A stretch of DNA of 64,000 nucleotides. Source: Pseudomonas sp. B21-040. GTDB lineage: Bacteria > Pseudomonadota > Gammaproteobacteria > Pseudomonadales > Pseudomonadaceae. The stretch lies in contig NZ_CP087176.1 of assembly GCF_024748695.1 (NCBI RefSeq), forward strand, positions 1,729,501-1,793,500, given 5' to 3'. The stretch's first letter is position 1, and each line of letters opens with the position of its first letter. Shown in pieces: positions 1 through 64,000 of this stretch. The notes beneath the pieces are model-generated. The model did no database searches. It saw nothing but the letters and a program-made list of their open reading frames with translations, and was not told the origin of the DNA. Made by a program: the position numbers and the translations under genes.

Positions 1-2
1 CT

Positions 3-683
3 TCGAGCGTCAGCAGTTACGGCAGCAGCACACCTTCGCGCCCTGCACCGGCACCGATCCCGACACGTACGCATCATGCCCCTGCGTCCCCCGGCCCATC
101 GTCGCCTGCACCCAAGCGCAAAGCCTACAAACTGGTTGCCATCGGCACGTCCACGGGCGGTCCGGTTGCGCTGCAACGAGTCTTGACTCAGTTGCCGGCC
201 AACTTCCCGGCACCGATCGTGTTGGTCCAGCACATGCCGGCAGCCTTCACCAAGGCCTTCGCCGAGCGTCTGGACAAGCTCTGCCGCATCAGCGTCAAGG
301 AAGCCGAGGATGGCGACATCCTGCGTCCGGGCCTGGCGTTGCTGGCACCGGGTGGCAAGCAAATGATGATCGACGGCCGTGGCGCGGTGAAAATCCTGCC
401 GGGCGACGAGCGTCTCAATTACAAACCGTGCGTGGACATCACCTTCGGTTCGGCAGCCAAGTCCTACGGCGACAAAGTTCTGGCGGTCGTACTCACCGGC
501 ATGGGCGCCGACGGTCGTGAAGGTGCTCGCCTGCTCAAACAGAGCGGTAGCGCGATCTGGGCTCAGGATGAAGCCAGTTGCGTGATCTACGGCATGCCGA
601 TGGCCATCGTCAAAGCCGATCTCGCGGATGCGATCTATGGGCTGGAAGATATTGGCAAGCACTTGGTCGAGGCGTGTATCTGA
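3..683 (+). CDS. cheB: CheB, chemotaxis methylesterase (5' end outside window)
   Basis: The frame is open from base 3, so the receiver domain and true start lie upstream; 226 C-terminal residues are seen. A Ser/Pro/Ala-rich linker (about 3-125) leads into the methylesterase domain. The expected catalytic triad is visible: Ser in GTSTGG (codon 150-152), His in QHMP (231-233) and Asp in GMGADG (510-512). CheB removes methyl groups from, or deamidates, chemoreceptor glutamates in the cytoplasm and is normally activated by CheA phosphorylation of the missing receiver. The stop overlaps the motC start by one base (TGATG), consistent with one operon of polar chemotaxis and stator genes. Family identification is firm. 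Confidence 0.95.
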
Positions 684-1423
684 TGGATGTTTTAAGCCTT
701 ATCGGCATCATCATGGCGTTCGTCGCCATTATTGGCGGCAACTACCTTGAAGGTGGCCACCTTGGCGCGCTGGCCAACGGCCCGGCGGCGCTGATCGTTC
801 TCGGTGGGACCATTGGCGCAGCCTTGTTGCAGTCGCCGATGAGCGCCTTCAAGCGCGCCATGCAAATTGTTGGCTGGATTCTGTTTCCACCTCGCGTTGA
901 TCTGGCCGGTGGCATTGATCGAGTCGTGAACTGGAGCCTGACCGCGCGCAAGGAAGGATTGCTGGGCCTGGAAGGGGTGGCCGATGCCGAACCCGACAGC
1001 TACTCGCGCAAAGGCCTTCAGTTGCTGGTCGACGGTGCGGAACCGGAAGCGATTCGCAGCATTCTGGAAGTGGATTTCTACACCCAGGAAAGCCGCGATA
1101 TCGAGGCCGCCAAAGTCTTCGAAAGCATGGGCGGCTACGCGCCGACCATCGGGATTATCGGTGCGGTGATGGGCCTGATCCATGTCATGGGCAATCTCGC
1201 TGACCCGACGCAACTGGGCAGCGGCATTGCCGTGGCCTTCGTCGCCACCATCTACGGCGTGGCCAGTGCCAACCTGGTGTTGCTGCCGATTGCGTCCAAG
1301 CTCAAATCGGTTGCATTGCGCCAATCGCGTTACCGCGAAATGTTGCTGGAAGGGATCCTGTCGATCGCCGAAGGTGAGAACCCTCGCTCTATTGAGTTGA
1401 AGCTTCAGGGCTTCATGGATTGA
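683..1423 (+). CDS. motC: MotC, MotA-type flagellar stator subunit
   Basis: This 246-residue inner-membrane protein has the MotA/ExbB layout: two N-terminal hydrophobic segments (about 1-25 and 30-50), a long cytoplasmic loop, then two further membrane segments around 150-205 containing the GGYAPTIGIIGAV motif of the proton channel. The start at 683 overlaps the cheB stop; a longer in-frame reading beginning at 578 lies inside cheB and was not chosen. Together with MotD it should form one of the two proton-driven stators that pseudomonads carry. The choice of MotC over MotA rests on the neighbouring cheB and parA-like genes, as in P. aeruginosa. Confidence 0.93.
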   Translation: MDVLSLIGIIMAFVAIIGGNYLEGGHLGALANGPAALIVLGGTIGAALLQSPMSAFKRAMQIVGWILFPPRVDLAGGIDRVVNWSLTARKEGLLGLEGVADAEPDSYSRKGLQLLVDGAEPEAIRSILEVDFYTQESRDIEAAKVFESMGGYAPTIGIIGAVMGLIHVMGNLADPTQLGSGIAVAFVATIYGVASANLVLLPIASKLKSVALRQSRYREMLLEGILSIAEGENPRSIELKLQGFMD

Positions 1424-1438
1424 TGGGGGTAATGGATT

Positions 1439-2329
1439 ATGGCTCGTCGTCGCCAACCTGAAGAACATGTAAACCATGAACGTTGGCTCGTTTCCTATGC
1501 CGACTTCATTACCTTGCTCTTCGCATTCTTCGTGGTGATGTACTCGATCTCGTCGATCAACGAAGGCAAGTACAAAATCATTTCGCAAGCGCTGATCGGG
1601 GTCTTCACCGATGCCGATCGCTCTCTCAAACCGATCCCGGTGGGTGAAGAGCGACCGATGACAGTGACGCCGGCCAAGCCGTTGGTGAAAGACAGCGAGC
1701 AGGTCGATGCCGGTGTTGCCGGTTCCAACGACCCGCTCAAAAGCATTGCAGACGACATCAGCGCGGCGTTCGGCGACCTGATCAGCTCCAATCAGATGAC
1801 CGTGCGTGGCAATGAGTTGTGGGTCGAGATCGAACTCAATTCCAGCCTGTTGTTCGGCAGCGGCGATGCCATGCCCAGCGACAACGCGTTCAATATCATC
1901 GACAAGGTGGCCGGGATTCTGAAGCCGTTCGACAACCCGATTCACGTCGAAGGCTTTACCGACGATCAACCGATCCGCACCGCGCAGTACCCCACTAACT
2001 GGGAACTGTCCTCGGCCCGCTCGGCGAGCATTGTGCGCATTCTGGCGATGCAGGGCGTGAACCCGAGCCGAATGGCCTCCGTGGGTTATGGCGAGTTTCA
2101 GCCCGTGGCCAACAATGCCACCGCCGAAGGCCGGGCACGCAACCGTCGTGTGGTGCTGGTGGTTTCGCGCAATCTCGATGTACGTCGCAGCCTCACCGGC
2201 ACCGGAACCGCTCATGCGCAACCGGACGCCGCGTTGAAGCGTGCTGGCACACAAACTGCACCGTCAGCGGTCAAGTCGCCGGTACGAGAGAGCGCCGTCA
2301 ATTCTCCGTCACCCGCATTAAAACGTTGA
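1439..2329 (+). CDS. motD: MotD, MotB-type peptidoglycan-anchored stator subunit
   Basis: The 296-residue protein has a short basic N-terminus and one membrane segment (about 19-40) starting with YADFITLL; Asp22 is the position of the proton-carrying aspartate in MotB. A periplasmic linker follows, then an OmpA/MotB peptidoglycan-binding domain (about 125-240) ending in the NRRVVLVV motif. A Ser/Ala-rich tail of some 55 residues follows. It pairs with MotC, 15 bases upstream, to form the torque-generating stator. The tail is longer than I would expect for a minimal MotB and is probably disordered; its role is unknown to me. Confidence 0.92.
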   Translation: MARRRQPEEHVNHERWLVSYADFITLLFAFFVVMYSISSINEGKYKIISQALIGVFTDADRSLKPIPVGEERPMTVTPAKPLVKDSEQVDAGVAGSNDPLKSIADDISAAFGDLISSNQMTVRGNELWVEIELNSSLLFGSGDAMPSDNAFNIIDKVAGILKPFDNPIHVEGFTDDQPIRTAQYPTNWELSSARSASIVRILAMQGVNPSRMASVGYGEFQPVANNATAEGRARNRRVVLVVSRNLDVRRSLTGTGTAHAQPDAALKRAGTQTAPSAVKSPVRESAVNSPSPALKR

Positions 2330-2372
2330 GCTATTTCTCGGCTGACCTCGTCGGCCGGGAGGAAACATTCAA

Positions 2373-3161
2373 ATGAGAGTCTGGGCCGTTGCCAATCAAA
2401 AGGGTGGTGTTGGTAAAACCACTTCCTCTATCGCTTTAGCCGGTTTGCTGGCCGAGGCGGGCAAGCGCGTGGTTGTGGTCGATCTCGATCCGCACGGCTC
2501 CATGACCAGCTACTTCGGCTACGATCCCGATAGCCTGGAACACAGCAGCTACGACTTGTTCCTGCATAAGGGCAGCGTGCCGCAAGGCTTGCCCGGTCAG
2601 TTGTTGTTGCCCACCAGTCACGACAGTATTTCGCTGCTGCCTTCGAGTACCGCACTGGCCACGCTTGAGCGTCAATCGCCGGGGCAGAGTGGCTTGGGCC
2701 TGGTGATCGCCAAGAGCCTGGCGCAGTTGTGGCAGGACTTCGATTACGCGGTGATCGACAGCCCGCCGTTGCTCGGTGTGCTGATGGTCAATGCCTTGGC
2801 GGCGAGCCAGCAATTGGTGATCCCGGTGCAGACCGAGCACTTGGCCGTCAAAGGCCTGGAACGCATGGTCAACACCCTGGACATGATCAATCGTTCACGC
2901 AAACAGGCGCTGCCGTTCACCATCATCCCGACCTTGTTTGACCGTCGTACCCAGGCGTCCCTCGGGACCCTGCGCGTGCTGCGTGACAAGTACCCGGAAG
3001 AAATCTGGCAAGGTTACATCCCGGTCGACACCCGCTTGCGGGATGCGAGCCGGGCCGGCCTAACGCCTTCGCAATTCGACGGCAAGAGCCGTGGAGTTCT
3101 CGCTTACCGTGCGCTGCTCAAGCATTTGCTGGCGCAGCAATCTGTCGCGCAGGTGGCGTGA
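2373..3161 (+). CDS. ParA/MinD-type ATPase of the chemotaxis operon (ParC-like)
   Basis: The 262-residue protein starts with a deviant Walker A motif (KGGVGKTT, residues 10-17) and has the Walker B-like segment VIDSPPLLG, both typical of ParA ATPases. There is no partner ParB nearby. In this position (after motCD, before two CheW-domain genes) the Vibrio and Pseudomonas homologue, ParC, places chemotaxis arrays at the flagellated pole so that both daughter cells inherit one. That role is inferred from operon position; the ATPase fold is directly visible. A GGGAGGAAAC ribosome site precedes the ATG. Confidence 0.88.
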   Translation: MRVWAVANQKGGVGKTTSSIALAGLLAEAGKRVVVVDLDPHGSMTSYFGYDPDSLEHSSYDLFLHKGSVPQGLPGQLLLPTSHDSISLLPSSTALATLERQSPGQSGLGLVIAKSLAQLWQDFDYAVIDSPPLLGVLMVNALAASQQLVIPVQTEHLAVKGLERMVNTLDMINRSRKQALPFTIIPTLFDRRTQASLGTLRVLRDKYPEEIWQGYIPVDTRLRDASRAGLTPSQFDGKSRGVLAYRALLKHLLAQQSVAQVA

Positions 3162-3188
3162 GATGAACCTTCCTTGCGTGGTGCTTAA

Positions 3189-4082
3189 ATGAATCGGCCG
3201 GTGAAGATCACCTCTCGCCCGCAACTGGCGCTCCAGCATTATCTGGACAGCTTGCTGCAGGACGCGACGGAGGAGCTTGCGCCGATCATCGAAGCGCCCG
3301 CCGAAGTGCTCGAACCGGATAACACCCTGGACGAATTCCAGGCCGCGGTCCTCGAAGAACAAGCGCGCGATGCACGCCCGGCGGCGGTTGCTGCGCCTGT
3401 AGTTGCCGCACCTGTGGTTGCAGCGCCCGTGATCGCCGCCGTGGCCAAGGCGCCAGCGCCGGTCATGGAGGCGCCGGCACCGATCCTCGCACCGGTATCG
3501 ACCATTGCACCCCTGCTGCAAACATTGGTGCCGCCCGTCGTCGAAGTCCACTTGCCACCGAGCAACACGCCGCCACCGGTCGAAACCGATGGTCGCCCGT
3601 CGTGGGCCGCCGAGCCGTTCGAGTGTCTGTTATTCGACGTCGCCGGGTTGACCCTGGCGGTGCCACTGGTGTGCCTGGGTTCGATTTATTCGTTGGCGGG
3701 CCACGAGCTGACGCCGCTGTTCGGCCAGCCAGAATGGTTCCTCGGGATTCTGCCGAGCCAGGCCGGCAACCTGAAAGTCCTGGACACCGCACGTTGGGTC
3801 ATGCCCGACCGCTACCGCGACGATTTCCGGCAGGGCCTGCAATACGTTATTTCGGTTCAGGGCTACGAGTGGGGGCTGGCGGTGCATCAGGTCAGCCGCT
3901 CGTTGCGCCTGGACCCGAACGAAATCAAATGGCGCAGCCACCGTGGTCAACGGCCATGGCTGGCGGGCACTGTGATTGAACACATGTGTGCATTGCTCGA
4001 CGTCTCCGCGCTGGCCGAGTTGATCGCCAGTGGCGGGGCAAAGCACATAAGCAATATCAAGCCGGCTCACAAACCAGCATAA
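3189..4082 (+). CDS. CheW-domain protein with Pro/Ala-rich N-terminus (ParP-like)
   Basis: This 297-residue protein has two parts. Residues 1-140 are low complexity, rich in Ala, Pro and Val, with near-repeats of APVVA (about 62-78). Residues about 143-285 form a CheW-like domain (ECLLFDVAGLTLAVPL onward). In Vibrio and Pseudomonas the gene between the ParA-like ATPase and cheW encodes ParP, which links the ParA protein to CheA/receptor arrays through its CheW-like half; I infer the same role here from order and domains. The Ala/Pro segment is likely a flexible tether. It follows the ParA-like gene by 27 bases. Confidence 0.82.
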   Translation: MNRPVKITSRPQLALQHYLDSLLQDATEELAPIIEAPAEVLEPDNTLDEFQAAVLEEQARDARPAAVAAPVVAAPVVAAPVIAAVAKAPAPVMEAPAPILAPVSTIAPLLQTLVPPVVEVHLPPSNTPPPVETDGRPSWAAEPFECLLFDVAGLTLAVPLVCLGSIYSLAGHELTPLFGQPEWFLGILPSQAGNLKVLDTARWVMPDRYRDDFRQGLQYVISVQGYEWGLAVHQVSRSLRLDPNEIKWRSHRGQRPWLAGTVIEHMCALLDVSALAELIASGGAKHISNIKPAHKPA

Positions 4083-4155
4083 AAAACACGCAACGGCAGT
4101 GAATGCCGCTGCACAGAACACACACCGCCAGGGCGGTTTTTTGAGGGGTCAGGGT

Positions 4156-4641
4156 ATGAATGATAAGGCGACGGCTGCAAAGGGTTCCGAAGATCCGATC
4201 CTGCAATGGGTAACCTTCAAGCTGGACAACGAAACCTACGGCATCAACGTGATGCGCGTCCAGGAAGTCCTGCGCTACACCGAAATCGCCCCGGTTCCGG
4301 GTGCCCCGACCTACGTGCTGGGCATCATCAACCTGCGCGGTAACGTGGTCACCGTGATCGACACCCGTCAGCGCTTCGGCCTGATGAATGCGGAGATCAG
4401 CGACAACACCCGTATCGTCATCATCGAAGCCGACAAGCAGGTTGTCGGGATCATGGTCGACAGCGTGGCCGAAGTGGTTTACCTGCGTCAGTCGGAAATC
4501 GAAACTGCGCCAAACGTCGGTAACGAAGAATCCGCCAAGTTCATTCAAGGCGTGTGCAACAAGAACAACGAACTGCTGATCCTGGTCGAGCTGGACAAGA
4601 TGATGAGCGAAGAAGAATGGTCGGACCTGGAGAACATCTGA
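4156..4641 (+). CDS. cheW: CheW, chemotaxis coupling protein
   Basis: The 161-residue cytoplasmic adaptor is almost entirely one CheW domain (about 13-150), with the recognisable core GINVMRVQEVLRY and the GIINLRGNVVTVIDTR segment. It couples receptors to the kinase CheA. The ATG at 4156 is preceded by a GGGGTCAGGG ribosome site; an in-frame extension to 4099 lacks one. The next gene begins at the base after its stop, suggesting translational coupling. Confidence 0.95.
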   Translation: MNDKATAAKGSEDPILQWVTFKLDNETYGINVMRVQEVLRYTEIAPVPGAPTYVLGIINLRGNVVTVIDTRQRFGLMNAEISDNTRIVIIEADKQVVGIMVDSVAEVVYLRQSEIETAPNVGNEESAKFIQGVCNKNNELLILVELDKMMSEEEWSDLENI

Positions 4642-5034
4642 TTGATTCTTGAGGTTGCGGTCATTGTCCTGTTCCTCTTCTGGGCAGGCACGCTGGCGAT
4701 GTTTCTGGCGTACATTCGCGGTCAACGACTGATCGCCGCTCAACAGGCCCAGGGCGATGCGCTGCGGGATCAGCGCATCAAGGACCTGGCCAAACGCGTG
4801 GACGACTACCAGAGCGGCAACGTGCGCATGGGTGAAGACCTGCACGAACTGCGCGCGGTGGTTGGTCCCTTGCCGGACAAACTGGCACAGCTGGAACAGC
4901 GCGACCCGTCGAGCCTGTCGTTCGCCCAGGCGGCGCGATTGGTGGGAATGGGGGCGACGGTTGATGAACTGACTCAGTCTTGCGGGTTGACCCAGGCTGA
5001 GGCGGAGTTGATGCGTAAGCTTCACAAGAACTGA
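4642..5034 (+). CDS. DUF2802 family protein, last gene of the chemotaxis operon
   Basis: The 130-residue protein begins with an apparent TTG start directly after the cheW stop. It has one N-terminal membrane segment (about 3-22), then a helical, probably coiled-coil region (about 25-95) and a short C-terminal helix-turn-helix-like end (GATVDELTQSCGLTQAEAEL, about 106-125). This matches the DUF2802 protein that follows cheW in other pseudomonads. Function is not established to my knowledge; the context suggests a membrane-linked role in chemotaxis or polar organisation. No ATG fits this frame near the 5' end, so TTG is the best start. Confidence 0.75.
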   Translation: MILEVAVIVLFLFWAGTLAMFLAYIRGQRLIAAQQAQGDALRDQRIKDLAKRVDDYQSGNVRMGEDLHELRAVVGPLPDKLAQLEQRDPSSLSFAQAARLVGMGATVDELTQSCGLTQAEAELMRKLHKN

Positions 5035-5045
5035 TGCCTGTCAGA

Positions 5046-5157
5046 GATCGTTCCCACGCTCTGCGTGGGAATGCCTCTGGGGACGCTCCGCGTTCCGTTG
5101 TTGAATGTGACGCGGAACGTCACGGGCTGCATTCCCACGCAGAGCGTAGGAACGATC
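5046..5157. repeat. Palindromic MITE-like repeat (GATCGTTCCCACGCTC family)
   Basis: The two ends form a 29-base inverted repeat with one mismatch (5046-5074 against 5129-5157), each containing CACGCTCTGCGTGGGAATGC or its complement. A second, inner pair of complementary segments lies between them. Partial copies of the same arm occur at about 43132-43163 and 57990-58020, so this is a dispersed family. The right end overlaps the stop codon of the leftward gene at 5156. Confidence 0.8.
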
Positions 5158-5485
5158 AATAATCATCCCCGCGATCGGTGACATCCTTCTCGATCATCGG
5201 CGCGTGCGGATCATGCCCCGCCGGAAACTTGCCCTTCAAATTCCACGCAAACGCGATGATTTCGGCCAGCGTGCGGTACAACTCCTGCGGAATACTTTCC
5301 CCCAGTTCCATCCTCGCCAGCAGCTTTACCAGCTCGGCGTTCTCATAGATCGGCACTTCATAATCGCGGGCAATGCGCAGAATTTCTTCGGCCAGTTCTT
5401 CGTCACCCTTGGCCGTGAGGGTAGGGGCGTGGCTGCCGTCGTATTTGAGGGCGATGGCCTGGCGTGGGGCGTTGGTGGTTTTCAT
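5156..5485 (-). CDS. FlhB C-terminal-domain homologue (FhlB/YscU-HrpY type)
   Basis: The 109-residue soluble protein matches only the part of FlhB that lies after the NPTH autocleavage site: it starts near QAIALKYDGS, continues with the AKGDEELAEEILRIA and VPIYENAELVKLL segments and ends with IPQELYRTLAEIIAFAW. There are no membrane segments and no cleavage motif. Full FlhB controls substrate switching in flagellar export; free-standing C-terminal homologues occur beside FliK-like genes in many Gammaproteobacteria. Its start overlaps the stop of the upstream fliK-like gene by 4 bases (ATGA). Its TGA stop falls inside the adjoining palindromic repeat. Confidence 0.85.
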   Translation of the reverse strand: MKTTNAPRQAIALKYDGSHAPTLTAKGDEELAEEILRIARDYEVPIYENAELVKLLARMELGESIPQELYRTLAEIIAFAWNLKGKFPAGHDPHAPMIEKDVTDRGDDY

Positions 5486-7104
5486 GCGGTTTCGTCGACC
5501 CAGCGTTGTTCCAGACGGGTTTGCGGTCCTTGTGGCGGGGTGCCGAGGTGGCAATCCAGATCGCCGACGTTCAGGCCCGATGCCAGCAAGCGTTCGCGCA
5601 GGCCGGCCAGGTTACTTTCGATCAGGCTGGCGGTGTACGGCCGTTCGGCCCAGAGCTGGCTGGACAGGCTGCCCTTGATCAGTTGCGCGTGAACCTGCAA
5701 GGGGCCCAGCGGTTCCATGTCGAAGGCCAGGTCGACACGCCACAGCGGTTGCTTGGGTTCGTGTTCGTCGCGGCGTTCGTGGGGGTGTTCTTTCTCGGGC
5801 GCTTCTTCGCGCTGGAACTTGACCTGCAGCGGGACAATGTCCTGCGCGTTTCGCATCGGGATTTCCAGTTGCCAGGTGCTGAGCAGCCGACCATCGTCGG
5901 TCACGCCGGTTTGCTCCAGGCTCGACAGTTGATGGCTTTGCAGGCGCGAAACGGCTGCCGCCGCCAAACGCAGCAAATGCTCCAGATCACCTTCACCGTC
6001 ATGGCTTTGCAGCAGGCGTTCGGGCAGCGGGAAACTGGTCGGCAGCGGCTTGGCGCTGACTTGCCCGAGCATCCCCAGGGCGCTGCGCACGAAGCTCGGC
6101 ATCGTCTGCACCAATGTATTGGCGGCGATGATCGCGTTGAGGTTGGTATTGGCCGGTAGTCCCGGTGTCAGTTGCGCGATCAGCTTGAGCAAATCGCCTT
6201 TCATGTCCGGCGCCAATGTCGGATTTTGCCCGGTGAGCAATTTCGCTTCCAGGAACAGTCCGCTGTTTGCCAGCGCTTGAGCCAGGCCCTTTGGCGTGCT
6301 CAGTTGCTGAACGTCCGGCAGGCCGGCGAGGAGTTTTTCCACGGCCAGGCGCAGGTCGCTGGAGGTTGGGTCCAACGCAAGTGGCGATGGCTGCAATGGC
6401 GGCTGCAGTGACGATTGCGGCGTCGGCGTCAGGTTTTGCAAGGCTTTGATCAAGCCATCCAGCGAACCTTGGCGGCTTTGCTGGCTGACCAGTTGCTGCG
6501 TCACCGCCAACTGTTCCTGACGGCTGCTCAGCGGGACGAATTTAAGCGTTTGGGTGTCTTGCACCATGGCGCTCAACAACGTGCCAATGCGCAGGGGCGT
6601 GGGGCTGTCGATGCTCAGCGTGCTGCCGCTCAGCACTGTGTTCAGCAAGCTCACCATGGAGCGGAACACCGTGGGTTGCCCCGGTACTTGTGGCAGGACT
6701 TGTGAGGTCAGCACTTTGCCCTGCAACAGCGTGCCAGCGGGCAGTTGCGCCGTGTCAATGCGGGTGAGGGTGGCGACGCTCGCCGCGATGGCCTGTTGCA
6801 CGGTGATCGCCAGGTTGCTGGCCGACGGTTGGGTGATCGCCAGGCTGGTGCCTTGAGGCAGAGGCTGGCTGCTGGTGGCCTGGACCGTGGTCTGGCGACC
6901 GCTGTCGAGGGTGACTTTGAGCAACAATTGAAAGGTCTGATCCGTCTGCTTGAGCGACAGCACTTCAGCCTTGGCGGTTTGCCCGACGGAGATCAGGCCC
7001 TCCATTGGCGTCAGTAACTTGAGCAGGTCGCCACTCACCACCAGCGGCCGCGACGTCGCGGGCGGGGTCTGCGGTAGCGGGAGAATGTTCATTTCGCCTG
7101 TCAT
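5482..7104 (-). CDS. FliK-like flagellar hook-length control protein
   Basis: The 540-residue protein is rich in Leu, Gln, Pro, Ser and Thr, with long low-complexity stretches through about residue 400 and a more conserved C-terminal region (about 410-535) that includes a segment like the Flg_hook domain (WRVDLAFDMEPLGPLQVHAQL). FliK measures hook length and triggers export switching through FlhB. Here the gene overlaps an FlhB-tail homologue, so the two are probably made together. ATG 7104 is taken; an in-frame ATG at 7092 is equally plausible because neither has a strong ribosome site. Whether it is the main FliK or a paralogue cannot be decided from the window. Confidence 0.78.
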   Translation of the reverse strand: MTGEMNILPLPQTPPATSRPLVVSGDLLKLLTPMEGLISVGQTAKAEVLSLKQTDQTFQLLLKVTLDSGRQTTVQATSSQPLPQGTSLAITQPSASNLAITVQQAIAASVATLTRIDTAQLPAGTLLQGKVLTSQVLPQVPGQPTVFRSMVSLLNTVLSGSTLSIDSPTPLRIGTLLSAMVQDTQTLKFVPLSSRQEQLAVTQQLVSQQSRQGSLDGLIKALQNLTPTPQSSLQPPLQPSPLALDPTSSDLRLAVEKLLAGLPDVQQLSTPKGLAQALANSGLFLEAKLLTGQNPTLAPDMKGDLLKLIAQLTPGLPANTNLNAIIAANTLVQTMPSFVRSALGMLGQVSAKPLPTSFPLPERLLQSHDGEGDLEHLLRLAAAAVSRLQSHQLSSLEQTGVTDDGRLLSTWQLEIPMRNAQDIVPLQVKFQREEAPEKEHPHERRDEHEPKQPLWRVDLAFDMEPLGPLQVHAQLIKGSLSSQLWAERPYTASLIESNLAGLRERLLASGLNVGDLDCHLGTPPQGPQTRLEQRWVDETA

Positions 7105-7134
7105 ACGCGGTCACAACCTGAGGAAATTGCCCTC

Positions 7135-7161
7135 TTGAGAGTAGGGCATGGCATGTATAAT
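7135..7161 (+). promoter_or_regulatory. Candidate sigma-70 promoter of the ccm operon
   Basis: A perfect TATAAT box at 7156-7161 is preceded by TTGAGA at 7135-7140 (15-base spacer; shifting the -35 to 7133 gives 17). It lies upstream of ccmA and leaves a leader of about 135 bases. The leader (7168-7302) contains no ORF I would call. Confidence 0.55.
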
Positions 7162-7302
7162 GCCGCCCCGTTATCACTGGGGCGCTAAAAACATTGCAAA
7201 TGTTTGACCCAGCTCTCTATGACGGGCCGCCAATGCATCTATTCTGCATCTCTTTAGCGGCCGTACTACTGCCGACTTGAACCGCAAAAGGCCCGTGATC
7301 CC

Positions 7303-7938
7303 TTGACCAGCCCAGTCCTGCAAACCGTTGCCCTCGCTTGTGAGCGAGACCTTCGGCTGCTCTTCGAAAATCTCGATTTGAGACTGGCCAGTGGCGAAAT
7401 GTTGCAAATCAGCGGCCCCAACGGCAGTGGCAAGACCAGCCTGTTGCGCCTGCTGTGCGGTCTGATGCAACCGACCGCCGGCCAAGTGCTGCTCAATGAC
7501 CAGCCGCTCAATGAGCAACGCTTTGAGCTGGCACGCAACCTGTTGTGGATCGGACATGCCGCCGGTATCAAGGAATTGCTGACCCCTGAGGAAAACCTCA
7601 GCTGGCTCTGCGCCCTGCATCATCCGGCGTCCCATGACGCCATCTGGCAAGCTTTGGCGGCGGTGGGGTTACGCGGTTTCGAGGACGTTCCCTGTCACAC
7701 GCTGTCTGCCGGCCAACATCGCCGTGTAGCGCTGGCGCGGTTGTACCTGGATAGCCCGCCGTTGTGGATTCTCGATGAACCGTTCACCGCGCTCGACAAA
7801 CAAGGCGTGTCGCAGCTCGAAGAGCACCTGGCCGCACACTGCGAGCGCGGCGGCATGGTCGTTCTGACCACTCACCACACGCTGACACGGATGCCGGCCG
7901 GTTATCGCGACATTGATCTGGGGAATTGGGCCGTATGA
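7303..7938 (+). CDS. ccmA: CcmA, heme-handling ABC transporter ATPase
   Basis: The 211-residue ATP-binding subunit shows Walker A ([12 protein letters not shown], about 39-50), the ABC signature LSAGQ and Walker B with its Glu (LWILDEPF). With CcmB, CcmC and CcmD it drives release of heme-loaded CcmE on the periplasmic side during cytochrome c maturation. TTG at 7303 is the best start, since the nearby GTG (7295) is out of frame and the N-terminus resembles family members. It overlaps ccmB by 4 bases. Confidence 0.95.
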
Positions 7939-8603
7939 GTGTTTTCGGCCTGTTGGTCGCCCGTGAGGCCCGTTTGTTGTTCCGCCGTCCTGCGGAGTTG
8001 GCGAACCCGTTGGTGTTCTTCGCCATCGTGGTTGCCCTGTTCCCGCTAGCGGTCGGCCCCGAGGCTCAATTGTTGCAAACCTTGTCTCCGGGGCTGGTCT
8101 GGGTCGCGGCCCTTTTATCGGTTTTGCTCTCGCTGGACGGGCTTTTCCGCAGTGATTTCGAGGACGGTTCCCTCGAACAGTGGGTCCTTTCGTCGCACCC
8201 TCTGCCTCTTCTGGTTTTGGCCAAGGTACTGGCACACTGGGCCTTCTCGGGCCTGGCACTGGTTTTGCTCGCTCCACTGCTGGCGTTGATGCTCGGTTTG
8301 CCTGCCGCTTGTCTGCCGGTGTTGCTGCTTTCGTTATTGCTGGGTACACCGGTACTGAGCCTGCTCGGTGCGGTGGGCGCAGCCCTGACGGTAGGATTGA
8401 AGCGTGGCGGCCTGTTGTTGGCGCTGCTGATTCTGCCGCTGTACATCCCGGTGTTGATTCTCGGCAGTGGCGCCTTGCAGGCAGCCTTGATGGGCATGCC
8501 GGCGACCGGTTATCTCTTGTGGCTTGGTAGCCTGACCGCCCTGGCGATAACCCTGACACCGTTTGCAATAGCTGCTGGCCTGAAGATCAGCGTCGGCGAA
8601 TAA
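7935..8603 (+). CDS. ccmB: CcmB, heme exporter membrane subunit
   Basis: The 222-residue, very hydrophobic protein has about six membrane segments and is the permease partner of CcmA. It begins at the ATG that overlaps the ccmA stop (ATGA). Length and position fit the CcmB family. Confidence 0.94.
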
Positions 8604-8675
8604 TGAGGTCTGGTTAAAATTTGACCAGTAAAGACCCAGCCCTTCACAGCGAAGGGCAACCGTGATGGAAACAGT

Positions 8676-9431
8676 ATGAACTGGACGTGGTTTCACAAGC
8701 TCGGCTCGCCCAAATGGTTTTATGGCATCAGCGGCAAACTGTTGCCCTGGCTGAGCGTCGCGGCGTTGCTGTTGATCGGCGTTGGCGTAGTCTGGGGCCT
8801 GGCCTTCGCGCCGCCCGACTACCAGCAAGGCAACAGCTTTCGCATCATCTATATCCACGTTCCTGCCGCGATGCTGGCGCAATCCTGCTATGTGATGCTG
8901 GCCGTGTGCGGCATTGTCGGGTTGGTCTGGAAGATGAAACTGGCCGATGTCGCCCTGCAATGCGCGGCGCCCATCGGTGCCTGGATGACTGCCGTGGCGC
9001 TGGTCACCGGCGCGATCTGGGGCAAACCGACCTGGGGCTCGTGGTGGGTCTGGGATGCGCGACTTACGTCTATGTTGATTCTGCTGTTTCTGTACTTCGG
9101 TCTGATTGCGCTGGGCAACGCCATCAGCAATCGTGACAGCGCCGCCAAGGCGTGTGCGGTGTTGGCGATTGTTGGCGTGATCAACATCCCGATCATCAAA
9201 TACTCGGTGGAGTGGTGGAACACCCTGCACCAGGGCGCGACCTTCACCCTCACCGAAAAACCGGCCATGCCGGCCGAAATGTGGCTGCCTCTGCTGCTGA
9301 CGGTGCTGGGCTTCTACTGTTTCTTTGGCGCGGTCCTGTTGCTGCGCATGCGCCTTGAAGTACTCAAGCGCGAAGCGCGGGCCAGTTGGGTCAAGGCCGA
9401 AGTACAGAACAGTCTGGAGGTCGCTCGATGA
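8676..9431 (+). CDS. ccmC: CcmC, heme-delivery protein
   Basis: The 251-residue inner-membrane protein has about six membrane segments and the tryptophan-rich WWD signature ([12 protein letters not shown], about 122-133) that holds heme on the periplasmic face. CcmC hands heme to CcmE. A 72-base gap separates it from ccmB, the largest gap within the operon; no hairpin is obvious there. Confidence 0.96.
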
Positions 9432-9604
9432 GTTTTGCTTCATTTGGCGACTTCCTCGCCATGGGCCATCACGCCCTGTATGTCTGGTCAGCCTATGGCA
9501 TCTGCCTGGCGGTGCTGGCCCTCAACGTGGCGGCGCCGATCCTGGCCCGCAAGCGGTATCTGCAACAAGAGGCGCGTCGTCTGCGCCGGGAGAACGGCAA
9601 GTGA
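9428..9604 (+). CDS. ccmD: CcmD, small heme-exporter accessory protein
   Basis: The 58-residue protein has one membrane segment (about 15-35) and a strongly basic C-terminal tail ([15 protein letters not shown]), as expected for CcmD. It helps release holo-CcmE from CcmABC. The start overlaps the ccmC stop and its stop overlaps the ccmE GTG start. Confidence 0.92.
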
Positions 9605-10056
9605 ATCCGCTGCGCAAAAAGCGTCTTATCATCATTCTCGCGATCCTGGTGGGTGTCGGCGCTGCCGTCGGCCTGGCCCTGAGCGCCCTGCAGCAGAACA
9701 TCAATCTGTTTTACACCCCGACCCAGATCGCCAATGGCGAAGCGCCGCAAGACACGCGCATCCGTGCCGGTGGCATGGTCGAGAAAGGTTCGCTGCAACG
9801 TTCCGGTGATTCGCTGGACGTGAAATTTGTCGTTACTGACTTCAACAAATCCGTGACCATCACCTATCGCGGCATTCTTCCAGACCTGTTCCGTGAAGGG
9901 CAGGGTATCGTGGCCCTGGGCAAAATCAACGCCGACGGCGTGGTGGTGGCCGACGAAGTGCTGGCCAAGCACGATGAGAAGTACATGCCGCCGGAAGTGA
10001 CCAAGGCCCTGAAAGACAGCGGCCAGTCGGCGCCCACACAAGCCAAAGAGGGTTAA
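9601..10056 (+). CDS. ccmE: CcmE, periplasmic heme chaperone
   Basis: The 151-residue protein has one N-terminal membrane anchor (about 7-28) and a beta-barrel domain. The covalent heme-binding His is visible in the AKHDEKYMP motif near residue 123. The start is GTG, overlapping the ccmD stop (GTGA). It carries heme from CcmC to the CcmF/H ligation complex. Confidence 0.96.
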
Positions 10057-10059
10057 TTG

Positions 10060-12063
10060 ATGACATCCGCTCTCTATAATTCAGGGCTGTTTATCCCCGA
10101 ACTGGGCCACCTGGCCATGATCCTGGCGCTGTGTTTCGCGCTGGTTCAGGCCGTGGTGCCGTTGCTCGGTGCCTGGCGCGGTGACCGCTTGTGGATGAGC
10201 CTGGCGCAGCCGGCCGCCTGGGGTCAGTTCACCTTCCTGGTGTTCGCCTTCGGGTGCCTGACCTACGCGTTCATGACTGACGACTTCTCGGTCGGCTACG
10301 TCGCCAGCAACTCCAACAGTGCCTTGCCGTGGTACTACAAATTCAGCGCGGTATGGGGCGCCCACGAAGGGTCATTGCTGTTGTGGGCATTGATCCTCGG
10401 CGGCTGGACCTTCGCGGTGTCGGTGTTCTCCCGCCAATTGCCGCAAGTCATGCTGGCCCGGGTACTGGCCGTGATGGGCATGATCAGCACCGGTTTCCTG
10501 TTGTTCCTGATCCTCACGTCCAACCCGTTCAAGCGCATCCTGCCGCAGATGCCCAGCGATGGCGCCGACCTCAATCCGTTACTGCAAGACATCGGCCTGA
10601 TCGTTCACCCGCCGATGCTGTACATGGGTTACGTCGGTTTCTCAGTGGCCTTTGCCTTCGCCATCGCGGCGCTGATGGGCGGTCGCCTGGATGCCGCGTG
10701 GGCTCGCTGGTCGCGTCCGTGGACCATCGTCGCCTGGGCATTCCTCGGCATCGGCATCACCCTCGGTTCGTGGTGGGCGTATTACGAACTTGGCTGGGGC
10801 GGCTGGTGGTTCTGGGACCCGGTGGAAAATGCCTCGTTCATGCCTTGGCTGGTGGGCACCGCGCTGATTCACTCGTTGGCGGTCACGGAAAAACGTGGCG
10901 TGTTCAAGAGCTGGACCGTGTTGCTGGCCATCGCCGCGTTCTCGTTGAGCTTGCTGGGTACGTTCCTCGTGCGTTCCGGCGTGCTGACGTCGGTTCACGC
11001 GTTTGCGTCCGACCCTGAGCGCGGCGTGTTCATCCTGATCTTCCTGTTGTTTGTGGTCGGTGGTTCGCTGACGCTGTTCGCCCTGCGCGCGCCTGTGGTC
11101 AAGAGTCAGGTGGGCTTCAACCTCTGGTCCCGGGAAACCCTGCTGCTGGGCAACAACCTGGTGCTGGTGGTGGCGGCCTCGATGATCCTGCTCGGCACCT
11201 TGTACCCACTGATCCTTGACGCAATGACCGGCGCCAAGCTGTCGGTCGGCCCGCCGTACTTCAACGCGTTGTTCATTCCATTGATGGCGTTGCTGATGAT
11301 GGTGATGGCGGTCGGTGTGATCGTGCGCTGGAAAGACACGCCGGTGAAATGGCTGGCCAGCATGCTCACGCCGGTATTGCTCGGCAGTGCCGCACTGGCC
11401 GTAGTGGCCGGCGTCGCTTACGGCGATTTCAACTGGGCGGTGATCGCGACGTTCATGCTCGCGGCCTGGGTATTGCTGGCCGGCGTGCGAGACATCTTCG
11501 ACAAGACCCGCCACAAAGGCCTGATCAAAGGCTTGCCGACCCTGACTCGCAGCTATTGGGGCATGCAGGTCGCGCATTTGGGCATTGCCGTGTGCGCACT
11601 GGGCGTCGTGTTGTCGAGCCAGAACAGCGCCGAGCGTGACCTGCGCCTGGCGCCGGGCGAGTCCATGGACCTGGCCGGTTATCACTTCGTGTTCGAAGGC
11701 GCCAAGCACTTCGAAGGCCCGAACTTCACCTCCGACAAGGGCACCGTTCGAGTGATTCGCGACGGCAAGGAAGTCAGCGTGCTGCACCCGGAAAAGCGCC
11801 TCTACACCGTGCAGAACTCGGTGATGACCGAAGCCGGGATCGACGCCGGTTTCACCCGTGACCTCTACGTCGCCCTCGGTGAGCCGCTGGGCGATGGCGC
11901 CTGGGCTGTTCGTGTTCACGTCAAACCGTTTGTGCGCTGGATCTGGTTCGGCGGACTGCTGACCGGTTTCGGTGGGTTGCTGGCGGCGCTGGATCGCCGT
12001 TATCGGGTCAAGGTGAAAAGCCGGGTGCGTGAAGCACTGGGCATGTCGGGAGCCACTGCATGA
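10060..12063 (+). CDS. ccmF: CcmF, cytochrome c heme lyase subunit
   Basis: The 667-residue polytopic membrane protein contains the WWD domain (GGWWFWDPVENASFMPWL, near residues 246-263) and many hydrophobic segments, a typical full-length CcmF. It attaches heme to the CXXCH motif of apocytochromes together with CcmH and CcmI. ATG 10060 is preferred to the TTG immediately before it. Confidence 0.97.
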   Translation: MTSALYNSGLFIPELGHLAMILALCFALVQAVVPLLGAWRGDRLWMSLAQPAAWGQFTFLVFAFGCLTYAFMTDDFSVGYVASNSNSALPWYYKFSAVWGAHEGSLLLWALILGGWTFAVSVFSRQLPQVMLARVLAVMGMISTGFLLFLILTSNPFKRILPQMPSDGADLNPLLQDIGLIVHPPMLYMGYVGFSVAFAFAIAALMGGRLDAAWARWSRPWTIVAWAFLGIGITLGSWWAYYELGWGGWWFWDPVENASFMPWLVGTALIHSLAVTEKRGVFKSWTVLLAIAAFSLSLLGTFLVRSGVLTSVHAFASDPERGVFILIFLLFVVGGSLTLFALRAPVVKSQVGFNLWSRETLLLGNNLVLVVAASMILLGTLYPLILDAMTGAKLSVGPPYFNALFIPLMALLMMVMAVGVIVRWKDTPVKWLASMLTPVLLGSAALAVVAGVAYGDFNWAVIATFMLAAWVLLAGVRDIFDKTRHKGLIKGLPTLTRSYWGMQVAHLGIAVCALGVVLSSQNSAERDLRLAPGESMDLAGYHFVFEGAKHFEGPNFTSDKGTVRVIRDGKEVSVLHPEKRLYTVQNSVMTEAGIDAGFTRDLYVALGEPLGDGAWAVRVHVKPFVRWIWFGGLLTGFGGLLAALDRRYRVKVKSRVREALGMSGATA

Positions 12064-12596
12064 AGCGTTGGTTGATGTTGTTGCCACTGGCGATTTTTCT
12101 AGTGGTCGCTGTATTCCTTTACCGTGGGTTGTACCTGGACCCGGCCGAGCTGCCTTCGGCGATGATCAACAAGCCGTTCCCGGAGTTTTCCCTGCCTTCG
12201 GTGCAGGGCGACAAGACCCTGACCCGCGCTGACATCGTCGGTAAACCGGCGCTGGTCAATGTCTGGGGCACCTGGTGCATTTCCTGCCGGGTCGAGCACC
12301 CGGTGCTGAATAAGCTGGCCCAGCAGGGCGTGGTGATTTATGGCATCAACTACAAGGACGTCAATGCCGACGCCTTGAAGTGGCTGGTGGAGTTTCACAA
12401 CCCCTACCAACTGGATGTTCGTGACGATGCCGGCACCCTGGGTCTGAACCTCGGTGTCTACGGCGCGCCGGAAACCTTCTTCATCGACGCCAAGGGCATC
12501 ATCCGCGACAAGTTCGTCGGCGTGATCGACGAGCAAGTCTGGCGTGAAAAACTGGCCGCCAAGTATCAGGCGCTGGTCGATGAGGCCAAGCCATGA
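12060..12596 (+). CDS. ccmG: CcmG (DsbE), periplasmic thioredoxin-like reductase
   Basis: The 178-residue protein has one membrane anchor (about 5-24) and a thioredoxin fold with active site WCISC (near residue 80). It keeps apocytochrome or CcmH cysteines reduced before heme attachment. Both ends overlap neighbours by 4 bases, indicating tight translational coupling. Confidence 0.96.
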   Translation: MKRWLMLLPLAIFLVVAVFLYRGLYLDPAELPSAMINKPFPEFSLPSVQGDKTLTRADIVGKPALVNVWGTWCISCRVEHPVLNKLAQQGVVIYGINYKDVNADALKWLVEFHNPYQLDVRDDAGTLGLNLGVYGAPETFFIDAKGIIRDKFVGVIDEQVWREKLAAKYQALVDEAKP

Positions 12597-13063
12597 AGCG
12601 CTGGATAGCCGCCGTGGTGTTGGGCTTGAGCTTGGCCGGCGTGGCACACGCGGCCATCGACACCTACGAGTTCGCCAAAGAAGGTGATCGCGAGCGTTTT
12701 CGCGAGCTGACCAAAGAGCTGCGTTGCCCCAAGTGCCAGAATCAGGACATTGCCGATTCCAACGCACCGATTGCCGCCGACCTGCGCAAAGAGATTTTTC
12801 GCATGCTGGGCGAGGGTAAGGACAACCAGCAGATCATCGACTTCATGGTTGATCGGTACGGCGATTTCGTCCGCTACAAACCCGCACTGAACGCCAAGAC
12901 TGCACTGCTCTGGTTCGGCCCGGCCGGTCTGCTTTTGGGCGGTTTTGTGGTCATCGCCGTGATCGTCCGCCGTCGTCGCGTGCAACGCGCCGAAACCAAG
13001 ACTGAGCTTTCCACCGATGAGCGTGAGCGCCTCGACCACCTGTTGGATAAAAACCAAGAATGA
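12593..13063 (+). CDS. ccmH: CcmH, apocytochrome thiol reductase
   Basis: The 156-residue protein has a signal peptide (about 1-19), the redox motif LRCPKCQNQ and one C-terminal membrane segment (about 103-122). It matches the short CcmH form, with the TPR portion encoded separately by ccmI just downstream. It presents reduced apocytochrome c to CcmF. Confidence 0.96.
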
Positions 13064-14262
13064 TTGATTTCTGGCTCGCTGCAGGTCTGCTGCTTCTGGT
13101 TGCCCTGAGTTTTCTGTTGATCCCGGTTCTGCGCGGTCGCCGCGCTCAGCGTGAAGAGGATCGTACTGCCCTGAACGTCGCGCTGTATCAAGAGCGCGTG
13201 GCTGAGCTGCAGGTTCAGCAGGAAGAGGGCGTTCTCGACGCGGCGCAAATGGACGCCGGCCGCGCCGAAGCGGCCCGTGAGCTGCTCGCCGACACCGAAG
13301 GCGTTGGGGCGCCGCGAGTGACCCGCCTGGGCAAGCCGTTGCCTTTGCTGGCGGCGGTTCTGGTTCCGGTGTTGGGCCTTGGTTTGTACCTGCATTTCGG
13401 TGCCAGCGACAAAGTCGAGCTGACCCGCGAGTTCGCTCAGGCGCCGCAGTCGATGGAAGAGATGACCCGTCGGCTGGAACGCGCCGTCGCTGCTCAACCG
13501 GAGTCGGCTGAAGGCCTGTATTTCCTCGGCCGCACGTACATGGCTCAGGATCGTCCGGGCGACGCGGCGAAGATTTTCGAACGCACCGTGAACCTGGCCG
13601 GTCGCCAACCGGAACTGCTCGGCCAATGGGCTCAGGCGCTGTATTTTGCCGAAGGTAAAAAGTGGTCGGACAAGATTCAGGCCCTGACCGATGAAGCGCT
13701 GAAAGCCGATCCGAAAGAAGTCACCAGCCTGGGCCTGCTCGGTATCGCCGCGTTTGAAAGCCAGCGTTACCAGGACGCCATCAACTACTGGAATCGTCTG
13801 TTGACGCAACTGCCACCCGATGACAACTCCCGCGCTGCGCTGCAAGGCGGGATTGCCCGGGCCACCGAGAAGCTCGAAGCCAGCGGCGGCAAGGTGGTTC
13901 AGGCACCTGCGGCCAAAGCTGCAGCGTTGTTGAAAGTCACCGTTGACCTGGCCCCGGCGCTCAAAGCCAAGGTCCAGCCGGGCGACAGCGTGTTCATTTT
14001 CGCCCGCGCCACCTCCGGTCCACCTGCACCGTTGGCCGCCAAGCGCCTGACCGTGGCCGACTTGCCGGTGACCGTCGAATTAGGCGATGCCGACGCCATG
14101 ATGCCGCAGTTGAAACTGTCGAACTTTCCTGAAGTCCAACTGGTTGCGCGCGTCTCCCGTGCCGGCCAACCGACTGCCGGTGAATGGGTCGGTCGCAGCC
14201 AGCCTCTGGCCAGCAACACGACGGCGCCGCAGACACTGACCATCGACAGCCCTGACAAATAA
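13060..14262 (+). CDS. ccmI: CcmI (CycH), apocytochrome chaperone with TPRs
   Basis: The 400-residue protein has two N-terminal membrane segments (about 4-22 and 92-112) joined by a charged coiled-coil-like cytoplasmic loop, then a periplasmic TPR region (about 140-270) and a C-terminal beta-rich domain (about 290-395). This is the usual CcmI layout. It binds the C-terminus of apocytochromes and delivers them to CcmFH. Confidence 0.94.
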
Positions 14263-14276
14263 CAGGAAAACGCCCC

Positions 14277-14681
14277 ATGACCGCCATCGCTCGTATCACC
14301 CTGCTCAGTCTGGTCTTGGGGTTAAGCGCTTGTGCGGTCCAGCCGCCGGAGCGAACGTCGCCGCCACCGATTCCGCCGTCACAGCCAAGGCCTACTCCGT
14401 CGCCAACACCCACGCCAGGTAAACCGGGCATTCCGGCCAAGCCTGCCAAACCGATGCCGCGCACCTCCGCCAGCTTCGCGCCGCCGCCGGGTGGCAACAG
14501 CCATTGGGATGCCAAACTCGGCGTCTACGTGCTGGATGACCAGACCAACACCTTCTACCGCCAGCGCACCTACTACCGCTGGAACAATGGCTGGAGCCGC
14601 TCGATCAGCCCCAACGGGCCATGGGAAGACACGGATATTCACGGCGTGCCGGGTGGGTTGGGACGGCAATTCGGGCAGTAA
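14277..14681 (+). CDS. Proline-rich lipoprotein at the end of the ccm operon
   Basis: The 134-residue protein starts with a lipoprotein signal ending at LSAC (Cys19). Residues 22-65 are very rich in Pro, Thr and Ser. The C-terminal half is aromatic-rich with several Tyr/Trp (YVLDDQTNTFYRQRTYYRW). It lies 14 bases after ccmI and before a strong terminator, so it is probably co-transcribed. I do not recognise a named family; being last in the ccm operon suggests an envelope role, but a part in cytochrome assembly is not shown. Confidence 0.72.
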   Translation: MTAIARITLLSLVLGLSACAVQPPERTSPPPIPPSQPRPTPSPTPTPGKPGIPAKPAKPMPRTSASFAPPPGGNSHWDAKLGVYVLDDQTNTFYRQRTYYRWNNGWSRSISPNGPWEDTDIHGVPGGLGRQFGQ

Positions 14682-14683
14682 GC

Positions 14684-14711
14684 AAAGGCGACCTTCGGGT
14701 CGCCTTTTTTG
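14684..14711 (+). terminator. Rho-independent terminator of the ccm operon
   Basis: A perfect 10-base-pair stem (AAAGGCGACC with GGTCGCCTTT) closes a TTCG loop and is followed by a T run. It begins three bases after the lipoprotein stop. Confidence 0.9.
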
Positions 14712-14843
14712 TGCCTGTTGAAATTCCCGATTCACCCCAAACCTGTAGCAGCTGGCGAAGCCTGCGTTCGGCCGGTCCGCGCTCGGGCGAAGCAGTCGTG
14801 AAATCAGTCCACGCGTACTGTCAGGAAACGAAACCGGCGAACC
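14712..14843. repeat. Single REP-like fragment in ccm-LysR gap
   Basis: The gap contains an isolated CTGTAGCAGCTGGCGAAG segment (from about 14743), similar to the arms of the larger palindrome at 27324-27430. No inverted partner is visible here. Nothing else recognisable is present. Confidence 0.5.
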
Positions 14844-15731
14844 TCAGGTCTCTTTTGTCAGCAACTCCTGCACATACTCCACAAACGCCCGCGCCTTGGC
14901 GCTGGCCATTCTTCCGGTTGGAAACACTGCCCACAGGTCCAGGTTGGGCAGCGTCCAGTCCGTCATCACTTCCCTGACCGCCCCGTTGGCCAACTCCGGG
15001 GCAAACATCCATTGCGACGCCATGGTCAGCCCCTGATGAGCCAGAACTGCTTCTCGCAATCCCTCGGCGGCGTTGACGCGGATTCGGCCGCTGATGATCA
15101 CGGCCTGTTCTTCAGAGGCGTTTCGAAATTGCCAATTGGCGCCGCCGCCCAAGGAGTAGACGACCGCCTGATGCTTGCACAGGTCAGCGGGGCAGGTGGG
15201 TTCGCCGTATTTTTCGAAGTAGGCCGGTGTGCCCAGTACCACGCGTCGACACTCGGCGATTTTGCGGGCCGTCAGCCCCGAGTCGCTCAGGGCGCCCATG
15301 CGCAGGGCAATGTCGACGCCTTCCTCGACCAGATTGACGTTACGGTCGTCGAGCATCAGGTCGATGTTCAAGTCCGGGTTCTGTTCGAGAAACGGCCCAA
15401 GGTGCGGCACGATGTGCAGCCGGCCGAAGGTCACGGCGGCGCAAATGCGCAGGTTGCCAGTGAGTCCGCTGGCGGCACCGCGGGCGGCGTTGTCGGCCTC
15501 GTCGGCTTCTTCGAGGGCGCGTTTGGAACGCTCGAAAAAGGCCAGGCCGGCCTCGGTCGGTGTCAGGCCTCGGGTTGAGCGCAACAGCAGTCGCACGGCA
15601 AGACGTGATTCCAGCTGCGCAATGGCTTTCGACACGGCGGGCTGGCCGATATTCAGACGCCGGGCGGCAGCGGAAAACGAGCCGGTTTCCACCACGTAGA
15701 CGAAGGTTTCCATTGCGCCGAGGCGGTCCAT
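14844..15731 (-). CDS. LysR-type transcriptional regulator
   Basis: The 295-residue protein has an N-terminal winged helix-turn-helix (about 3-60, with SFSAAARRLNIGQPAVSKAI) and a LysR substrate-binding domain (about 88-290). It lies in the same direction as, and 43 bases downstream of, an SDR gene, so it may be co-transcribed with its target. The effector cannot be read from sequence. It resembles the large group of LysR proteins controlling oxidoreductases and efflux genes. Confidence 0.9.
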   Translation of the reverse strand: MDRLGAMETFVYVVETGSFSAAARRLNIGQPAVSKAIAQLESRLAVRLLLRSTRGLTPTEAGLAFFERSKRALEEADEADNAARGAASGLTGNLRICAAVTFGRLHIVPHLGPFLEQNPDLNIDLMLDDRNVNLVEEGVDIALRMGALSDSGLTARKIAECRRVVLGTPAYFEKYGEPTCPADLCKHQAVVYSLGGGANWQFRNASEEQAVIISGRIRVNAAEGLREAVLAHQGLTMASQWMFAPELANGAVREVMTDWTLPNLDLWAVFPTGRMASAKARAFVEYVQELLTKET

Positions 15732-15774
15732 CGAAGGTCCTTATGAGGTTCTGAAATTCACCGAAAATCGTCGG

Positions 15775-16494
15775 TCAGAAAGCGGCTTTTCCTATTGAGG
15801 CGCCGCCGTCGACAAACAACGTTTGCCCGGTAATAAACCCACTCTGCTCGGACAACAAAAACGCAATCGCCGCCGCGATTTCTTGTGGTTGCCCCAATCG
15901 ACCCATCGGCACTCCCGCCAGATACCGTGCTTCACCTTCACTGCCCGGCGGGTTATTGGTGCGAAACAGTTCGGTCTCGGTCGGCCCTGGCGCCACGGCG
16001 TTCACCGTCACGCCGGTTTTCGCCAGTTCCAGCGCCCAGGAGCGCGTGAAGCTGATCAGCGCTGCTTTGGCCGCCGCGTAGGCCGTGCGTTGGGTAATCC
16101 CGAGGACGGTCAGGCTGGAAATGTTCACCACACGACCCCACCCCTTGTCGCGCATGTGGGGCAGCAGCGCCTGAGTGGCCTGCAACGCCGAATGGAGGTT
16201 GACCCGCATCACGTCGTCGAAGGTGTCCAGGTCAATCTCGCCCAGTACTTGTGGGCGCACCAGGCCGACGTTGTTCACCAGCCCGTCAAATTCGTAAGTC
16301 CGGGCCAGATCGGCCAGCACTTCCTGGGTCAGGACGCGGTCGCTCAGGTCCAGCGGAAACAGGATGCCGGGGAACGTCAGGTCGGGCGTGCGGGCGATGC
16401 CCACCACCCGGTGGCCCGCACGATCCAGGTGCTCGGCCACAGCGCGGCCAATGCCTTTGCTGGCGCCGGTGATGAGGAAGGTACGACGGGTCAT
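15775..16494 (-). CDS. Short-chain dehydrogenase/reductase (FabG-like)
   Basis: The 239-residue protein has the classical SDR features: TGASKGIG nucleotide motif (9-16), NNVG (about 74-77), catalytic Ser126, Tyr139 and Lys143 (YAAAK), and the C-terminal GQTLFVDGG. It should reduce or oxidise a carbonyl/alcohol with NAD(P)H. The substrate is not identifiable; it is too isolated from fatty-acid genes to be the housekeeping FabG. Neighbours are a LysR regulator and a peroxiredoxin-like gene. Confidence 0.88.
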   Translation of the reverse strand: MTRRTFLITGASKGIGRAVAEHLDRAGHRVVGIARTPDLTFPGILFPLDLSDRVLTQEVLADLARTYEFDGLVNNVGLVRPQVLGEIDLDTFDDVMRVNLHSALQATQALLPHMRDKGWGRVVNISSLTVLGITQRTAYAAAKAALISFTRSWALELAKTGVTVNAVAPGPTETELFRTNNPPGSEGEARYLAGVPMGRLGQPQEIAAAIAFLLSEQSGFITGQTLFVDGGASIGKAAF

Positions 16495-16543
16495 TTCACA
16501 CTCCTTGAAAAAACATGCCGCGGGTCAGGCGGCATTTGATCGG

Positions 16544-17200
16544 TTAGCCGCGAATAGCATCCAGCATCGCTTCAGGCTCAGGACGCTGAGTGTAATCCGG
16601 GTTGACCTCGGCGTAACGAATCACACCGTCCTGACCGATCACATAGCGTGCCGGCATCGGCAGCGTCCACGACGGATCATCATTGAAAGTTGGCAAATCG
16701 TTACGCAGATTCTTGTACAGCTCGATCAGGTAATCCGGCAACTCAAAGCGCAAACCCAATGCATGCGCCACGTCATTGTGGGTGTCGCTGAGGATAGGAA
16801 ACGTCAGGCCATTGGTACGCATCGACTTGCGGCTGTTGGCGGCGATCTGTGGCGAAATCGCCAGCAGGCTGGCGCCGGCGTCCTGCAGCAGTGGCAGAAA
16901 ATCCTGCAACGCTTGCAGCTCCATGTTGCAGTAAGGGCACCACACGCCACGGTAAAACGTCAGCACCAAAGGCCCCTTGGCCAGCAGATCGATGGAGGAC
17001 ACTGGATGCCCGTCGGGATCTTTCAGGGTAAACAGCGGCGCCTTGTCACCGACCTTCAGCGCTTTGTTCGCCGCACCCGAGGCGATCAGCTCGGCAGTCG
17101 CGCGCTCCATGATCGGGTGGATGTCAGCCGGGGCGTTATAGGGCGGTTTGCCAGCCTTGAAGTCCGCTTTGAAGGCATCGAGTTTTGCTTGTAGGGTCAT
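16544..17200 (-). CDS. AhpC/TSA peroxiredoxin-like protein
   Basis: The 218-residue cytoplasmic protein has a thioredoxin-fold AhpC/TSA domain (about 48-205) with the active-site segment GVWCPYC (Cys88, Cys91). The first Cys fits the peroxidatic position of peroxiredoxins; the CXXC arrangement is typical of the 'peroxiredoxin-like' group. It probably reduces peroxides. The next gene downstream is the SDR, 49 bases away. Confidence 0.85.
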   Translation of the reverse strand: MTLQAKLDAFKADFKAGKPPYNAPADIHPIMERATAELIASGAANKALKVGDKAPLFTLKDPDGHPVSSIDLLAKGPLVLTFYRGVWCPYCNMELQALQDFLPLLQDAGASLLAISPQIAANSRKSMRTNGLTFPILSDTHNDVAHALGLRFELPDYLIELYKNLRNDLPTFNDDPSWTLPMPARYVIGQDGVIRYAEVNPDYTQRPEPEAMLDAIRG

Positions 17201-17387
17201 GATCGTAATCCTTGGTGGGAAAGCCGGTTGGCTGGGATCAATGGTGACCTTGAGGCGGGGAGGGCGGAACGCAGGCGGGGGGCATAGGATTCATTCTTGG
17301 GGGGAATGAGGTGGCGGATACGTCACATTTGTCGGAACACCGACCGGATCTTGCTCCGGCCGGTATTGCGAAGTTGTTTTTGAACAC

Positions 17388-18593
17388 TTAAGCCGTCGCC
17401 AGCGAGCCCTTCTGCGAAACACTCAAAAAACGCAGCAACGCCAACAGTGGAAACGCGCTGCCGACTATCACGATCCACAACCAGCCACCGTGCTCGTACA
17501 CGGCACTGGCCACCGAAGAGCCAAAGGCGCCGCCGATGAAGATGCTGGTCATGTACAGCGCATTCAGGCGGCTGCGGCTTTTGGCGTCGAGGGCGTAGAC
17601 CGCGCGTTGGCCGAGCACCATGTTCATCTGCACACAGAAGTCGAGGACCACGCCGGTCACGGCCAGGCCAATGACGCTGTAGAGCGGATGGATGAACGCC
17701 GGCAGAAAGCTCAGGCTGGCGAACAGCAGGGCCAGCAGCGAGGCGATGCGCGTGTGGCCGGCATCCGCCAGGCGACCGGCGATGGGCGCCGCGATAGCGC
17801 CGATGGCGCCGACCAGGGCGAAGATCGCGATCTGGGTTTGCGACAGGCCGTGATTGCGCGCCAACTCCAGCGGCACGGCGGTCCAGAACAGGCTGAAGGT
17901 CGCGAACATGCAGCCTTGATAAAACGCACGCTGACGCAATACCGGTTGTTGGCGCAGCAATGTCCACAGCGAACCCAGCAATTGCCCATAAGATGCACTG
18001 TGATCAGGCTGGCGCTTGGGTATGGTCAGCGCCAGCACGATGCTGATCGCCACCATCAACACCGCTGCTATCACAAACATCGCGCGCCAGCCGAAATAGT
18101 CAGCCACCACGCTGGACACCGGGCGAGCCAGGAGAATCCCCAGCAGCAACCCGCCCATGATCCCGCCGACCACGCGGCCACGCGACTCTTCCGGAGCCAG
18201 GTGCGCGGCCAGTGGAATCAGGATTTGCACCGACACCGAGCTGAAGCCCACCAGCAACGAAATCAGCAAAAATACATTGGGCTGATCGGTGAACGCGGCG
18301 CCCAGTAAACTCGCAATCGCCACCACGGTGGTGATGATCATCAGTCGGCGGTTTTCCAGCAAATCGCCCAGCGGCACGAGGAAGAAAAGCCCCAGTGCGT
18401 AGCCAATCTGTGTCAGGGAAACGATCAGGCTGGCCATGGTGCTGGTCAGGCCGATGTCCGGCGCGATCAGGCCGATGATCGGTTGGGCATAGTAGAGGTT
18501 GGCCACAATGGCGCCGCAACAGAAGGCGAAGAGCAGCACCATGCCTTTGGTCATTGTCGTGGCACCGTGAGGCGCCGGCGTCGCTGGATTCAT
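17388..18593 (-). CDS. MFS transporter (drug/arabinose-efflux type)
   Basis: The 401-residue protein has about 12 hydrophobic segments and MFS features: FFLVPLGDLLENRR between segments 2 and 3 (the conserved loop) and a similar GRLADAGHTR in the second half. It most resembles efflux-type MFS proteins. It is the first of four leftward genes (MFS, peroxiredoxin-like, SDR, LysR), but a 187-base gap with no gene separates it from the peroxiredoxin, so they may not be one operon. Substrate unknown. Confidence 0.87.
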   Translation of the reverse strand: MNPATPAPHGATTMTKGMVLLFAFCCGAIVANLYYAQPIIGLIAPDIGLTSTMASLIVSLTQIGYALGLFFLVPLGDLLENRRLMIITTVVAIASLLGAAFTDQPNVFLLISLLVGFSSVSVQILIPLAAHLAPEESRGRVVGGIMGGLLLGILLARPVSSVVADYFGWRAMFVIAAVLMVAISIVLALTIPKRQPDHSASYGQLLGSLWTLLRQQPVLRQRAFYQGCMFATFSLFWTAVPLELARNHGLSQTQIAIFALVGAIGAIAAPIAGRLADAGHTRIASLLALLFASLSFLPAFIHPLYSVIGLAVTGVVLDFCVQMNMVLGQRAVYALDAKSRSRLNALYMTSIFIGGAFGSSVASAVYEHGGWLWIVIVGSAFPLLALLRFLSVSQKGSLATA

Positions 18594-18827
18594 AACGTGT
18601 CTCGCTGAACAGAAGGGAATGCGCGAAGGCTAAGCGGCAAGCCGGGACGGCGGAAGTGGGATTGAAGTGATAGTAATCATTCCATTGCGGAATGAGTGGC
18701 ACCGGCATGTGCAGTTGGCCCATGCACCTTGCGTCCAAATAATCAGGTCCGATGATACATTCACTTACATCCTGTTCGATAGCGTGCTTATGTTCTCTCT
18801 CACGTTTCATCACCGCAAGGTACTTCC

Positions 18828-19457
18828 ATGAATACGATGTTCCGTCACCTGATTCGCGGCGCTTCGGCCCTGACACTGATCACATTGTTCACCACAGGCC
18901 TGGCCCAGGCCGCCGACGCGCCGGGATTGCGTATCGGTGTTCGTGGCGAAATCACCGGGGTCAGCCCTGAAGTGTTGAAGGTTCACGTCAACAGCGGCGA
19001 AAACGTCGTGATCAACCTGACCCCGGATACCAAAGTCCGCGCTGTCACGTTGGCCAATATCGACGACATCAAACCGGGCAGCTACATCGGCTCGGCGGCT
19101 ATTCCTCAGGAGGATGGCACTCTCAAGGCGTTGGAAGTCCATGTCTTCCCACCGGAACTGGCGGGTAGCGGCGACGGGCATCGACCGTTCGACCTGGTCA
19201 AGGGCAGCAGCATGACCAACGGCAGCGTCGGCGATCTGGTGGTCAGCAACGGCCGGGTCTTGACGGTCAACTACAAGGGCGGCCAGCAGAAGATTCTGGT
19301 GCCGGAGGACGTGCCGATTGTGAACCTGATGCCGGGGGATCGCAGCTTGTTGAAAGTGGGGGTGAAGATCGTGACATTTGTGACACAGAGTGCGGACGGG
19401 ACGCTGACGGCTCAGTCGATTTCTGCGGGTAAGGAGGGTGTGACGCCGCCGATGTAA
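18828..19457 (+). CDS. Exported protein, DUF5666-like beta domain repeats
   Basis: The 209-residue protein has a clear signal peptide (cleavage after about residue 29, GLAQA). The rest consists of beta-rich stretches such as RGEITGVSPEVLKVHVNSG and LTPDTKVRAVTLANIDDIKPG, which resemble DUF5666-type 'NDxTKF' OB-like repeats. It is probably periplasmic. I cannot assign a function. It is transcribed divergently from the MFS gene across a 234-base gap. Confidence 0.7.
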   Translation: MNTMFRHLIRGASALTLITLFTTGLAQAADAPGLRIGVRGEITGVSPEVLKVHVNSGENVVINLTPDTKVRAVTLANIDDIKPGSYIGSAAIPQEDGTLKALEVHVFPPELAGSGDGHRPFDLVKGSSMTNGSVGDLVVSNGRVLTVNYKGGQQKILVPEDVPIVNLMPGDRSLLKVGVKIVTFVTQSADGTLTAQSISAGKEGVTPPM

Positions 19458-19474
19458 GGGCTTGGCGAAATCCT

Positions 19475-19563
19475 TGTGGGAGCGGGCTTGCCCGCGAAGA
19501 AGGCGCTACATTCAGCATTGATGTGACTGATAAACCGCCATCGCGGGCAAGCCCGCTCCCACA
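19475..19563. repeat. REPIN (inverted REP pair)
   Basis: Perfect 23-base arms (TGTGGGAGCGGGCTTGCCCG core at 19475-19497 and its complement at 19541-19563) face each other across about 43 bases. It lies in the convergent gap between an exported-protein gene and sbp. Confidence 0.9.
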
Positions 19564-19606
19564 GGATTGACGTCGTACAAGGAAACTGTAACCGCTGAAA
19601 CCCACA

Positions 19607-19636
19607 AAAAAGGCGACCTGCAAAGGTCGCCTTTTT
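19607..19636. terminator. Bidirectional terminator, sbp and exported-protein gene
   Basis: A 13-base-pair stem (A-tract plus GGCGACCT and its complement) with A-rich and T-rich sides acts in either direction. It ends 17 bases past the sbp stop on the minus strand. Confidence 0.85.
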
Positions 19637-19652
19637 CATGGCCGCTCAGCGA

Positions 19653-20651
19653 TTACTGACCGGTGTAAATCTGATCGAAAATCCCGCCATCATTGAAGTG
19701 AGTCTTCTGCACGGTGCGCCAGTCACCGAAGGTCTTCTCCACCGACAGGAAGTCCACTTTCGGGAAGCGATCGGTGTACTTGGCCAGCACCGCCGGGTCA
19801 CGCGGGCGCAGGTAATTGGCTGCCGCAATTTCCTGGCCTTCCGGCGACCACAGGTACTTCAGGTATTCCTCGGCGGCGGCACGGGTGCCTTTCTTGTCGA
19901 CGGTTTTGTCGACCACCGACACCGGTGGCTCGGCTTCGGCGGAAACGCTTGGGTAGATCACTTCAAACTGGTCGCGACCAAACTCGCGGGCAATCATTTC
20001 CGCTTCGTTCTCGAAGGTCACCAGGACGTCGCCGATCTGGTTGGTCATGAACGTTGTGGTAGCGGCACGACCGCCGGTGTCCAGCACCGGTGCTTGCTTG
20101 AACAGCTTGCCGACAAACTCCTTGGCCTTGTTCTTGTCACCGCCGTTCTTCAGCACATAACCCCAGGCGGACAAGTAGGTGTAGCGGCCATTGCCCGAGG
20201 TTTTCGGGTTGGGCACGATCACCTGAACGCCGTCCTTGAGCAGGTCAGGCCAGTCTTTCAGGGCTTTCGGGTTGCCTTTACGGACGATGAACACCGTGGC
20301 GGAAGTAAACGGCGCACTGTTGTTCGGCAGGCGCGTGACCCAGTTCTCCGGCACCAGTTTGCCGTTGTCTGCCAGGGCGTTGATGTCGGTGGCCATGTTC
20401 ATGGTGATGACATCAGCCGGCAAGCCGTCGATGACTGAGCGCGCTTGTTTGCTGGAGCCGCCGAAGGACATTTGCAGGGTGATGTTTTCGTTGTGTTCGG
20501 CTTGCCAGTGTTTCTGGAAGGCAGTGTTGTAGTCCTTGTAGAAATCGCGCATCACGTCGTAAGAAACGTTGAGCAGGGTCGGTGCGGCCTGGGCCATGCT
20601 GGTCAGTGCCAGGCCAGCGGCCAGAAGTGAGGCGCCAAAGAGTTTTTTCAC
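19653..20651 (-). CDS. sbp: Sulfate/thiosulfate ABC transporter binding protein
   Basis: The 332-residue periplasmic binding protein has a signal peptide (about 1-22) and the Sbp/CysP signature pattern (LLNVSYDVMRDFYKDYN; MSFGGSSKQARSVIDGL; NPKTSGNGRYTYLSAWGY). The start is GTG with an AAGGACTG ribosome site. It binds sulfate for the CysTWA permease, but no permease genes are adjacent, so it must serve one encoded elsewhere. A weak possibility is a paralogue for thiosulfate or molybdate. Confidence 0.93.
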   Translation of the reverse strand: MKKLFGASLLAAGLALTSMAQAAPTLLNVSYDVMRDFYKDYNTAFQKHWQAEHNENITLQMSFGGSSKQARSVIDGLPADVITMNMATDINALADNGKLVPENWVTRLPNNSAPFTSATVFIVRKGNPKALKDWPDLLKDGVQVIVPNPKTSGNGRYTYLSAWGYVLKNGGDKNKAKEFVGKLFKQAPVLDTGGRAATTTFMTNQIGDVLVTFENEAEMIAREFGRDQFEVIYPSVSAEAEPPVSVVDKTVDKKGTRAAAEEYLKYLWSPEGQEIAAANYLRPRDPAVLAKYTDRFPKVDFLSVEKTFGDWRTVQKTHFNDGGIFDQIYTGQ

Positions 20652-20742
20652 TGCGCAGTCCTTGTTCTATTTAAATTGAGGCAATTTGCCAGCGACTATA
20701 ACTGGGCTCGCATAGAGCCTTAAAGATTAAAAAGCTCTTTGC

Positions 20743-21567
20743 TTATTCCTGTTTTTTGAACAGCGCATTGCCGCAGCGAGAGCAGAACGATGCTTCCTGT
20801 TCATGGTTGTCTTTGGTACACACCGGGCAATCGTGATGCAACTGGCCACCGCGCATGGCCGTGGCCAGTTCGGCGGTGAAGATCCCGGTGGGTACGGCGA
20901 TGATCGAGTAACCGGTGATCATCACCATCGACGAAATCACCTGGCCCAACGCGGTCTTGGGCACGATGTCACCATAGCCGACGGTGGTCAGCGTCACGAT
21001 CGCCCAGTAGATGCCTTTGGGAATGCTGGTGAAGCCATGTTGCGGGCCTTCAACCACATACATCAGGGTGCCGAACACCGTGACCAGGGTGCAGACGCTG
21101 AGGAGGAACACGAGGATTTTCTGCTTGCTGCCGCGCAGGGCATCGAGCAAGTAATGGGCTTGCTTGAGGTAGGGACCGAGCTTGAGCACGCGGAAGATGC
21201 GCAGCATCCGGATCACCCGAATGATCAGCAAGTACTGGGCGTCGCTGTAATACAGCGCGAGGATGCCCGGCACGATGGCCAGCAGATCCACCAGGCCGTA
21301 AAAACTGAACGCGTAACGCATGGGTTTGGGCGAGCAATACAGGCGCAGGAAGTACTCGCCCAGGAAAATCACCGTGAAGCCCCACTCGATGGCCGCCAGC
21401 AGGCCGGCGTAGTTCTGATGAACGTCATCGATGCTGTCGAGGATCACCACCACCAAGCTGGCGAAAATAATCAGCAGCAGGCTTGAGTCGAAGCGCCGTC
21501 CGGCGACGGTGTCGGTCTGGAAAATAATCACGTAAAGGCGATTGCGCCACGTGTCGTTGCTGTTCAT
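20743..21567 (-). CDS. Voltage-gated-type K+ channel with C-terminal zinc ribbon
   Basis: The 274-residue protein has six membrane segments. The fourth carries regularly spaced arginines (RVIRMLRIFRVLK, about 117-129), as in a voltage sensor. The pore loop has the K+ selectivity filter TTVGYGD (194-200). The C-terminus carries two CXXC pairs (Cys247/250 and Cys262/265), a small zinc-ribbon-like end. It should form a tetrameric K+ channel in the inner membrane; Kch-like bacterial Kv channels have the same length and order. The gene lies 21 bases after the urea transporter and may be co-transcribed with it. Confidence 0.9.
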   Translation of the reverse strand: MNSNDTWRNRLYVIIFQTDTVAGRRFDSSLLLIIFASLVVVILDSIDDVHQNYAGLLAAIEWGFTVIFLGEYFLRLYCSPKPMRYAFSFYGLVDLLAIVPGILALYYSDAQYLLIIRVIRMLRIFRVLKLGPYLKQAHYLLDALRGSKQKILVFLLSVCTLVTVFGTLMYVVEGPQHGFTSIPKGIYWAIVTLTTVGYGDIVPKTALGQVISSMVMITGYSIIAVPTGIFTAELATAMRGGQLHHDCPVCTKDNHEQEASFCSRCGNALFKKQE

Positions 21568-21588
21568 TCAAATCGCCTTGGCCGCTAA

Positions 21589-22503
21589 TCAGCGCAGCCT
21601 AGGTTGATTCTCCCCGGGAACGCAAGGCGCGCTTTCGACCGTGGCTTTGCCGAGCATCTGCACAACCGTGCGGATCAACCAGCCTGCGAGAATGAACGGC
21701 GCGGTCAGCGTGGGCAGGCCGATGGCGGCAAACACCGGCGTCAGTAACAGCGCCAGGCCGATGCCCACCAACGGCAGCCACGGTTGGCGACGCTGTGAGC
21801 TGAAGGCGAGGGCGGCGAGTACGGCGTTATAGCTCCCGAGACCGAGCAATGCGCTGTAGAAGTCGTGGTGCAACATACTCCAGCCCATGCCCGCGACAGA
21901 CGCCAACAACGCCCAGCAGAATGCACGGCGATCTGCGATCAGCAAACCGACGGCAATCATCGCACCGGCCAGTGGATGGCCGAGGAACATCACCTGACCC
22001 ACGCCTTTGAAGGGGGCGGCGAGCATGTTCAGCGTGTTGATTTCGATCAAATGCGCCGTTGTCGAGGGCGTGGCGAAGCACAGCAGCAACCAGCCCAGCC
22101 CGACGAAGGGCGCCGTGTAGGCCGGCAGGCATTGGCTGACCCGGACGCGCTTGAGCCACTGCTGGGTGATCATCGCGCTCAGACCGCCGGCGGCCAGAAT
22201 TAGCGGTGGCATCATCGCCGACCAAGGGAAATACAAACTCAGCAACAGACCGAGCAGAACGCCGTTGTAGCTGAACAACCCGGCCTGACGATCAGCCTTG
22301 GCATAGTTGCGGCGTTGCGCAGTGAGCAAACCGGCGACACCGCCCAGCAGCGCACCGCCGAGCAACGTCGGCGCGGTAAACAGAATCGCCAACAGGCACA
22401 GCAGGCCGCACAGCGGATTGCGCTGGAGGAAGATCTGACTGAAGCCGTTGAGCAACGCTTCGGCCCAGTCGGGACAGTGGGTGTTGAAATGGTGGGCAGG
22501 CAT
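21589..22503 (-). CDS. Urea transporter (UT family)
   Basis: The 304-residue protein is highly hydrophobic with the internal two-fold repeat of the urea transporter family (QIFLQRNPLCGLLCL... and GQVMFLGHPLAGAMIAVGLL...) and the LFSYNGVLLGL and LGSYNAVLAAL segments that line the urea pore. It allows passive urea movement through the inner membrane. No urease genes are in the window. The adjoining K+ channel gene follows closely. Confidence 0.85.
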   Translation of the reverse strand: MPAHHFNTHCPDWAEALLNGFSQIFLQRNPLCGLLCLLAILFTAPTLLGGALLGGVAGLLTAQRRNYAKADRQAGLFSYNGVLLGLLLSLYFPWSAMMPPLILAAGGLSAMITQQWLKRVRVSQCLPAYTAPFVGLGWLLLCFATPSTTAHLIEINTLNMLAAPFKGVGQVMFLGHPLAGAMIAVGLLIADRRAFCWALLASVAGMGWSMLHHDFYSALLGLGSYNAVLAALAFSSQRRQPWLPLVGIGLALLLTPVFAAIGLPTLTAPFILAGWLIRTVVQMLGKATVESAPCVPGENQPRLR

Positions 22504-22538
22504 TTTAGTTCAGTGTGTCAGTGGGACCGTGTCGCCTG

Positions 22539-22604
22539 CATCGCGAGCAAGCTCGGCTCCTACAGGTCCTCAACGAACCGTAGGAGCCGAGCTTGCTCGC
22601 GATG
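22539..22604. repeat. REPIN (GAGCAAGCTCGGCTCC type)
   Basis: Two 25-base complementary arms (around 22539-22563 and 22580-22604) are separated by only 16 bases. They carry the GCTTGCTCGCGAT variant. The palindrome lies between the urea transporter start and the pyk stop. Confidence 0.9.
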
Positions 22605-22618
22605 AGGCCGGATAGGCG

Positions 22619-24034
22619 CTAAATCAATGTCTCGATACGCAGTGAGTTAGTCGATCCCGGCTGCCCAAACGGCACACCTGCCGTGATCAATAATGTATCG
22701 CCACGCTTGGCCATGCCCTGTGCCTGGGCGATTTCCAGCGCCGTCGAGCACACTTCATCCACTTGCCGCAGTCGGTCATTGACCACCGAATGCACGCCCC
22801 ACGCCACGGTCAAGCGGCGCGCGGTTTGCAGGTTCGGTGTCAGGTTGAGGATCGGCACCGTCGGCCGTTCCCGCGCCGCACGCAAGCTCGAGGTGCCGGA
22901 CTCGCTGTAGTTCACCAGCACGGCCACCGGCAGCACGTTGCTGATGCGACGAATCGCGCAGCTGATCGCATCGGACACCGTCGCCTCGGCTTTCGGTCGG
23001 CTCACGTCAAGTTGTGCCTGATAGTCCGGGCCGTTTTCCACCTGGCGGATGATCTTGCTCATCATCTGCACGGCTTCCAGCGGGTACTCGCCGGAGGCGG
23101 TTTCCGCCGACAGCATCACCGCATCCGCACCTTCGGCCACGGCGTTGGCCACGTCGGTAACCTCGGCCCGGGTCGGGGCCGGGGAGAAGCGCATCGACTC
23201 CAGCATCTGCGTGGCCACCACCACCGGTTTGCCTAGCTCGCGGCAGAGGGTGATGATGTTTTTCTGAATCTGCGGCACGCTTTCGGCGGGCACTTCCACG
23301 CCGAGGTCGCCACGCGCCACCATGATCGCGTCGCTCAACTCGGCGATTTCCCGCAGTTGCGTCACGGCCGATGGCTTCTCGATCTTGGCCATCAAAAAGG
23401 CCTTGTCGCCGATCAGTTCGCGGGCTTCGCGAATGTCTTGCGGACGTTGCACAAACGATAGCGCGACCCAGTCCACACCCAACTCCAGACCGAAGCTCAA
23501 GTCGCGGCGATCCTTGGCGGTCAGCGGGCTTAGGTCCAGCACCGCTTGCGGCACGTTCACGCCTTTGCGGTCCGACAGTTCGCCGCCATTCAACACGGTG
23601 GTGTCGATGGCGTCGGAGTACTTGGTGACCACTCGCAAACGCAGCTTGCCGTCGTCCAGCAGCAAGTCCATGCCCGGCTCCAGCGCCGCGATGATTTCCG
23701 GGTGAGGCAGATTAACGCGGCGCTCGTTCCCTGGCGTCGGGTCCAGGTCCAGTCGCAGGGCCTGACCGCGATGCAGTTGCACCTTGCCCTCGGCAAACTT
23801 GCCGACCCGCAGTTTCGGGCCTTGCAGGTCCATCAGAATACCCAGCGGATAATTAAGCTGGCGCTCGACTTCACGAATCCACTGGTAGCGCTGTGCGTGG
23901 TCGGCGTGATCGCCGTGGCTGAAGTTCAGGCGGAAAATGTTGACCCCGGCCTGCACCAGTTCGCGAATGTCGTCGATCCCGTCGGTGGCGGGGCCGAGGG
24001 TGGCGAGGATTTTAACCTTCTTGTCAGGCGTCAT
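22619..24034 (-). CDS. pyk: Pyruvate kinase
   Basis: The 471-residue enzyme shows pyruvate kinase features: N-terminal KILATLGPAT, the active-site lysine segment FLMAKIEKPSAV, MVARGDLGVEVP and GADAVMLSAETASGEYP. It converts PEP and ADP to pyruvate and ATP in the cytoplasm. It is the last gene of the glyoxylate block and overlaps the glycerate kinase stop by 11 bases. This fits its metabolic place: the kinase makes 2-phosphoglycerate, enolase makes PEP, and this enzyme finishes. Confidence 0.96.
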   Translation of the reverse strand: MTPDKKVKILATLGPATDGIDDIRELVQAGVNIFRLNFSHGDHADHAQRYQWIREVERQLNYPLGILMDLQGPKLRVGKFAEGKVQLHRGQALRLDLDPTPGNERRVNLPHPEIIAALEPGMDLLLDDGKLRLRVVTKYSDAIDTTVLNGGELSDRKGVNVPQAVLDLSPLTAKDRRDLSFGLELGVDWVALSFVQRPQDIREARELIGDKAFLMAKIEKPSAVTQLREIAELSDAIMVARGDLGVEVPAESVPQIQKNIITLCRELGKPVVVATQMLESMRFSPAPTRAEVTDVANAVAEGADAVMLSAETASGEYPLEAVQMMSKIIRQVENGPDYQAQLDVSRPKAEATVSDAISCAIRRISNVLPVAVLVNYSESGTSSLRAARERPTVPILNLTPNLQTARRLTVAWGVHSVVNDRLRQVDEVCSTALEIAQAQGMAKRGDTLLITAGVPFGQPGSTNSLRIETLI

Positions 24035-25304
24035 TTTTTGGGTTCTCGAGAATCAGGATGGCGCGGAAGTCGTTGACGTTGGTGCGGGTCGGCTCAGTGA
24101 CGATCAGGGCGTCCAGTGCCTCGAAATAACCGTAGCCATTGTTGTTGTCCAACTCGTCGCTGGCGCTCAGGCCCAGCGCCGTGGCACGGGCGTAGCTGTC
24201 CGGGGTCATGAGGGCGCCGGCGTTGTCTTCGGAGCCATCGATGCCGTCGGTGTCACCGGCCAGGGCATACACACCGGGCAGGCCTTTGAGGCTGTCGGTC
24301 AGGCTCAGCAGGAATTCGGCGTTGCGCCCGCCACGGCCATTGCCGCGCACGGTCACGGTGGTTTCACCGCCCGACAAAATCACACATGGCGCCGCCAGTG
24401 GCTGGCCGTGCAGGACCACTTGCCGCGCAATGCCGGCGTGAACCTTGGCCACTTCACGGGATTCGCCTTCCAGATCACCGAGGATCAGCGGGCTGAAACC
24501 GGCCTGCCGCGCTTTCACGGCGGCCGCTTCAAGCGATTGCTGTGGGCGGGCGATCAACTGGAAGTGGCTGCGGGCCAGGCTCGGGTCGCCGGGTTTGACC
24601 GTCTCCGATTCCGGGCTTTGCAGCCAGTTGCGCACAGAGACCGAAACGTCAATGTCGTAGCGCTTGAGGATCGCCAGTGCTTCGGCAGAGGTACTTGGGT
24701 CGGCCACGGTCGGACCGGAGGCGATGACCGTGGCGAGGTCGCCCGGTACATCGGAAATCGCATAGGTATAAACAGTGGCAGGCCAGCAGGCTTTGCCGAG
24801 ACGGCCACCCTTGATCGCCGAGAGGTGCTTGCGCACGCAGTTCATCTCGCCGATGGTCGCGCCGGATTTGAGCAGGGCTTTGTTGATTGATTGCTTGTCG
24901 ACGAGGGTGATGCCGGCCGCCGGCAATGCCAGCAGGGCAGAGCCGCCGCCCGAAAGCAGGAAGATCACGCGGTCGTCTTCGGTCAGGTTGCTGACCAGTT
25001 CAAAGACCCGTTTGGCAACGGCCTGACCGGCAGCGTCCGGCACTGGGTGGGCCGCTTCGACCACTTCGATTTTTTCGCACGGGGCACCGTGACCGTAACG
25101 GGTCACCACCAGACCGCAGACTTCACCCTGCCAGCAACGCTCGACCACCTGGGCCATGGCGGCCGCAGCTTTGCCGGCGCCGATGACGATCACCCGACCG
25201 CTACGGTCTTTGGGCAAATGGGCTTCGAGGACTTGCTGTGGGTGGGCGGCGTCGATGGCTGTGGCAAACAGCTCGCGCAGGAATTGTTGCGGATCGACCG
25301 ACAT
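24024..25304 (-). CDS. ttuD: Glycerate 2-kinase / hydroxypyruvate reductase (MOFRL family)
   Basis: The 426-residue protein belongs to the GckA/TtuD (MOFRL) family: N-terminal DUF4147 domain with VIGAGKAAAAMAQ and LLSGGGSALL, and a C-terminal MOFRL domain with GGRNAEFLLSL and ALAGDTDGIDGSEDNAGA. Such enzymes phosphorylate D-glycerate to 2-phosphoglycerate, although older annotations call them hydroxypyruvate reductase. The position after tartronate semialdehyde reductase supports the kinase role. Confidence 0.92.
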   Translation of the reverse strand: MSVDPQQFLRELFATAIDAAHPQQVLEAHLPKDRSGRVIVIGAGKAAAAMAQVVERCWQGEVCGLVVTRYGHGAPCEKIEVVEAAHPVPDAAGQAVAKRVFELVSNLTEDDRVIFLLSGGGSALLALPAAGITLVDKQSINKALLKSGATIGEMNCVRKHLSAIKGGRLGKACWPATVYTYAISDVPGDLATVIASGPTVADPSTSAEALAILKRYDIDVSVSVRNWLQSPESETVKPGDPSLARSHFQLIARPQQSLEAAAVKARQAGFSPLILGDLEGESREVAKVHAGIARQVVLHGQPLAAPCVILSGGETTVTVRGNGRGGRNAEFLLSLTDSLKGLPGVYALAGDTDGIDGSEDNAGALMTPDSYARATALGLSASDELDNNNGYGYFEALDALIVTEPTRTNVNDFRAILILENPKNDA

Positions 25305-25354
25305 GGCGGGCTCCCGGAATTCTTGTTATTGGGGTTATCGAACGTGCACGATCC

Positions 25355-25445
25355 CTGTAGGAGCAAGGCTTGCCCGCGATGCAGACGCTGAGGTGTTTCT
25401 GCTGCACCGAGGCGATTCCATCGCGGGCAAGCCTTGCTCCTACAG
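25355..25445. repeat. REPIN (GTAGGAGCAAGGCTTGCC type)
   Basis: Perfect 26-base arms (25355-25380 and 25420-25445) face each other. It fills the gap between ttuD and glxR within the operon. Confidence 0.92.
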
Positions 25446-25476
25446 AGGGCCAGTCAGGCCCTCTGTAGCGCAGGGC

Positions 25477-26366
25477 TTACTTATCGCGAATCGAGAAATT
25501 CGCCATGTGCTCCAGGCCCTTGATCAGCGCCGAGTGGTCCCAATTGCTGCCACCAATGGCTGCGCAGGTGCTGAACACTTGCTGGGTGTTGGCGGTGTTC
25601 GGCAGGTTGATGTTCAGTTCCTTGGCCCTTGCAGGGCCAGGTTCAGGTCCTTCTGGTGCAGGCTGATGCGGAAACCCGGATCGAAGGTGCCTTTGATCAT
25701 GCGCTCGCCGTGTACTTCGAGGATCTTCGAGGAGGCGAAACCGCCCATCAGTGCTTCACGCACCTTGGCTGGATCAGCACCGTTCTTCGAAGCGAACAGC
25801 AGGGCTTCAGCCACCGCCTGAATGTTCAGCGCCACGATGATCTGGTTCGCCACTTTCGCGGTTTGACCGTCGCCGTTGCCACCGACCAGGGTGATGTTCT
25901 TGCCCATGGCCTGGAACAGCGGCAGGGCGCGTTCGAAAGCATCGGCATCGCCGCCGACCATGATGCTCAGGCTCGCCGCCTTGGCGCCGACTTCACCGCC
26001 GGACACCGGTGCGTCGAGGTACTGGGCGCCTTTTTCATTGATTTTGGCGGCGAAAGCCTTGGTGGCAGTAGGCGAGATCGAGCTCATGTCGATGACGACT
26101 TTGCCTTTGCCAACACCGGCTGCAACGCCGTCGGCGCGGAACAGCACGTCATCGACCTGGGGGGTATCCGGCACCATGACGATGATGAATTCGGCTTCTT
26201 GTGCGACTTCTTTCGGGTTCGCCAGAGCAACGGCGCCGCCAGCAACCAAGTCGGCAGGGGCAGCGTCGTGGTGCGCCGACAGGAACAGGCTGTGGCCGGC
26301 TTTCTGCAGGTTCAACGCCATTGGGTGGCCCATGATGCCGGTGCCGATAAATCCGATTTTAGCCAT
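25477..26366 (-). pseudogene. glxR: Tartronate semialdehyde reductase with one-base frameshift
   Basis: The intact part (25614-26366) reads as a normal beta-hydroxyacid dehydrogenase: NAD(P) motif GFIGTGIMG (5-13), substrate segment DAPVSGGEVGA and catalytic Lys in GQTAKVANQ. After LNLALQG the frame runs into a stop at 25614. In the next frame the family's C-terminus continues without a stop to a TAA at 25477-25479 (it includes AKELNINLPN and SNWDHSALIKGLEHMANF). Restoring one C to the CCC run at 25626-25628 joins both parts into 296 residues, the usual family length. The enzyme reduces tartronate semialdehyde to D-glycerate between gcl/hyi and ttuD. Either a sequencing error in a homopolymer or a real recent mutation explains this; the lack of any other damage favours one of these over an old pseudogene. 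Confidence 0.85.
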
Positions 26367-26419
26367 GAGAAAATCCTCTTGTTTTTGTCTTGCTCAAGCA
26401 AATAGGGGGCGTAGCTTTT

Positions 26420-26506
26420 TGTAGGAGTGAGCCTGCTCGCGATTCAGCCGCTGCGGTACATCAGGTGTACCAAGGTGATTTCATCGCGAGCAGGCTCACT
26501 CCTACA
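26420..26506. repeat. REPIN (GTAGGAGTGAGCCTGCTC type)
   Basis: Arms of about 24 bases (26420-26443 and 26483-26506) are complementary. It fills the gap between glxR and hyi. Confidence 0.9.
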
Positions 26507-26516
26507 GGGATCGGTG

Positions 26517-27299
26517 TCAGATCGCGTTATGGGTTTTCAGCCAGCCCAGGCCCGCTTCAGTGGTGGTCAGCGGCTTGTATTCGCAACCCACCCAACCCTG
26601 ATAACCGATGCGGTCAAGGTGTTCGAACAGGAAGCGGTAGTTGATTTCACCGGTGCCCGGTTCGTTGCGCCCAGGGTTGTCGGCCAACTGGATGTGGTTG
26701 ATTTCGCCCAGGTGCGTGGCCATGGTGCGGGCCAGGTCACCCTCCATGATTTGCATGTGGTAGATGTCGTATTGCAGGAACAGATTGGCGCTGCCGACCT
26801 GTTCGCGAATCGACAGGGCTTGCGCGGTGTTGTTCAGGTAGAAACCCGGGATGTCGCGAGTGTTGATCGCTTCCATCACCAGTTTGATGCCCACCGCTTG
26901 CAGCTTGTCTGCTGCGTATTTGAGGTTGGCGACGAAGGTTTTTTCCACGGTGGCATCGTCCACGCCTTGTGGGCGAATACCGGCCAGGCAGTTGACCTGG
27001 GTGTTGCCCAGCACTTGCGCGTAAGCAATGGCGAGGTCGACACCGGCGCGGAACTCTTCAACCCGATCCGGCAGGCACGCGATACCGCGTTCGCCCTTGG
27101 CCCAGTCACCGGCTGGCAGGTTGAACAGCACTTGGGTCAGACCGTTGGCATCCAGCTTGGCCTTGATCTCGGCGGAGCTGAAGTCATACGGGAACAGGTA
27201 TTCGACACCACTGAAGCCGGCCTTGGCGGCCGCTTCGAAACGGGCAAGAAAATCTTGCTCTGTGAACAGCATGGACAGGTTGGCTGCGAAACGCGGCAT
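26517..27299 (-). CDS. hyi: Hydroxypyruvate isomerase
   Basis: The 260-residue protein is a TIM-barrel sugar isomerase of the Hyi type: N-terminal MPRFAANLSMLF, the metal-ligand segments LVMEAINTRDIPG, LQYDIYHMQIMEGD and HIQLADNPGRNEPGTGEI. It interconverts hydroxypyruvate and tartronate semialdehyde. The ATG at 27299 with its GGAG site was chosen; the in-frame extension to 27395 crosses the adjacent repeat. It lies between gcl and glxR. Confidence 0.93.
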   Translation of the reverse strand: MPRFAANLSMLFTEQDFLARFEAAAKAGFSGVEYLFPYDFSSAEIKAKLDANGLTQVLFNLPAGDWAKGERGIACLPDRVEEFRAGVDLAIAYAQVLGNTQVNCLAGIRPQGVDDATVEKTFVANLKYAADKLQAVGIKLVMEAINTRDIPGFYLNNTAQALSIREQVGSANLFLQYDIYHMQIMEGDLARTMATHLGEINHIQLADNPGRNEPGTGEINYRFLFEHLDRIGYQGWVGCEYKPLTTTEAGLGWLKTHNAI

Positions 27300-27323
27300 G
27301 GTGGTCTCCTGTAAAAATAGTTG

Positions 27324-27430
27324 CCTGTAGCAGCTGCCGAGGCACGAGGCTGCGTTGGGCTGCGAAGCGGCCCCCGAGGGCGGTCCTGCGGACACGCAAC
27401 GCAGCCTCGTGCCTCGGCAGCTGCTACAGG
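27324..27430. repeat. Large palindrome (GTAGCAGCTGCCGAGGC REPIN)
   Basis: Nearly perfect arms of about 34 bases (27324-27357 and 27397-27430) face each other across 39 bases. The arm sequence is a third REP type, distinct from the two upstream. It fills the gap between hyi and gcl. Confidence 0.9.
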
Positions 27431-27442
27431 TATCAGGTCTTC

Positions 27443-29218
27443 TTAATCAAGCAACGAAATCGCCGTTGGCGCATCGTTGCCGACCAGCGCCAGGTCTTCG
27501 AATTCGTTGACGGCGTTGATCTCGGTGCCCATGGAAATGTTGGTCACGCGCTCCAGAATAATCTCGACAATCACCGGCACCTTGAACTCTTCGATCAGTT
27601 CCTGAGCCTTGCGCAGGGCAGGCTGGATCTGGCTTGGTTCAAACACGCGCAATGCCTTGCAGCCCAGGCCTTCGGCCACTGCGACGTGATCGACACCGTA
27701 ACCGTTGAGTTCCGGAGCGTTCAGGTTATCGAAGGACAGCTGCACGCAGTAGTCCATGTCGAAACCGCGCTGAGCCTGACGAATCAGCCCCAGGTACGAG
27801 TTGTTTACCACAACATGGATGTACGGCAGTTTGAACTGCGCGCCGACTGCCAGCTCTTCGATCATGAACTGGAAATCATAGTCGCCCGACAGCGCCACGA
27901 CCTTACGGGTCGGATCCGCCTTGACCACGCCCAGTGCCGCCGGAATGGTCCAGCCCAAGGGACCTGCCTGACCGCAGTTGATCCAGTGACGCGGCTTGTA
28001 GACGTGCAGGAACTGCGCGCCGGCAATCTGCGACAGGCCAATGGTGCTGACGTAGCAGGTGTCTTTGCCGAACACCTGGTTCATTTCTTCGTAGACGCGC
28101 TGCGGCTTGACCGGCACGTTGTCGAAGTGAGTCTTGCGCTGCAGGCTGGCTTTGCGCTGCTGGCAGTCTTGCAGCCAGGCGCTGCGGTTTTTCAGCTTGC
28201 CGGCGGCTTGCCATTCACGAGCGACTTCAATGAACACGGTCAGCGCGGCTGCGGCGTCAGAAACGATGCCCAGGTCCGGGTTGAACACGCGGCCGATCTG
28301 CGTCGGTTCGATATCAACGTGAATGAACTTGCGGCCTTCGGTGTACACGTCGATCGAGCCGGTGTGGCGGTTGGCCCAACGGTTGCCGACGCCCAGTACC
28401 AGGTCGGATTTGAGCATCGTCGCGTTGCCGTAACGGTGCGAGGTTTGCAGGCCGACCATGCCCACCATCAACGGGTGATCGTCCGGGATGGTGCCCCAGC
28501 CCATCAGGGTTGGAATGACAGGGATGCCGGTCAGTTCGGCGAACTCGACCAGCAACTCGCTGGCGTCCGCATTAATGATGCCGCCACCGGCAACCAGCAA
28601 TGGGCGTTCAGCCTGATCGAGCATGGCCAGGGCCTTCTCGATTTGCACGCGGTTAGCGGTGGGCTTGGCCAACGGCAGCGGCTGGTAAGCGTCGATGTCG
28701 AATTCGATCTCGGCCATCTGCACGTCGAACGGCAGGTCGATCAGCACCGGGCCTGGACGGCCGGAGCGCATTTCGTAGAAGGCTTTCTGGAACGCATAAG
28801 GCACCTGGCCCGGTTCCATGACGGTGGTTGCCCACTTGGTCACTGGCTTGACGATGGTGGTGATGTCGACAGCCTGGAAGTCTTCCTTGTGCATACGGGC
28901 GCGGGGTGCCTGGCCAGTAATGCAAAGGATTGGAATCGAGTCGGCCGAGGCGCTGTAGAGCCCGGTGACCATGTCGGTACCGGCAGGGCCGGAAGTACCG
29001 ATGCACACGCCGATGTTGCCGGCCTTGGTGCGGGTGTAGCCCTCGGCCATGTGCGAGGCGCCTTCAACGTGGCGAGCGAGGACGTGATCGATGCCACCGA
29101 CCTTCTGCAGGGCGGAGTACAGCGGGTTGATTGCAGCACCCGGGATGCCAAAAGCGGTATCAACCCCTTCACGGCGCATCACCAGAACGGCGGCTTCGAT
29201 TGCTCTCATTTTGCTCAT
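27443..29218 (-). CDS. gcl: Glyoxylate carboligase
   Basis: The 591-residue ThDP enzyme shows the acetolactate-synthase-like fold: N-terminal pyrimidine-binding domain (about 5-170, with [19 protein letters not shown] and [14 protein letters not shown]), a central FAD-like domain, and a C-terminal diphosphate-binding domain with [17 protein letters not shown] and [10 protein letters not shown]. The usual active-site Glu of the family is replaced in this enzyme class; the surrounding GIPGAAINP is consistent with Gcl. It joins two glyoxylate molecules to tartronate semialdehyde and CO2. ATG 29218 ([11 protein letters not shown]) matches family starts; a longer frame to 29254 runs into the operator. 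Confidence 0.95.
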
Positions 29219-29244
29219 GGTTTTGTGCCTCTTACGTTTTGTAA

Positions 29245-29254
29245 TTGTATACAA
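29245..29254. promoter_or_regulatory. Palindromic operator, gcl-proximal copy
   Basis: The perfect 10-base palindrome TTGTATACAA lies 27 bases upstream of the gcl start. An identical copy lies 138 bases away at 29383. Such GTATAC-centred palindromes are typical sites for GntR/FadR-type regulators (family knowledge); the regulator gene is not in the window. Confidence 0.7.
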
Positions 29255-29382
29255 GTGGCTTTGCGCAGAGTGTATTCACGGCGGACGGCGCAGGTCAATC
29301 CATTTTCTCAAGCGACTGTTTCATTCGTCGGAAGCCCTTTAACGTGTGGCTTTTCGTCGCATGTGGCGCTTTTCGATAATTA

Positions 29383-29392
29383 TTGTATACAA
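29383..29392. promoter_or_regulatory. Palindromic operator, second copy
   Basis: Identical TTGTATACAA palindrome between gcl and the divergent GlcG-like gene, 93 bases before the latter's start. It sits in AT-rich sequence, as a promoter region would. Confidence 0.7.
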
Positions 29393-29485
29393 AAAAATAA
29401 TTCATTGTGTTCTATTTGTTGCATCGGACTGCGGCACAACGGCGCAGCCCAACGGCTTTCCGAAAAACAAAATGAGGACGGCACC

Positions 29486-29926
29486 ATGAGCGCTTTAACC
29501 TTGAAAGTCGCAGTCAACCTGATCGATCAGGCCATCTCTGCCGGGCGTGCAATCTCTGCAGCTCCATTGACCATTGCAGTACTGGATGCCGGCGGGCACC
29601 TGATCACCCTGCAACGCGAAGACGGCGCCAGCCTGCTACGCCCGCAGGTCGCCATCGGTAAGGCCTGGGGCGCCATTGCCCTGGGCAAAGGCTCGCGTCT
29701 GCTGGCGCTGGACGCACAACAACGCCCGGCGTTTATCGCGGCGTTGAACAGCCTGGGGCAGGGCAGCATCGTGCCGGCACCGGGTGGTGTGCTGATTCGC
29801 GATCTGGCAGGGAACGTGCTGGGGGCGGTCGGCATCAGCGGGGATCTGTCGGATGTTGATGAACAGTGCGCGATTAGTGCGATCGAGGCGTTGGGGTTGA
29901 CGGCGGATGCTGGGGTAACGGCTTGA
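29486..29926 (+). CDS. GlcG/HbpS heme-binding family protein
   Basis: The 146-residue protein is a single GlcG/HbpS domain: ISAAPLTIAVLDAGGHLITLQREDGAS, RPQVAIGKAWGAIALGKGSR and GGVLIRDLAGNVLGAVGISGD. Relatives sit with glycolate and glyoxylate genes (GlcG) or bind heme (HbpS); the biochemical role is uncertain. It is divergent from gcl and shares the region with two TTGTATACAA sites, so joint regulation is likely. It has an AATGAGGACGG ribosome region before the ATG. Confidence 0.85.
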   Translation: MSALTLKVAVNLIDQAISAGRAISAAPLTIAVLDAGGHLITLQREDGASLLRPQVAIGKAWGAIALGKGSRLLALDAQQRPAFIAALNSLGQGSIVPAPGGVLIRDLAGNVLGAVGISGDLSDVDEQCAISAIEALGLTADAGVTA

Positions 29927-30025
29927 TGTGAATTAAATCGATACTGCCGGCAGGACGCTGGTGACGAAGCGGGGCGGCCTCTATAGACTGCCGCCCCTCT
30001 CGTTTTTGTATCAAGGAAGATATGC

Positions 30026-31096
30026 GTGAAGACGCTGTTTGGCATCACCCTGGCTGCGGCCATGACCCTCTGCCCCCCTTTTCTGCACGCCGACGAAGCG
30101 CTGGACGCCGATGAAATCGCTTTCCAGGCGCTCAGTCCTGTCGTCACTGCGTTGCTCAACGCCGAAGATGCAGAAGAGCTAATGGCCCGGGCTGAAAAAC
30201 TGGAAGGTACCGACACCTTGCAGGCTATTGCTGTTTACCTGGCGGCGAGCCGCGAAGAACCCGAGCAGTTGATAGCGCCTTATCAGGTGGCGGCGCTGTT
30301 TGCCCGTCGCGGTGACAACAAGCTGGCGGAGCGCTTTTTGAAGGAAGCCGATGACCGCGGCATGTGGTTCGGTCCACTGATGGCGAGCGACGAGGACTTT
30401 GCCGATCTGCGCCAGACATCCACCTACAAGAACGTGTTGGCCAATGCCCAGCAACGCTATCAGAAAATTGCCCTAGGCAAGGTCGGAGCTATTTCAGTGC
30501 TCAATCCTTCCGCCACTATTCCTGTGCCCGCCGCGTGTCGGCCGGTGGTGGTCTGGTTGCACGGGTATGGCGTGAACGGTGAAGTCGATGAGGATTACCA
30601 GCCACTTGCGGACACCGGTGCCATTATCTTGGGCATTAATGGCACTGAAATGATCAATTCTGTCGACAGCTTCCGCTGGATCGGCCCGGGTTTTGAGGGC
30701 ACGCATAAAGCGGTACAAAACGGTCTGAAGGAGCTGGCGGTGCAGCAATGCATCGACCGCAAACATGTTTACCTGATGGGCTTTTCTCAAGGCTCACAGC
30801 ATGCCGGAGCGTTGTTGGCGCAACATCCGGATGATTACGCAGGCGCATTGTTGCTGTCACCCGGCGGTATGCAACCGACACCGACCACGAGCAAGGCGCG
30901 TGGCAAAAAGGTGTTTGTGATCAACGGGAAGATGGAAGGACCGGGCAACTTGCAAATGAGTGCCGATTTTCGTGCGTTATTCAGTGAGGGTAACGAGGTT
31001 AAATCCATTACCCATGATGGCGGGCACACGTTTCCGGACGGCTGGAGAACATCACTCCCGCAGGCATTGCGCTGGATGATGGGCGGTGAAGTTTAG
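30026..31096 (+). CDS. Exported alpha/beta hydrolase (PHB-depolymerase/phospholipase-like)
   Basis: The 356-residue protein begins at GTG; the ATG four bases earlier is in another frame. A signal peptide (about 1-22, cleaved after LHA) is followed by a helical N-terminal region (about 25-150) with TPR-like character. The hydrolase domain then starts with VVVWLHGYG (174-182); the nucleophile elbow is GFSQGS (Ser254) and the likely acid-base residue is His334 (HDGGHTFPDGW). The substrate is not identifiable. It lies convergent to the TetR regulator. Confidence 0.75.
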   Translation: MKTLFGITLAAAMTLCPPFLHADEALDADEIAFQALSPVVTALLNAEDAEELMARAEKLEGTDTLQAIAVYLAASREEPEQLIAPYQVAALFARRGDNKLAERFLKEADDRGMWFGPLMASDEDFADLRQTSTYKNVLANAQQRYQKIALGKVGAISVLNPSATIPVPAACRPVVVWLHGYGVNGEVDEDYQPLADTGAIILGINGTEMINSVDSFRWIGPGFEGTHKAVQNGLKELAVQQCIDRKHVYLMGFSQGSQHAGALLAQHPDDYAGALLLSPGGMQPTPTTSKARGKKVFVINGKMEGPGNLQMSADFRALFSEGNEVKSITHDGGHTFPDGWRTSLPQALRWMMGGEV

Positions 31097-31170
31097 GCTC
31101 AAAGATCGCAATCTTCGCCAGCGCGCGACTGCTGCATGGGCCGGTGATCTTTTCGCTTTGAACCGGTCTG

Positions 31171-31776
31171 TCAGTCCGGTTCACACCCCTTGAGCACCAA
31201 CCGGATAATCGTCTGCGCCGCTGCTTCATAATCGGCCTCATCCAGTTTGGCTTTGCCGGTGATGGCGGTGATCTGCCAGTCAAAGTCGGCATAGGTCTGG
31301 GTCGCGGCCCAGATGCTGAACATCAGGTGGTTAGGGTCGATGGCGGCGATCTGGCCGCGGTCGATCCAGGTTTGGATGCAGTCGATGTTGTGTCTGGCCT
31401 GGCTGTTGAGTTGTTCGACCAGGTCGGCGCTCAGGTGCGGGGCGCCGTGCATGATTTCGCTGGCGAACACCTTGGAAGCGAAAGGCAGGTCGCGGGAGAT
31501 GCGGATTTTCGAGCGGATGTAGCCGCTCAGCACTTCGCTGGGCACACCTTCAGGGTTGAACGGTGTCGAGGCCTGCAGAATCGGCTCGATGATACTTTCC
31601 AGGACCTCGCGGTAGAGGTTTTCCTTGGATTTGAAGTAGTAGTAGACGTTGGGCTTGGGCAATCCCGCCTTGGCTGCGATGTCGCTGGTTTTGGTCGCAG
31701 CGAAGCCCTTGTCGGCAAATTCTTCACTGGCGGCACGCAGGATCAGTTCTTTGTTGCGCTCGCGGATAGTGCTCAT
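31171..31776 (-). CDS. TetR/AcrR regulator (RutR-like)
   Basis: The 201-residue protein has an N-terminal TetR helix-turn-helix (about 1-50, with FAATKTSDIAAKAGLPKPNVYYYFKSKENLY) and a C-terminal ligand domain resembling the RutR/YcdC family (FASEIMHGAPHLS). RutR senses pyrimidines in E. coli; the ligand here is unknown. ATG 31776 is chosen over an upstream frame start at 31815. It is divergent from the DUF808 gene across 134 bases. Confidence 0.87.
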   Translation of the reverse strand: MSTIRERNKELILRAASEEFADKGFAATKTSDIAAKAGLPKPNVYYYFKSKENLYREVLESIIEPILQASTPFNPEGVPSEVLSGYIRSKIRISRDLPFASKVFASEIMHGAPHLSADLVEQLNSQARHNIDCIQTWIDRGQIAAIDPNHLMFSIWAATQTYADFDWQITAITGKAKLDEADYEAAAQTIIRLVLKGCEPD

Positions 31777-31910
31777 AAACCAGGGGGTTCCTTGCCTGTT
31801 CTGGCGGTTGCGCATGGTATCACCGGCCTCGCGCGCCGCTCAAGAATGCCCCGTGTGGCACTCGGCCGCGCTATGCTGCGCAGCATTCATTCAAGAAGGA
31901 AACCTGATTC

Positions 31911-32825
31911 ATGGCAGGAAGCAGTTTGCTGGTGCTGATCGATGACATCGCCGCTGTGCTCGACGATGTGGCATTGATGACCAAAATGGCCGCCAAGAAG
32001 ACCGCCGGTGTACTGGGCGACGATCTGGCGCTCAATGCCCAGCAGGTCAGCGGCGTGCGGGCCGAGCGGGAAATCCCGGTGGTTTGGGCGGTCGCCAAGG
32101 GCTCGTTTCGCAACAAACTGATCCTGGTGCCGTCAGCGTTGGCCATCAGCGCATTCATTCCGTGGTTGGTCACCCCATTGTTGATGGTCGGCGGCGCGTA
32201 CCTGTGTTTCGAAGGCTTCGAGAAACTTGCCCACAAATTTTTGCACAGCAAGGCCGAGGATCAGGCTGAACATGCAGAGCTGGTCGAGGCTGTTGCCGAT
32301 CCGGCGGTCGATCTGGTGGCTTACGAACAGGACAAGATCAAGGGCGCGGTCCGCACCGACTTCATCCTGTCGGCAGAAATCATCGCCATCACGTTGGGCA
32401 CCGTGGCGGGCGCCTCGCTGACCCAGCAAGTGATCGTGCTCTCGGGGATTGCCATCGTCATGACCGTCGGCGTCTATGGCCTGGTCGCCGGTATCGTCAA
32501 ACTCGACGACCTCGGTTTGTGGTTGACCCAAAAGCCTGGGCAGATGGCGAAAAGCATCGGGGGCGGCATTTTGCGCGCAGCGCCTTACATGATGAAAAGC
32601 CTGTCGGTGATCGGTACGGCAGCGATGTTCCTGGTCGGTGGCGGGATCCTGACTCACGGCGTGCCGGTGATTCATCACTGGATTGAAGGTGTTGGCGCAG
32701 CGGCCGGTGGCGCCGGGTTTATCGTGCCGACCTTGCTCAATGGGGTCGCGGGGATTGTGGCCGGCGCGGTGGTGTTGGCGGGTGTGCTGGTAGCCAGCAA
32801 AATCTGGAAAGCGGTGAAAGGTTAA
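31911..32825 (+). CDS. DUF808 family membrane protein (YedI-like)
   Basis: The 304-residue protein matches the DUF808 family: [22 protein letters not shown] at the start, then several membrane segments (about 70-95, 140-165, 170-190, 225-250, 265-295). It has an AAGAAGGA ribosome site. Family function is not known to me. No operon partner is evident. Confidence 0.88.
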
Positions 32826-32955
32826 GGAACTCAAAGCGCCCACATTCCTTTCAGATTGTTCCTACAAGGCTATTTTTGGGGTTCTCGTAAACTGCGCTCC
32901 GCTATTTGGGCTGCAATGGCCTGAATAGAATTTCCGGTAGCGAAAGGGTTTAGGG

Positions 32956-33336
32956 ATGAAGTGGTATTTGCAGGTGCTGAGGAAGTACGCCACGTTTAGA
33001 GGGCGCGCCAGTAGAGAAGAGTTCTGGATGTTCGTGCTCTTGGAGACTTGTTTTCTTGGCGTTTGGACGGCCATAGCTATTTGGACTGGCTTGATCCGTG
33101 AAATAGGTTTTCTTATTGCTGAACTTGTATATGGGCTTTTAACTGTATGTCCAAGATTGGCGCTGATTTGGCGCCGATTCCACGACATGAATAGAAGTGG
33201 ACTGAATTTCTTCTGGGCAGGTATCCCTCTGATTGGGCCGTTTATTCTCCTGATTATGATGGCGGCAAGCGGGACGAAGGGAGAGAATAATTTCGGTCTG
33301 GACCCATTGGAGTCTGAAGTAGATCAGAAGGTGTAA
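32956..33336 (+). CDS. DUF805 family membrane protein
   Basis: The 126-residue protein has three or four membrane segments and DUF805 hallmarks: MKWYLQVLRKYATFRGRASR at the start and the WRRFHDMNRSG motif (about 73-83). Its base composition is lower in GC than its neighbours (many AT-rich codons), which suggests separate origin. Function is unknown. Confidence 0.85.
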   Translation: MKWYLQVLRKYATFRGRASREEFWMFVLLETCFLGVWTAIAIWTGLIREIGFLIAELVYGLLTVCPRLALIWRRFHDMNRSGLNFFWAGIPLIGPFILLIMMAASGTKGENNFGLDPLESEVDQKV

Positions 33337-33364
33337 ACCTTATTCAGGACGGGACACAGGCATG

Positions 33365-33402
33365 AAAAAAGGCCATTCGACTCACATCGAATGGCCTTTT
33401 TT
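33365..33402. terminator. Bidirectional terminator
   Basis: Sixteen-base complementary arms (A6-GGCCATTCGA and its complement) around a 6-base loop serve both the DUF805 gene and mlaA, which converge here. Confidence 0.9.
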
Positions 33403-33415
33403 GTTGCCGCCGGAA

Positions 33416-34204
33416 TTACTCGGCGATCTGCAACTTACGTGACTCGGTATACACGTAACGCACTTTCTCGTACTCGAACGGCGAGTTCAGCTGGCCATAG
33501 CGGAAGCGGGTCTGGTTGCGTTTGTCGATGCCGCGCAGGATCCACACTTCAGGATGATTGGAGCTGACTTCGGAGACGTTCAGGTAGTTGATCGCCGACT
33601 CTACGGTGAAGTCGACTGCCAGGCCGCCGGTGTCGCGGATGTTGGACGGCCCGAGAATTGGCAAGACGAAGTAGGCGCCGCCTGGTACACCGTAGAAGCC
33701 CAGGGTCTGGCCGAAGTCTTCGTTCTGGCGCGGCAGGCCCATGGCGGTGGCCGGGTCCCACAGGCCGGCGATGCCGATGGTGGTGTTGAGCAGCAGGCGC
33801 GCAGAGGTTTCCATCGAACGCTTGCCCTTGAGTTGCAGCAGGCTGTTCACCAGGTTCGGCACGTCGCCGAGGTTGTTGAAGAAGTTGCTCACGCCGGTAC
33901 GCAGGAAGCTTGGCGTGACGTAGCGATAGCCGTCGACCACGGGCAGGAACACCCATTGGTCGAAGCGGTAGTTGAAGTGATACACCCGGCGGTTCCACTC
34001 TTCCAGCGGGTCATAGACGGCCAGTGCGTTGAGCGTCGAGCGTTCGAACTCGCGCTGGTCCAGCCCGGGGTTGAACTTGAGTTTGCTCAGCGGCTCCTTG
34101 AAGCCGTCATTGTCGATCACGACGGGGGCGTTGGCTTTGCTGTTGTCGGCATTGGCGACGCCTGCACAGAGTAACGCAGCGATAAGCAGGAGATATTTAG
34201 CCAC
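33416..34204 (-). CDS. mlaA: MlaA (VacJ)-type outer-membrane lipid asymmetry protein
   Basis: The 262-residue protein has a signal peptide and then the VacJ/MlaA domain (about 55-245): YDPLEEWNRRVYHFNYRFDQW, FLRTGVSNFFNNLGDVPNLVNSLLQ and DFGQTLGFYGVPGGAYFVLPILGPSNIRD. MlaA pulls misplaced phospholipids from the outer leaflet of the outer membrane for return by the Mla system. The only early Cys (LLCAG) does not make a canonical lipobox; cleavage after ANA is more likely, so it may not be lipidated. The start is GTG, overlapping the upstream hydrolase gene by 8 bases. Confidence 0.9.
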   Translation of the reverse strand: MAKYLLLIAALLCAGVANADNSKANAPVVIDNDGFKEPLSKLKFNPGLDQREFERSTLNALAVYDPLEEWNRRVYHFNYRFDQWVFLPVVDGYRYVTPSFLRTGVSNFFNNLGDVPNLVNSLLQLKGKRSMETSARLLLNTTIGIAGLWDPATAMGLPRQNEDFGQTLGFYGVPGGAYFVLPILGPSNIRDTGGLAVDFTVESAINYLNVSEVSSNHPEVWILRGIDKRNQTRFRYGQLNSPFEYEKVRYVYTESRKLQIAE

Positions 34205-35495
34205 GGAAGAACTCCAGCATGGCGTCGCTGTTGACGCGGTAGTTAAGGTTGCCGCAATGGCCGCCGAGTGGATAAACGGTCAAGCGATCGCCGAAGGTCT
34301 TGCGCAGGAAACCGAGGTCGCCCGGGCCCAGGATCACGTCGTCGGCGTTGTGCATCACAGCGATTTTCGGGCTGTCGTGCAGGTAGTCCTTGAGCGCATA
34401 CAGGCTGACCTGGTCGATCAGTTGCAGCAGGCTGCCGCCGTCAGTGCGGGCACGCCACATCGGAATGACCTGTTCGGTGATGTAGCAGTCGAAGTCGCAT
34501 TGCAGCGCACGCTTGAGAAACGGCGTGAGGCTGGTGCCTTCGGTGATCGGGAATTTCGGCGGCGTAATCAGGCCGCGACGGTTGATCAGGTCCGAGGTGA
34601 AGGCAATGTCGGCAGCCGAGAAACGGAATGAAGTGCCGATCAGCATGGCCATCTGTTCGTTGGTCAGGTGTTGCTTGGACTGCTGGAAGTCGTAGAGCAG
34701 GGCATCGTTGAGGTCGATGTAGCCTTTCTGCTGGAAGTAGCGGGTCAGCTTGTTCAACACCAGCTCATAAAACGTAGTGCTGCTGGTGATGCCCTTGACC
34801 TCTGTCTGGACCAGTTTGTCCAGGTTGGTGATCGAGGTGTACAGGTTGACTGGCGGGTTGAGCAGCAAGACTTTCTTGAAGTTGAAACTGCGGCGGGTTT
34901 CGTCCAGATGCGCGACAAACGCCGCGTCGAGGGCGCCCAGGCTGTAACCGGTCAGGTAGTAATCGGTGACCGGCAGATTCGGGTTTTGTGCCCGCACGGC
35001 CTGCATCACTCGATACATGTCTTCGGCATCTTCCTTGGTTATGCCGGGGGTGGCGAAGCGAGAGGCGGCGGCGATGAAGTCGAAACTGGTCGGCGACGAG
35101 AGTTGCACCACGTGATAGCCGGCCTGGTAGTAGAGCTTTTTCAGGTATTCGTTGAGGGTGCTGTCATAACGGGCACCGGTGCCGGCAATCAGGAAGATCA
35201 GCGGTGCGGCTTTATCTTGCGTAGCGATGCGGTAGGTCAGCTTCTTCACGGCCCAGAAGTTGTCTGGCAGTTCGAAGGCGCGCTCCGGGCGTAGCGTGAT
35301 GGTTTCATCCCGCTGATTGATGTCGTCGTCCAGCGGCAATTCCGGACGCAGGTCCGGAGGTGTCGTTGCGATGGTCGCCTCGAACGGGTTGGTCAAGGGG
35401 TAGCCATAACTGGCGGCGTCGATATCGACTGCCAGTGCGGACGCACTCAATATAAGGCCGCAAAACAGGGCGGCGAAGCGCAAGGAACGGAGCAT
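34197..35495 (-). CDS. Periplasmic alpha/beta hydrolase co-operonic with mlaA
   Basis: The 432-residue protein has a signal peptide (about 1-22, ALA) and a hydrolase fold: IFLIAGTGA (about 100-107, oxyanion region), nucleophile elbow GYSLGA (Ser185), a likely acid in HNADDVILGPGD and a likely His in GGHCGN near the C-terminus. I do not know an experimentally studied member, and annotations as a protein kinase would be wrong: no kinase motif is present. The overlap with mlaA (8 bases, same operon) suggests a lipid-related substrate; this is inference. Confidence 0.72.
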   Translation of the reverse strand: MLRSLRFAALFCGLILSASALAVDIDAASYGYPLTNPFEATIATTPPDLRPELPLDDDINQRDETITLRPERAFELPDNFWAVKKLTYRIATQDKAAPLIFLIAGTGARYDSTLNEYLKKLYYQAGYHVVQLSSPTSFDFIAAASRFATPGITKEDAEDMYRVMQAVRAQNPNLPVTDYYLTGYSLGALDAAFVAHLDETRRSFNFKKVLLLNPPVNLYTSITNLDKLVQTEVKGITSSTTFYELVLNKLTRYFQQKGYIDLNDALLYDFQQSKQHLTNEQMAMLIGTSFRFSAADIAFTSDLINRRGLITPPKFPITEGTSLTPFLKRALQCDFDCYITEQVIPMWRARTDGGSLLQLIDQVSLYALKDYLHDSPKIAVMHNADDVILGPGDLGFLRKTFGDRLTVYPLGGHCGNLNYRVNSDAMLEFFRG

Positions 35496-35718
35496 GACTA
35501 GATCCCTTAGAAGAAGGTGCTGAATAAAGTTCGCAGGCTAAGACCACTTGTATTGCGCCAAAGTGCCACGCATCGGCACCAAAGAGGCTTATTTTCGGGT
35601 AATAGTAGCTGGACGATACACTTTGCAGCGGTTTCCTTACCAATTATCTGTTGCTCGCGTTTGCATACCGCTGTCGGGGGATTAAGCTGGCCGCCGTTTT
35701 CCCCTATTGGAGTGTTTC

Positions 35719-36087
35719 ATGTCCCGCCGTCTGCCCGTGTTTTTGCTGCTCGTTTTGCTGCCTTTATGGCTGGCCGCCAGTTACGGCGCGCGTTATGGCT
35801 TCATGGAGGATGGGCAGTGGGTGGGCATCTGCGTGGACGAGGCTAACCGCTGGGAATGTGGGGTGCGTTCGAATCTGGGCTTGATGATTCACTTCAACGT
35901 GCTGGGCTGGGCGGCGATTTCGGCAGCGGTGCTTGGCTTCGTGCTGCCGGGCCGGGCAGGTTGGTGGCTGGCGGTGCTGGCGCTGGTGTTCGGGTTCCCG
36001 GCACTGGCGTTGTACAACACGACGCTGGCTGTTTTTGCGGTGGTGATTGCGGGTTTGCGGTTGGTTCGGGCTTCTCGTAGCGCCTGA
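35719..36087 (+). CDS. Small membrane protein of unknown function
   Basis: The 122-residue protein has three or four hydrophobic segments (about 5-22, 54-75, 80-100, 100-118) and two Cys in the first loop (GICVDEANRWECGV). A TTGGAG ribosome site precedes the ATG at 35719. I do not recognise the family. It stands alone between the mlaA operon and a REPIN. Confidence 0.6.
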   Translation: MSRRLPVFLLLVLLPLWLAASYGARYGFMEDGQWVGICVDEANRWECGVRSNLGLMIHFNVLGWAAISAAVLGFVLPGRAGWWLAVLALVFGFPALALYNTTLAVFAVVIAGLRLVRASRSA

Positions 36088-36095
36088 TAAATCGT

Positions 36096-36188
36096 CATCG
36101 CGGGCAAGCCCGCTCCCACAGGGATTTTGTCGTACACAAATGCTGCATTCGCTGCAGAGTCCTGTGGGAGCGTGGCTTGCCCGCGATG
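36096..36188. repeat. REPIN (CGGGCAAGCCCGCTCCC type)
   Basis: Complementary arms 36096-36121 and 36162-36188 with one mismatch. The centre holds a small extra palindrome (GCTGCATTCGCTGCAG). It lies between a small membrane-protein gene and the GH17 gene. Confidence 0.9.
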
Positions 36189-36210
36189 AGGCCAGAAGCT
36201 TCGCCGACGT

Positions 36211-37764
36211 TTACCTGTTGCGAACCCGCAAACTGCGCCATAACGCTGCAACCATCAGCCCGCTCACCAGCGCCCAGCCCCAGGCTTGCTGGTTGTGTAA
36301 ACCTTCACGGAACAACTGCGGCGCAATGCCAGCCCCGATGATGAAGGTCAGCAACGCAATCTCGCGACGTGGCACGCTCACCGGGCGGCACAGGTAAACC
36401 AACGCCGGCAGGATGAACGCGACACTCGGGAAGCTGCGATAGCGCGGATCGAACACCAGTTCCAGCATCATCACCGCGGCGGCAAATCCTGCCGCCGCGA
36501 GTAACCAGCCAGCCCGGCGCTCCAGCGCATTGAAGGCGCGCTCACGCCAACCCGTGCGGGCGCTCAGCGTCAGTGCGGCATGGGTCAACACCAGCAAATT
36601 CAACACCGTCAGCAGCGCCACCCACAGCCATTCGCTGGCAAACCGTGTGGTGACGCGAGCCAGATCACCCCACGCGCCAATCGAACAAGCCGCCAGTGCG
36701 CCGAGCAGTGGCAGTACCAACGCGGCGCGAGTGCTGCGAACGCGACCGCCAAGCATCAACGTGCCGAAAAAAATCACCACGCCCACCGCCAGCCACTGCG
36801 ACCAGTACGGCACGTTCGACACCGGGCCTGCGAGCACGCCCTTGTCCTGGCGATCAGCGTCAAACAATCCCCAGTAGCCACCGACCGCACCTTCGCTGGC
36901 ACGTTTCCATGGCTGGTCGAAGGCTTCGATCAGGTTGTAATGCCAGCCATGCTGTTCTGCCATCACGACAAAACCGCGAATGAACTTGGCTTCATTGACC
37001 CGGCTCGGCAGGGCGGTTTCCCGTTGGCGGCCTTCGCTCGGCCAACCGGTTTCGCCAATCATCACGTCTTTGGGCGCGAACTTGTTGCCGAAAACCTGGC
37101 GCACTTCGGCCACATGTTGCAGGGCCGCGTCGATGTTCGAGGGATCATCTTCCCAGTACGGCAGTAAGTGGATGGTCAGGAAGTCCACCGCCGGGGCGAT
37201 TTCCGGGTGCTTGAGCCAGAACTCCCAGACGTCGGCGTAAGTGACCGGCTGCTTGACCTGACTTTTGACCTTGTTAATAAGCCTGGCCAGCTGCGCGCCG
37301 GTGACTTCTTTGCGCAGCAAGGTTTCATTGCCGACGATGACCGAGGTCACCACGTCGGCGTTGGCATTGGCCGAGGCGATCAGCAGGTCGACTTCTTTCT
37401 CGGTGTCCACCGGGTTGCTGTTGACCCAGGCGCCGATCATCAGTTTCAAGCCATGTTTGCGCGCCAGGTCGGGCAGGGCCTCGAGGCCGGTCATGGAATA
37501 GGTGCGGATGCATTCGAAGCTTTTGGCCAGCAGCGCGAGGTCGGCGTCCATGCGTTCCGGACGCAACTTGAACGGAACATCGAACGGCGATTGATCTTTG
37601 TCGAACGGGGTGTAGGAGGCGCATTGCAGTTTGTGTGTCGCGCTGGCCACGTCCGGCAGAATCACCGGTTTGCCGAGGCCGTACCAAAAGCCGCCGAAGG
37701 CAAACAACCCCAGCAGACAGGCGAACAGGTAAGCAAAAAAAGGAAAGCGTGATGTCGCGGGCAT
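36211..37764 (-). CDS. Membrane GH17 beta-glucan hydrolase/transferase
   Basis: The 517-residue protein has one N-terminal membrane segment (about 8-30), a GH17 domain (about 45-335) with both catalytic glutamates in expected motifs (GNETL, Glu147; GETGWPSEG, Glu238), and about eight hydrophobic segments from about 350 to 510. Family knowledge: bacterial GH17 proteins act on beta-1,3/1,6-glucans, including cyclic or branched periplasmic glucans. ATG 37764 is preferred to a frame opening at 37884. No glucan synthase gene is adjacent. Confidence 0.82.
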   Translation of the reverse strand: MPATSRFPFFAYLFACLLGLFAFGGFWYGLGKPVILPDVASATHKLQCASYTPFDKDQSPFDVPFKLRPERMDADLALLAKSFECIRTYSMTGLEALPDLARKHGLKLMIGAWVNSNPVDTEKEVDLLIASANANADVVTSVIVGNETLLRKEVTGAQLARLINKVKSQVKQPVTYADVWEFWLKHPEIAPAVDFLTIHLLPYWEDDPSNIDAALQHVAEVRQVFGNKFAPKDVMIGETGWPSEGRQRETALPSRVNEAKFIRGFVVMAEQHGWHYNLIEAFDQPWKRASEGAVGGYWGLFDADRQDKGVLAGPVSNVPYWSQWLAVGVVIFFGTLMLGGRVRSTRAALVLPLLGALAACSIGAWGDLARVTTRFASEWLWVALLTVLNLLVLTHAALTLSARTGWRERAFNALERRAGWLLAAAGFAAAVMMLELVFDPRYRSFPSVAFILPALVYLCRPVSVPRREIALLTFIIGAGIAPQLFREGLHNQQAWGWALVSGLMVAALWRSLRVRNR

Positions 37765-38106
37765 GGTCAGGCCGTCTGAGAGCAAAGCCGCGCATGTTAC
37801 CTGCATTTCTCCCGGCTCAGGTGGCCTGCATGGTTTTGACATGCAAAGTTCGGGCGGGACGACCGAGGCGTTTGCGCCGCTCAAGATTAATGGCGTTCTG
37901 ATGTCGTTTCTCGATGCCTTGATGTCGCTGGCAGAGCAGGTCGCTATTGTCGCGAGGTTGATTATCGAAGCATCAGTGCTCTCATAGATAAATCACGCTG
38001 ATGTTCGAACGAGTTTGCGGTGGGCGTGATGAGGGCGCTGTGCACCATAACAATACGTTGACGCGACTCGGCATCCGTCGAGCGCAGCACTTTCGGGGAA
38101 GTAACG
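37765..38106. other. Intergenic, 342 bases, no gene supported
   Basis: Divergent gap between the GH17 gene and the binding-protein gene. Only short overlapping frames are present, none with a ribosome site. It should hold both promoters, but I cannot place -35/-10 boxes with confidence. Confidence 0.4.
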
Positions 38107-38958
38107 ATGAAGATGCGACGACTTTTAGGTGCAGGTGCCGCTCTGGTGCTTGCGATTGGCTCCACCATGGCCAATGCCGAGAGCAAAACCCTGAGCATCG
38201 GTTACGTTGACGGTTGGTCCGACAGCGTCGCGACGACCCACGTAGCGGCTGAAGTGATCAAACAGAAACTGGGTTATGACGTGAAACTGCAAGCCGTCGC
38301 GACCGGGATCATGTGGCAGGGTGTGGCCACGGGCAAACTCGATGCCATGCTGTCGGCCTGGTTGCCGGTGACACACGGTGATTACTGGACCAAGAACAAG
38401 GATCAGGTCGTCGATTACGGTCCGAACTTCAAAGACGCAAAAATCGGCCTGATCGTGCCGGAGTACGTCAAAGCCAAAACCGTCGGCGATCTGAAAACCG
38501 ACGACAGCTTCAAAAACCGCATTGTCGGCATCGACGCCGGTTCAGGCGTGATGCTCAAGACCGAACAGGCAATCAAGGACTACGACCTGACCGGGTATCA
38601 ACTCAAGGCCAGTTCCGGCGCCGGCATGATTGCCGAGCTGACCCGTGCCGAGAAGAAAAACGAATCCATTGCCGTGACCGGATGGGTGCCGCACTGGATG
38701 TTCGCCAAGTGGAAGCTGCGCTTCCTGGAAGATCCGAAAGGCGTTTATGGCGCCGCTGAAACCGTAAACAGCATCGGCAGCAAAGAACTCGCCACCAAGG
38801 CACCGGAAGTGGCCAAGTTCCTGAAGAACTTCCAGTGGGCGTCGAAAGATGAAATCGGCGAAGTCATGCTGGCAATCCAGGATGGTGCCAAGCCGGAAGC
38901 CGCGGCGAAGGATTGGGTGGCCAAACACCCGGAACGTGTTGCCGACTGGACCAAATGA
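38107..38958 (+). CDS. Choline/glycine-betaine-type ABC binding protein (BetX-like)
   Basis: The 283-residue protein has a signal peptide (about 1-24) and an OpuAC domain: IGYVDGWSDSVATTHVAAEVI, AMLSAWLPVTHGDYW and VTGWVPHWMFAKWKLRFLEDPKG. The Trp-rich segments form the aromatic box for quaternary amines in this family. No permease or ATPase gene is adjacent, so it would feed a core transporter encoded elsewhere. In P. aeruginosa betX is likewise followed by a DUF485 gene and an acetate symporter; the symbol is not assigned because the ligand is inferred. Confidence 0.83.
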   Translation: MKMRRLLGAGAALVLAIGSTMANAESKTLSIGYVDGWSDSVATTHVAAEVIKQKLGYDVKLQAVATGIMWQGVATGKLDAMLSAWLPVTHGDYWTKNKDQVVDYGPNFKDAKIGLIVPEYVKAKTVGDLKTDDSFKNRIVGIDAGSGVMLKTEQAIKDYDLTGYQLKASSGAGMIAELTRAEKKNESIAVTGWVPHWMFAKWKLRFLEDPKGVYGAAETVNSIGSKELATKAPEVAKFLKNFQWASKDEIGEVMLAIQDGAKPEAAAKDWVAKHPERVADWTK

Positions 38959-38989
38959 TTTGATTTGACGCGTCTGGTCAGCACTTCTG

Positions 38990-39021
38990 AAGGCCGCTTG
39001 GCATAACCGCCAAGCGGCCTT
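38990..39021 (+). terminator. Terminator of the betaine-type binding-protein gene
   Basis: Thirteen-base arms (AAGGCCGCTTGGC and complement) with a 6-base loop are followed by TTT. Confidence 0.85.
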
Positions 39022-39030
39022 TTGCGTTTC

Positions 39031-39098
39031 TGTAGGAGCCCGGCTTGCCTGCGATGGCGGTCTCAAAATCGCCATCGCCGGCAAGCCGGGCTCCTACA
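39031..39098. repeat. REPIN (GAGCCCGGCTTGCC type)
   Basis: Complementary 29-base arms with one mismatch (39031-39059 and 39070-39098), separated by 10 bases, between the binding-protein gene and yjcH. Confidence 0.9.
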
Positions 39099-39209
39099 GG
39101 AAACAAAACAGTCATGTCGTTCTAATACTAAGGTCGTCTGGAACCTGTATCGCAGCCGCATAGAGTGGATAACGTTCTAACAATAATCTGTGCTGCGAGG
39201 ATAAAAACA

Positions 39210-39521
39210 ATGAACGACAGCATTTACCTCTCGATTCAAAACAGCCCGCGCTTCAAGGAGCTGGTCAGCAAGAGGGAGCGATTCGCCTGGATTCTTTCGG
39301 CAATCATGCTTGGGCTTTACTCCGGATTCATCCTTTTGATTGCTTACGGGCCGCAGGTGCTGGGGGCGAAAATCACCCCTGAGTCTTCGATTACCTGGGG
39401 GATACCCATTGGTGTCGGGCTGATTGTCTCGGCCTTTGTCCTGACTGCAATCTACGTACGACGCGCCAATGGCGAATTCGACGACCTGAACAATGCGATT
39501 CTCAAGGAGGCTCAGCAATGA
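39210..39521 (+). CDS. yjcH: DUF485 membrane protein (YjcH)
   Basis: The 103-residue protein has two membrane segments (about 28-48 and 63-85) and the DUF485 pattern ([19 protein letters not shown]). It regularly precedes actP and overlaps it here by 4 bases (ATGA). It is probably an accessory to the acetate symporter. ATG 39210 was chosen on the GCGAGG site upstream. Confidence 0.92.
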
Positions 39522-41176
39522 TCCGGCGTCTAATGGCTCTATTGAGCATCGCAGCCTTTGCCCCGGCCGTTTGGGCGGGTGAAGCCCTGACCGGCGAAGT
39601 GCATAAACAACCGCTCAACGTTTCCGCCATTTTGATGTTCGTGGCGTTTGTCGGTTTGACCCTGTGCATCACCTATTGGGCTTCCAAGCGCAACAATTCT
39701 GCTGCCGACTATTATGCGGCGGGCGGCAAGATCACTGGTTTCCAGAACGGTCTGGCGATTGCCGGTGACTACATGTCCGCGGCGTCCTTCCTGGGGATTT
39801 CCGCCCTGGTATTCACCTCCGGCTACGACGGCCTGATCTACTCGATCGGCTTCCTGGTGGGCTGGCCGATCATTCTGTTCCTGATCGCCGAGCGCCTGCG
39901 TAACCTGGGTAAATACACCTTTGCCGACGTGGCGTCCTATCGCCTGGGGCAGACCCAGATCCGCACGCTGTCTGCTTGCGGCTCGCTGGTGGTGGTGGCG
40001 TTCTACCTGATCGCGCAAATGGTGGGTGCCGGCAAGCTGATCCAGCTGCTTTTCGGTCTCGACTACTACGTTGCGGTGATTCTGGTCGGCATCCTGATGT
40101 GCCTGTATGTGTTGTTTGGCGGCATGCTGGCGACCACATGGGTTCAGATCATCAAGGCTGTGCTGCTGCTGTCCGGTGCCTCGTTCATGGCACTGATGGT
40201 GATGAAGCACGTCAACTTCGACTTCAGCACGCTGTTTTCCGAGGCGATCAAGGTTCACCCTAAAGGTGAAGCGATCATGAGCCCAGGCGGCCTCGTGAAA
40301 GACCCGATCTCGGCATTCTCCTTAGGGCTTGCGCTGATGTTCGGTACCGCTGGCCTGCCGCACATTCTGATGCGCTTCTTCACCGTGAGTGACGCGAAAG
40401 AAGCTCGCAAGAGCGTGCTGTACGCAACCGGCTTCATTGGTTACTTCTACATCCTGACCTTCATCATCGGCTTCGGCGCGATCTTGCTGGTCAGCACCAA
40501 CCCGGCCTTTAAAGATGCGGCTGGCGCACTGTTGGGCGGTAACAACATGGCGGCGGTGCACCTGGCCAACGCGGTGGGTGGCAGTATTTTCCTGGGCTTT
40601 ATCTCGGCGGTCGCGTTTGCAACCATTCTGGCTGTAGTGGCTGGTTTGACTCTGGCCGGTGCTACTGCGGTGTCTCACGACCTGTACGCCAGTGTGATCA
40701 AGAAGGGCAAGGCTAACGACAAGGATGAAATCCGCGTCTCGAAAATCACCACCATCGCACTCGGTGTGTTGGCGATCGGCCTGGGCATTCTGTTCGAAAG
40801 CCAGAACATCGCCTTCATGGTGGGCTTGGCGTTCTCCATCGCGGCGAGCTGTAACTTCCCGGTGCTGCTGCTTTCCATGTACTGGAAGAAGCTGACCACG
40901 CGCGGTGCGATGATTGGCGGCTGGTTGGGGCTGGTCAGCGCTGTGGGCTTGATGGTGCTTGGGCCAACCATTTGGGTGCAGATCCTGCATCACGAGAAGG
41001 CGATCTTCCCGTATGAGTACCCTGCACTGTTCTCGATGGCGATTGCGTTTGTCGGTATCTGGTTCTTCTCGGTTACTGACAAATCGACCGCAGCTGACAA
41101 TGAGCGTGCGCTGTTCTTCCCGCAGTTTGTTCGTTCGCAGACTGGGTTGGGGGCGAGTGGGGCGGTTGCGCACTAA
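39518..41176 (+). CDS. actP: ActP, cation/acetate symporter
   Basis: The 552-residue protein has a signal-like first segment followed by about 13 membrane segments of the sodium:solute symporter family: [37 protein letters not shown] and [24 protein letters not shown]. It takes up acetate and glyoxylate-type small acids. It pairs with yjcH immediately upstream. Confidence 0.95.
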
Positions 41177-41213
41177 GGTTTCAGTGGTATTTATGTAAGT
41201 TGCGTTAAATATG

Positions 41214-41246
41214 AAATGCCCTGGTCGAGAGATCGGGGCATTTTTT
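41214..41246 (+). terminator. Terminator of yjcH-actP
   Basis: AAATGCCC and GGGCATTT arms with T6 after them. Confidence 0.75.
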
Positions 41247-41339
41247 ATTGGGCGGTTATCGGTCTGAATTTGGTTTTTTGTCGAGGCGGCCTGATAGCCG
41301 GCCTGTGTTTTGGTTGGTTGAGTACATATCCGTTGCTGC

Positions 41340-41645
41340 GGTAATGGCGGCTTAGGGTTTCGCCCTTACGGCGAGTCACTTTTAACAAACGCCTTAAAAG
41401 TAACCAAAAGCGCTCGCCCCGAGCGTCCGGCCCCTCGCTAAGGCTCGGCGTTCCTTCGCTCCGGTATCCCTCCGGGGACACTGCCCTCCGGTCGGCTTCG
41501 CTTCGACCTACATGCAGCGTGTTCGACTGCGTCGAACGGCGCTGCGCGCCACTCCCCGGATGAACACCTCTACTCAGCCTCCCGAAGGGGCGGGTGGATC
41601 AAGATCAAAAGCTGTAGGCGAGCTAACGCTCGGCCTGATGAGTGG
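41340..41645. repeat. Structured, non-coding repeat-like tract
   Basis: About 300 bases after actP hold many short perfect hairpins, for example GTTCGAC/GTCGAAC (41521-41537), GGCGC/GCGCC and GCTCG/CGAGC, and no convincing gene. Segments such as TTTCGCCCTTACGGCG and AAAAGTAACCAAAAGCGCT look to me like a dispersed element common in Pseudomonas genomes, but only one copy is in the window. A 78-codon minus-strand frame through it (41245-41481) is not supported. Confidence 0.5.
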
Positions 41646-41681
41646 TGAGGGGCAACAGCGGATGTGTGTTGTTTTGCTTTT

Positions 41682-41834
41682 TGTGGGAGCGGGCTTGCCC
41701 GCGATGGCGGCCTGCCAGCCGACCAGCCTTTTGCAGATGTACTCATTCCCTGTAGGAGCCGGGCTTGCCCGCGATTGCGGCCTGACAGCCGGCCAGCCTT
41801 TTGCAGATGTACTCATTCCCTGTAGGAGCATGGC
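41682..41834. repeat. Tandem REP-containing units 1, 2 and left part of unit 3
   Basis: Unit 1 (41682-41750) and unit 2 (41751-41820) are about 70-base direct repeats, each TGT[A/G]GGAGC..., GGGCTTGCCCGCGAT, then a shared spacer ending in GCAGATGTACTCATTCCC. Unit 3 starts at 41821 and is broken at 41834 by the IS3 element; its remainder resumes at 43077. Confidence 0.85.
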
Positions 41835-41899
41835 TGAACTGGCCTAATAATTTCGGACACCTCTTAAGGGCGATATGATTTCGCCAACTTGGAGGCTCC

Positions 41900-42205
41900 A
41901 TGAACGAAAGAAAGGTCTATACGCGCGAGTTCAAGCTTCATGCTGCCAGCATGGTGCTTGATGATAACTGCCCGGTTTCAGATGTTTGTGCATCGCTGGA
42001 TATCGGGCCCACCGCTTTACGGCGCTGGGTCGATCAGGTTCGTAAGGAACGTGAAGGGCAGCCAGTCAAAGGCACCAAGGCAATCACCGAAGATCAGCGC
42101 CAGATCCAGGAACTAAAAGCCAAGATCAAGCGCATGGAGATGGAAGCCGATATCCTAAAAAAGGCTACCGCTCTCTTGATGTCGGATCCCGATCGTTTTC
42201 GATGA
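41900..42205 (+). CDS. IS3-family OrfA
   Basis: The 101-residue protein has a helix-turn-helix (about 8-45) that should bind the IS ends and a C-terminal leucine-zipper-like helix (about 65-95). An A6G slippery run (42157-42163) sits near its end, as usual for programmed -1 frameshifting in this family. A TTGGAGG ribosome site precedes it. Confidence 0.92.
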   Translation: MNERKVYTREFKLHAASMVLDDNCPVSDVCASLDIGPTALRRWVDQVRKEREGQPVKGTKAITEDQRQIQELKAKIKRMEMEADILKKATALLMSDPDRFR

Positions 42206-43038
42206 TCGCAGAGCTAAGAGAGTCATTCCCGACGGCTGTGGTGTGTCGTGTTTTCGGTGTGAAGCGCAGCAGCTTTTATGAGTGGATTCAGCGACGCGCC
42301 AAACCGAGGCGCAAACGCGAAGAGCTCAAGCTGAAAGTAGTTGAGCTGCACAGCGAAAGCCGCGAAGCCATGGGCTCCAGAATGATCAGTAAAGGCCTGA
42401 AATCCCAAAGCATTACAGCTGGAAGGAGTCTTGTCAGAGCGCTGATGAGAGAGGCCAATATCGTCAGTAAACAACGCCAGCCTCACCCTTTCAGATCCAA
42501 AGGAGTGGAAGCATTTGTCGCGCCCAATCGGCTCAAGCGCAACTTCAAACCGACTGCAATCGATCAGGTTTGGTGTGGCGACGTCACCAGTTTGATGGTG
42601 GGCAAACGTTGGGTTCATCTGGCCATCGTGATCGATCTGTATGCCCGAAGGGTTATTGGCTGGGCATTTTCTCTGGTCAATGACGCCAACTTGGTCAGCA
42701 AAGCGCTGCGTATGGCGACAGAGGTACGAACGTGTCCTCCTGGGCTGATGTTTCACTCAGATCAGGGATGTCAGTACACCAGTCGCAAGTTTCAAGAAGA
42801 GCTGCTGCAACACGACATTTTGCAAAGCATGAGTCATCGCGGGCAGTGCTGGGATAATGCGCCGACAGAACGCTTTTTCGGCACGCTCAAGTCAGAGTGG
42901 GTGCCTCGTGGCGGTTACAGCCTGATCGAGGAAGCCAAAACCGATATCGTGCGCTTCTTCATGTACTACAACCGCACCAGACTCCATAGCTATAACGACT
43001 ACCTGTCGCCAATAGCCATGGAGCAAAAAGCGGCATAA
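42202..43038 (+). CDS. IS3-family OrfB, DDE transposase
   Basis: The 278-residue protein has the rve integrase core with all three acidic residues in family motifs: DQVWCGDVT, MFHSDQGCQYTS and DNAPTERFFGTLK. The own start (ATG 42202) overlaps the OrfA stop, but the OrfB frame is open back to the A6G run, so a fused OrfAB can be made by a -1 shift. Both active site and length look intact. Confidence 0.94.
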   Translation: MIAELRESFPTAVVCRVFGVKRSSFYEWIQRRAKPRRKREELKLKVVELHSESREAMGSRMISKGLKSQSITAGRSLVRALMREANIVSKQRQPHPFRSKGVEAFVAPNRLKRNFKPTAIDQVWCGDVTSLMVGKRWVHLAIVIDLYARRVIGWAFSLVNDANLVSKALRMATEVRTCPPGLMFHSDQGCQYTSRKFQEELLQHDILQSMSHRGQCWDNAPTERFFGTLKSEWVPRGGYSLIEEAKTDIVRFFMYYNRTRLHSYNDYLSPIAMEQKAA

Positions 43039-43076
43039 ACACCGTAATCGGTGTCCGAGATTACTTGACCAGTTCA

Positions 43077-43163
43077 GGCTTGCCGGCGATGGCGGCCTGC
43101 CAGCCGACCCATCTCTAACAGATGTGTAGGATGATCGTTCCCACGCTCTGCGTGGGAATGCTG
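43077..43163. repeat. Right part of tandem unit 3 and a GATCGTTCCC repeat arm
   Basis: Bases 43077-43130 continue the interrupted REP unit (GCGATGGCGGCCTGCCAGCC). They run into one arm of the palindromic family seen at 5046-5157 (43132-43163). The second arm is missing or diverged. Confidence 0.75.
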
Positions 43164-43235
43164 CCGGGGATGCTCTGCGTCCCGCTTTTTCCGGCGCGGC
43201 GAGGAGGGTGGTGGGATGAGGACTTTCAAAGCGCA

Positions 43236-43272
43236 CAAACAAAAACGGCCTCTATATAAATAGAGGCCGTTT
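43236..43272 (-). terminator. gltA terminator
   Basis: Twelve-base arms AAACGGCCTCTA/TAGAGGCCGTTT; read on the minus strand the hairpin is followed by a T-rich run. It lies 35 bases past the gltA stop. Confidence 0.85.
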
Positions 43273-43306
43273 CCGGTGCAGTTAAGACGTTATCGCAAGA
43301 CAGGTC

Positions 43307-44596
43307 TTATTTGCGGTCTTCCAGCTTGGTGATGTCACGCGACTCGTAGCCGGTGTACAGCTGGCGCGGGCGGCCAATCTTGTACGGGCTGGAGAGCATT
43401 TCTTTCCAGTGGGAGATCCAGCCAACAGTCCGCGCCAGGGCGAAGATAACGGTGAACATGCTGGTTGGAATGCCGATCGCCTTGAGGATGATCCCCGAGT
43501 AGAAGTCGACGTTCGGGTACAGCGAGCGTTCGATGAAGTACGGGTCGGTCAGGGCGATCTCTTCCAGGCGCATGGCCAGTTCGAGCTGCTTGTCGTTCTT
43601 GATGCCCAGTTCTTTCAGTACTTCGTCGCAGGTCTGCTTCATCACGGTGGCGCGTGGGTCGCGGTTTTTGTAAACCCGGTGACCGAAGCCCATCAGTTTG
43701 AACGGATCGTTCTTGTCCTTGGCCTTGGCGATGTACTTGTCGATGTTCGATACATCGCCAATTTCATCCAGCATGGTCAGAACGGCTTCGTTCGCACCGC
43801 CGTGGGCAGGGCCCCACAGTGCAGCGATGCCGGCGGCGATACAGGCGAACGGGTTGGCACCCGAAGAACCGGCCAGGCGTACGGTTGACGTCGATGCGTT
43901 CTGCTCGTGGTCGGCATGGAGGATGAAAATCCGGTCCATGGCCTTGGCGAGCACCGGGCTGATCGGTTTGATCTCGCACGGGGTGTTGAACATCATGTGC
44001 AGGAAGTTTTCCGCGTACGTCAGGTCGTTGCGCGGGTACATCATAGGTTGGCCCATGGAGTACTTGTAAACCATTGCTGCCAGGGTCGGCATCTTGGCAA
44101 CCAGGCGGATCGCAGAGATTTCGCGATGCTGCGGGTTATTGATGTCGAGGGAGTCGTGGTAGAAGGCGGAAAGCGCGCCGACTACACCGCACATGACGGC
44201 CATTGGGTGGGCGTCGCGACGGAAGCCGTTGAAGAAGGTCTTCAACTGCTCGTGAACCATGGTGTGGTTCTTGACGGTACTGACGAACTGGGCCTTCTGT
44301 TCTGCGGTCGGCAATTCGCCGTTGAGCAGCAGGTAGCAGGTTTCCAGGTAGTCCGACTTTTCAGCCAGTTGTTCGATCGGGTAACCGCGGTGCAGCAGAA
44401 TGCCGTTGTCGCCGTCGATATAGGTGATCTTCGACTCGCAGGAGGCTGTCGACATGAAACCAGGGTCAAAGGTGAAACGGCCCGTGGCCGTCAGGCCCCG
44501 AACATCGATAACATCGGGACCAACGGTGCCGGTTAAAATGGGCAGCTCGACGGGGGCTGCGCCCTCGATGATCAACTGCGCTTTTTTGTCAGCCAT
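43307..44596 (-). CDS. gltA: Citrate synthase
   Basis: The 429-residue enzyme shows the type II (hexameric, NADH-sensitive) citrate synthase pattern: [16 protein letters not shown] with catalytic His, [14 protein letters not shown] with the second His, and the C-terminal active-site Asp region (NVDFYSGI). It condenses oxaloacetate and acetyl-CoA at entry to the TCA cycle. It is divergent from sdhC with 363 bases between. A TAGGAGG ribosome site precedes the ATG. Confidence 0.98.
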
Positions 44597-44654
44597 GTGG
44601 CCTCCTATTTATGCTTGAAATCATCAGACAGACCCCCCACGCAGGGCCCGCACC

Positions 44655-44682
44655 ACTATAGTGAGATAAATTCGAATGTCAA
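44655..44682 (-). promoter_or_regulatory. Sigma-70 promoter of gltA
   Basis: On the minus strand TTGACA (44677-44682) and TATAGT (44655-44660) are 16 bases apart. The start site would be about 50 bases upstream of the gltA ATG. Confidence 0.7.
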
Positions 44683-44796
44683 TTTGCCTAAAGTCTTGCT
44701 CCAGAAGGCTTTAACCGGACTTTTTCCTCGAAATTGACTGCCATTTACGCCTTTTATCCAACTTGTGCAATCAGCTATTAGGGGAAGGTGAACGCG

Positions 44797-44825
44797 TTGT
44801 CATTAGTAGCCTAACTGTCTATACT
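44797..44825 (+). promoter_or_regulatory. Sigma-70 promoter of sdhCDAB-sucAB-lpdG-sucCD
   Basis: TTGTCA (44797-44802) and TATACT (44820-44825) have the ideal 17-base spacing. It leaves a leader of about 110-125 bases before sdhC, with G- and C-rich stretches able to fold. Confidence 0.7.
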
Positions 44826-44945
44826 CGGCCACCGACCGCCAGGGGCTTTTGGGCCTGCTTTATTGGGGGTCGCATCCCTGGGTGGTGGTTACCTGACCAG
44901 TGCACTCCCCAACAACTTTGCCCTGATTGTTAGGGGCTCTTCAGT

Positions 44946-44963
44946 GTGAAAAAAAAGCCGTGA
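44946..44963 (+). promoter_or_regulatory. Possible leader mini-ORF (MKKKP) coupled to sdhC
   Basis: An AGGGG ribosome site (44933-44937) is well spaced for the GTG at 44946, which encodes only five codons through an A8 run and stops at TGA 44961-44963. That stop overlaps the sdhC GTG (44960) as GTGA. Alternatively the A8 run hides an insertion or deletion and the site belongs to sdhC itself. Confidence 0.4.
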
Positions 44964-45334
44964 AAAGCCAACGACCTGTAAACCTAGACCTAAGGACCAT
45001 CAAACTCCCCATCACCGGCGTTACGTCGTTTCTTCACCGTGTTTCCGGCATCATCCTCTTCCTGGGCCTTGGCTTCATGCTTTATGCATTGGGCAAATCC
45101 CTGGGTTCCGAGGAAGGTTTTGCCGAGGTGAAGGCATGCTTGACCAGCCCGCTGGCCAAGTTCGTAGCATGGGGCCTCCTGTCCGCTCTTCTGTATCACC
45201 TGGTAGCCGGTGTGCGCCACTTGATCATGGATATGGGCATCGGCGAGACGCTTGAAGGCGGCCGCCTGGGCTCGAAAATTATCATCGCCGTTTCCGTGGT
45301 GTTGATCGTTCTGGCAGGAGTTTGGATATGGTAA
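44960..45334 (+). CDS. sdhC: Succinate dehydrogenase cytochrome b556 subunit
   Basis: The 124-residue membrane anchor has three membrane segments, the family opening RPVNLDLRTIKLPITGV, the SFLHRVSGI segment and the heme-ligand region LLYHLVAGVRHLIMD. GTG 44960 is the nearest in-frame start; a TTG at 44927 would add 11 residues. The clear ribosome site fits neither well and points to GTG 44946 in another frame. With SdhD it binds heme b and ubiquinone. Confidence 0.9.
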   Translation: MKSQRPVNLDLRTIKLPITGVTSFLHRVSGIILFLGLGFMLYALGKSLGSEEGFAEVKACLTSPLAKFVAWGLLSALLYHLVAGVRHLIMDMGIGETLEGGRLGSKIIIAVSVVLIVLAGVWIW

Positions 45335-45696
45335 CCAGCGTTACGAACCTTTCGCGTTCGGGCCTCTATGACTGGATGGCACAACGTGTGTCTGCGGTTG
45401 TTCTCGCGGCTTATTTCATCTTCCTGATCGGATACCTCGCGGCGAATCCGGGCATTGGCTACGGCCAATGGCATGGCCTGTTCGCCCACAACGGGATGCG
45501 TATCTTCAGTCTGCTGGCCCTTGTGGCCCTGGGCGCTCACGCCTGGGTCGGCATGTGGACCATCGCGACCGACTACCTGACGCCAATGGCGCTGGGCAAG
45601 TCCGCGACTGCAGTACGTTTCCTTTTCCAGGCAGTATGCGGCGTTGCGATGTTCGCTTACTTCGTCTGGGGTGTGCAGATTCTCTGGGGTATCTGA
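45328..45696 (+). CDS. sdhD: Succinate dehydrogenase membrane anchor subunit
   Basis: The 122-residue protein has three membrane segments and SdhD motifs (LYDWMAQRVSAVVLAAYF; LLALVALGAHAWVGMWTIATDYL, with the heme-region His). It overlaps the sdhC stop by 7 bases. Confidence 0.95.
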   Translation: MVTSVTNLSRSGLYDWMAQRVSAVVLAAYFIFLIGYLAANPGIGYGQWHGLFAHNGMRIFSLLALVALGAHAWVGMWTIATDYLTPMALGKSATAVRFLFQAVCGVAMFAYFVWGVQILWGI

Positions 45697-45699
45697 TTC

Positions 45700-47472
45700 A
45701 TGGCTAACATTCCAACGATTTCTTTCGACGCCATCATCATTGGTGGTGGCGGTGCCGGCATGCGCGCTGCGCTGCAACTGGCGCAGGGCGGTCACAAGAC
45801 TGCCGTGATCACCAAGGTTTTCCCGACCCGTTCGCACACTGTATCTGCCCAGGGTGGCATCACCTGCGCCATCGCTTCGGCTGATCCGAACGATGACTGG
45901 CGCTGGCACATGTACGATACCGTCAAGGGTTCCGACTACATCGGTGACCAGGACGCTATCGAGTACATGTGTCAGGAAGGCCCGGCTGCCGTTTACGAGC
46001 TGGACCACATGGGCATGCCATTCTCGCGTACCGAGCAAGGTCGTATCTACCAGCGTCCATTCGGCGGTCAGTCGAAGGATTACGGTAAAGGCGGGCAGGC
46101 TGCTCGTACTTGCGCTGCGTCCGACCGTACCGGTCACGCGCTGCTGCACACCCTTTATCAGGGCAACCTGAAAGCCGGTACCGTGTTCCTGAACGAGTAC
46201 TACGCTGTCGATCTGGTGAAGAACGGCGAAGGCGAGTTCGTCGGCGTGATCGCCATCTGCATCGAAACCGGCGAAACCACCTACATCCGTGCCAAGGCCA
46301 CCGTACTGGCTACCGGCGGTGCAGGTCGTATCTACGCGTCCACCACCAACGCCCTGATCAACACCGGTGACGGCGTCGGCATGGCTCTGCGTGCTGGCGT
46401 GCCGGTACAAGACATTGAAATGTGGCAGTTCCACCCGACCGGTATCGCCGGCGCTGGTGTACTGGTTACCGAGGGTTGCCGTGGTGAAGGTGGTTACCTG
46501 ATCAACAAGCACGGCGAGCGTTTCATGGAGCGTTATGCTCCGAACGCCAAAGACCTTGCAGGTCGTGACGTTGTTGCCCGTTCGATGGTTAAGGAAATCA
46601 TCGCTGGTAACGGCTGCGGCCCGAATGGCGACCACGTAATGCTCAAACTCGACCACTTGGGCGAGGAAGTGCTGCACAGCCGTCTGCCAGGCATCTGCGA
46701 ACTGTCCAAGACTTTTGCTCACGTTGACCCGGTTGTTGCTCCGGTTCCGGTTGTTCCGACTTGCCACTATATGATGGGCGGCGTTCCGACCAACATTCAC
46801 GGTCAGGCAATCACCCAGAACGACGAAGGCGTCGACGAAATCATCCCTGGCCTGTTCGCAGTGGGTGAAGTGGCGTGCGTATCGGTTCACGGTGCCAACC
46901 GTCTGGGCGGCAACTCGTTGCTCGACCTGGTGGTATTCGGCCGCGCTGCCGGCCTGCACCTGGAAAAAGCACTGACCGACGGTATCGAATACGACGACGC
47001 CACCGACGCCGACATCAATGCGGCCCTGGCGCGTCTGTCTGCTCTGAACGAGCGTACCGAAGGCGAAGACGTGGCAACCCTGCGTCGCGAGCTGCAAAAC
47101 TGCATGCAGAACTACTTCGGTGTATTCCGTACTGGCGAATACATGCAGAAGGGTATTGCCCAGCTGGCTGACCTGCGCAAGCGCATCGCCAACGTCAAGA
47201 TCAACGATAAGTCGCAGGCGTTCAACACTGCACGTATCGAAGCTCTGGAGCTGCAGAACCTGCTGGAAGTGGCTGAAGCTACTGCCATCGCTGCCGAAGT
47301 ACGTAAAGAGTCCCGCGGTGCTCACGCCCGTGAAGACTTCGAAGACCGTGACGACGAAAACTGGCTGTGCCACACCCTGTACTTCCCGGGTGACAAGCGC
47401 GTGACCAAGCGTGCTGTGAACTTCTCGCCGAAGACTGTTCCGACTTTTGAACCTAAGATTCGGACTTATTAA
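45700..47472 (+). CDS. sdhA: Succinate dehydrogenase flavoprotein subunit
   Basis: The 590-residue subunit shows the FAD-binding [11 protein letters not shown] motif (about 13-23), the covalent flavin His in [11 protein letters not shown], the fumarate reductase/SDH active-site region ([21 protein letters not shown]) and the C-terminal LRKRIANVK domain. It oxidises succinate to fumarate on the cytoplasmic face and passes electrons to SdhB. Confidence 0.98.
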
Positions 47473-47483
47473 GGGTGGCCGCC

Positions 47484-48188
47484 ATGTTGAAAGTCAGCGT
47501 TTATCGTTACAACCCTGATCAGGACGCCGCGCCGTTCATGCAGGAATTCTCGGTCGATACCGGTGGTAAAGACCTGATGGTGCTGGACGTGCTGGCCCTG
47601 ATCAAAGAGCAGGACGAAGGTTTCTCCTATCGTCGCTCTTGCCGTGAAGGTGTATGCGGTTCCGACGGCATGAACATCAACGGCAAAAACGGTCTGGCGT
47701 GCGTTACGCCGCTGTCCGCCGTCGTAAAAGGTAACAAGTTGATCGTTCGTCCTCTGCCAGGTTTGCCGGTTATCCGTGACCTGGTCGTCGATATGAGCAT
47801 CTTCTACAAGCAATACGAGAAGGTTAAGCCTTACCTGCAGAACGACACGCCGGCTCCGGCCATCGAGCGTCTGCAGTCCCCTGAAGAGCGTGAAAAGCTT
47901 GACGGTCTGTACGAGTGCATCCTGTGCGCTTGCTGCTCGACTTCTTGCCCGTCCTTCTGGTGGAACCCGGACAAGTTCCTGGGTCCAGCTGCTCTGCTGC
48001 AAGCTTATCGCTTCCTGGCAGACAGCCGCGACACCAAGACTTCCGAGCGTCTGGCTTCGCTGGATGACCCGTTCAGCGTATTCCGCTGCCGCGGGATCAT
48101 GAACTGCGTCAACGTTTGTCCGAAAGGCCTGAACCCGACTAAGGCCATCGGTCACATTCGTAACATGCTTCTGCAAAGCGGCGTGTGA
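47484..48188 (+). CDS. sdhB: Succinate dehydrogenase iron-sulfur subunit
   Basis: The 234-residue protein has the three expected cysteine clusters: the 2Fe-2S set (SCREGVCGSDGMNING...LAC), and CILCACCSTSCP with CRGIMNCVNVCPKG for the 4Fe-4S and 3Fe-4S centres. It relays electrons to the SdhCD quinone site. ATG 47484 follows a GGGTGG ribosome region; the frame opening at 47475 adds only three residues. Confidence 0.97.
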   Translation: MLKVSVYRYNPDQDAAPFMQEFSVDTGGKDLMVLDVLALIKEQDEGFSYRRSCREGVCGSDGMNINGKNGLACVTPLSAVVKGNKLIVRPLPGLPVIRDLVVDMSIFYKQYEKVKPYLQNDTPAPAIERLQSPEEREKLDGLYECILCACCSTSCPSFWWNPDKFLGPAALLQAYRFLADSRDTKTSERLASLDDPFSVFRCRGIMNCVNVCPKGLNPTKAIGHIRNMLLQSGV

Positions 48189-48228
48189 TTCAGCTGTTGT
48201 ACCCGTAAGACCGCTGTACCCGTAGATG

Positions 48229-48262
48229 CTACGGCGCAGGCTTCAACCGGCGCCGTAGTTTT
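48229..48262 (+). terminator. Hairpin between sdhB and sucA
   Basis: Nine-base arms CTACGGCGC/GCGCCGTAG with a 12-base loop and TTTT after. It could partly terminate transcripts or stabilise an sdh mRNA end inside the operon. The rest of the 262-base gap holds a second imperfect hairpin (about 48268-48294). Confidence 0.6.
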
Positions 48263-48450
48263 AACCTGAGCAGCAGCTCACAAAGCTGCAGCTCTTATTT
48301 TGAAGAAATGAGACAAGCAGGGGCATCCGGGCTGGTACCCGGACTATCAGCGTGATCCTAAGTGGCTTGTTTTGGTCGCTGCATTCGGACTTCTGCAAGT
48401 TTGCTCGGTGTCGACGCCGGTGGTGTTCCCCTAACCGAGGGTGACCAAGC

Positions 48451-51282
48451 ATGCAAGAAAGCGTGATGCAGCGCATGTGGAACAGCGCCTACCTGTCCGG
48501 TAGTAACGCTGCCTATGTGGAAGAGCTTTACGAGCTCTACCTGCACGACCCTAACGCTGTGCCAGAAGAGTGGCGCACCTACTTCCAGAAGTTGCCTGCT
48601 GACGGCAACACTGCCACCGATGTTTCGCACTCCACAATTCGCGATCATTTCGTCTTGCTGGCAAAGAACCAGCGCCGCGCCCAACCGGTTTCCGCCGGCA
48701 GCGTGAGCAGTGAGCACGAGAAGAAGCAAGTTGAAGTGCTGCGATTGATCCAGGCCTACCGTATGCGTGGCCACCAGGCAGCCCAGCTTGACCCGCTGGG
48801 GCTGTGGCAGCGTCCTGCACCTGCAGACCTGTCAATCAATCACTACGGCTTGACCAATGCCGATCTTGATACGACCTACCGTGCCGGCGACCTGTTCATC
48901 GGCAAAGAGGAGGCGAGCCTACGCGAAATTCACGAAGCGTTGCAGCAGACATATTGCCGCACCATCGGCGCTGAATTTACGCATATCACCGATTCCGAGC
49001 AGCGCCAGTGGTTCCAGCAGCGTCTGGAAAGCGTGCGCGGTCGTCCGACGTACTCCGCTGACATCAAGAGCCACTTGCTTGAGCGCGTGACCGCCGGCGA
49101 AGGCCTGGAAAAATACCTGGGCACCAAATACCCGGGTACCAAGCGTTTCGGTCTGGAAGGCGGCGAAAGCCTGATTCCGATGCTCGACGAACTGATCCAG
49201 CGTTCCGGCTCCTACGGCACCAAGGAAATCGTCATCGGCATGGCCCACCGTGGTCGTCTTAACGTGCTGGTCAACACCTTCGGCAAGAACCCGCGCGAGC
49301 TGTTCGACGAGTTCGAAGGCAAGAAGAAGGTCGAGCTAGGTTCTGGTGACGTTAAATATCACCAGGGCTTCTCGTCCAACGTGATGACCGCCGGCGGTGA
49401 AGTTCACCTGGCCATGGCGTTCAACCCGTCCCACCTGGAAATCGTTTCCCCGGTGGTCGAGGGGTCGGTTCGCGCCCGTCAGGACCGTCGTAACGATCCT
49501 ACCGGTGAAAAAGTCCTGCCGATCTCCATCCACGGTGACGCTGCGTTCGCAGGTCAAGGCGTGGTCATGGAAACGTTCCAGATGTCGCAGACCCGCGGTT
49601 TCAAAACCGGCGGTACCGTGCACATCGTGATCAACAACCAGGTCGGTTTCACCATCAGCAACCCGCTGGACTCGCGTTCCACCGAGTACGCGACTGACGT
49701 TGCGAAAATGATCCAGGCACCGATCCTCCATGTGAATGGTGATGATCCGGAAGCTGTATTGTTCGTGACCCAGCTGGCCATCGACTACCGCATGCAGTTC
49801 AAGCGTGACGTGGTGATCGACCTGGTCTGCTACCGTCGTCGCGGCCACAACGAGGCCGACGAACCAAGCGGCACCCAGCCGATCATGTATCAGCAGATCA
49901 CCAAACAGCGCACCACCCGTGAGCTGTATGCCGATCGCCTGACACAGAGCGGTGTGCTGGACGCAGAGCGTGTGCAGTCGAAAATCGACGAATACCGCAA
50001 CGCACTGGACAACGGTCTGCATGTTGTAAAAAGCCTGGTCAAAGAGCCGAACAAAGAGCTGTTCGTGGACTGGCGTCCGTACCTGGGCCATGCCTGGACT
50101 GCGCGTCACGACACTCGTTTCGACCTCAAGACCCTGCAGGAACTGTCCGCCAAGCTGCTGGAAATTCCAGAAGGTTTCGTGGTTCAGCGCCAGGTCGCAA
50201 AAATCTACGAAGACCGTCAGAAAATGCAAGCCGGCGGCCTGCCGATTAACTGGGGTTACGCCGAAACCATGGCGTACGCGACCCTGGCGTTCGAAGGTCA
50301 CCCGATTCGCATGACGGGTCAGGACATCGGTCGCGGTACGTTCTCGCACCGTCACGCTGTCTTGCACAACCAGAAAGACGCGGGTACCTACATCCCGTTG
50401 CAAAACCTGTACAACGGCCAGCCACGTTTCGACCTGTACGATTCGTTCCTGTCCGAAGAAGCCGTACTGGCGTTCGAATACGGTTACTCGACCACCACGC
50501 CTGATGCGCTGGTGATCTGGGAAGCCCAGTTCGGCGACTTCGCCAACGGTGCCCAGGTGGTTATCGACCAGTTCATCACCAGTGGCGAACACAAGTGGGG
50601 CCGTCTCTGCGGTCTGACCATGCTGTTGCCGCACGGTTACGAAGGTCAGGGTCCTGAGCACTCCTCGGCACGTCTGGAGCGTTACCTGCAATTGTGCGCC
50701 GAGCACAACATTCAGGTAGCCGTACCGACTACGCCGGCTCAGATCTATCACTTGCTGCGTCGCCAGGTCATTCGCCCGCTGCGCAAGCCATTGATCGTTC
50801 TGACTCCGAAGTCGCTGTTGCGCCACAAACTGGCCATCTCGACGCTGGAAGATCTGGCCGAAGGTTCGTTCCAGACCGTGATCCCGGAAATCGATGCTCA
50901 AGATCCGAAAAAGGTCGAGCGCATTGTTCTGTGTAGCGGCAAGGTCTACTACGACCTGTTGGAAAAACGCCGTGCCGAAGGTCGTGACGACATCGCCGTC
51001 GTGCGTATCGAGCAGCTGTACCCATTCCCTGAGGACGACTTGAAAGAAGTCCTGGCTCCTTACACCAACGCCAAACATGCCGTTTGGTGTCAGGAAGAGC
51101 CGATGAACCAGGGTGCCTGGTACTGCAGCCAACACCATTTGCGTCGCAGCATCAGTACCCTCAACAAGTCTCTCGTACTCGAGTACGCGGGCCGTGAGGC
51201 TTCTGCTGCACCGGCATGTGGTTATGCATCGATGCACGCCGAACAGCAGGAAAAACTGCTGCAAGACGCCTTTACTGTTTAA
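48451..51282 (+). CDS. sucA: 2-Oxoglutarate dehydrogenase E1
   Basis: The 943-residue ThDP enzyme is full length, with N-terminal LSGSNAAYVEELYELYLHDP (E2-binding helix), GMAHRGRLNVLVN, the ThDP/Mg2+ motif region HGDAAFAGQGVVMETFQM...INNQVGF, and C-terminal PLRKPLIVLTPKSLLRH. It decarboxylates 2-oxoglutarate and passes the succinyl group to SucB lipoamide. Confidence 0.98.
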   Translation: MQESVMQRMWNSAYLSGSNAAYVEELYELYLHDPNAVPEEWRTYFQKLPADGNTATDVSHSTIRDHFVLLAKNQRRAQPVSAGSVSSEHEKKQVEVLRLIQAYRMRGHQAAQLDPLGLWQRPAPADLSINHYGLTNADLDTTYRAGDLFIGKEEASLREIHEALQQTYCRTIGAEFTHITDSEQRQWFQQRLESVRGRPTYSADIKSHLLERVTAGEGLEKYLGTKYPGTKRFGLEGGESLIPMLDELIQRSGSYGTKEIVIGMAHRGRLNVLVNTFGKNPRELFDEFEGKKKVELGSGDVKYHQGFSSNVMTAGGEVHLAMAFNPSHLEIVSPVVEGSVRARQDRRNDPTGEKVLPISIHGDAAFAGQGVVMETFQMSQTRGFKTGGTVHIVINNQVGFTISNPLDSRSTEYATDVAKMIQAPILHVNGDDPEAVLFVTQLAIDYRMQFKRDVVIDLVCYRRRGHNEADEPSGTQPIMYQQITKQRTTRELYADRLTQSGVLDAERVQSKIDEYRNALDNGLHVVKSLVKEPNKELFVDWRPYLGHAWTARHDTRFDLKTLQELSAKLLEIPEGFVVQRQVAKIYEDRQKMQAGGLPINWGYAETMAYATLAFEGHPIRMTGQDIGRGTFSHRHAVLHNQKDAGTYIPLQNLYNGQPRFDLYDSFLSEEAVLAFEYGYSTTTPDALVIWEAQFGDFANGAQVVIDQFITSGEHKWGRLCGLTMLLPHGYEGQGPEHSSARLERYLQLCAEHNIQVAVPTTPAQIYHLLRRQVIRPLRKPLIVLTPKSLLRHKLAISTLEDLAEGSFQTVIPEIDAQDPKKVERIVLCSGKVYYDLLEKRRAEGRDDIAVVRIEQLYPFPEDDLKEVLAPYTNAKHAVWCQEEPMNQGAWYCSQHHLRRSISTLNKSLVLEYAGREASAAPACGYASMHAEQQEKLLQDAFTV

Positions 51283-51324
51283 CGCCTTCGCGCACCTGAA
51301 ACCGAATTTAAGGACTCACAGATA

Positions 51325-52542
51325 ATGGCTATCGAAATCAAAGCCCCCACTTTCCCGGAATCGGTTGCCGATGGCACCGTTGCCACGTGGCACAAGCAAC
51401 CGGGCGACGCCGTCAAGCGTGACGAACTGATCGTCGACATCGAAACCGACAAAGTCGTACTGGAAGTTCTGGCTACCGCTGATGGCGTGTTGGGCGCAAT
51501 CGTCAAGGGCGAGGGCGAGACCGTCCTGTCCGACGAAGTTCTGGGCTCCATCGTAGAAGGCGGCGCTGCAGCCGCTGCTCCTGCTGCCGCTCCGGCCGCT
51601 GCACAAGCGGCTGCTCCAGCTGCTGATGGCGAAGACGATCCTGTTGCTGCACCGGCTGCTCGCAAGCTGGCTGAAGAAAACGGCATCAACATCGCTTCCG
51701 TTGCCGGCACCGGCAAAGGCGGTCGTGTGACCAAGGAAGACGTAGTAGCCGCTGTCGCTGCCAAGAAAGCCGCTCCGGCTGCCGCGCCTGCCAAGGCTGC
51801 TGCCCCGGCTGCCGCTGCTCCTGTGTTCGCCGCCGGCGACCGCGTCGAGAAGCGCGTACCGATGACCCGCGTTCGCGCTACCGTGGCCAAGCGCCTGGTA
51901 GAAGCTCAGTCGAACATGGCGATGCTGACCACTTTCAACGAAGTCGACATGACTGAAGTCATGGCCCTGCGTTCGAAGTACAAGGACCTGTTCGAGAAGT
52001 CCCACAACGGCGTACGCCTGGGCTTCATGTCGTTCTTCGTCAAGGCCGCTACCGAAGCGCTGAAACGCTTCCCGGCTGTCAACGCGTCGATCGACGGTGG
52101 CGACATCGTTTACCACGGCTACGCCGACGTCGGTGTTGCTGTTTCCAGCGACCGTGGTCTGGTTGTACCGGTTCTGCGTAACGCCGAACTGATGAGCCTG
52201 GCTGAAATCGAAGGCGGCATCGCCACCTTCGGCAAGAAGGCTCGTGACGGCAAACTGTCGATGGACGAAATGACCGGCGGCACGTTCACCATCACCAACG
52301 GTGGTACCTTCGGTTCGATGATGTCGACCCCGATCGTCAACCCGCCGCAAGCGGCTATCCTGGGCATGCACAACATTCTGCAGCGCCCTATGGCGATCAA
52401 CGGTCAGGTCGTTATCCGTCCGATGATGTACCTGGCTCTGTCTTACGATCACCGTCTGATCGATGGCAAAGAAGCTGTGACCTTCCTGGTTACCATCAAG
52501 AACCTGCTGGAAGACCCGGCTCGTTTGTTGCTGGATATCTGA
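51325..52542 (+). CDS. sucB: 2-Oxoglutarate dehydrogenase E2 (dihydrolipoyl succinyltransferase)
   Basis: The 405-residue protein has a lipoyl domain with Lys43 in ETDKVVLE, an Ala/Pro linker (about 87-105), an E1/E3-binding domain (about 108-145), a second Ala-rich linker and a catalytic domain ending in [12 protein letters not shown] with the active-site His and Asp. The protein assembles as the core of the complex. Confidence 0.97.
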
Positions 52543-52641
52543 TAGAAGCGGCTGCAGGTTTCAAGGTCCAGGCTGCACGAAAGGGCAGTCTGGCTTGAGG
52601 CTTGCGGCTTCAAGCTTGCCGCAAAAAAGAGGATTTTTTGA

Positions 52642-54078
<1,437 letters not shown>

Positions 54079-54123
54079 GACAATAAGAAACCACGGCGGA
54101 ATGGCCCGTCGTGAGCCTTGCAT

Positions 54124-54198
54124 GCAAGACTCACCGCGGAATATCCGCTGGACGCAGTCTTGCGTAGCTGCACCGGATGCCCGGAAAGGCTACGCAAG
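54124..54198 (+). promoter_or_regulatory. Two overlapping, mutually exclusive hairpins before sucC
   Basis: Hairpin A joins GCAAGACT (54124-54131) with AGTCTTGC (54156-54163) and has an inner GCGGA/TCCGC stem. Hairpin B joins CTTGCGTAGC (54159-54168) with GCTACGCAAG (54189-54198) and has an inner CCGG/CCGG stem with a 4-base loop. They share 54159-54163, so only one can form at a time. No T run follows either. Confidence 0.5.
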
Positions 54199-54274
54199 CA
54201 GCAGTCACAGGTGGTGCGGCACTTGAATGAGTGCAGCACCGAATGCGCAGTACCTAACGAAGACGGTAATAAGC

Positions 54275-55441
54275 ATGAATCTTCACGAGTATCAGGGTAA
54301 GCAGCTGTTCGCTGAATACGGCCTGCCAGTTTCCACCGGTTATGCAGTAGACACCCCGGAAGCAGCAGCAGAAGCTTGCGACAAAATCGGCGGCACCGAG
54401 TGGGTTGTCAAAGCCCAGGTCCACGCTGGTGGTCGCGGTAAAGCGGGCGGCGTAAAGCTGGTTCGCAGCAAAGAAGACGCTAAGGCATTCGCACAGCAGT
54501 GGCTGGGCAAGCGTCTGGTGACTTACCAGACTGACGCCAATGGTCAGCCAGTCACCAAGATCCTGGTTGAATCGTGCACTGATATCGCTAAAGAGCTGTA
54601 CCTGGGCGCTGTCGTTGACCGTTCGAGCCGTCGTATCGTGTTCATGGCTTCCACCGAAGGTGGCGTGGACATCGAGAAAATCGCTCACGACACTCCAGAA
54701 AAAATTCTGAAAGCCACTATCGATCCACTGGTTGGCGCTCAGCCATTCCAGGGTCGCGAGCTGGCATTCCAGCTGGGTCTGGAAGGCAAGCAGGTTGCTC
54801 AGTTCGCCAAGATCTTCGTAGGTCTGGCCAAGCTGTTCAAGGATCACGACCTGGCTCTGCTGGAAGTGAACCCGCTGGTGATCAAGGCTGACGGCGATCT
54901 GCATTGCCTCGACGCCAAGATCAACATCGACGCCAACGCCATGTACCGTCAGCCTAAGCTGAAGACTTTCCACGATCCGTCGCAAGACGATCCGCGCGAA
55001 GCGCACGCTGCCAAGTTCGAACTGAACTACGTAGCACTGGAAGGCAACATCGGTTGCATGGTCAACGGTGCTGGCCTGGCCATGGGTACCATGGACATCG
55101 TCAACCTGCATGGCGGCAAACCAGCCAACTTCCTCGACGTGGGCGGCGGTGCTACCAAAGAACGCGTTACCGAAGCGTTCAAGATCATTCTGTCCGACAC
55201 TAACGTCGCTGCAGTATTGGTTAACATCTTCGGCGGCATCGTTCGTTGCGACATGATTGCCGAAGGCATCATCGGCGCTGTGAAAGAAGTCGGCGTGAAA
55301 ATCCCGGTTGTTGTTCGCCTTGAAGGCAACAACGCTGAGCTGGGCGCTAAAGTACTGGCAGAAAGCGGTTTGAACATCATCGCTGCTACCAGCCTGACCG
55401 ACGCTGCTCAACAAGTTGTTAAAGCTGCGGAGGGCAAATAA
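54275..55441 (+). CDS. sucC: Succinyl-CoA synthetase beta subunit
   Basis: The 388-residue ATP-grasp subunit begins with [12 protein letters not shown], the family start, and has the nucleotide-binding [18 protein letters not shown] and the C-terminal [13 protein letters not shown] and [16 protein letters not shown]. The frame opening at 54227 has no ribosome site. It overlaps the sucD ATG by one base. Confidence 0.97.
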
Positions 55442-56322
55442 TGAGCGTCCTGATCAATAAAGACACCAAAGTTATCTGCCAGGGTATTACCGGTTCGCAA
55501 GGTAGTTTCCACACCCAGCAAGCGCTCGAATACGGCACCAAGATGGTGGGTGGCGTAACTCCGGGTAAAGGCGGCACCGAGCACCTGGGTCTGCCAGTGT
55601 TCAACACCGTGAAAGATGCTGTAGCTGCCACTGGCGCCACCGCCAGCGTGATCTACGTTCCAGCTCCTTTCTGCAAGGACTCCATCCTGGAAGCAGCATT
55701 CGGCGGCATCAAGCTGATCGTTTGCATCACTGAAGGCATTCCTACCCTGGACATGCTGGATGCCAAGGTCAAGTGCGACGAGCTGGGTATCACCCTGATC
55801 GGCCCTAACTGCCCAGGCGTGATCACTCCAGGCGAATGCAAGATCGGCATCATGCCAGGTCACATTCACTTGCCAGGCAAGGTCGGTATCGTTTCCCGTT
55901 CCGGCACCCTGACCTACGAAGCTGTGAAGCAGACTACTGACGCCGGTTTCGGTCAGTCGACTTGCGTCGGCATCGGTGGTGACCCGATCCCGGGTTCGAA
56001 CTTCATCGACATCCTGAAGCTGTTCCAGGAAGACCCGAAGACCGAAGCGATCGTGATGATCGGCGAGATCGGCGGTTCGGCTGAAGAAGAAGCGGCTGCC
56101 TACATCAAGGCACACGTGACCAAGCCGGTTGTTTCCTACATCGCTGGTGTGACTGCCCCTGCGGGCAAGCGCATGGGCCATGCTGGCGCAATCATCTCTG
56201 GCGGCAAAGGCACTGCAGACGAGAAGTTTGCTGCCCTGGAAGACGCAGGCGTTAAAACCGTGCGTTCGCTGGCAGACATCGGCAAGGCTTTGTCCGAGCT
56301 GACCGGTTGGGCGATGAAGTAA
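55441..56322 (+). CDS. sucD: Succinyl-CoA synthetase alpha subunit
   Basis: The 293-residue subunit has the CoA-binding [18 protein letters not shown] and VTPGKGG segments and the phospho-His region [14 protein letters not shown]. Together with SucC it makes ATP or GTP from succinyl-CoA, closing the operon. Its downstream terminator is interrupted by an IS. Confidence 0.98.
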
Positions 56323-56350
56323 GCCTCGCGCTTAATTCACGCTTCACCAA

Positions 56351-56366
56351 ACAAAGGCCACCTTCG
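56351..56366 (+). terminator. Left half of the sucCD terminator hairpin, split by an IS
   Basis: The arm ACAAAGGCCACC (56351-56362) and the TTCG loop (56363-56366) match a complementary arm GGTGGCCTTTGT at 57966-57977. Joined without the IS they give a perfect 12-base-pair stem with TTCG loop and a T-rich end. Confidence 0.75.
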
Positions 56367-56400
56367 CAGACTGTGTGAAAACGCGCTGAAGGCCGGCCCA

Positions 56401-56436
56401 ACAAACGCCCCGACTTGTTCGGGGCGTTTGTTTTGG
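56401..56436. terminator. Terminator-like hairpin inside the IS
   Basis: Arms ACAAACGCCCCGA/TCGGGGCGTTTGT (13 base pairs) with a 5-base loop, lying between the IS end and the transposase stop. It would end transcripts from sucD (+) or the transposase (-), and so may replace the split sucCD terminator. Confidence 0.75.
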
Positions 56437-56462
56437 TGCGGGCGACAGGCGAAAAAAGCCTT

Positions 56463-57881
56463 TCAGCCCATTAACGCCATCAATTGGCGGGCCCCGAGCA
56501 CACTAATTGCGCGTTTTAGGTTGTAGGCACTCACTGCCAAGGCCATTTCCGCTCTCGCGCCCTCCAGTTGACGCAACAGGAAGCGAGCATTGCCAAACAG
56601 CCATTGCTTCAGGTTGCCGAAGGGGTGCTCAACAATGGATCTTCGGTTGGCCATCATCTGCGGATGGGCCAGCATTCGTTGCTCCATTCGCTCAAAGGCT
56701 TCTTCATGGGCGTGGCGTGAGACGTAGCGGCGCTGAGCGCCAGTGCATTGGGATTTGAGCGGGCAGGCGGCGCAGTCGCTGACATCTGCCTGATAGATCC
56801 GATCGCCCTTGTGGCGCTGTTTGAGCGTTAACCACTTGCCTGCCGGGCACTGATAACGATCGTGTTCGGCTTCGTAGATAAAGTCTTTGCGCTCAAAAAA
56901 GTCCTCACCACCAGGATTGACCGAGCGGTTGGGCGGCACATAAACGGTAATCGCAGCCTCCTCGCAGGCCTGAAACTGCTGGCCGTTGGAGTAGCCGGCA
57001 TCGGCAGTCACGGTCAGGGCATCTTGTTCCAGCTGTTCTTTGGCGGCTTTAGCCATTGGTTCGAGTTGCTTGCGGTCGTCGCCATCCTGGGTAACCTCAT
57101 GATGCAGAATCAGGCAATGCTTGGCATCCACGGCGCTCTGCACGTTATAGGACACACGCGGCCCCTTGGGCGTGCGCATCATTCGGGCATCGCTTTCGTG
57201 GGTGTTGAACTGCTCCAGGCCCATCGAGTTCATCAGCGCTTGGCAGCTCTGATTGTCCTGCTGGCGAACTTTAAGCTGCACCAGTGCTGTTTTGATCGCG
57301 CCGCGATCAATCACCTCTCCCGCATCGAGCCTGTCAGCCTCATCCAGTTCGGCCAGATACTGAGCGATGCGCTTATCCAGTTTTTCTTCCTGACGCTTGA
57401 GTTGCTTGAGGTTCATATGGCGCCGCGAGGAAGCGACTGCCTGAAACTTGCTGCCGTCGATGGCCACCAAGTCTCCTGCGATCAGACCGGCCATGCGGCA
57501 AAACCGGACGAAGGCACCGCACGTCGCCACAAAGGCGGATTTGTTGTTTTTGCGAAAGTCGGCGATGGTCTTGAAGTCGGGCTTAAGCCGGTTGATCAGC
57601 CACATCACTTCGATGTTGCGCTGGCACTCGGCTTCGAGACGCCGCGATGAGCGAATCCGCTGAAAATAGCCATAGAGGTAGAGCTTGAGCTGATCGGCAG
57701 GATCATAAGAAGGACGACCTGTGCTTTTGGGCAGCGCTTTATCAAAGCCCAGTTGCACCAGATCCAGCTTGGCGACGTACAGGTCAATAACCCGAACGAG
57801 ATGATCCTCGGGGATCAGTTCTTCCAGCGAGACCGGGAACAGACTGGTCTGGCTACGGGACTCACCTTGGATGTAAGCCAT
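56463..57881 (-). CDS. IS1182-family DDE transposase
   Basis: The 472-residue protein shows the N-terminal DUF772-type segment (RPSYDPADQLKLYLYGYFQRIRSSRRLEAECQRNIEVMWLIN), ADFRKNNKSAF, GDLVAIDGSKFQAVASSRR with a catalytic Asp, the TADAGYSNG segment with a second Asp, the CXXCXXXXXC-like metal patch (CAACPLKSQCTG) and C-terminal RRSIVEHPFGNLKQW with the catalytic Glu. The frame is intact. ATG 57881 was chosen; the hairpin at 57887-57920 lies just upstream on its mRNA. Confidence 0.92.
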   Translation of the reverse strand: MAYIQGESRSQTSLFPVSLEELIPEDHLVRVIDLYVAKLDLVQLGFDKALPKSTGRPSYDPADQLKLYLYGYFQRIRSSRRLEAECQRNIEVMWLINRLKPDFKTIADFRKNNKSAFVATCGAFVRFCRMAGLIAGDLVAIDGSKFQAVASSRRHMNLKQLKRQEEKLDKRIAQYLAELDEADRLDAGEVIDRGAIKTALVQLKVRQQDNQSCQALMNSMGLEQFNTHESDARMMRTPKGPRVSYNVQSAVDAKHCLILHHEVTQDGDDRKQLEPMAKAAKEQLEQDALTVTADAGYSNGQQFQACEEAAITVYVPPNRSVNPGGEDFFERKDFIYEAEHDRYQCPAGKWLTLKQRHKGDRIYQADVSDCAACPLKSQCTGAQRRYVSRHAHEEAFERMEQRMLAHPQMMANRRSIVEHPFGNLKQWLFGNARFLLRQLEGARAEMALAVSAYNLKRAISVLGARQLMALMG

Positions 57882-57886
57882 AACGA

Positions 57887-57920
57887 AAAATGCTCCGTAT
57901 CTTTCGATACGGAGCATTTT
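57887..57920. promoter_or_regulatory. Long hairpin 5' of the IS1182 transposase
   Basis: Fifteen-base perfect arms (57887-57901 and 57906-57920) around a 4-base loop lie immediately before the transposase start. Such hairpins often limit transposase translation or read-through in insertion sequences (inference). Confidence 0.65.
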
Positions 57921-57961
57921 CTTTGAGCTTTGCGCAGATTGCTAGGTTTTCACACAGTCTG

Positions 57962-58316
57962 TTCGGGTGGCCTTTGTCGTTTCCGGGTGATCGTCCCCAC
58001 GCTCTGCGTAGGAACGATCAATCATCGGTTGAACGCCCCAAGTCTTGTGGCAGCGGGCTTGCTCGCGAAGACGGATTTACAGGCATCCACCATTTACATG
58101 CATAAACGCGACACAGAAACGTCGCGTATCGGATAGTTCGCCCTCTAACAGTGCGTTTGTCGGGCAAATTCGTTAGGCTACTCGCCATTTTTGCGTCCGC
58201 GTCCCACAAGGTTGCTACGCGCTAAAGGGTCAGTCCTATACGGACCGACAGCATTTCCCTCACCCCCAAGGGAAGTCCCTCTCTAAATTCCGATTCAGTA
58301 GTGTGGTATTTCCTTA
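57962..58316. other. Intergenic, right half-terminator and repeat fragments
   Basis: Contains the right arm of the split terminator (57966-57977), a partial GATCGTCCCCACGCTC palindrome arm pair (about 57990-58020) and a single REP (about 58045-58072). From 58080 to 58316 no gene is seen; it should hold the brnQ promoter and has a CGGACCGACAG/ACTCGCC-rich leader without a recognised riboswitch. Confidence 0.5.
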
Positions 58317-59630
58317 ATGAAAGTGTTGAAAGGCCAGGACATCCTGGCACTTGGTTTTATGACGTTTGCCCTGTTTGTCGGGGCTGGCAACATCATCTTC
58401 CCGCCTATCGTCGGTTTGCAGTCCGGGCCTAATGTCTGGATGGCGGCGCTGGGCTTTCTGATCACCGCAGTCGGTTTGCCGGTGGTCACGGTGGTTGCGC
58501 TGGCAAAAGTCGGCGGGGCAATGGATGCCCTGAGCAGTCCTATCGGCAAAATCGCCGGTGGCCTGCTGGCTGCCGCGTGCTACCTCGCCGTCGGCCCGTT
58601 GTTCGCGACACCACGTACCGCCACCGTATCGTTCGAAGTCGGCCTGGCGCCGTTGACCGGCGAGAGCCCGTTGGCGTTGTTTATCTACAGTGCCGTGTAC
58701 TTCCTGGTGGTGTTCTTCATCTCGCTCTATCCGGGCCGTTTGCTGGATACCGTCGGACGTTTCCTCGCGCCGCTGAAGATCATCGCCCTGGCCGCGCTCG
58801 GTATCGCTGCGTTTGCATTGCCTGCCGGTGATATCGGCATGGCCACGCCTGAATATGTGGCGGCACCGTTCTCTCAGGGCTTCATCAACGGTTACTTGAC
58901 CATGGATACCCTGGGCGCGCTGGTGTTTGGCATTGTCATCGTCAACGCGATCCGTTCCCGCGGTGTGGAATCACCGGCACTGATTACCCGTTACGCGATC
59001 ATTGCCGGCCTGATTGCCGGCGTGGGCCTGGCGCTGGTTTATGTCAGCCTGTTCCGCCTCGGTTCGGGCAGCCATGAAGTGGCCGCCGGTGCCACCAACG
59101 GCGCGGCCGTGTTGCACGCCTACGTTCAACACACCTTCGGTTCGTTGGGCAGTGGTTTCCTGGCGGTGCTGATCTCGCTGGCCTGCCTGGTGACGGCGGT
59201 CGGCCTGACCTGTGCCTGCGCCGAGTACTTCAGCCGCGTGTTGCCACTGTCCTACAAGACCCTGGTCATCATCCTGGCGGCGTTCTCCTTGCTGGTGTCC
59301 AACCTGGGACTCACCAAGCTGATTGCGTTCTCGATCCCGGTACTGACCGCGATTTACCCGCCGTGCATCGCCCTGGTGGCGCTGAGCTTCTGCAAGGACT
59401 TCTGGCATGAGCAGGGCCGCATTGTCGGTCCGGTGATGCTGGTGTCGTTCATCTTCGGCCTGATCGACGCGCTCAAGGGCGCCGGTCTGGCAGACTGGAT
59501 GCCGACTCAGCTGTCCCATTTGCCGCTGAGCGAGCAGGGCCTGGCGTGGCTGGTGCCATCGGTCATGACCCTGGTCGTCGCAGTGGTTTGCGATCGTCTG
59601 CTGGGCAAGCGCGAAGAAGTGCTGGCTTAA
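58317..59630 (+). CDS. brnQ: Branched-chain amino acid:cation symporter
   Basis: The 437-residue protein has about 12 membrane segments and the BrnQ family opening ([20 protein letters not shown]). It imports leucine, isoleucine and valine with a cation across the inner membrane. It stands alone, followed by its own terminator. Confidence 0.94.
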
Positions 59631-59674
59631 GTCGCGCAATGGCCCGCCACAAGCGGGCTGTCACGCTGAAACAG

Positions 59675-59710
59675 AAATGCCCCGTATCAATCGATACGGG
59701 GCATTTTTTA
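59675..59710 (+). terminator. brnQ terminator
   Basis: Fourteen-base arms (AAATGCCCCGTATC and complement), 4-base loop, then T6. Confidence 0.9.
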
Positions 59711-59758
59711 TGGGCGTCAGGCAGTGTCTTTTTCCTTGAGCTAACGTCGAAGCACTAC

Positions 59759-59829
59759 CTGTAGGAGCAAGGCTTGCCCGCGATGGCGATTTCCAAGGCC
59801 CTATCGCGGGCAAGCCTTGCTCCTACGGG
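59759..59829. repeat. REPIN (GTAGGAGCAAGGCTTGCC type)
   Basis: Arms 59759-59784 and 59803-59829 are complementary with one or two mismatches. It has the same arm type as the palindrome at 25355. Confidence 0.9.
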
Positions 59830-59862
59830 GATTACCAATGCCAACGTCTCACAAGGAATTGC

Positions 59863-60600
59863 ATGTCGTTCATCCACGCCAACCTGATCCACATCCTCGC
59901 CGCGCTCTGGTTTGTCATCTGCTGGGGTGGTTACACCCGCTATGCCTCGTGGAAGGGCCGCGACACCGCGTGCCTGGCCAGTGTGTTGCACCTTTACCGG
60001 GAAGACTGGATGCGTCGCATGTTGCTGCGCGATAACCGCATTGCCGACGCCAGTGTGATCGGCAACCTGGAGCGCAACGCTTCGTTCTTTGCCTCCAGCA
60101 CATTGATTATCCTGGCGGGTATTTTGACGGTACTCGGTGCTTCCGAAAGAGCAGTGTCGTTACTGGCGGATATCCCGATGGTGCAGCAGGCGTCCCAGGG
60201 CATGTCCGAAATCAAGTTGCTGTGCCTGGCAATGGTGTTTGTCTACGCGTTCTTCACGTTCAGCTGGTGCATGCGTCAGTACAACTTTGCGGCGATCCTG
60301 ATTGGCTCGGCGCCGATGGTGGGTGAGCGCCATGTGTCCGAACAGGAGCGCAAAGCCTTTGCTGCCCGAGCGGCTCGCGTTATCTCGATGGCGGCGAACC
60401 AGTTCAACTTTGGCCTGCGTTCCTATTACTTCGGCATGACCATGCTGGCCTGGTTTGTCAGCCCGTGGTTGTTCATGTTGATGAGTGCCGGCGTGGTGCT
60501 GGTGTTGTATCGCCGGGAATTCCATTCCGACGTGCTCGACGTGATGGTCTATACCCCTACAGAGGCACCCTTGCCTGAGGCGAACAAAGAGGTCGCTTGA
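59863..60600 (+). CDS. DUF599 family membrane protein
   Basis: The 245-residue protein has about four membrane segments (about 5-22, 72-95, 118-138, 188-215) and the DUF599 pattern (LRSYYFGMTMLAWFVSPWLF; SWCMRQYNFAAILIGSAP). Function unknown. Its TGA stop overlaps the next gene's ATG (TGATG region), so the two are probably translated together. Confidence 0.85.
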   Translation: MSFIHANLIHILAALWFVICWGGYTRYASWKGRDTACLASVLHLYREDWMRRMLLRDNRIADASVIGNLERNASFFASSTLIILAGILTVLGASERAVSLLADIPMVQQASQGMSEIKLLCLAMVFVYAFFTFSWCMRQYNFAAILIGSAPMVGERHVSEQERKAFAARAARVISMAANQFNFGLRSYYFGMTMLAWFVSPWLFMLMSAGVVLVLYRREFHSDVLDVMVYTPTEAPLPEANKEVA

Positions 60601-61001
60601 TGAGTATTCCGTTCTGGTGTGTGTTTATCAGCGCACTACTGATTTACGTGGCCCGCATGCCGGTGGCCAAGGCGATGAAAGAGCAGGGTGGTTACAACAA
60701 TCACTCGCCACGCCAGCAACAGGCACAACTTACCGGTTTCGGCGCCAGGGCGGTGGCTGCGCATCAAAACTGTTTTGAGGCATTCATATTGTTTGCGGTG
60801 GGCGTGTTGATGGCGCACACCACACAAACTGCAGGATGGTTGATCGATGTGTTGGCGATCATTTTTGTGATCACACGTGTTATTTACTTGCTGTGTTACT
60901 GGGGGGATTTGGCCTGGCAGCGCAGTCTGGTCTGGTTTGTGGGTTTCGTCTGTTCGTTGTTACTGATGATTAGTCCGACTTTTAGAAGCGTTTTGCTCTA
61001 A
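60600..61001 (+). CDS. MAPEG family membrane protein
   Basis: The 133-residue protein has four membrane segments and MAPEG hallmarks: RMPVAKAMKEQGGYNNHSPR, RAVAAHQNCFEAFILFAVGVL and the RVIYLLCYWGDL region. Eukaryotic members are glutathione or leukotriene enzymes; the bacterial role is unclear. It overlaps the DUF599 stop by one base. Confidence 0.88.
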   Translation: MSIPFWCVFISALLIYVARMPVAKAMKEQGGYNNHSPRQQQAQLTGFGARAVAAHQNCFEAFILFAVGVLMAHTTQTAGWLIDVLAIIFVITRVIYLLCYWGDLAWQRSLVWFVGFVCSLLLMISPTFRSVLL

Positions 61002-61020
61002 CGCAGCAAATCACAAATAA

Positions 61021-61049
61021 AAGAAAACCCGCACTTGGCGGGTTTTCTT
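61021..61049. terminator. Bidirectional terminator
   Basis: Twelve-base arms AAGAAAACCCGC/GCGGGTTTTCTT around a 5-base loop, between the convergent MAPEG and small lipoprotein genes. Confidence 0.88.
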
Positions 61050-61069
61050 TTGTCACGCTAAAAACTGTT

Positions 61070-61303
61070 TTAGTTTTTAGGTGCTTCTTTTGCAGCAGCT
61101 TCGTTCGATTCAGCCTGAGCTTTGGCAGCTTCGGCGTTTTCTTTTGCCGCGTCGTTCACTTTATCCTGAGCTTTGCTCATATCTTGCTGAGCTTGCTCAG
61201 CATGTTTGGCAGCATCTTGAGCTTTGTCCTCGGATTTTTTATCGCAGGCAGCGAGACCGAGGGTAGCGGTCAACATCAAGGCAATAGCTAAAGTCTTACG
61301 CAT
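61070..61303 (-). CDS. Small Ala/Lys/Gln-rich lipoprotein
   Basis: The 77-residue protein has a lipoprotein signal ending in GLAAC (Cys20). The mature part is a highly charged helix of Ala, Lys, Glu, Gln and Asp with an approximate heptad pattern (AQDAAKHAEQAQQDMSKAQ), so it is likely a coiled coil in the periplasm. An AAGGAG site precedes ATG 61303; a longer frame to 61354 lacks one. I do not recognise a named family. Confidence 0.78.
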   Translation of the reverse strand: MRKTLAIALMLTATLGLAACDKKSEDKAQDAAKHAEQAQQDMSKAQDKVNDAAKENAEAAKAQAESNEAAAKEAPKN

Positions 61304-61460
61304 GGGGTGTTTCTCCTTATGGAAATAACTACTGGCCTTTCGAGCACGCTCCATAGCGTTAAGTTCCTCAATTCGTTCAGATATATAAGTTTGTTAGGTG
61401 ATGGAACTTTTCCCCGCTGACGAGCTACTTTGACCGAACATTAAGAAGAGTTTTAAACAC

Positions 61461-61937
61461 ATGGCCGAAAACCCCGTTTTTGAGCGTGCGACGCGATTCC
61501 TGTCGGCGCTGCGTCATTGTCAGGTCCTCGGGCTGCGGGTTCACAGCGCCAGCAGTGACGGACTAACGGTCATCTTGCCTTACAGTCCGCAAATCGTGGG
61601 GAATCCAGAAACCGGGGTCATTCATGGCGGGGCGTTGACATCGTTGATGGATACCGCGTGCGGTATGTCGACACTGTGTGTGCTGCCCGAATTCGAAGTC
61701 TGCCCGACCCTCGATTTGCGCATCGATTACATGCATGCCGCCGAGCCACATAAAGATGTCTACGGCTTTGCCCAATGCTATCGGGTGACCACTGACGTGA
61801 TCTTCGCTCGCGGCTTTGCCTATCAGGATGATCCCGAGCAACCTATCGCTCATGTTGTCGGTACATTCATGCGCATGGGCAAAGGCATTAAGGGCACCAA
61901 AAGTTTTGGCGGTGCGATTGCCGGAGGTGCGCAATGA
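61461..61937 (+). CDS. PaaI-type hotdog thioesterase, first copy
   Basis: The 158-residue protein has the hotdog fold of PaaI/YbdB-like thioesterases with the catalytic-region motif GNPETGVIHGGALTSLMDTACG. It likely hydrolyses an acyl-CoA. It overlaps the second thioesterase gene by 4 bases. Confidence 0.85.
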   Translation: MAENPVFERATRFLSALRHCQVLGLRVHSASSDGLTVILPYSPQIVGNPETGVIHGGALTSLMDTACGMSTLCVLPEFEVCPTLDLRIDYMHAAEPHKDVYGFAQCYRVTTDVIFARGFAYQDDPEQPIAHVVGTFMRMGKGIKGTKSFGGAIAGGAQ

Positions 61938-62386
61938 CGGACGCTTTCAAGGAACAACTTCAACTGGCCCATGAGCAGGGTGACTACGCCTCGCTGCTGC
62001 ACCTGATTCCTTACGCCAAACTGATCGGCGTCGAATGTTCGCGGGTAGGGGATGACCTGCTGTTTCGCCTGCCGGCCAACAAGGACAACATTGGCAACCC
62101 TTTATTGCCGGCGATTCATGGCGGCGTGATCGCCGGGTTCATGGAACTCTCGGCTGCGCTGCACCTGCTGATTTTTACCGGCTCACCGGGTGTGCCGAAA
62201 ATCATCGACTTCTCCCTCGACTACCTGCGCGCCGGGCAGTTTCGCGATACCTGGGCCAAATGTCAGGTTTGCCGGCAGGGGCGCCGGGTCGCCAACGTGG
62301 CCGTGACGGCCTGGCAAAGCACCGAATCCGAGCCCATTGCCACGGCCCGCGCGCATTTCAAAATTGAAGAGCCCTTGAAATCCTGA
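61934..62386 (+). CDS. PaaI-type hotdog thioesterase, second copy
   Basis: The 150-residue protein has the same fold (GNPLLPAIHGGVIAGFMELSAALHL) but only distant similarity to its neighbour. It lies 80 bases upstream of htpG. The tight overlap suggests the two may function as a heteromeric pair; this is inference. Confidence 0.83.
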   Translation: MTDAFKEQLQLAHEQGDYASLLHLIPYAKLIGVECSRVGDDLLFRLPANKDNIGNPLLPAIHGGVIAGFMELSAALHLLIFTGSPGVPKIIDFSLDYLRAGQFRDTWAKCQVCRQGRRVANVAVTAWQSTESEPIATARAHFKIEEPLKS

Positions 62387-62466
62387 ACACAGCCCCCAAC
62401 TCTGATGACATCCCGCCGCCGACCCTCAAGGTCGCGGCTTAGCCATCTGATTGGAGTTTGATGACC

Positions 62467-64000
62467 ATGAGTGTGGAAACTCAAAAGGAAACCCTGGGCT
62501 TCCAGACCGAGGTGAAGCAGCTGCTGCACCTCATGATCCATTCGCTGTATTCCAACAAGGAAATTTTCCTTCGCGAATTGATCTCGAACGCCTCTGACGC
62601 TGTCGACAAATTACGTTTCGAAGCCCTGTCCAAGCCTGAGTTGCTGGAAGGTGGCGCCGAACTGAAAATCCGTGTGAGCTTCGACAAAGACGCCAAAACC
62701 GTCACCCTCGAAGACAACGGCATTGGCATGACCCGCGAAGACGCGATCACCCATCTGGGCACTATCGCTAAATCCGGTACCGCCGATTTCATGAAACACC
62801 TGTCCGGCGATCAGAAGAAAGATTCGCACCTGATCGGTCAGTTCGGTGTGGGTTTCTACTCTGCATTCATCGTCGCCGACAAAGTCGACGTGTTCAGCCG
62901 TCGTGCCGGTGATGCGGCGAGCGAAGGCGTGCACTGGTCGTCCAAGGGCGAAGGCGATTTCGAAGTCGCCACCGTTGAGAAAGCCGAGCGCGGCACTCGC
63001 ATCGTCCTGCACCTGAAGTCCGGTGAAGACGAATTCGCCGATGGCTGGCGTCTGCGCAACATCATCAAGAAGTACTCCGACCACATCGCGCTGCCGATCG
63101 AGTTGCCCAAGGAAGCGGCCGCCGCAGAAGGCGAAGAGCAGCCAGCCGTTGAGTGGGAAACCGTCAACCGTGCCAGCGCCCTGTGGACTCGTCCTCGCAC
63201 TGAAGTGAAAGACGAGGAATACCAGGAGTTCTACAAACACGTCGCTCACGATTTCGAGAACCCGCTGAGCTGGAGCCACAACAAGGTCGAAGGCAAGCTC
63301 GAATACAGCTCGCTGCTGTACGTGCCGGCCCGTGCTCCGTTCGATCTGTACCAGCGTGAAGCGCCGAAAGGCCTGAAGCTGTACGTGCAACGCGTGTTCG
63401 TGATGGACCAGGCTGAGTCGTTCCTGCCGCTGTATCTGCGCTTCATCAAAGGCGTGGTCGATTCCAACGACCTGTCGCTGAACGTGTCGCGGGAAATCCT
63501 GCAGAAAGACCCGATCATCGATTCGATGAAGTCGGCGCTGACCAAGCGCGTTCTGGACATGCTGGAAAAACTGGCGAAGAACGAGCCTGAGCAATACAAG
63601 AGCTTCTGGAAGAACTTCGGTCAGGTCATGAAAGAAGGCCCGGCAGAAGACTTCGCCAACAAAGAGAAAATCGCTGGCTTGCTGCGTTTCGCCTCGACCA
63701 ATGGTGAGGAAGGCGAGCAAGTGGTTGGCCTGGCCGAATACCTGGCTCGCGCCAAGGAAGGTCAGGACAAGATTTACTACCTGACCGGCGAAACCTACGC
63801 GCAAGTCAAAAACAGCCCGCACCTGGAAGTCTTCCGCAAGAAAGGCATCGAAGTGCTGCTGCTGACCGATCGTATCGACGAGTGGCTGATGAGCTACCTC
63901 AACGACTTCGACGGCAAGAGCTTCGTTGACGTGGCGCGCGGTGACCTCGACCTGGGCAATCTGGACTCGGAAGAGGACAAGAAAGCCGCAGAAGAAGTCG
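62467..64000 (+). CDS. htpG: HtpG, Hsp90 chaperone (3' end outside window)
   Basis: The first 511 residues are in the window; the frame is open to the right edge. The GHKL ATPase domain is clear: [31 protein letters not shown] and [19 protein letters not shown]. The middle domain follows (about 230-490). ATG 62467 (MSVETQKE) matches family starts; an in-frame ATG lies at 62461, with the GGAG site closer to it. It is a cytoplasmic ATP-dependent chaperone. Confidence 0.97.

Follow-up and report, generated by a model that had tools for sequence, protein, structure and literature searches.

Does an insertion sequence that lies exactly in the loop of a terminator owe its position to chance, or does its transposase choose targets by their shape? 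The question is raised by a 64,000-nt stretch of the Pseudomonas sp. B21-040 genome (the window; positions 1,729,501 to 1,793,500 of contig NZ_CP087176.1), where a 1595-bp element (56367..57961) sits downstream of sucCD. Its perfect 16-bp terminal inverted repeats, CAGACTGTGTGAAAAC at 56367..56382 on the forward strand and the inverted copy at 57946..57961 on the reverse strand, enclose a single transposase frame on the reverse strand (gene 56463..57881, encoding 472 aa when read from the conserved start MAYIQGES; the frame is open from 57917). The product scores 431.4 bits against NF033551, the IS1182 equivalog model (cut-off 270), which bears out the IS1182-type identity given in a first-pass annotation of the sequence. 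It carries DUF772 and DDE_Tnp_1 and exceeds the cut-offs for PF01609, PF05598 and PF13751, as a DDE transposase should. The element has no match among phage records, and the transposase has no relative among solved structures at E 0.1 or better. Upstream on the forward strand lie the sucC open frame (54227..55441; PRK00696, with family models matching from residue 17) and sucD (55441..56322; PRK05678, TIGR01019), which ends 28 bp before the interrupted stem. A sucC RNA element (Rfam RF01759, 83.8 bits) is found at 54204-54273, upstream of sucC.

The flanks of the element are the two halves of one hairpin. On the forward strand, the left arm ACAAAGGCCACC (56351..56362) and a TTCG (56363..56366) precede the element, and a second TTCG (57962..57965) and the right arm GGTGGCCTTTGT (57966..57977) follow it. 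Deleting the element and one TTCG in silico yields ACAAAGGCCACC-TTCG-GGTGGCCTTTGT, whose arms pair perfectly over 12 bp around a TTCG loop, just as expected from the proposal that a terminator was split at its tetraloop and the loop duplicated. The stem was described correctly; the T-rich tail also claimed for it is, at CGTTTCC, only modestly T-rich, and most of the T lies inside the stem. Relatives preserve the unoccupied site. The 3′ part of sucD, used as a query against 57 genomes, matched in 55, the genome itself among them, and the sequence downstream of sucD was read in 29 relatives. Whereas an empty-site strain without the terminator structure would have counted against a split terminator, 26 of the 29 carry the uninterrupted TTCG hairpin, one has the same stem with a CTCG loop, and two differ. 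In the nearest relative, G005, the empty site is exactly as predicted.

The same arrangement recurs across the genome. Scoring 40 of 82 candidates gave at least 12 full copies, 10 of them identical and two with one base different. Every copy is flanked by a 4-bp repeat and retains both arms and two copies of the loop. When the element and one repeat are removed and the flanks folded, as the first-pass annotation had suggested, all 12 sites form stem-loops preceded by an A-tract and followed by a T-tract. With a GC stem-loop, a T stretch and a position after a gene, these are predicted intrinsic terminators. The repeat equals the loop in 10 of the 12 and is off centre by 0.5 bp in copy L002 and by 1 bp in L008. 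All 12 reach a hairpin score of at least 24, which occurs within 4 bp of a random position in this genome at a frequency of 0.0037 (20,000 draws from 1.2 Mb). The loops read TTCG (five), CGAA (four), TATC, TTGG and CTGG, and no copy is inserted at a TTCG outside a hairpin. Frames of 80 codons or more end 12–45 bp from the loop centre at 10 of the 12 sites. Such a frame lies on the left at TTCG sites and on the right at CGAA sites, except at L009, so the element enters in either orientation. The genome also holds a decayed relic of about 224 bp (L013, G000:C1 about 3273793-3274016) that has kept both element ends, with a hairpin still recognizable at each, and lost the transposase gene. Strong repeated palindromes of the form GTTCCCACGC-NNN-GCGTGGGAAC, with loops of 3–5 nt and no tracts, occur at window positions 5058 and 43145 and at L089:2909; none of the 12 copies uses them.

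Copies in other Pseudomonas genomes follow the same pattern, with exceptions. A DNA search of 398 genomes, with two candidates scored per genome, gave matches at E 1e-100 or better in 32. Copies were sought in 22 of these (30–40 candidates scored per genome, named loci added). The final set comprises 117 distinct element-flank pairs, with elements at 67–100% DNA identity; 106 have a repeat of 3–6 bp and 11 have none. Another 39 loci were left out: five duplicates of copies already counted in the B21-040 genome, and otherwise truncated copies, contig edges, one short flank or ends not found. Most of the intact ends of 10 left-out loci show terminator-like halves, and one such locus outside the counts, L226, has a 4-bp repeat with pairing arms. 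Under one scoring rule, 87/106 repeat-bearing copies reach a hairpin score of at least 16 and 68/106 a score of at least 24, compared with 6.1% and 0.37% of random positions, these background rates coming from 1.2 Mb of one genome and the targets from many. They replace earlier background terminator counts made under stricter or different rules on smaller stretches. Sites without a clear hairpin, which had been named in advance as evidence against loop targeting, form a minority of 19/106; none is in the B21-040 genome, and 10 are among the 29 repeat-bearing sites of genome G383.

G383 also contains at least 35 copies of a single element within 6.4 Mb, and there are signs of rearrangement between copies. 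Within the right end of its L226 copy (G383:C1:3145818-3150405) lies an inverted-repeat element of about 103 bp with a CTAG-like repeat, which resembles a MITE from a different family. REP palindromes (GCAGCCTTCGGCAGC loop; foot of GGGAGCGGGCTTGCTCGCGA) take the place of terminators at L142, L147 and L153 in G236 and at L051 and L128; the junction sequences of L128 are those of L051, at a REP, and L043 resembles these copies. In G614 and G723, IS1182 relatives with about 45% protein identity (L297, L308, L298, L309 and L312) have about 20 bases of flank in common on each side, and from these flanks they look like sequence-targeting elements, as if a fixed repeated sequence had been entered. 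Remote relatives, these included, come from other families within the order and from Collimonas and Methylobacterium; their ends or sites were too indistinct to score.

The cut is placed relative to the hairpin centre. Among the 87 hairpin-sited copies, the repeat is centered on the loop in 68 and identical to it in 60. Repeats are usually 4 bp long, sometimes 5 or 6, and their length follows the parity of the spacer: even and odd spacers number 58 and 7 at 4-bp repeats and 3 and 14 at 5-bp repeats (P = 2.6e-8, Fisher's exact test), while only two of four six-base repeats keep the rule. This test was chosen after the data had been seen, in place of the raw correlation between repeat and loop length, which is not significant (Spearman 0.15, P = 0.17) because the T-A pair that closes a 5-nt loop was scored as stem.

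Shape is not all that distinguishes the targets. Strong hairpins outside long frames in the B21-040 genome have no, one or both tracts in 57, 32 and 30 cases, against 1, 11 and 56 among targets of equal strength. Judged by these counts, hairpin shape by itself is insufficient, and an A-tract before and a T-tract after are preferred. At least one terminator-type tract is present at 103/106 repeat-bearing sites and both at 71. Together with the nearby gene ends at 10 of the 12 sites in the B21-040 genome, this is what would be expected if the act of termination, through paused RNA polymerase, a nascent RNA hairpin or an R-loop, guided insertion, and not DNA structure alone. We consider such guidance unlikely. 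The element inserts in both orientations (five TTCG and four CGAA sites in its own genome) and the cut is symmetric about the dyad; moreover, a few copies occupy REP palindromes (L153, L142, L147, L051). The tracts themselves are undiagnostic, as AT-rich flanks also ease cruciform extrusion. Terminators could be favored over hairpins at large by AT-rich stem bases that ease extrusion, or by transcription itself.

The sites also share a consensus at fixed distance from the repeat, with A in 75–89% at positions −8 to −11, C in 86% at −1, and the mirror images on the other side (n = 105 copies, repeats of 4–6 bp). A transposase dimer might thus read a duplex that is palindromic but degenerate, consisting of an A-tract at −8 to −11, C or G beside the cut and a T-tract at +8 to +11, with no hairpin formed, arm pairing being merely a by-product of terminators. 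However, arm positions 3–7 show little base preference, yet they pair in 69–78% of cases against 31–47% expected from base composition. Among sites that fit the A-tract/GC/T-tract pattern, at least four of these five positions pair in 39/45 targets (those with four-base repeats; 9/10 in the B21-040 genome alone) and in 10/53 background sites (P = 1.3e-11, Fisher's exact test). Pairing therefore matters beyond sequence. Since the repeat also follows spacer parity, we find duplex reading quite unlikely.

Loop sequence adds a further preference. TTCG or CGAA forms the loop at 9/12 sites in the B21-040 genome and at 23/65 four-base repeats, compared with 4 of the 80 background terminators whose loops are 4 nt long. 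Read on one strand together with its closing pair, this loop is C-GAA-G, a very stable DNA mini-hairpin, and that stability would fit recognition at the DNA level. Extrapolating, about 22 TTCG/CGAA loops remain free in the genome and nine are taken. One free hairpin of the preferred type lies in the window at 14684..14707 on the forward strand; it had been noticed earlier as an intact TTCG hairpin, and only its extent, then put at 14684-14711, needed to be shortened to a 10-bp stem.

Some targets are occupied more than once. The orthologous sucCD terminator loop of G383 contains an element with 85% identity that points the other way (L194); up to the junction, the 400 bp to its right, when reverse-complemented, align at 90% with the 400 bp to the left of the element in the window. 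L003, L005 and L010 also share flanking sequence, as far as the junction, with copies elsewhere; for L012 the match begins about 35 bases on. L005 and L044 lie in one orientation, and common descent could account for this pair. L158 and L041, whose elements are 74% identical, lie in one terminator with repeats ACTAG and CTAG. Random insertion, with selection leaving only harmless copies at gene ends, was already disfavored and is very improbable in the face of these sites: terminator regions do tolerate insertions, and the accessible text of a large survey reports IS1182 as over-represented between convergent genes (PMC9208149), but neutrality cannot put 60/87 copies exactly on the loop, leaves the TTCG preference unaccounted for, and does not predict that the same loop is occupied in another species in opposite orientation. 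That the TTCG match is a one-site coincidence and the element simply prefers TTCG/CGAA as sequence is scarcely credible, despite the nine such sites among 12, as 42/65 four-base repeats at clear hairpins have other sequences and 5- and 6-bp repeats exist.

The copies without a repeat have a history of their own. Seven of the 11 are chimeras, with half-stems that find their pairing partners in other copies of the same genome: G383 has a swap of halves between L178 and L188 and a three-way ring of L180, L183 and L182, and G236 a swap between L142 and L147. The left half of each chimera pairs with, and repeats, the right half of its partner. These seven lack a repeat because of recombination between copies. 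The explanation covers these copies and not L037, L042, L111 and L175. The half-stems thus serve as address tags that name a lost partner and make recombination between copies readable.

The element also brings hairpins of its own. All 31 distinct elements have one near both ends, about 30–45 bp inside: the strongest hairpin starts at 29–42 within the first 110 bases and, within the last 130, ends 32–44 bases before the element end. In the window, the left hairpin (14-bp stem, CTTGT loop) lies between the transposase gene end and the left end of the element. The first-pass annotation had recognized it at 56401-56436, now mended to 56400..56432, and had missed the right one at 57887..57920 (15-bp stem, TTTC loop). 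This second hairpin lies in the transposase gene leader, 5 bp before the start, and contains GGAG. Both show covariation, with pairs changed on both sides at 5/11 positions of the left stem and 4/13 of the right, and 97–98% of cells in the built-in stems pair, against 28–56% when one side is slid by 1–3 columns. For the right hairpin, two of five covariation measures, the number of both-side-changed pairs and the pair types, were also reached by shuffles (38 and 164 of 500). A promoter and terminator consensus scan of 56200-58200 listed no promoter-like site, two terminator-like sites that are both inside the transposase gene, and neither element hairpin; the hairpins were missed because their T stretches lie inside the stem and the scan needs one after it. 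From its position, the left hairpin could end both transposase and sucCD transcripts, and the element's own hairpin may in this way replace the lost sucCD terminator, while the right hairpin could hide the ribosome site from outside transcripts.

Taken together, it is very probable that shape guides target choice in a Pseudomonas branch of the IS1182 family, whose members enter the centre of a terminator stem-loop, duplicate the loop and carry built-in hairpins. So far as genome comparison can establish them, site choice, loop duplication, dependence on pairing, the preference for TTCG/CGAA and for tracts, and the conserved end hairpins are all established, and the reality of site choice in particular is strongly supported. 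As to mechanism, the transposase would act on an extruded DNA cruciform, or on its loops. It would join each 3′ end of the element to one of the two opposed loops, at corresponding edges. Gap filling would then copy the loop into a target repeat and leave half of the terminator stem on each side. The element hairpins would restore termination for the split gene and shield the transposase gene from outside transcription. Whether the full version holds, in which a DDE transposase reads the cruciform and cuts the opposed loops at their edges, loop size sets repeat length, and two built-in terminators mend the split ones so that up to 35 copies per genome are carried at little cost, seems to us evenly balanced.

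How a transposase finds shape instead of sequence is an open question, for which IS1272 had given only a form that removes the hairpin. Because the Pseudomonas element keeps the stem and duplicates the loop, dozens of natural insertions allow a base-by-base comparison of target with product, and repeat length is a ruler for the cut position relative to the dyad. These insertions also offer a natural test of whether hairpins form in living cells. Targeting of gene ends combined with built-in terminators amounts to a safe-harbor strategy, and the element may be a nearly harmless guest.

Other elements take palindromes as targets. The REP-targeting ISPpu9/10 (IS110-type), IS621 and IS1397 enter repeated extragenic palindromes, aiming at a defined repeat sequence, and IS110 uses a guide RNA; the targets of the Pseudomonas element, in contrast, differ in sequence and share a shape. 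With the IS1182 family at large it has the transposase family and terminal inverted repeats in common, and ISPpu20, of this family, is 70% identical to it in DNA.

Within the family, a 4-bp repeat is given for ISPse1 in the text available (PMC3281130), and palindrome targeting by some members is credited to Siguier et al. 2015 (via PMC5678879, PMC4923244). The accessible IS1182 literature contains no data for loop-exact insertion, for repeats that follow the spacer or for paired internal hairpins, and a search that covered few subscription papers and not ISfinder turned up no account of an insertion that hits the loop exactly and duplicates it. The closest parallels are IS1272 and TnSha1 of Staphylococcus. 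According to the available portions of the reports (Wan et al. PMC5678879; Furi et al. PMC4923244), these IS1182-family elements insert at inverted repeats or hairpins that share no consensus in primary sequence and include several confirmed terminators; they use several targets more than once and in both orientations, and delete the hairpin or part of it, leaving no target repeat. The Pseudomonas element shares the family, the hairpin targets and the two orientations; its targets are likewise inverted repeats without a sequence consensus, yet with preferred TTCG/CGAA loops and tracts. Unlike IS1272 and TnSha1, it keeps the stem as two halves and duplicates the loop: both arms and two loops remain in all 12 copies of its own genome, and a repeat of 3–6 bp flanks 106/117 copies, with chimeras accounting for seven of the other 11. 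Loop duplication does appear as pathway c of the IS1272 model (Wan et al. 2017, Fig. 13; PMC5678879), in the text we could consult a branch of the model and not an observation; the repeat expected from it, equal to the loop, is what the hairpin-sited copies have (exact in 60/87, centered in 68/87), and we think that the loop-edge joining proposed here is this pathway. Hairpin targeting in the IS1182 family was thus already published for IS1272, and what the Pseudomonas element adds is a stem that is kept and a loop that is duplicated.
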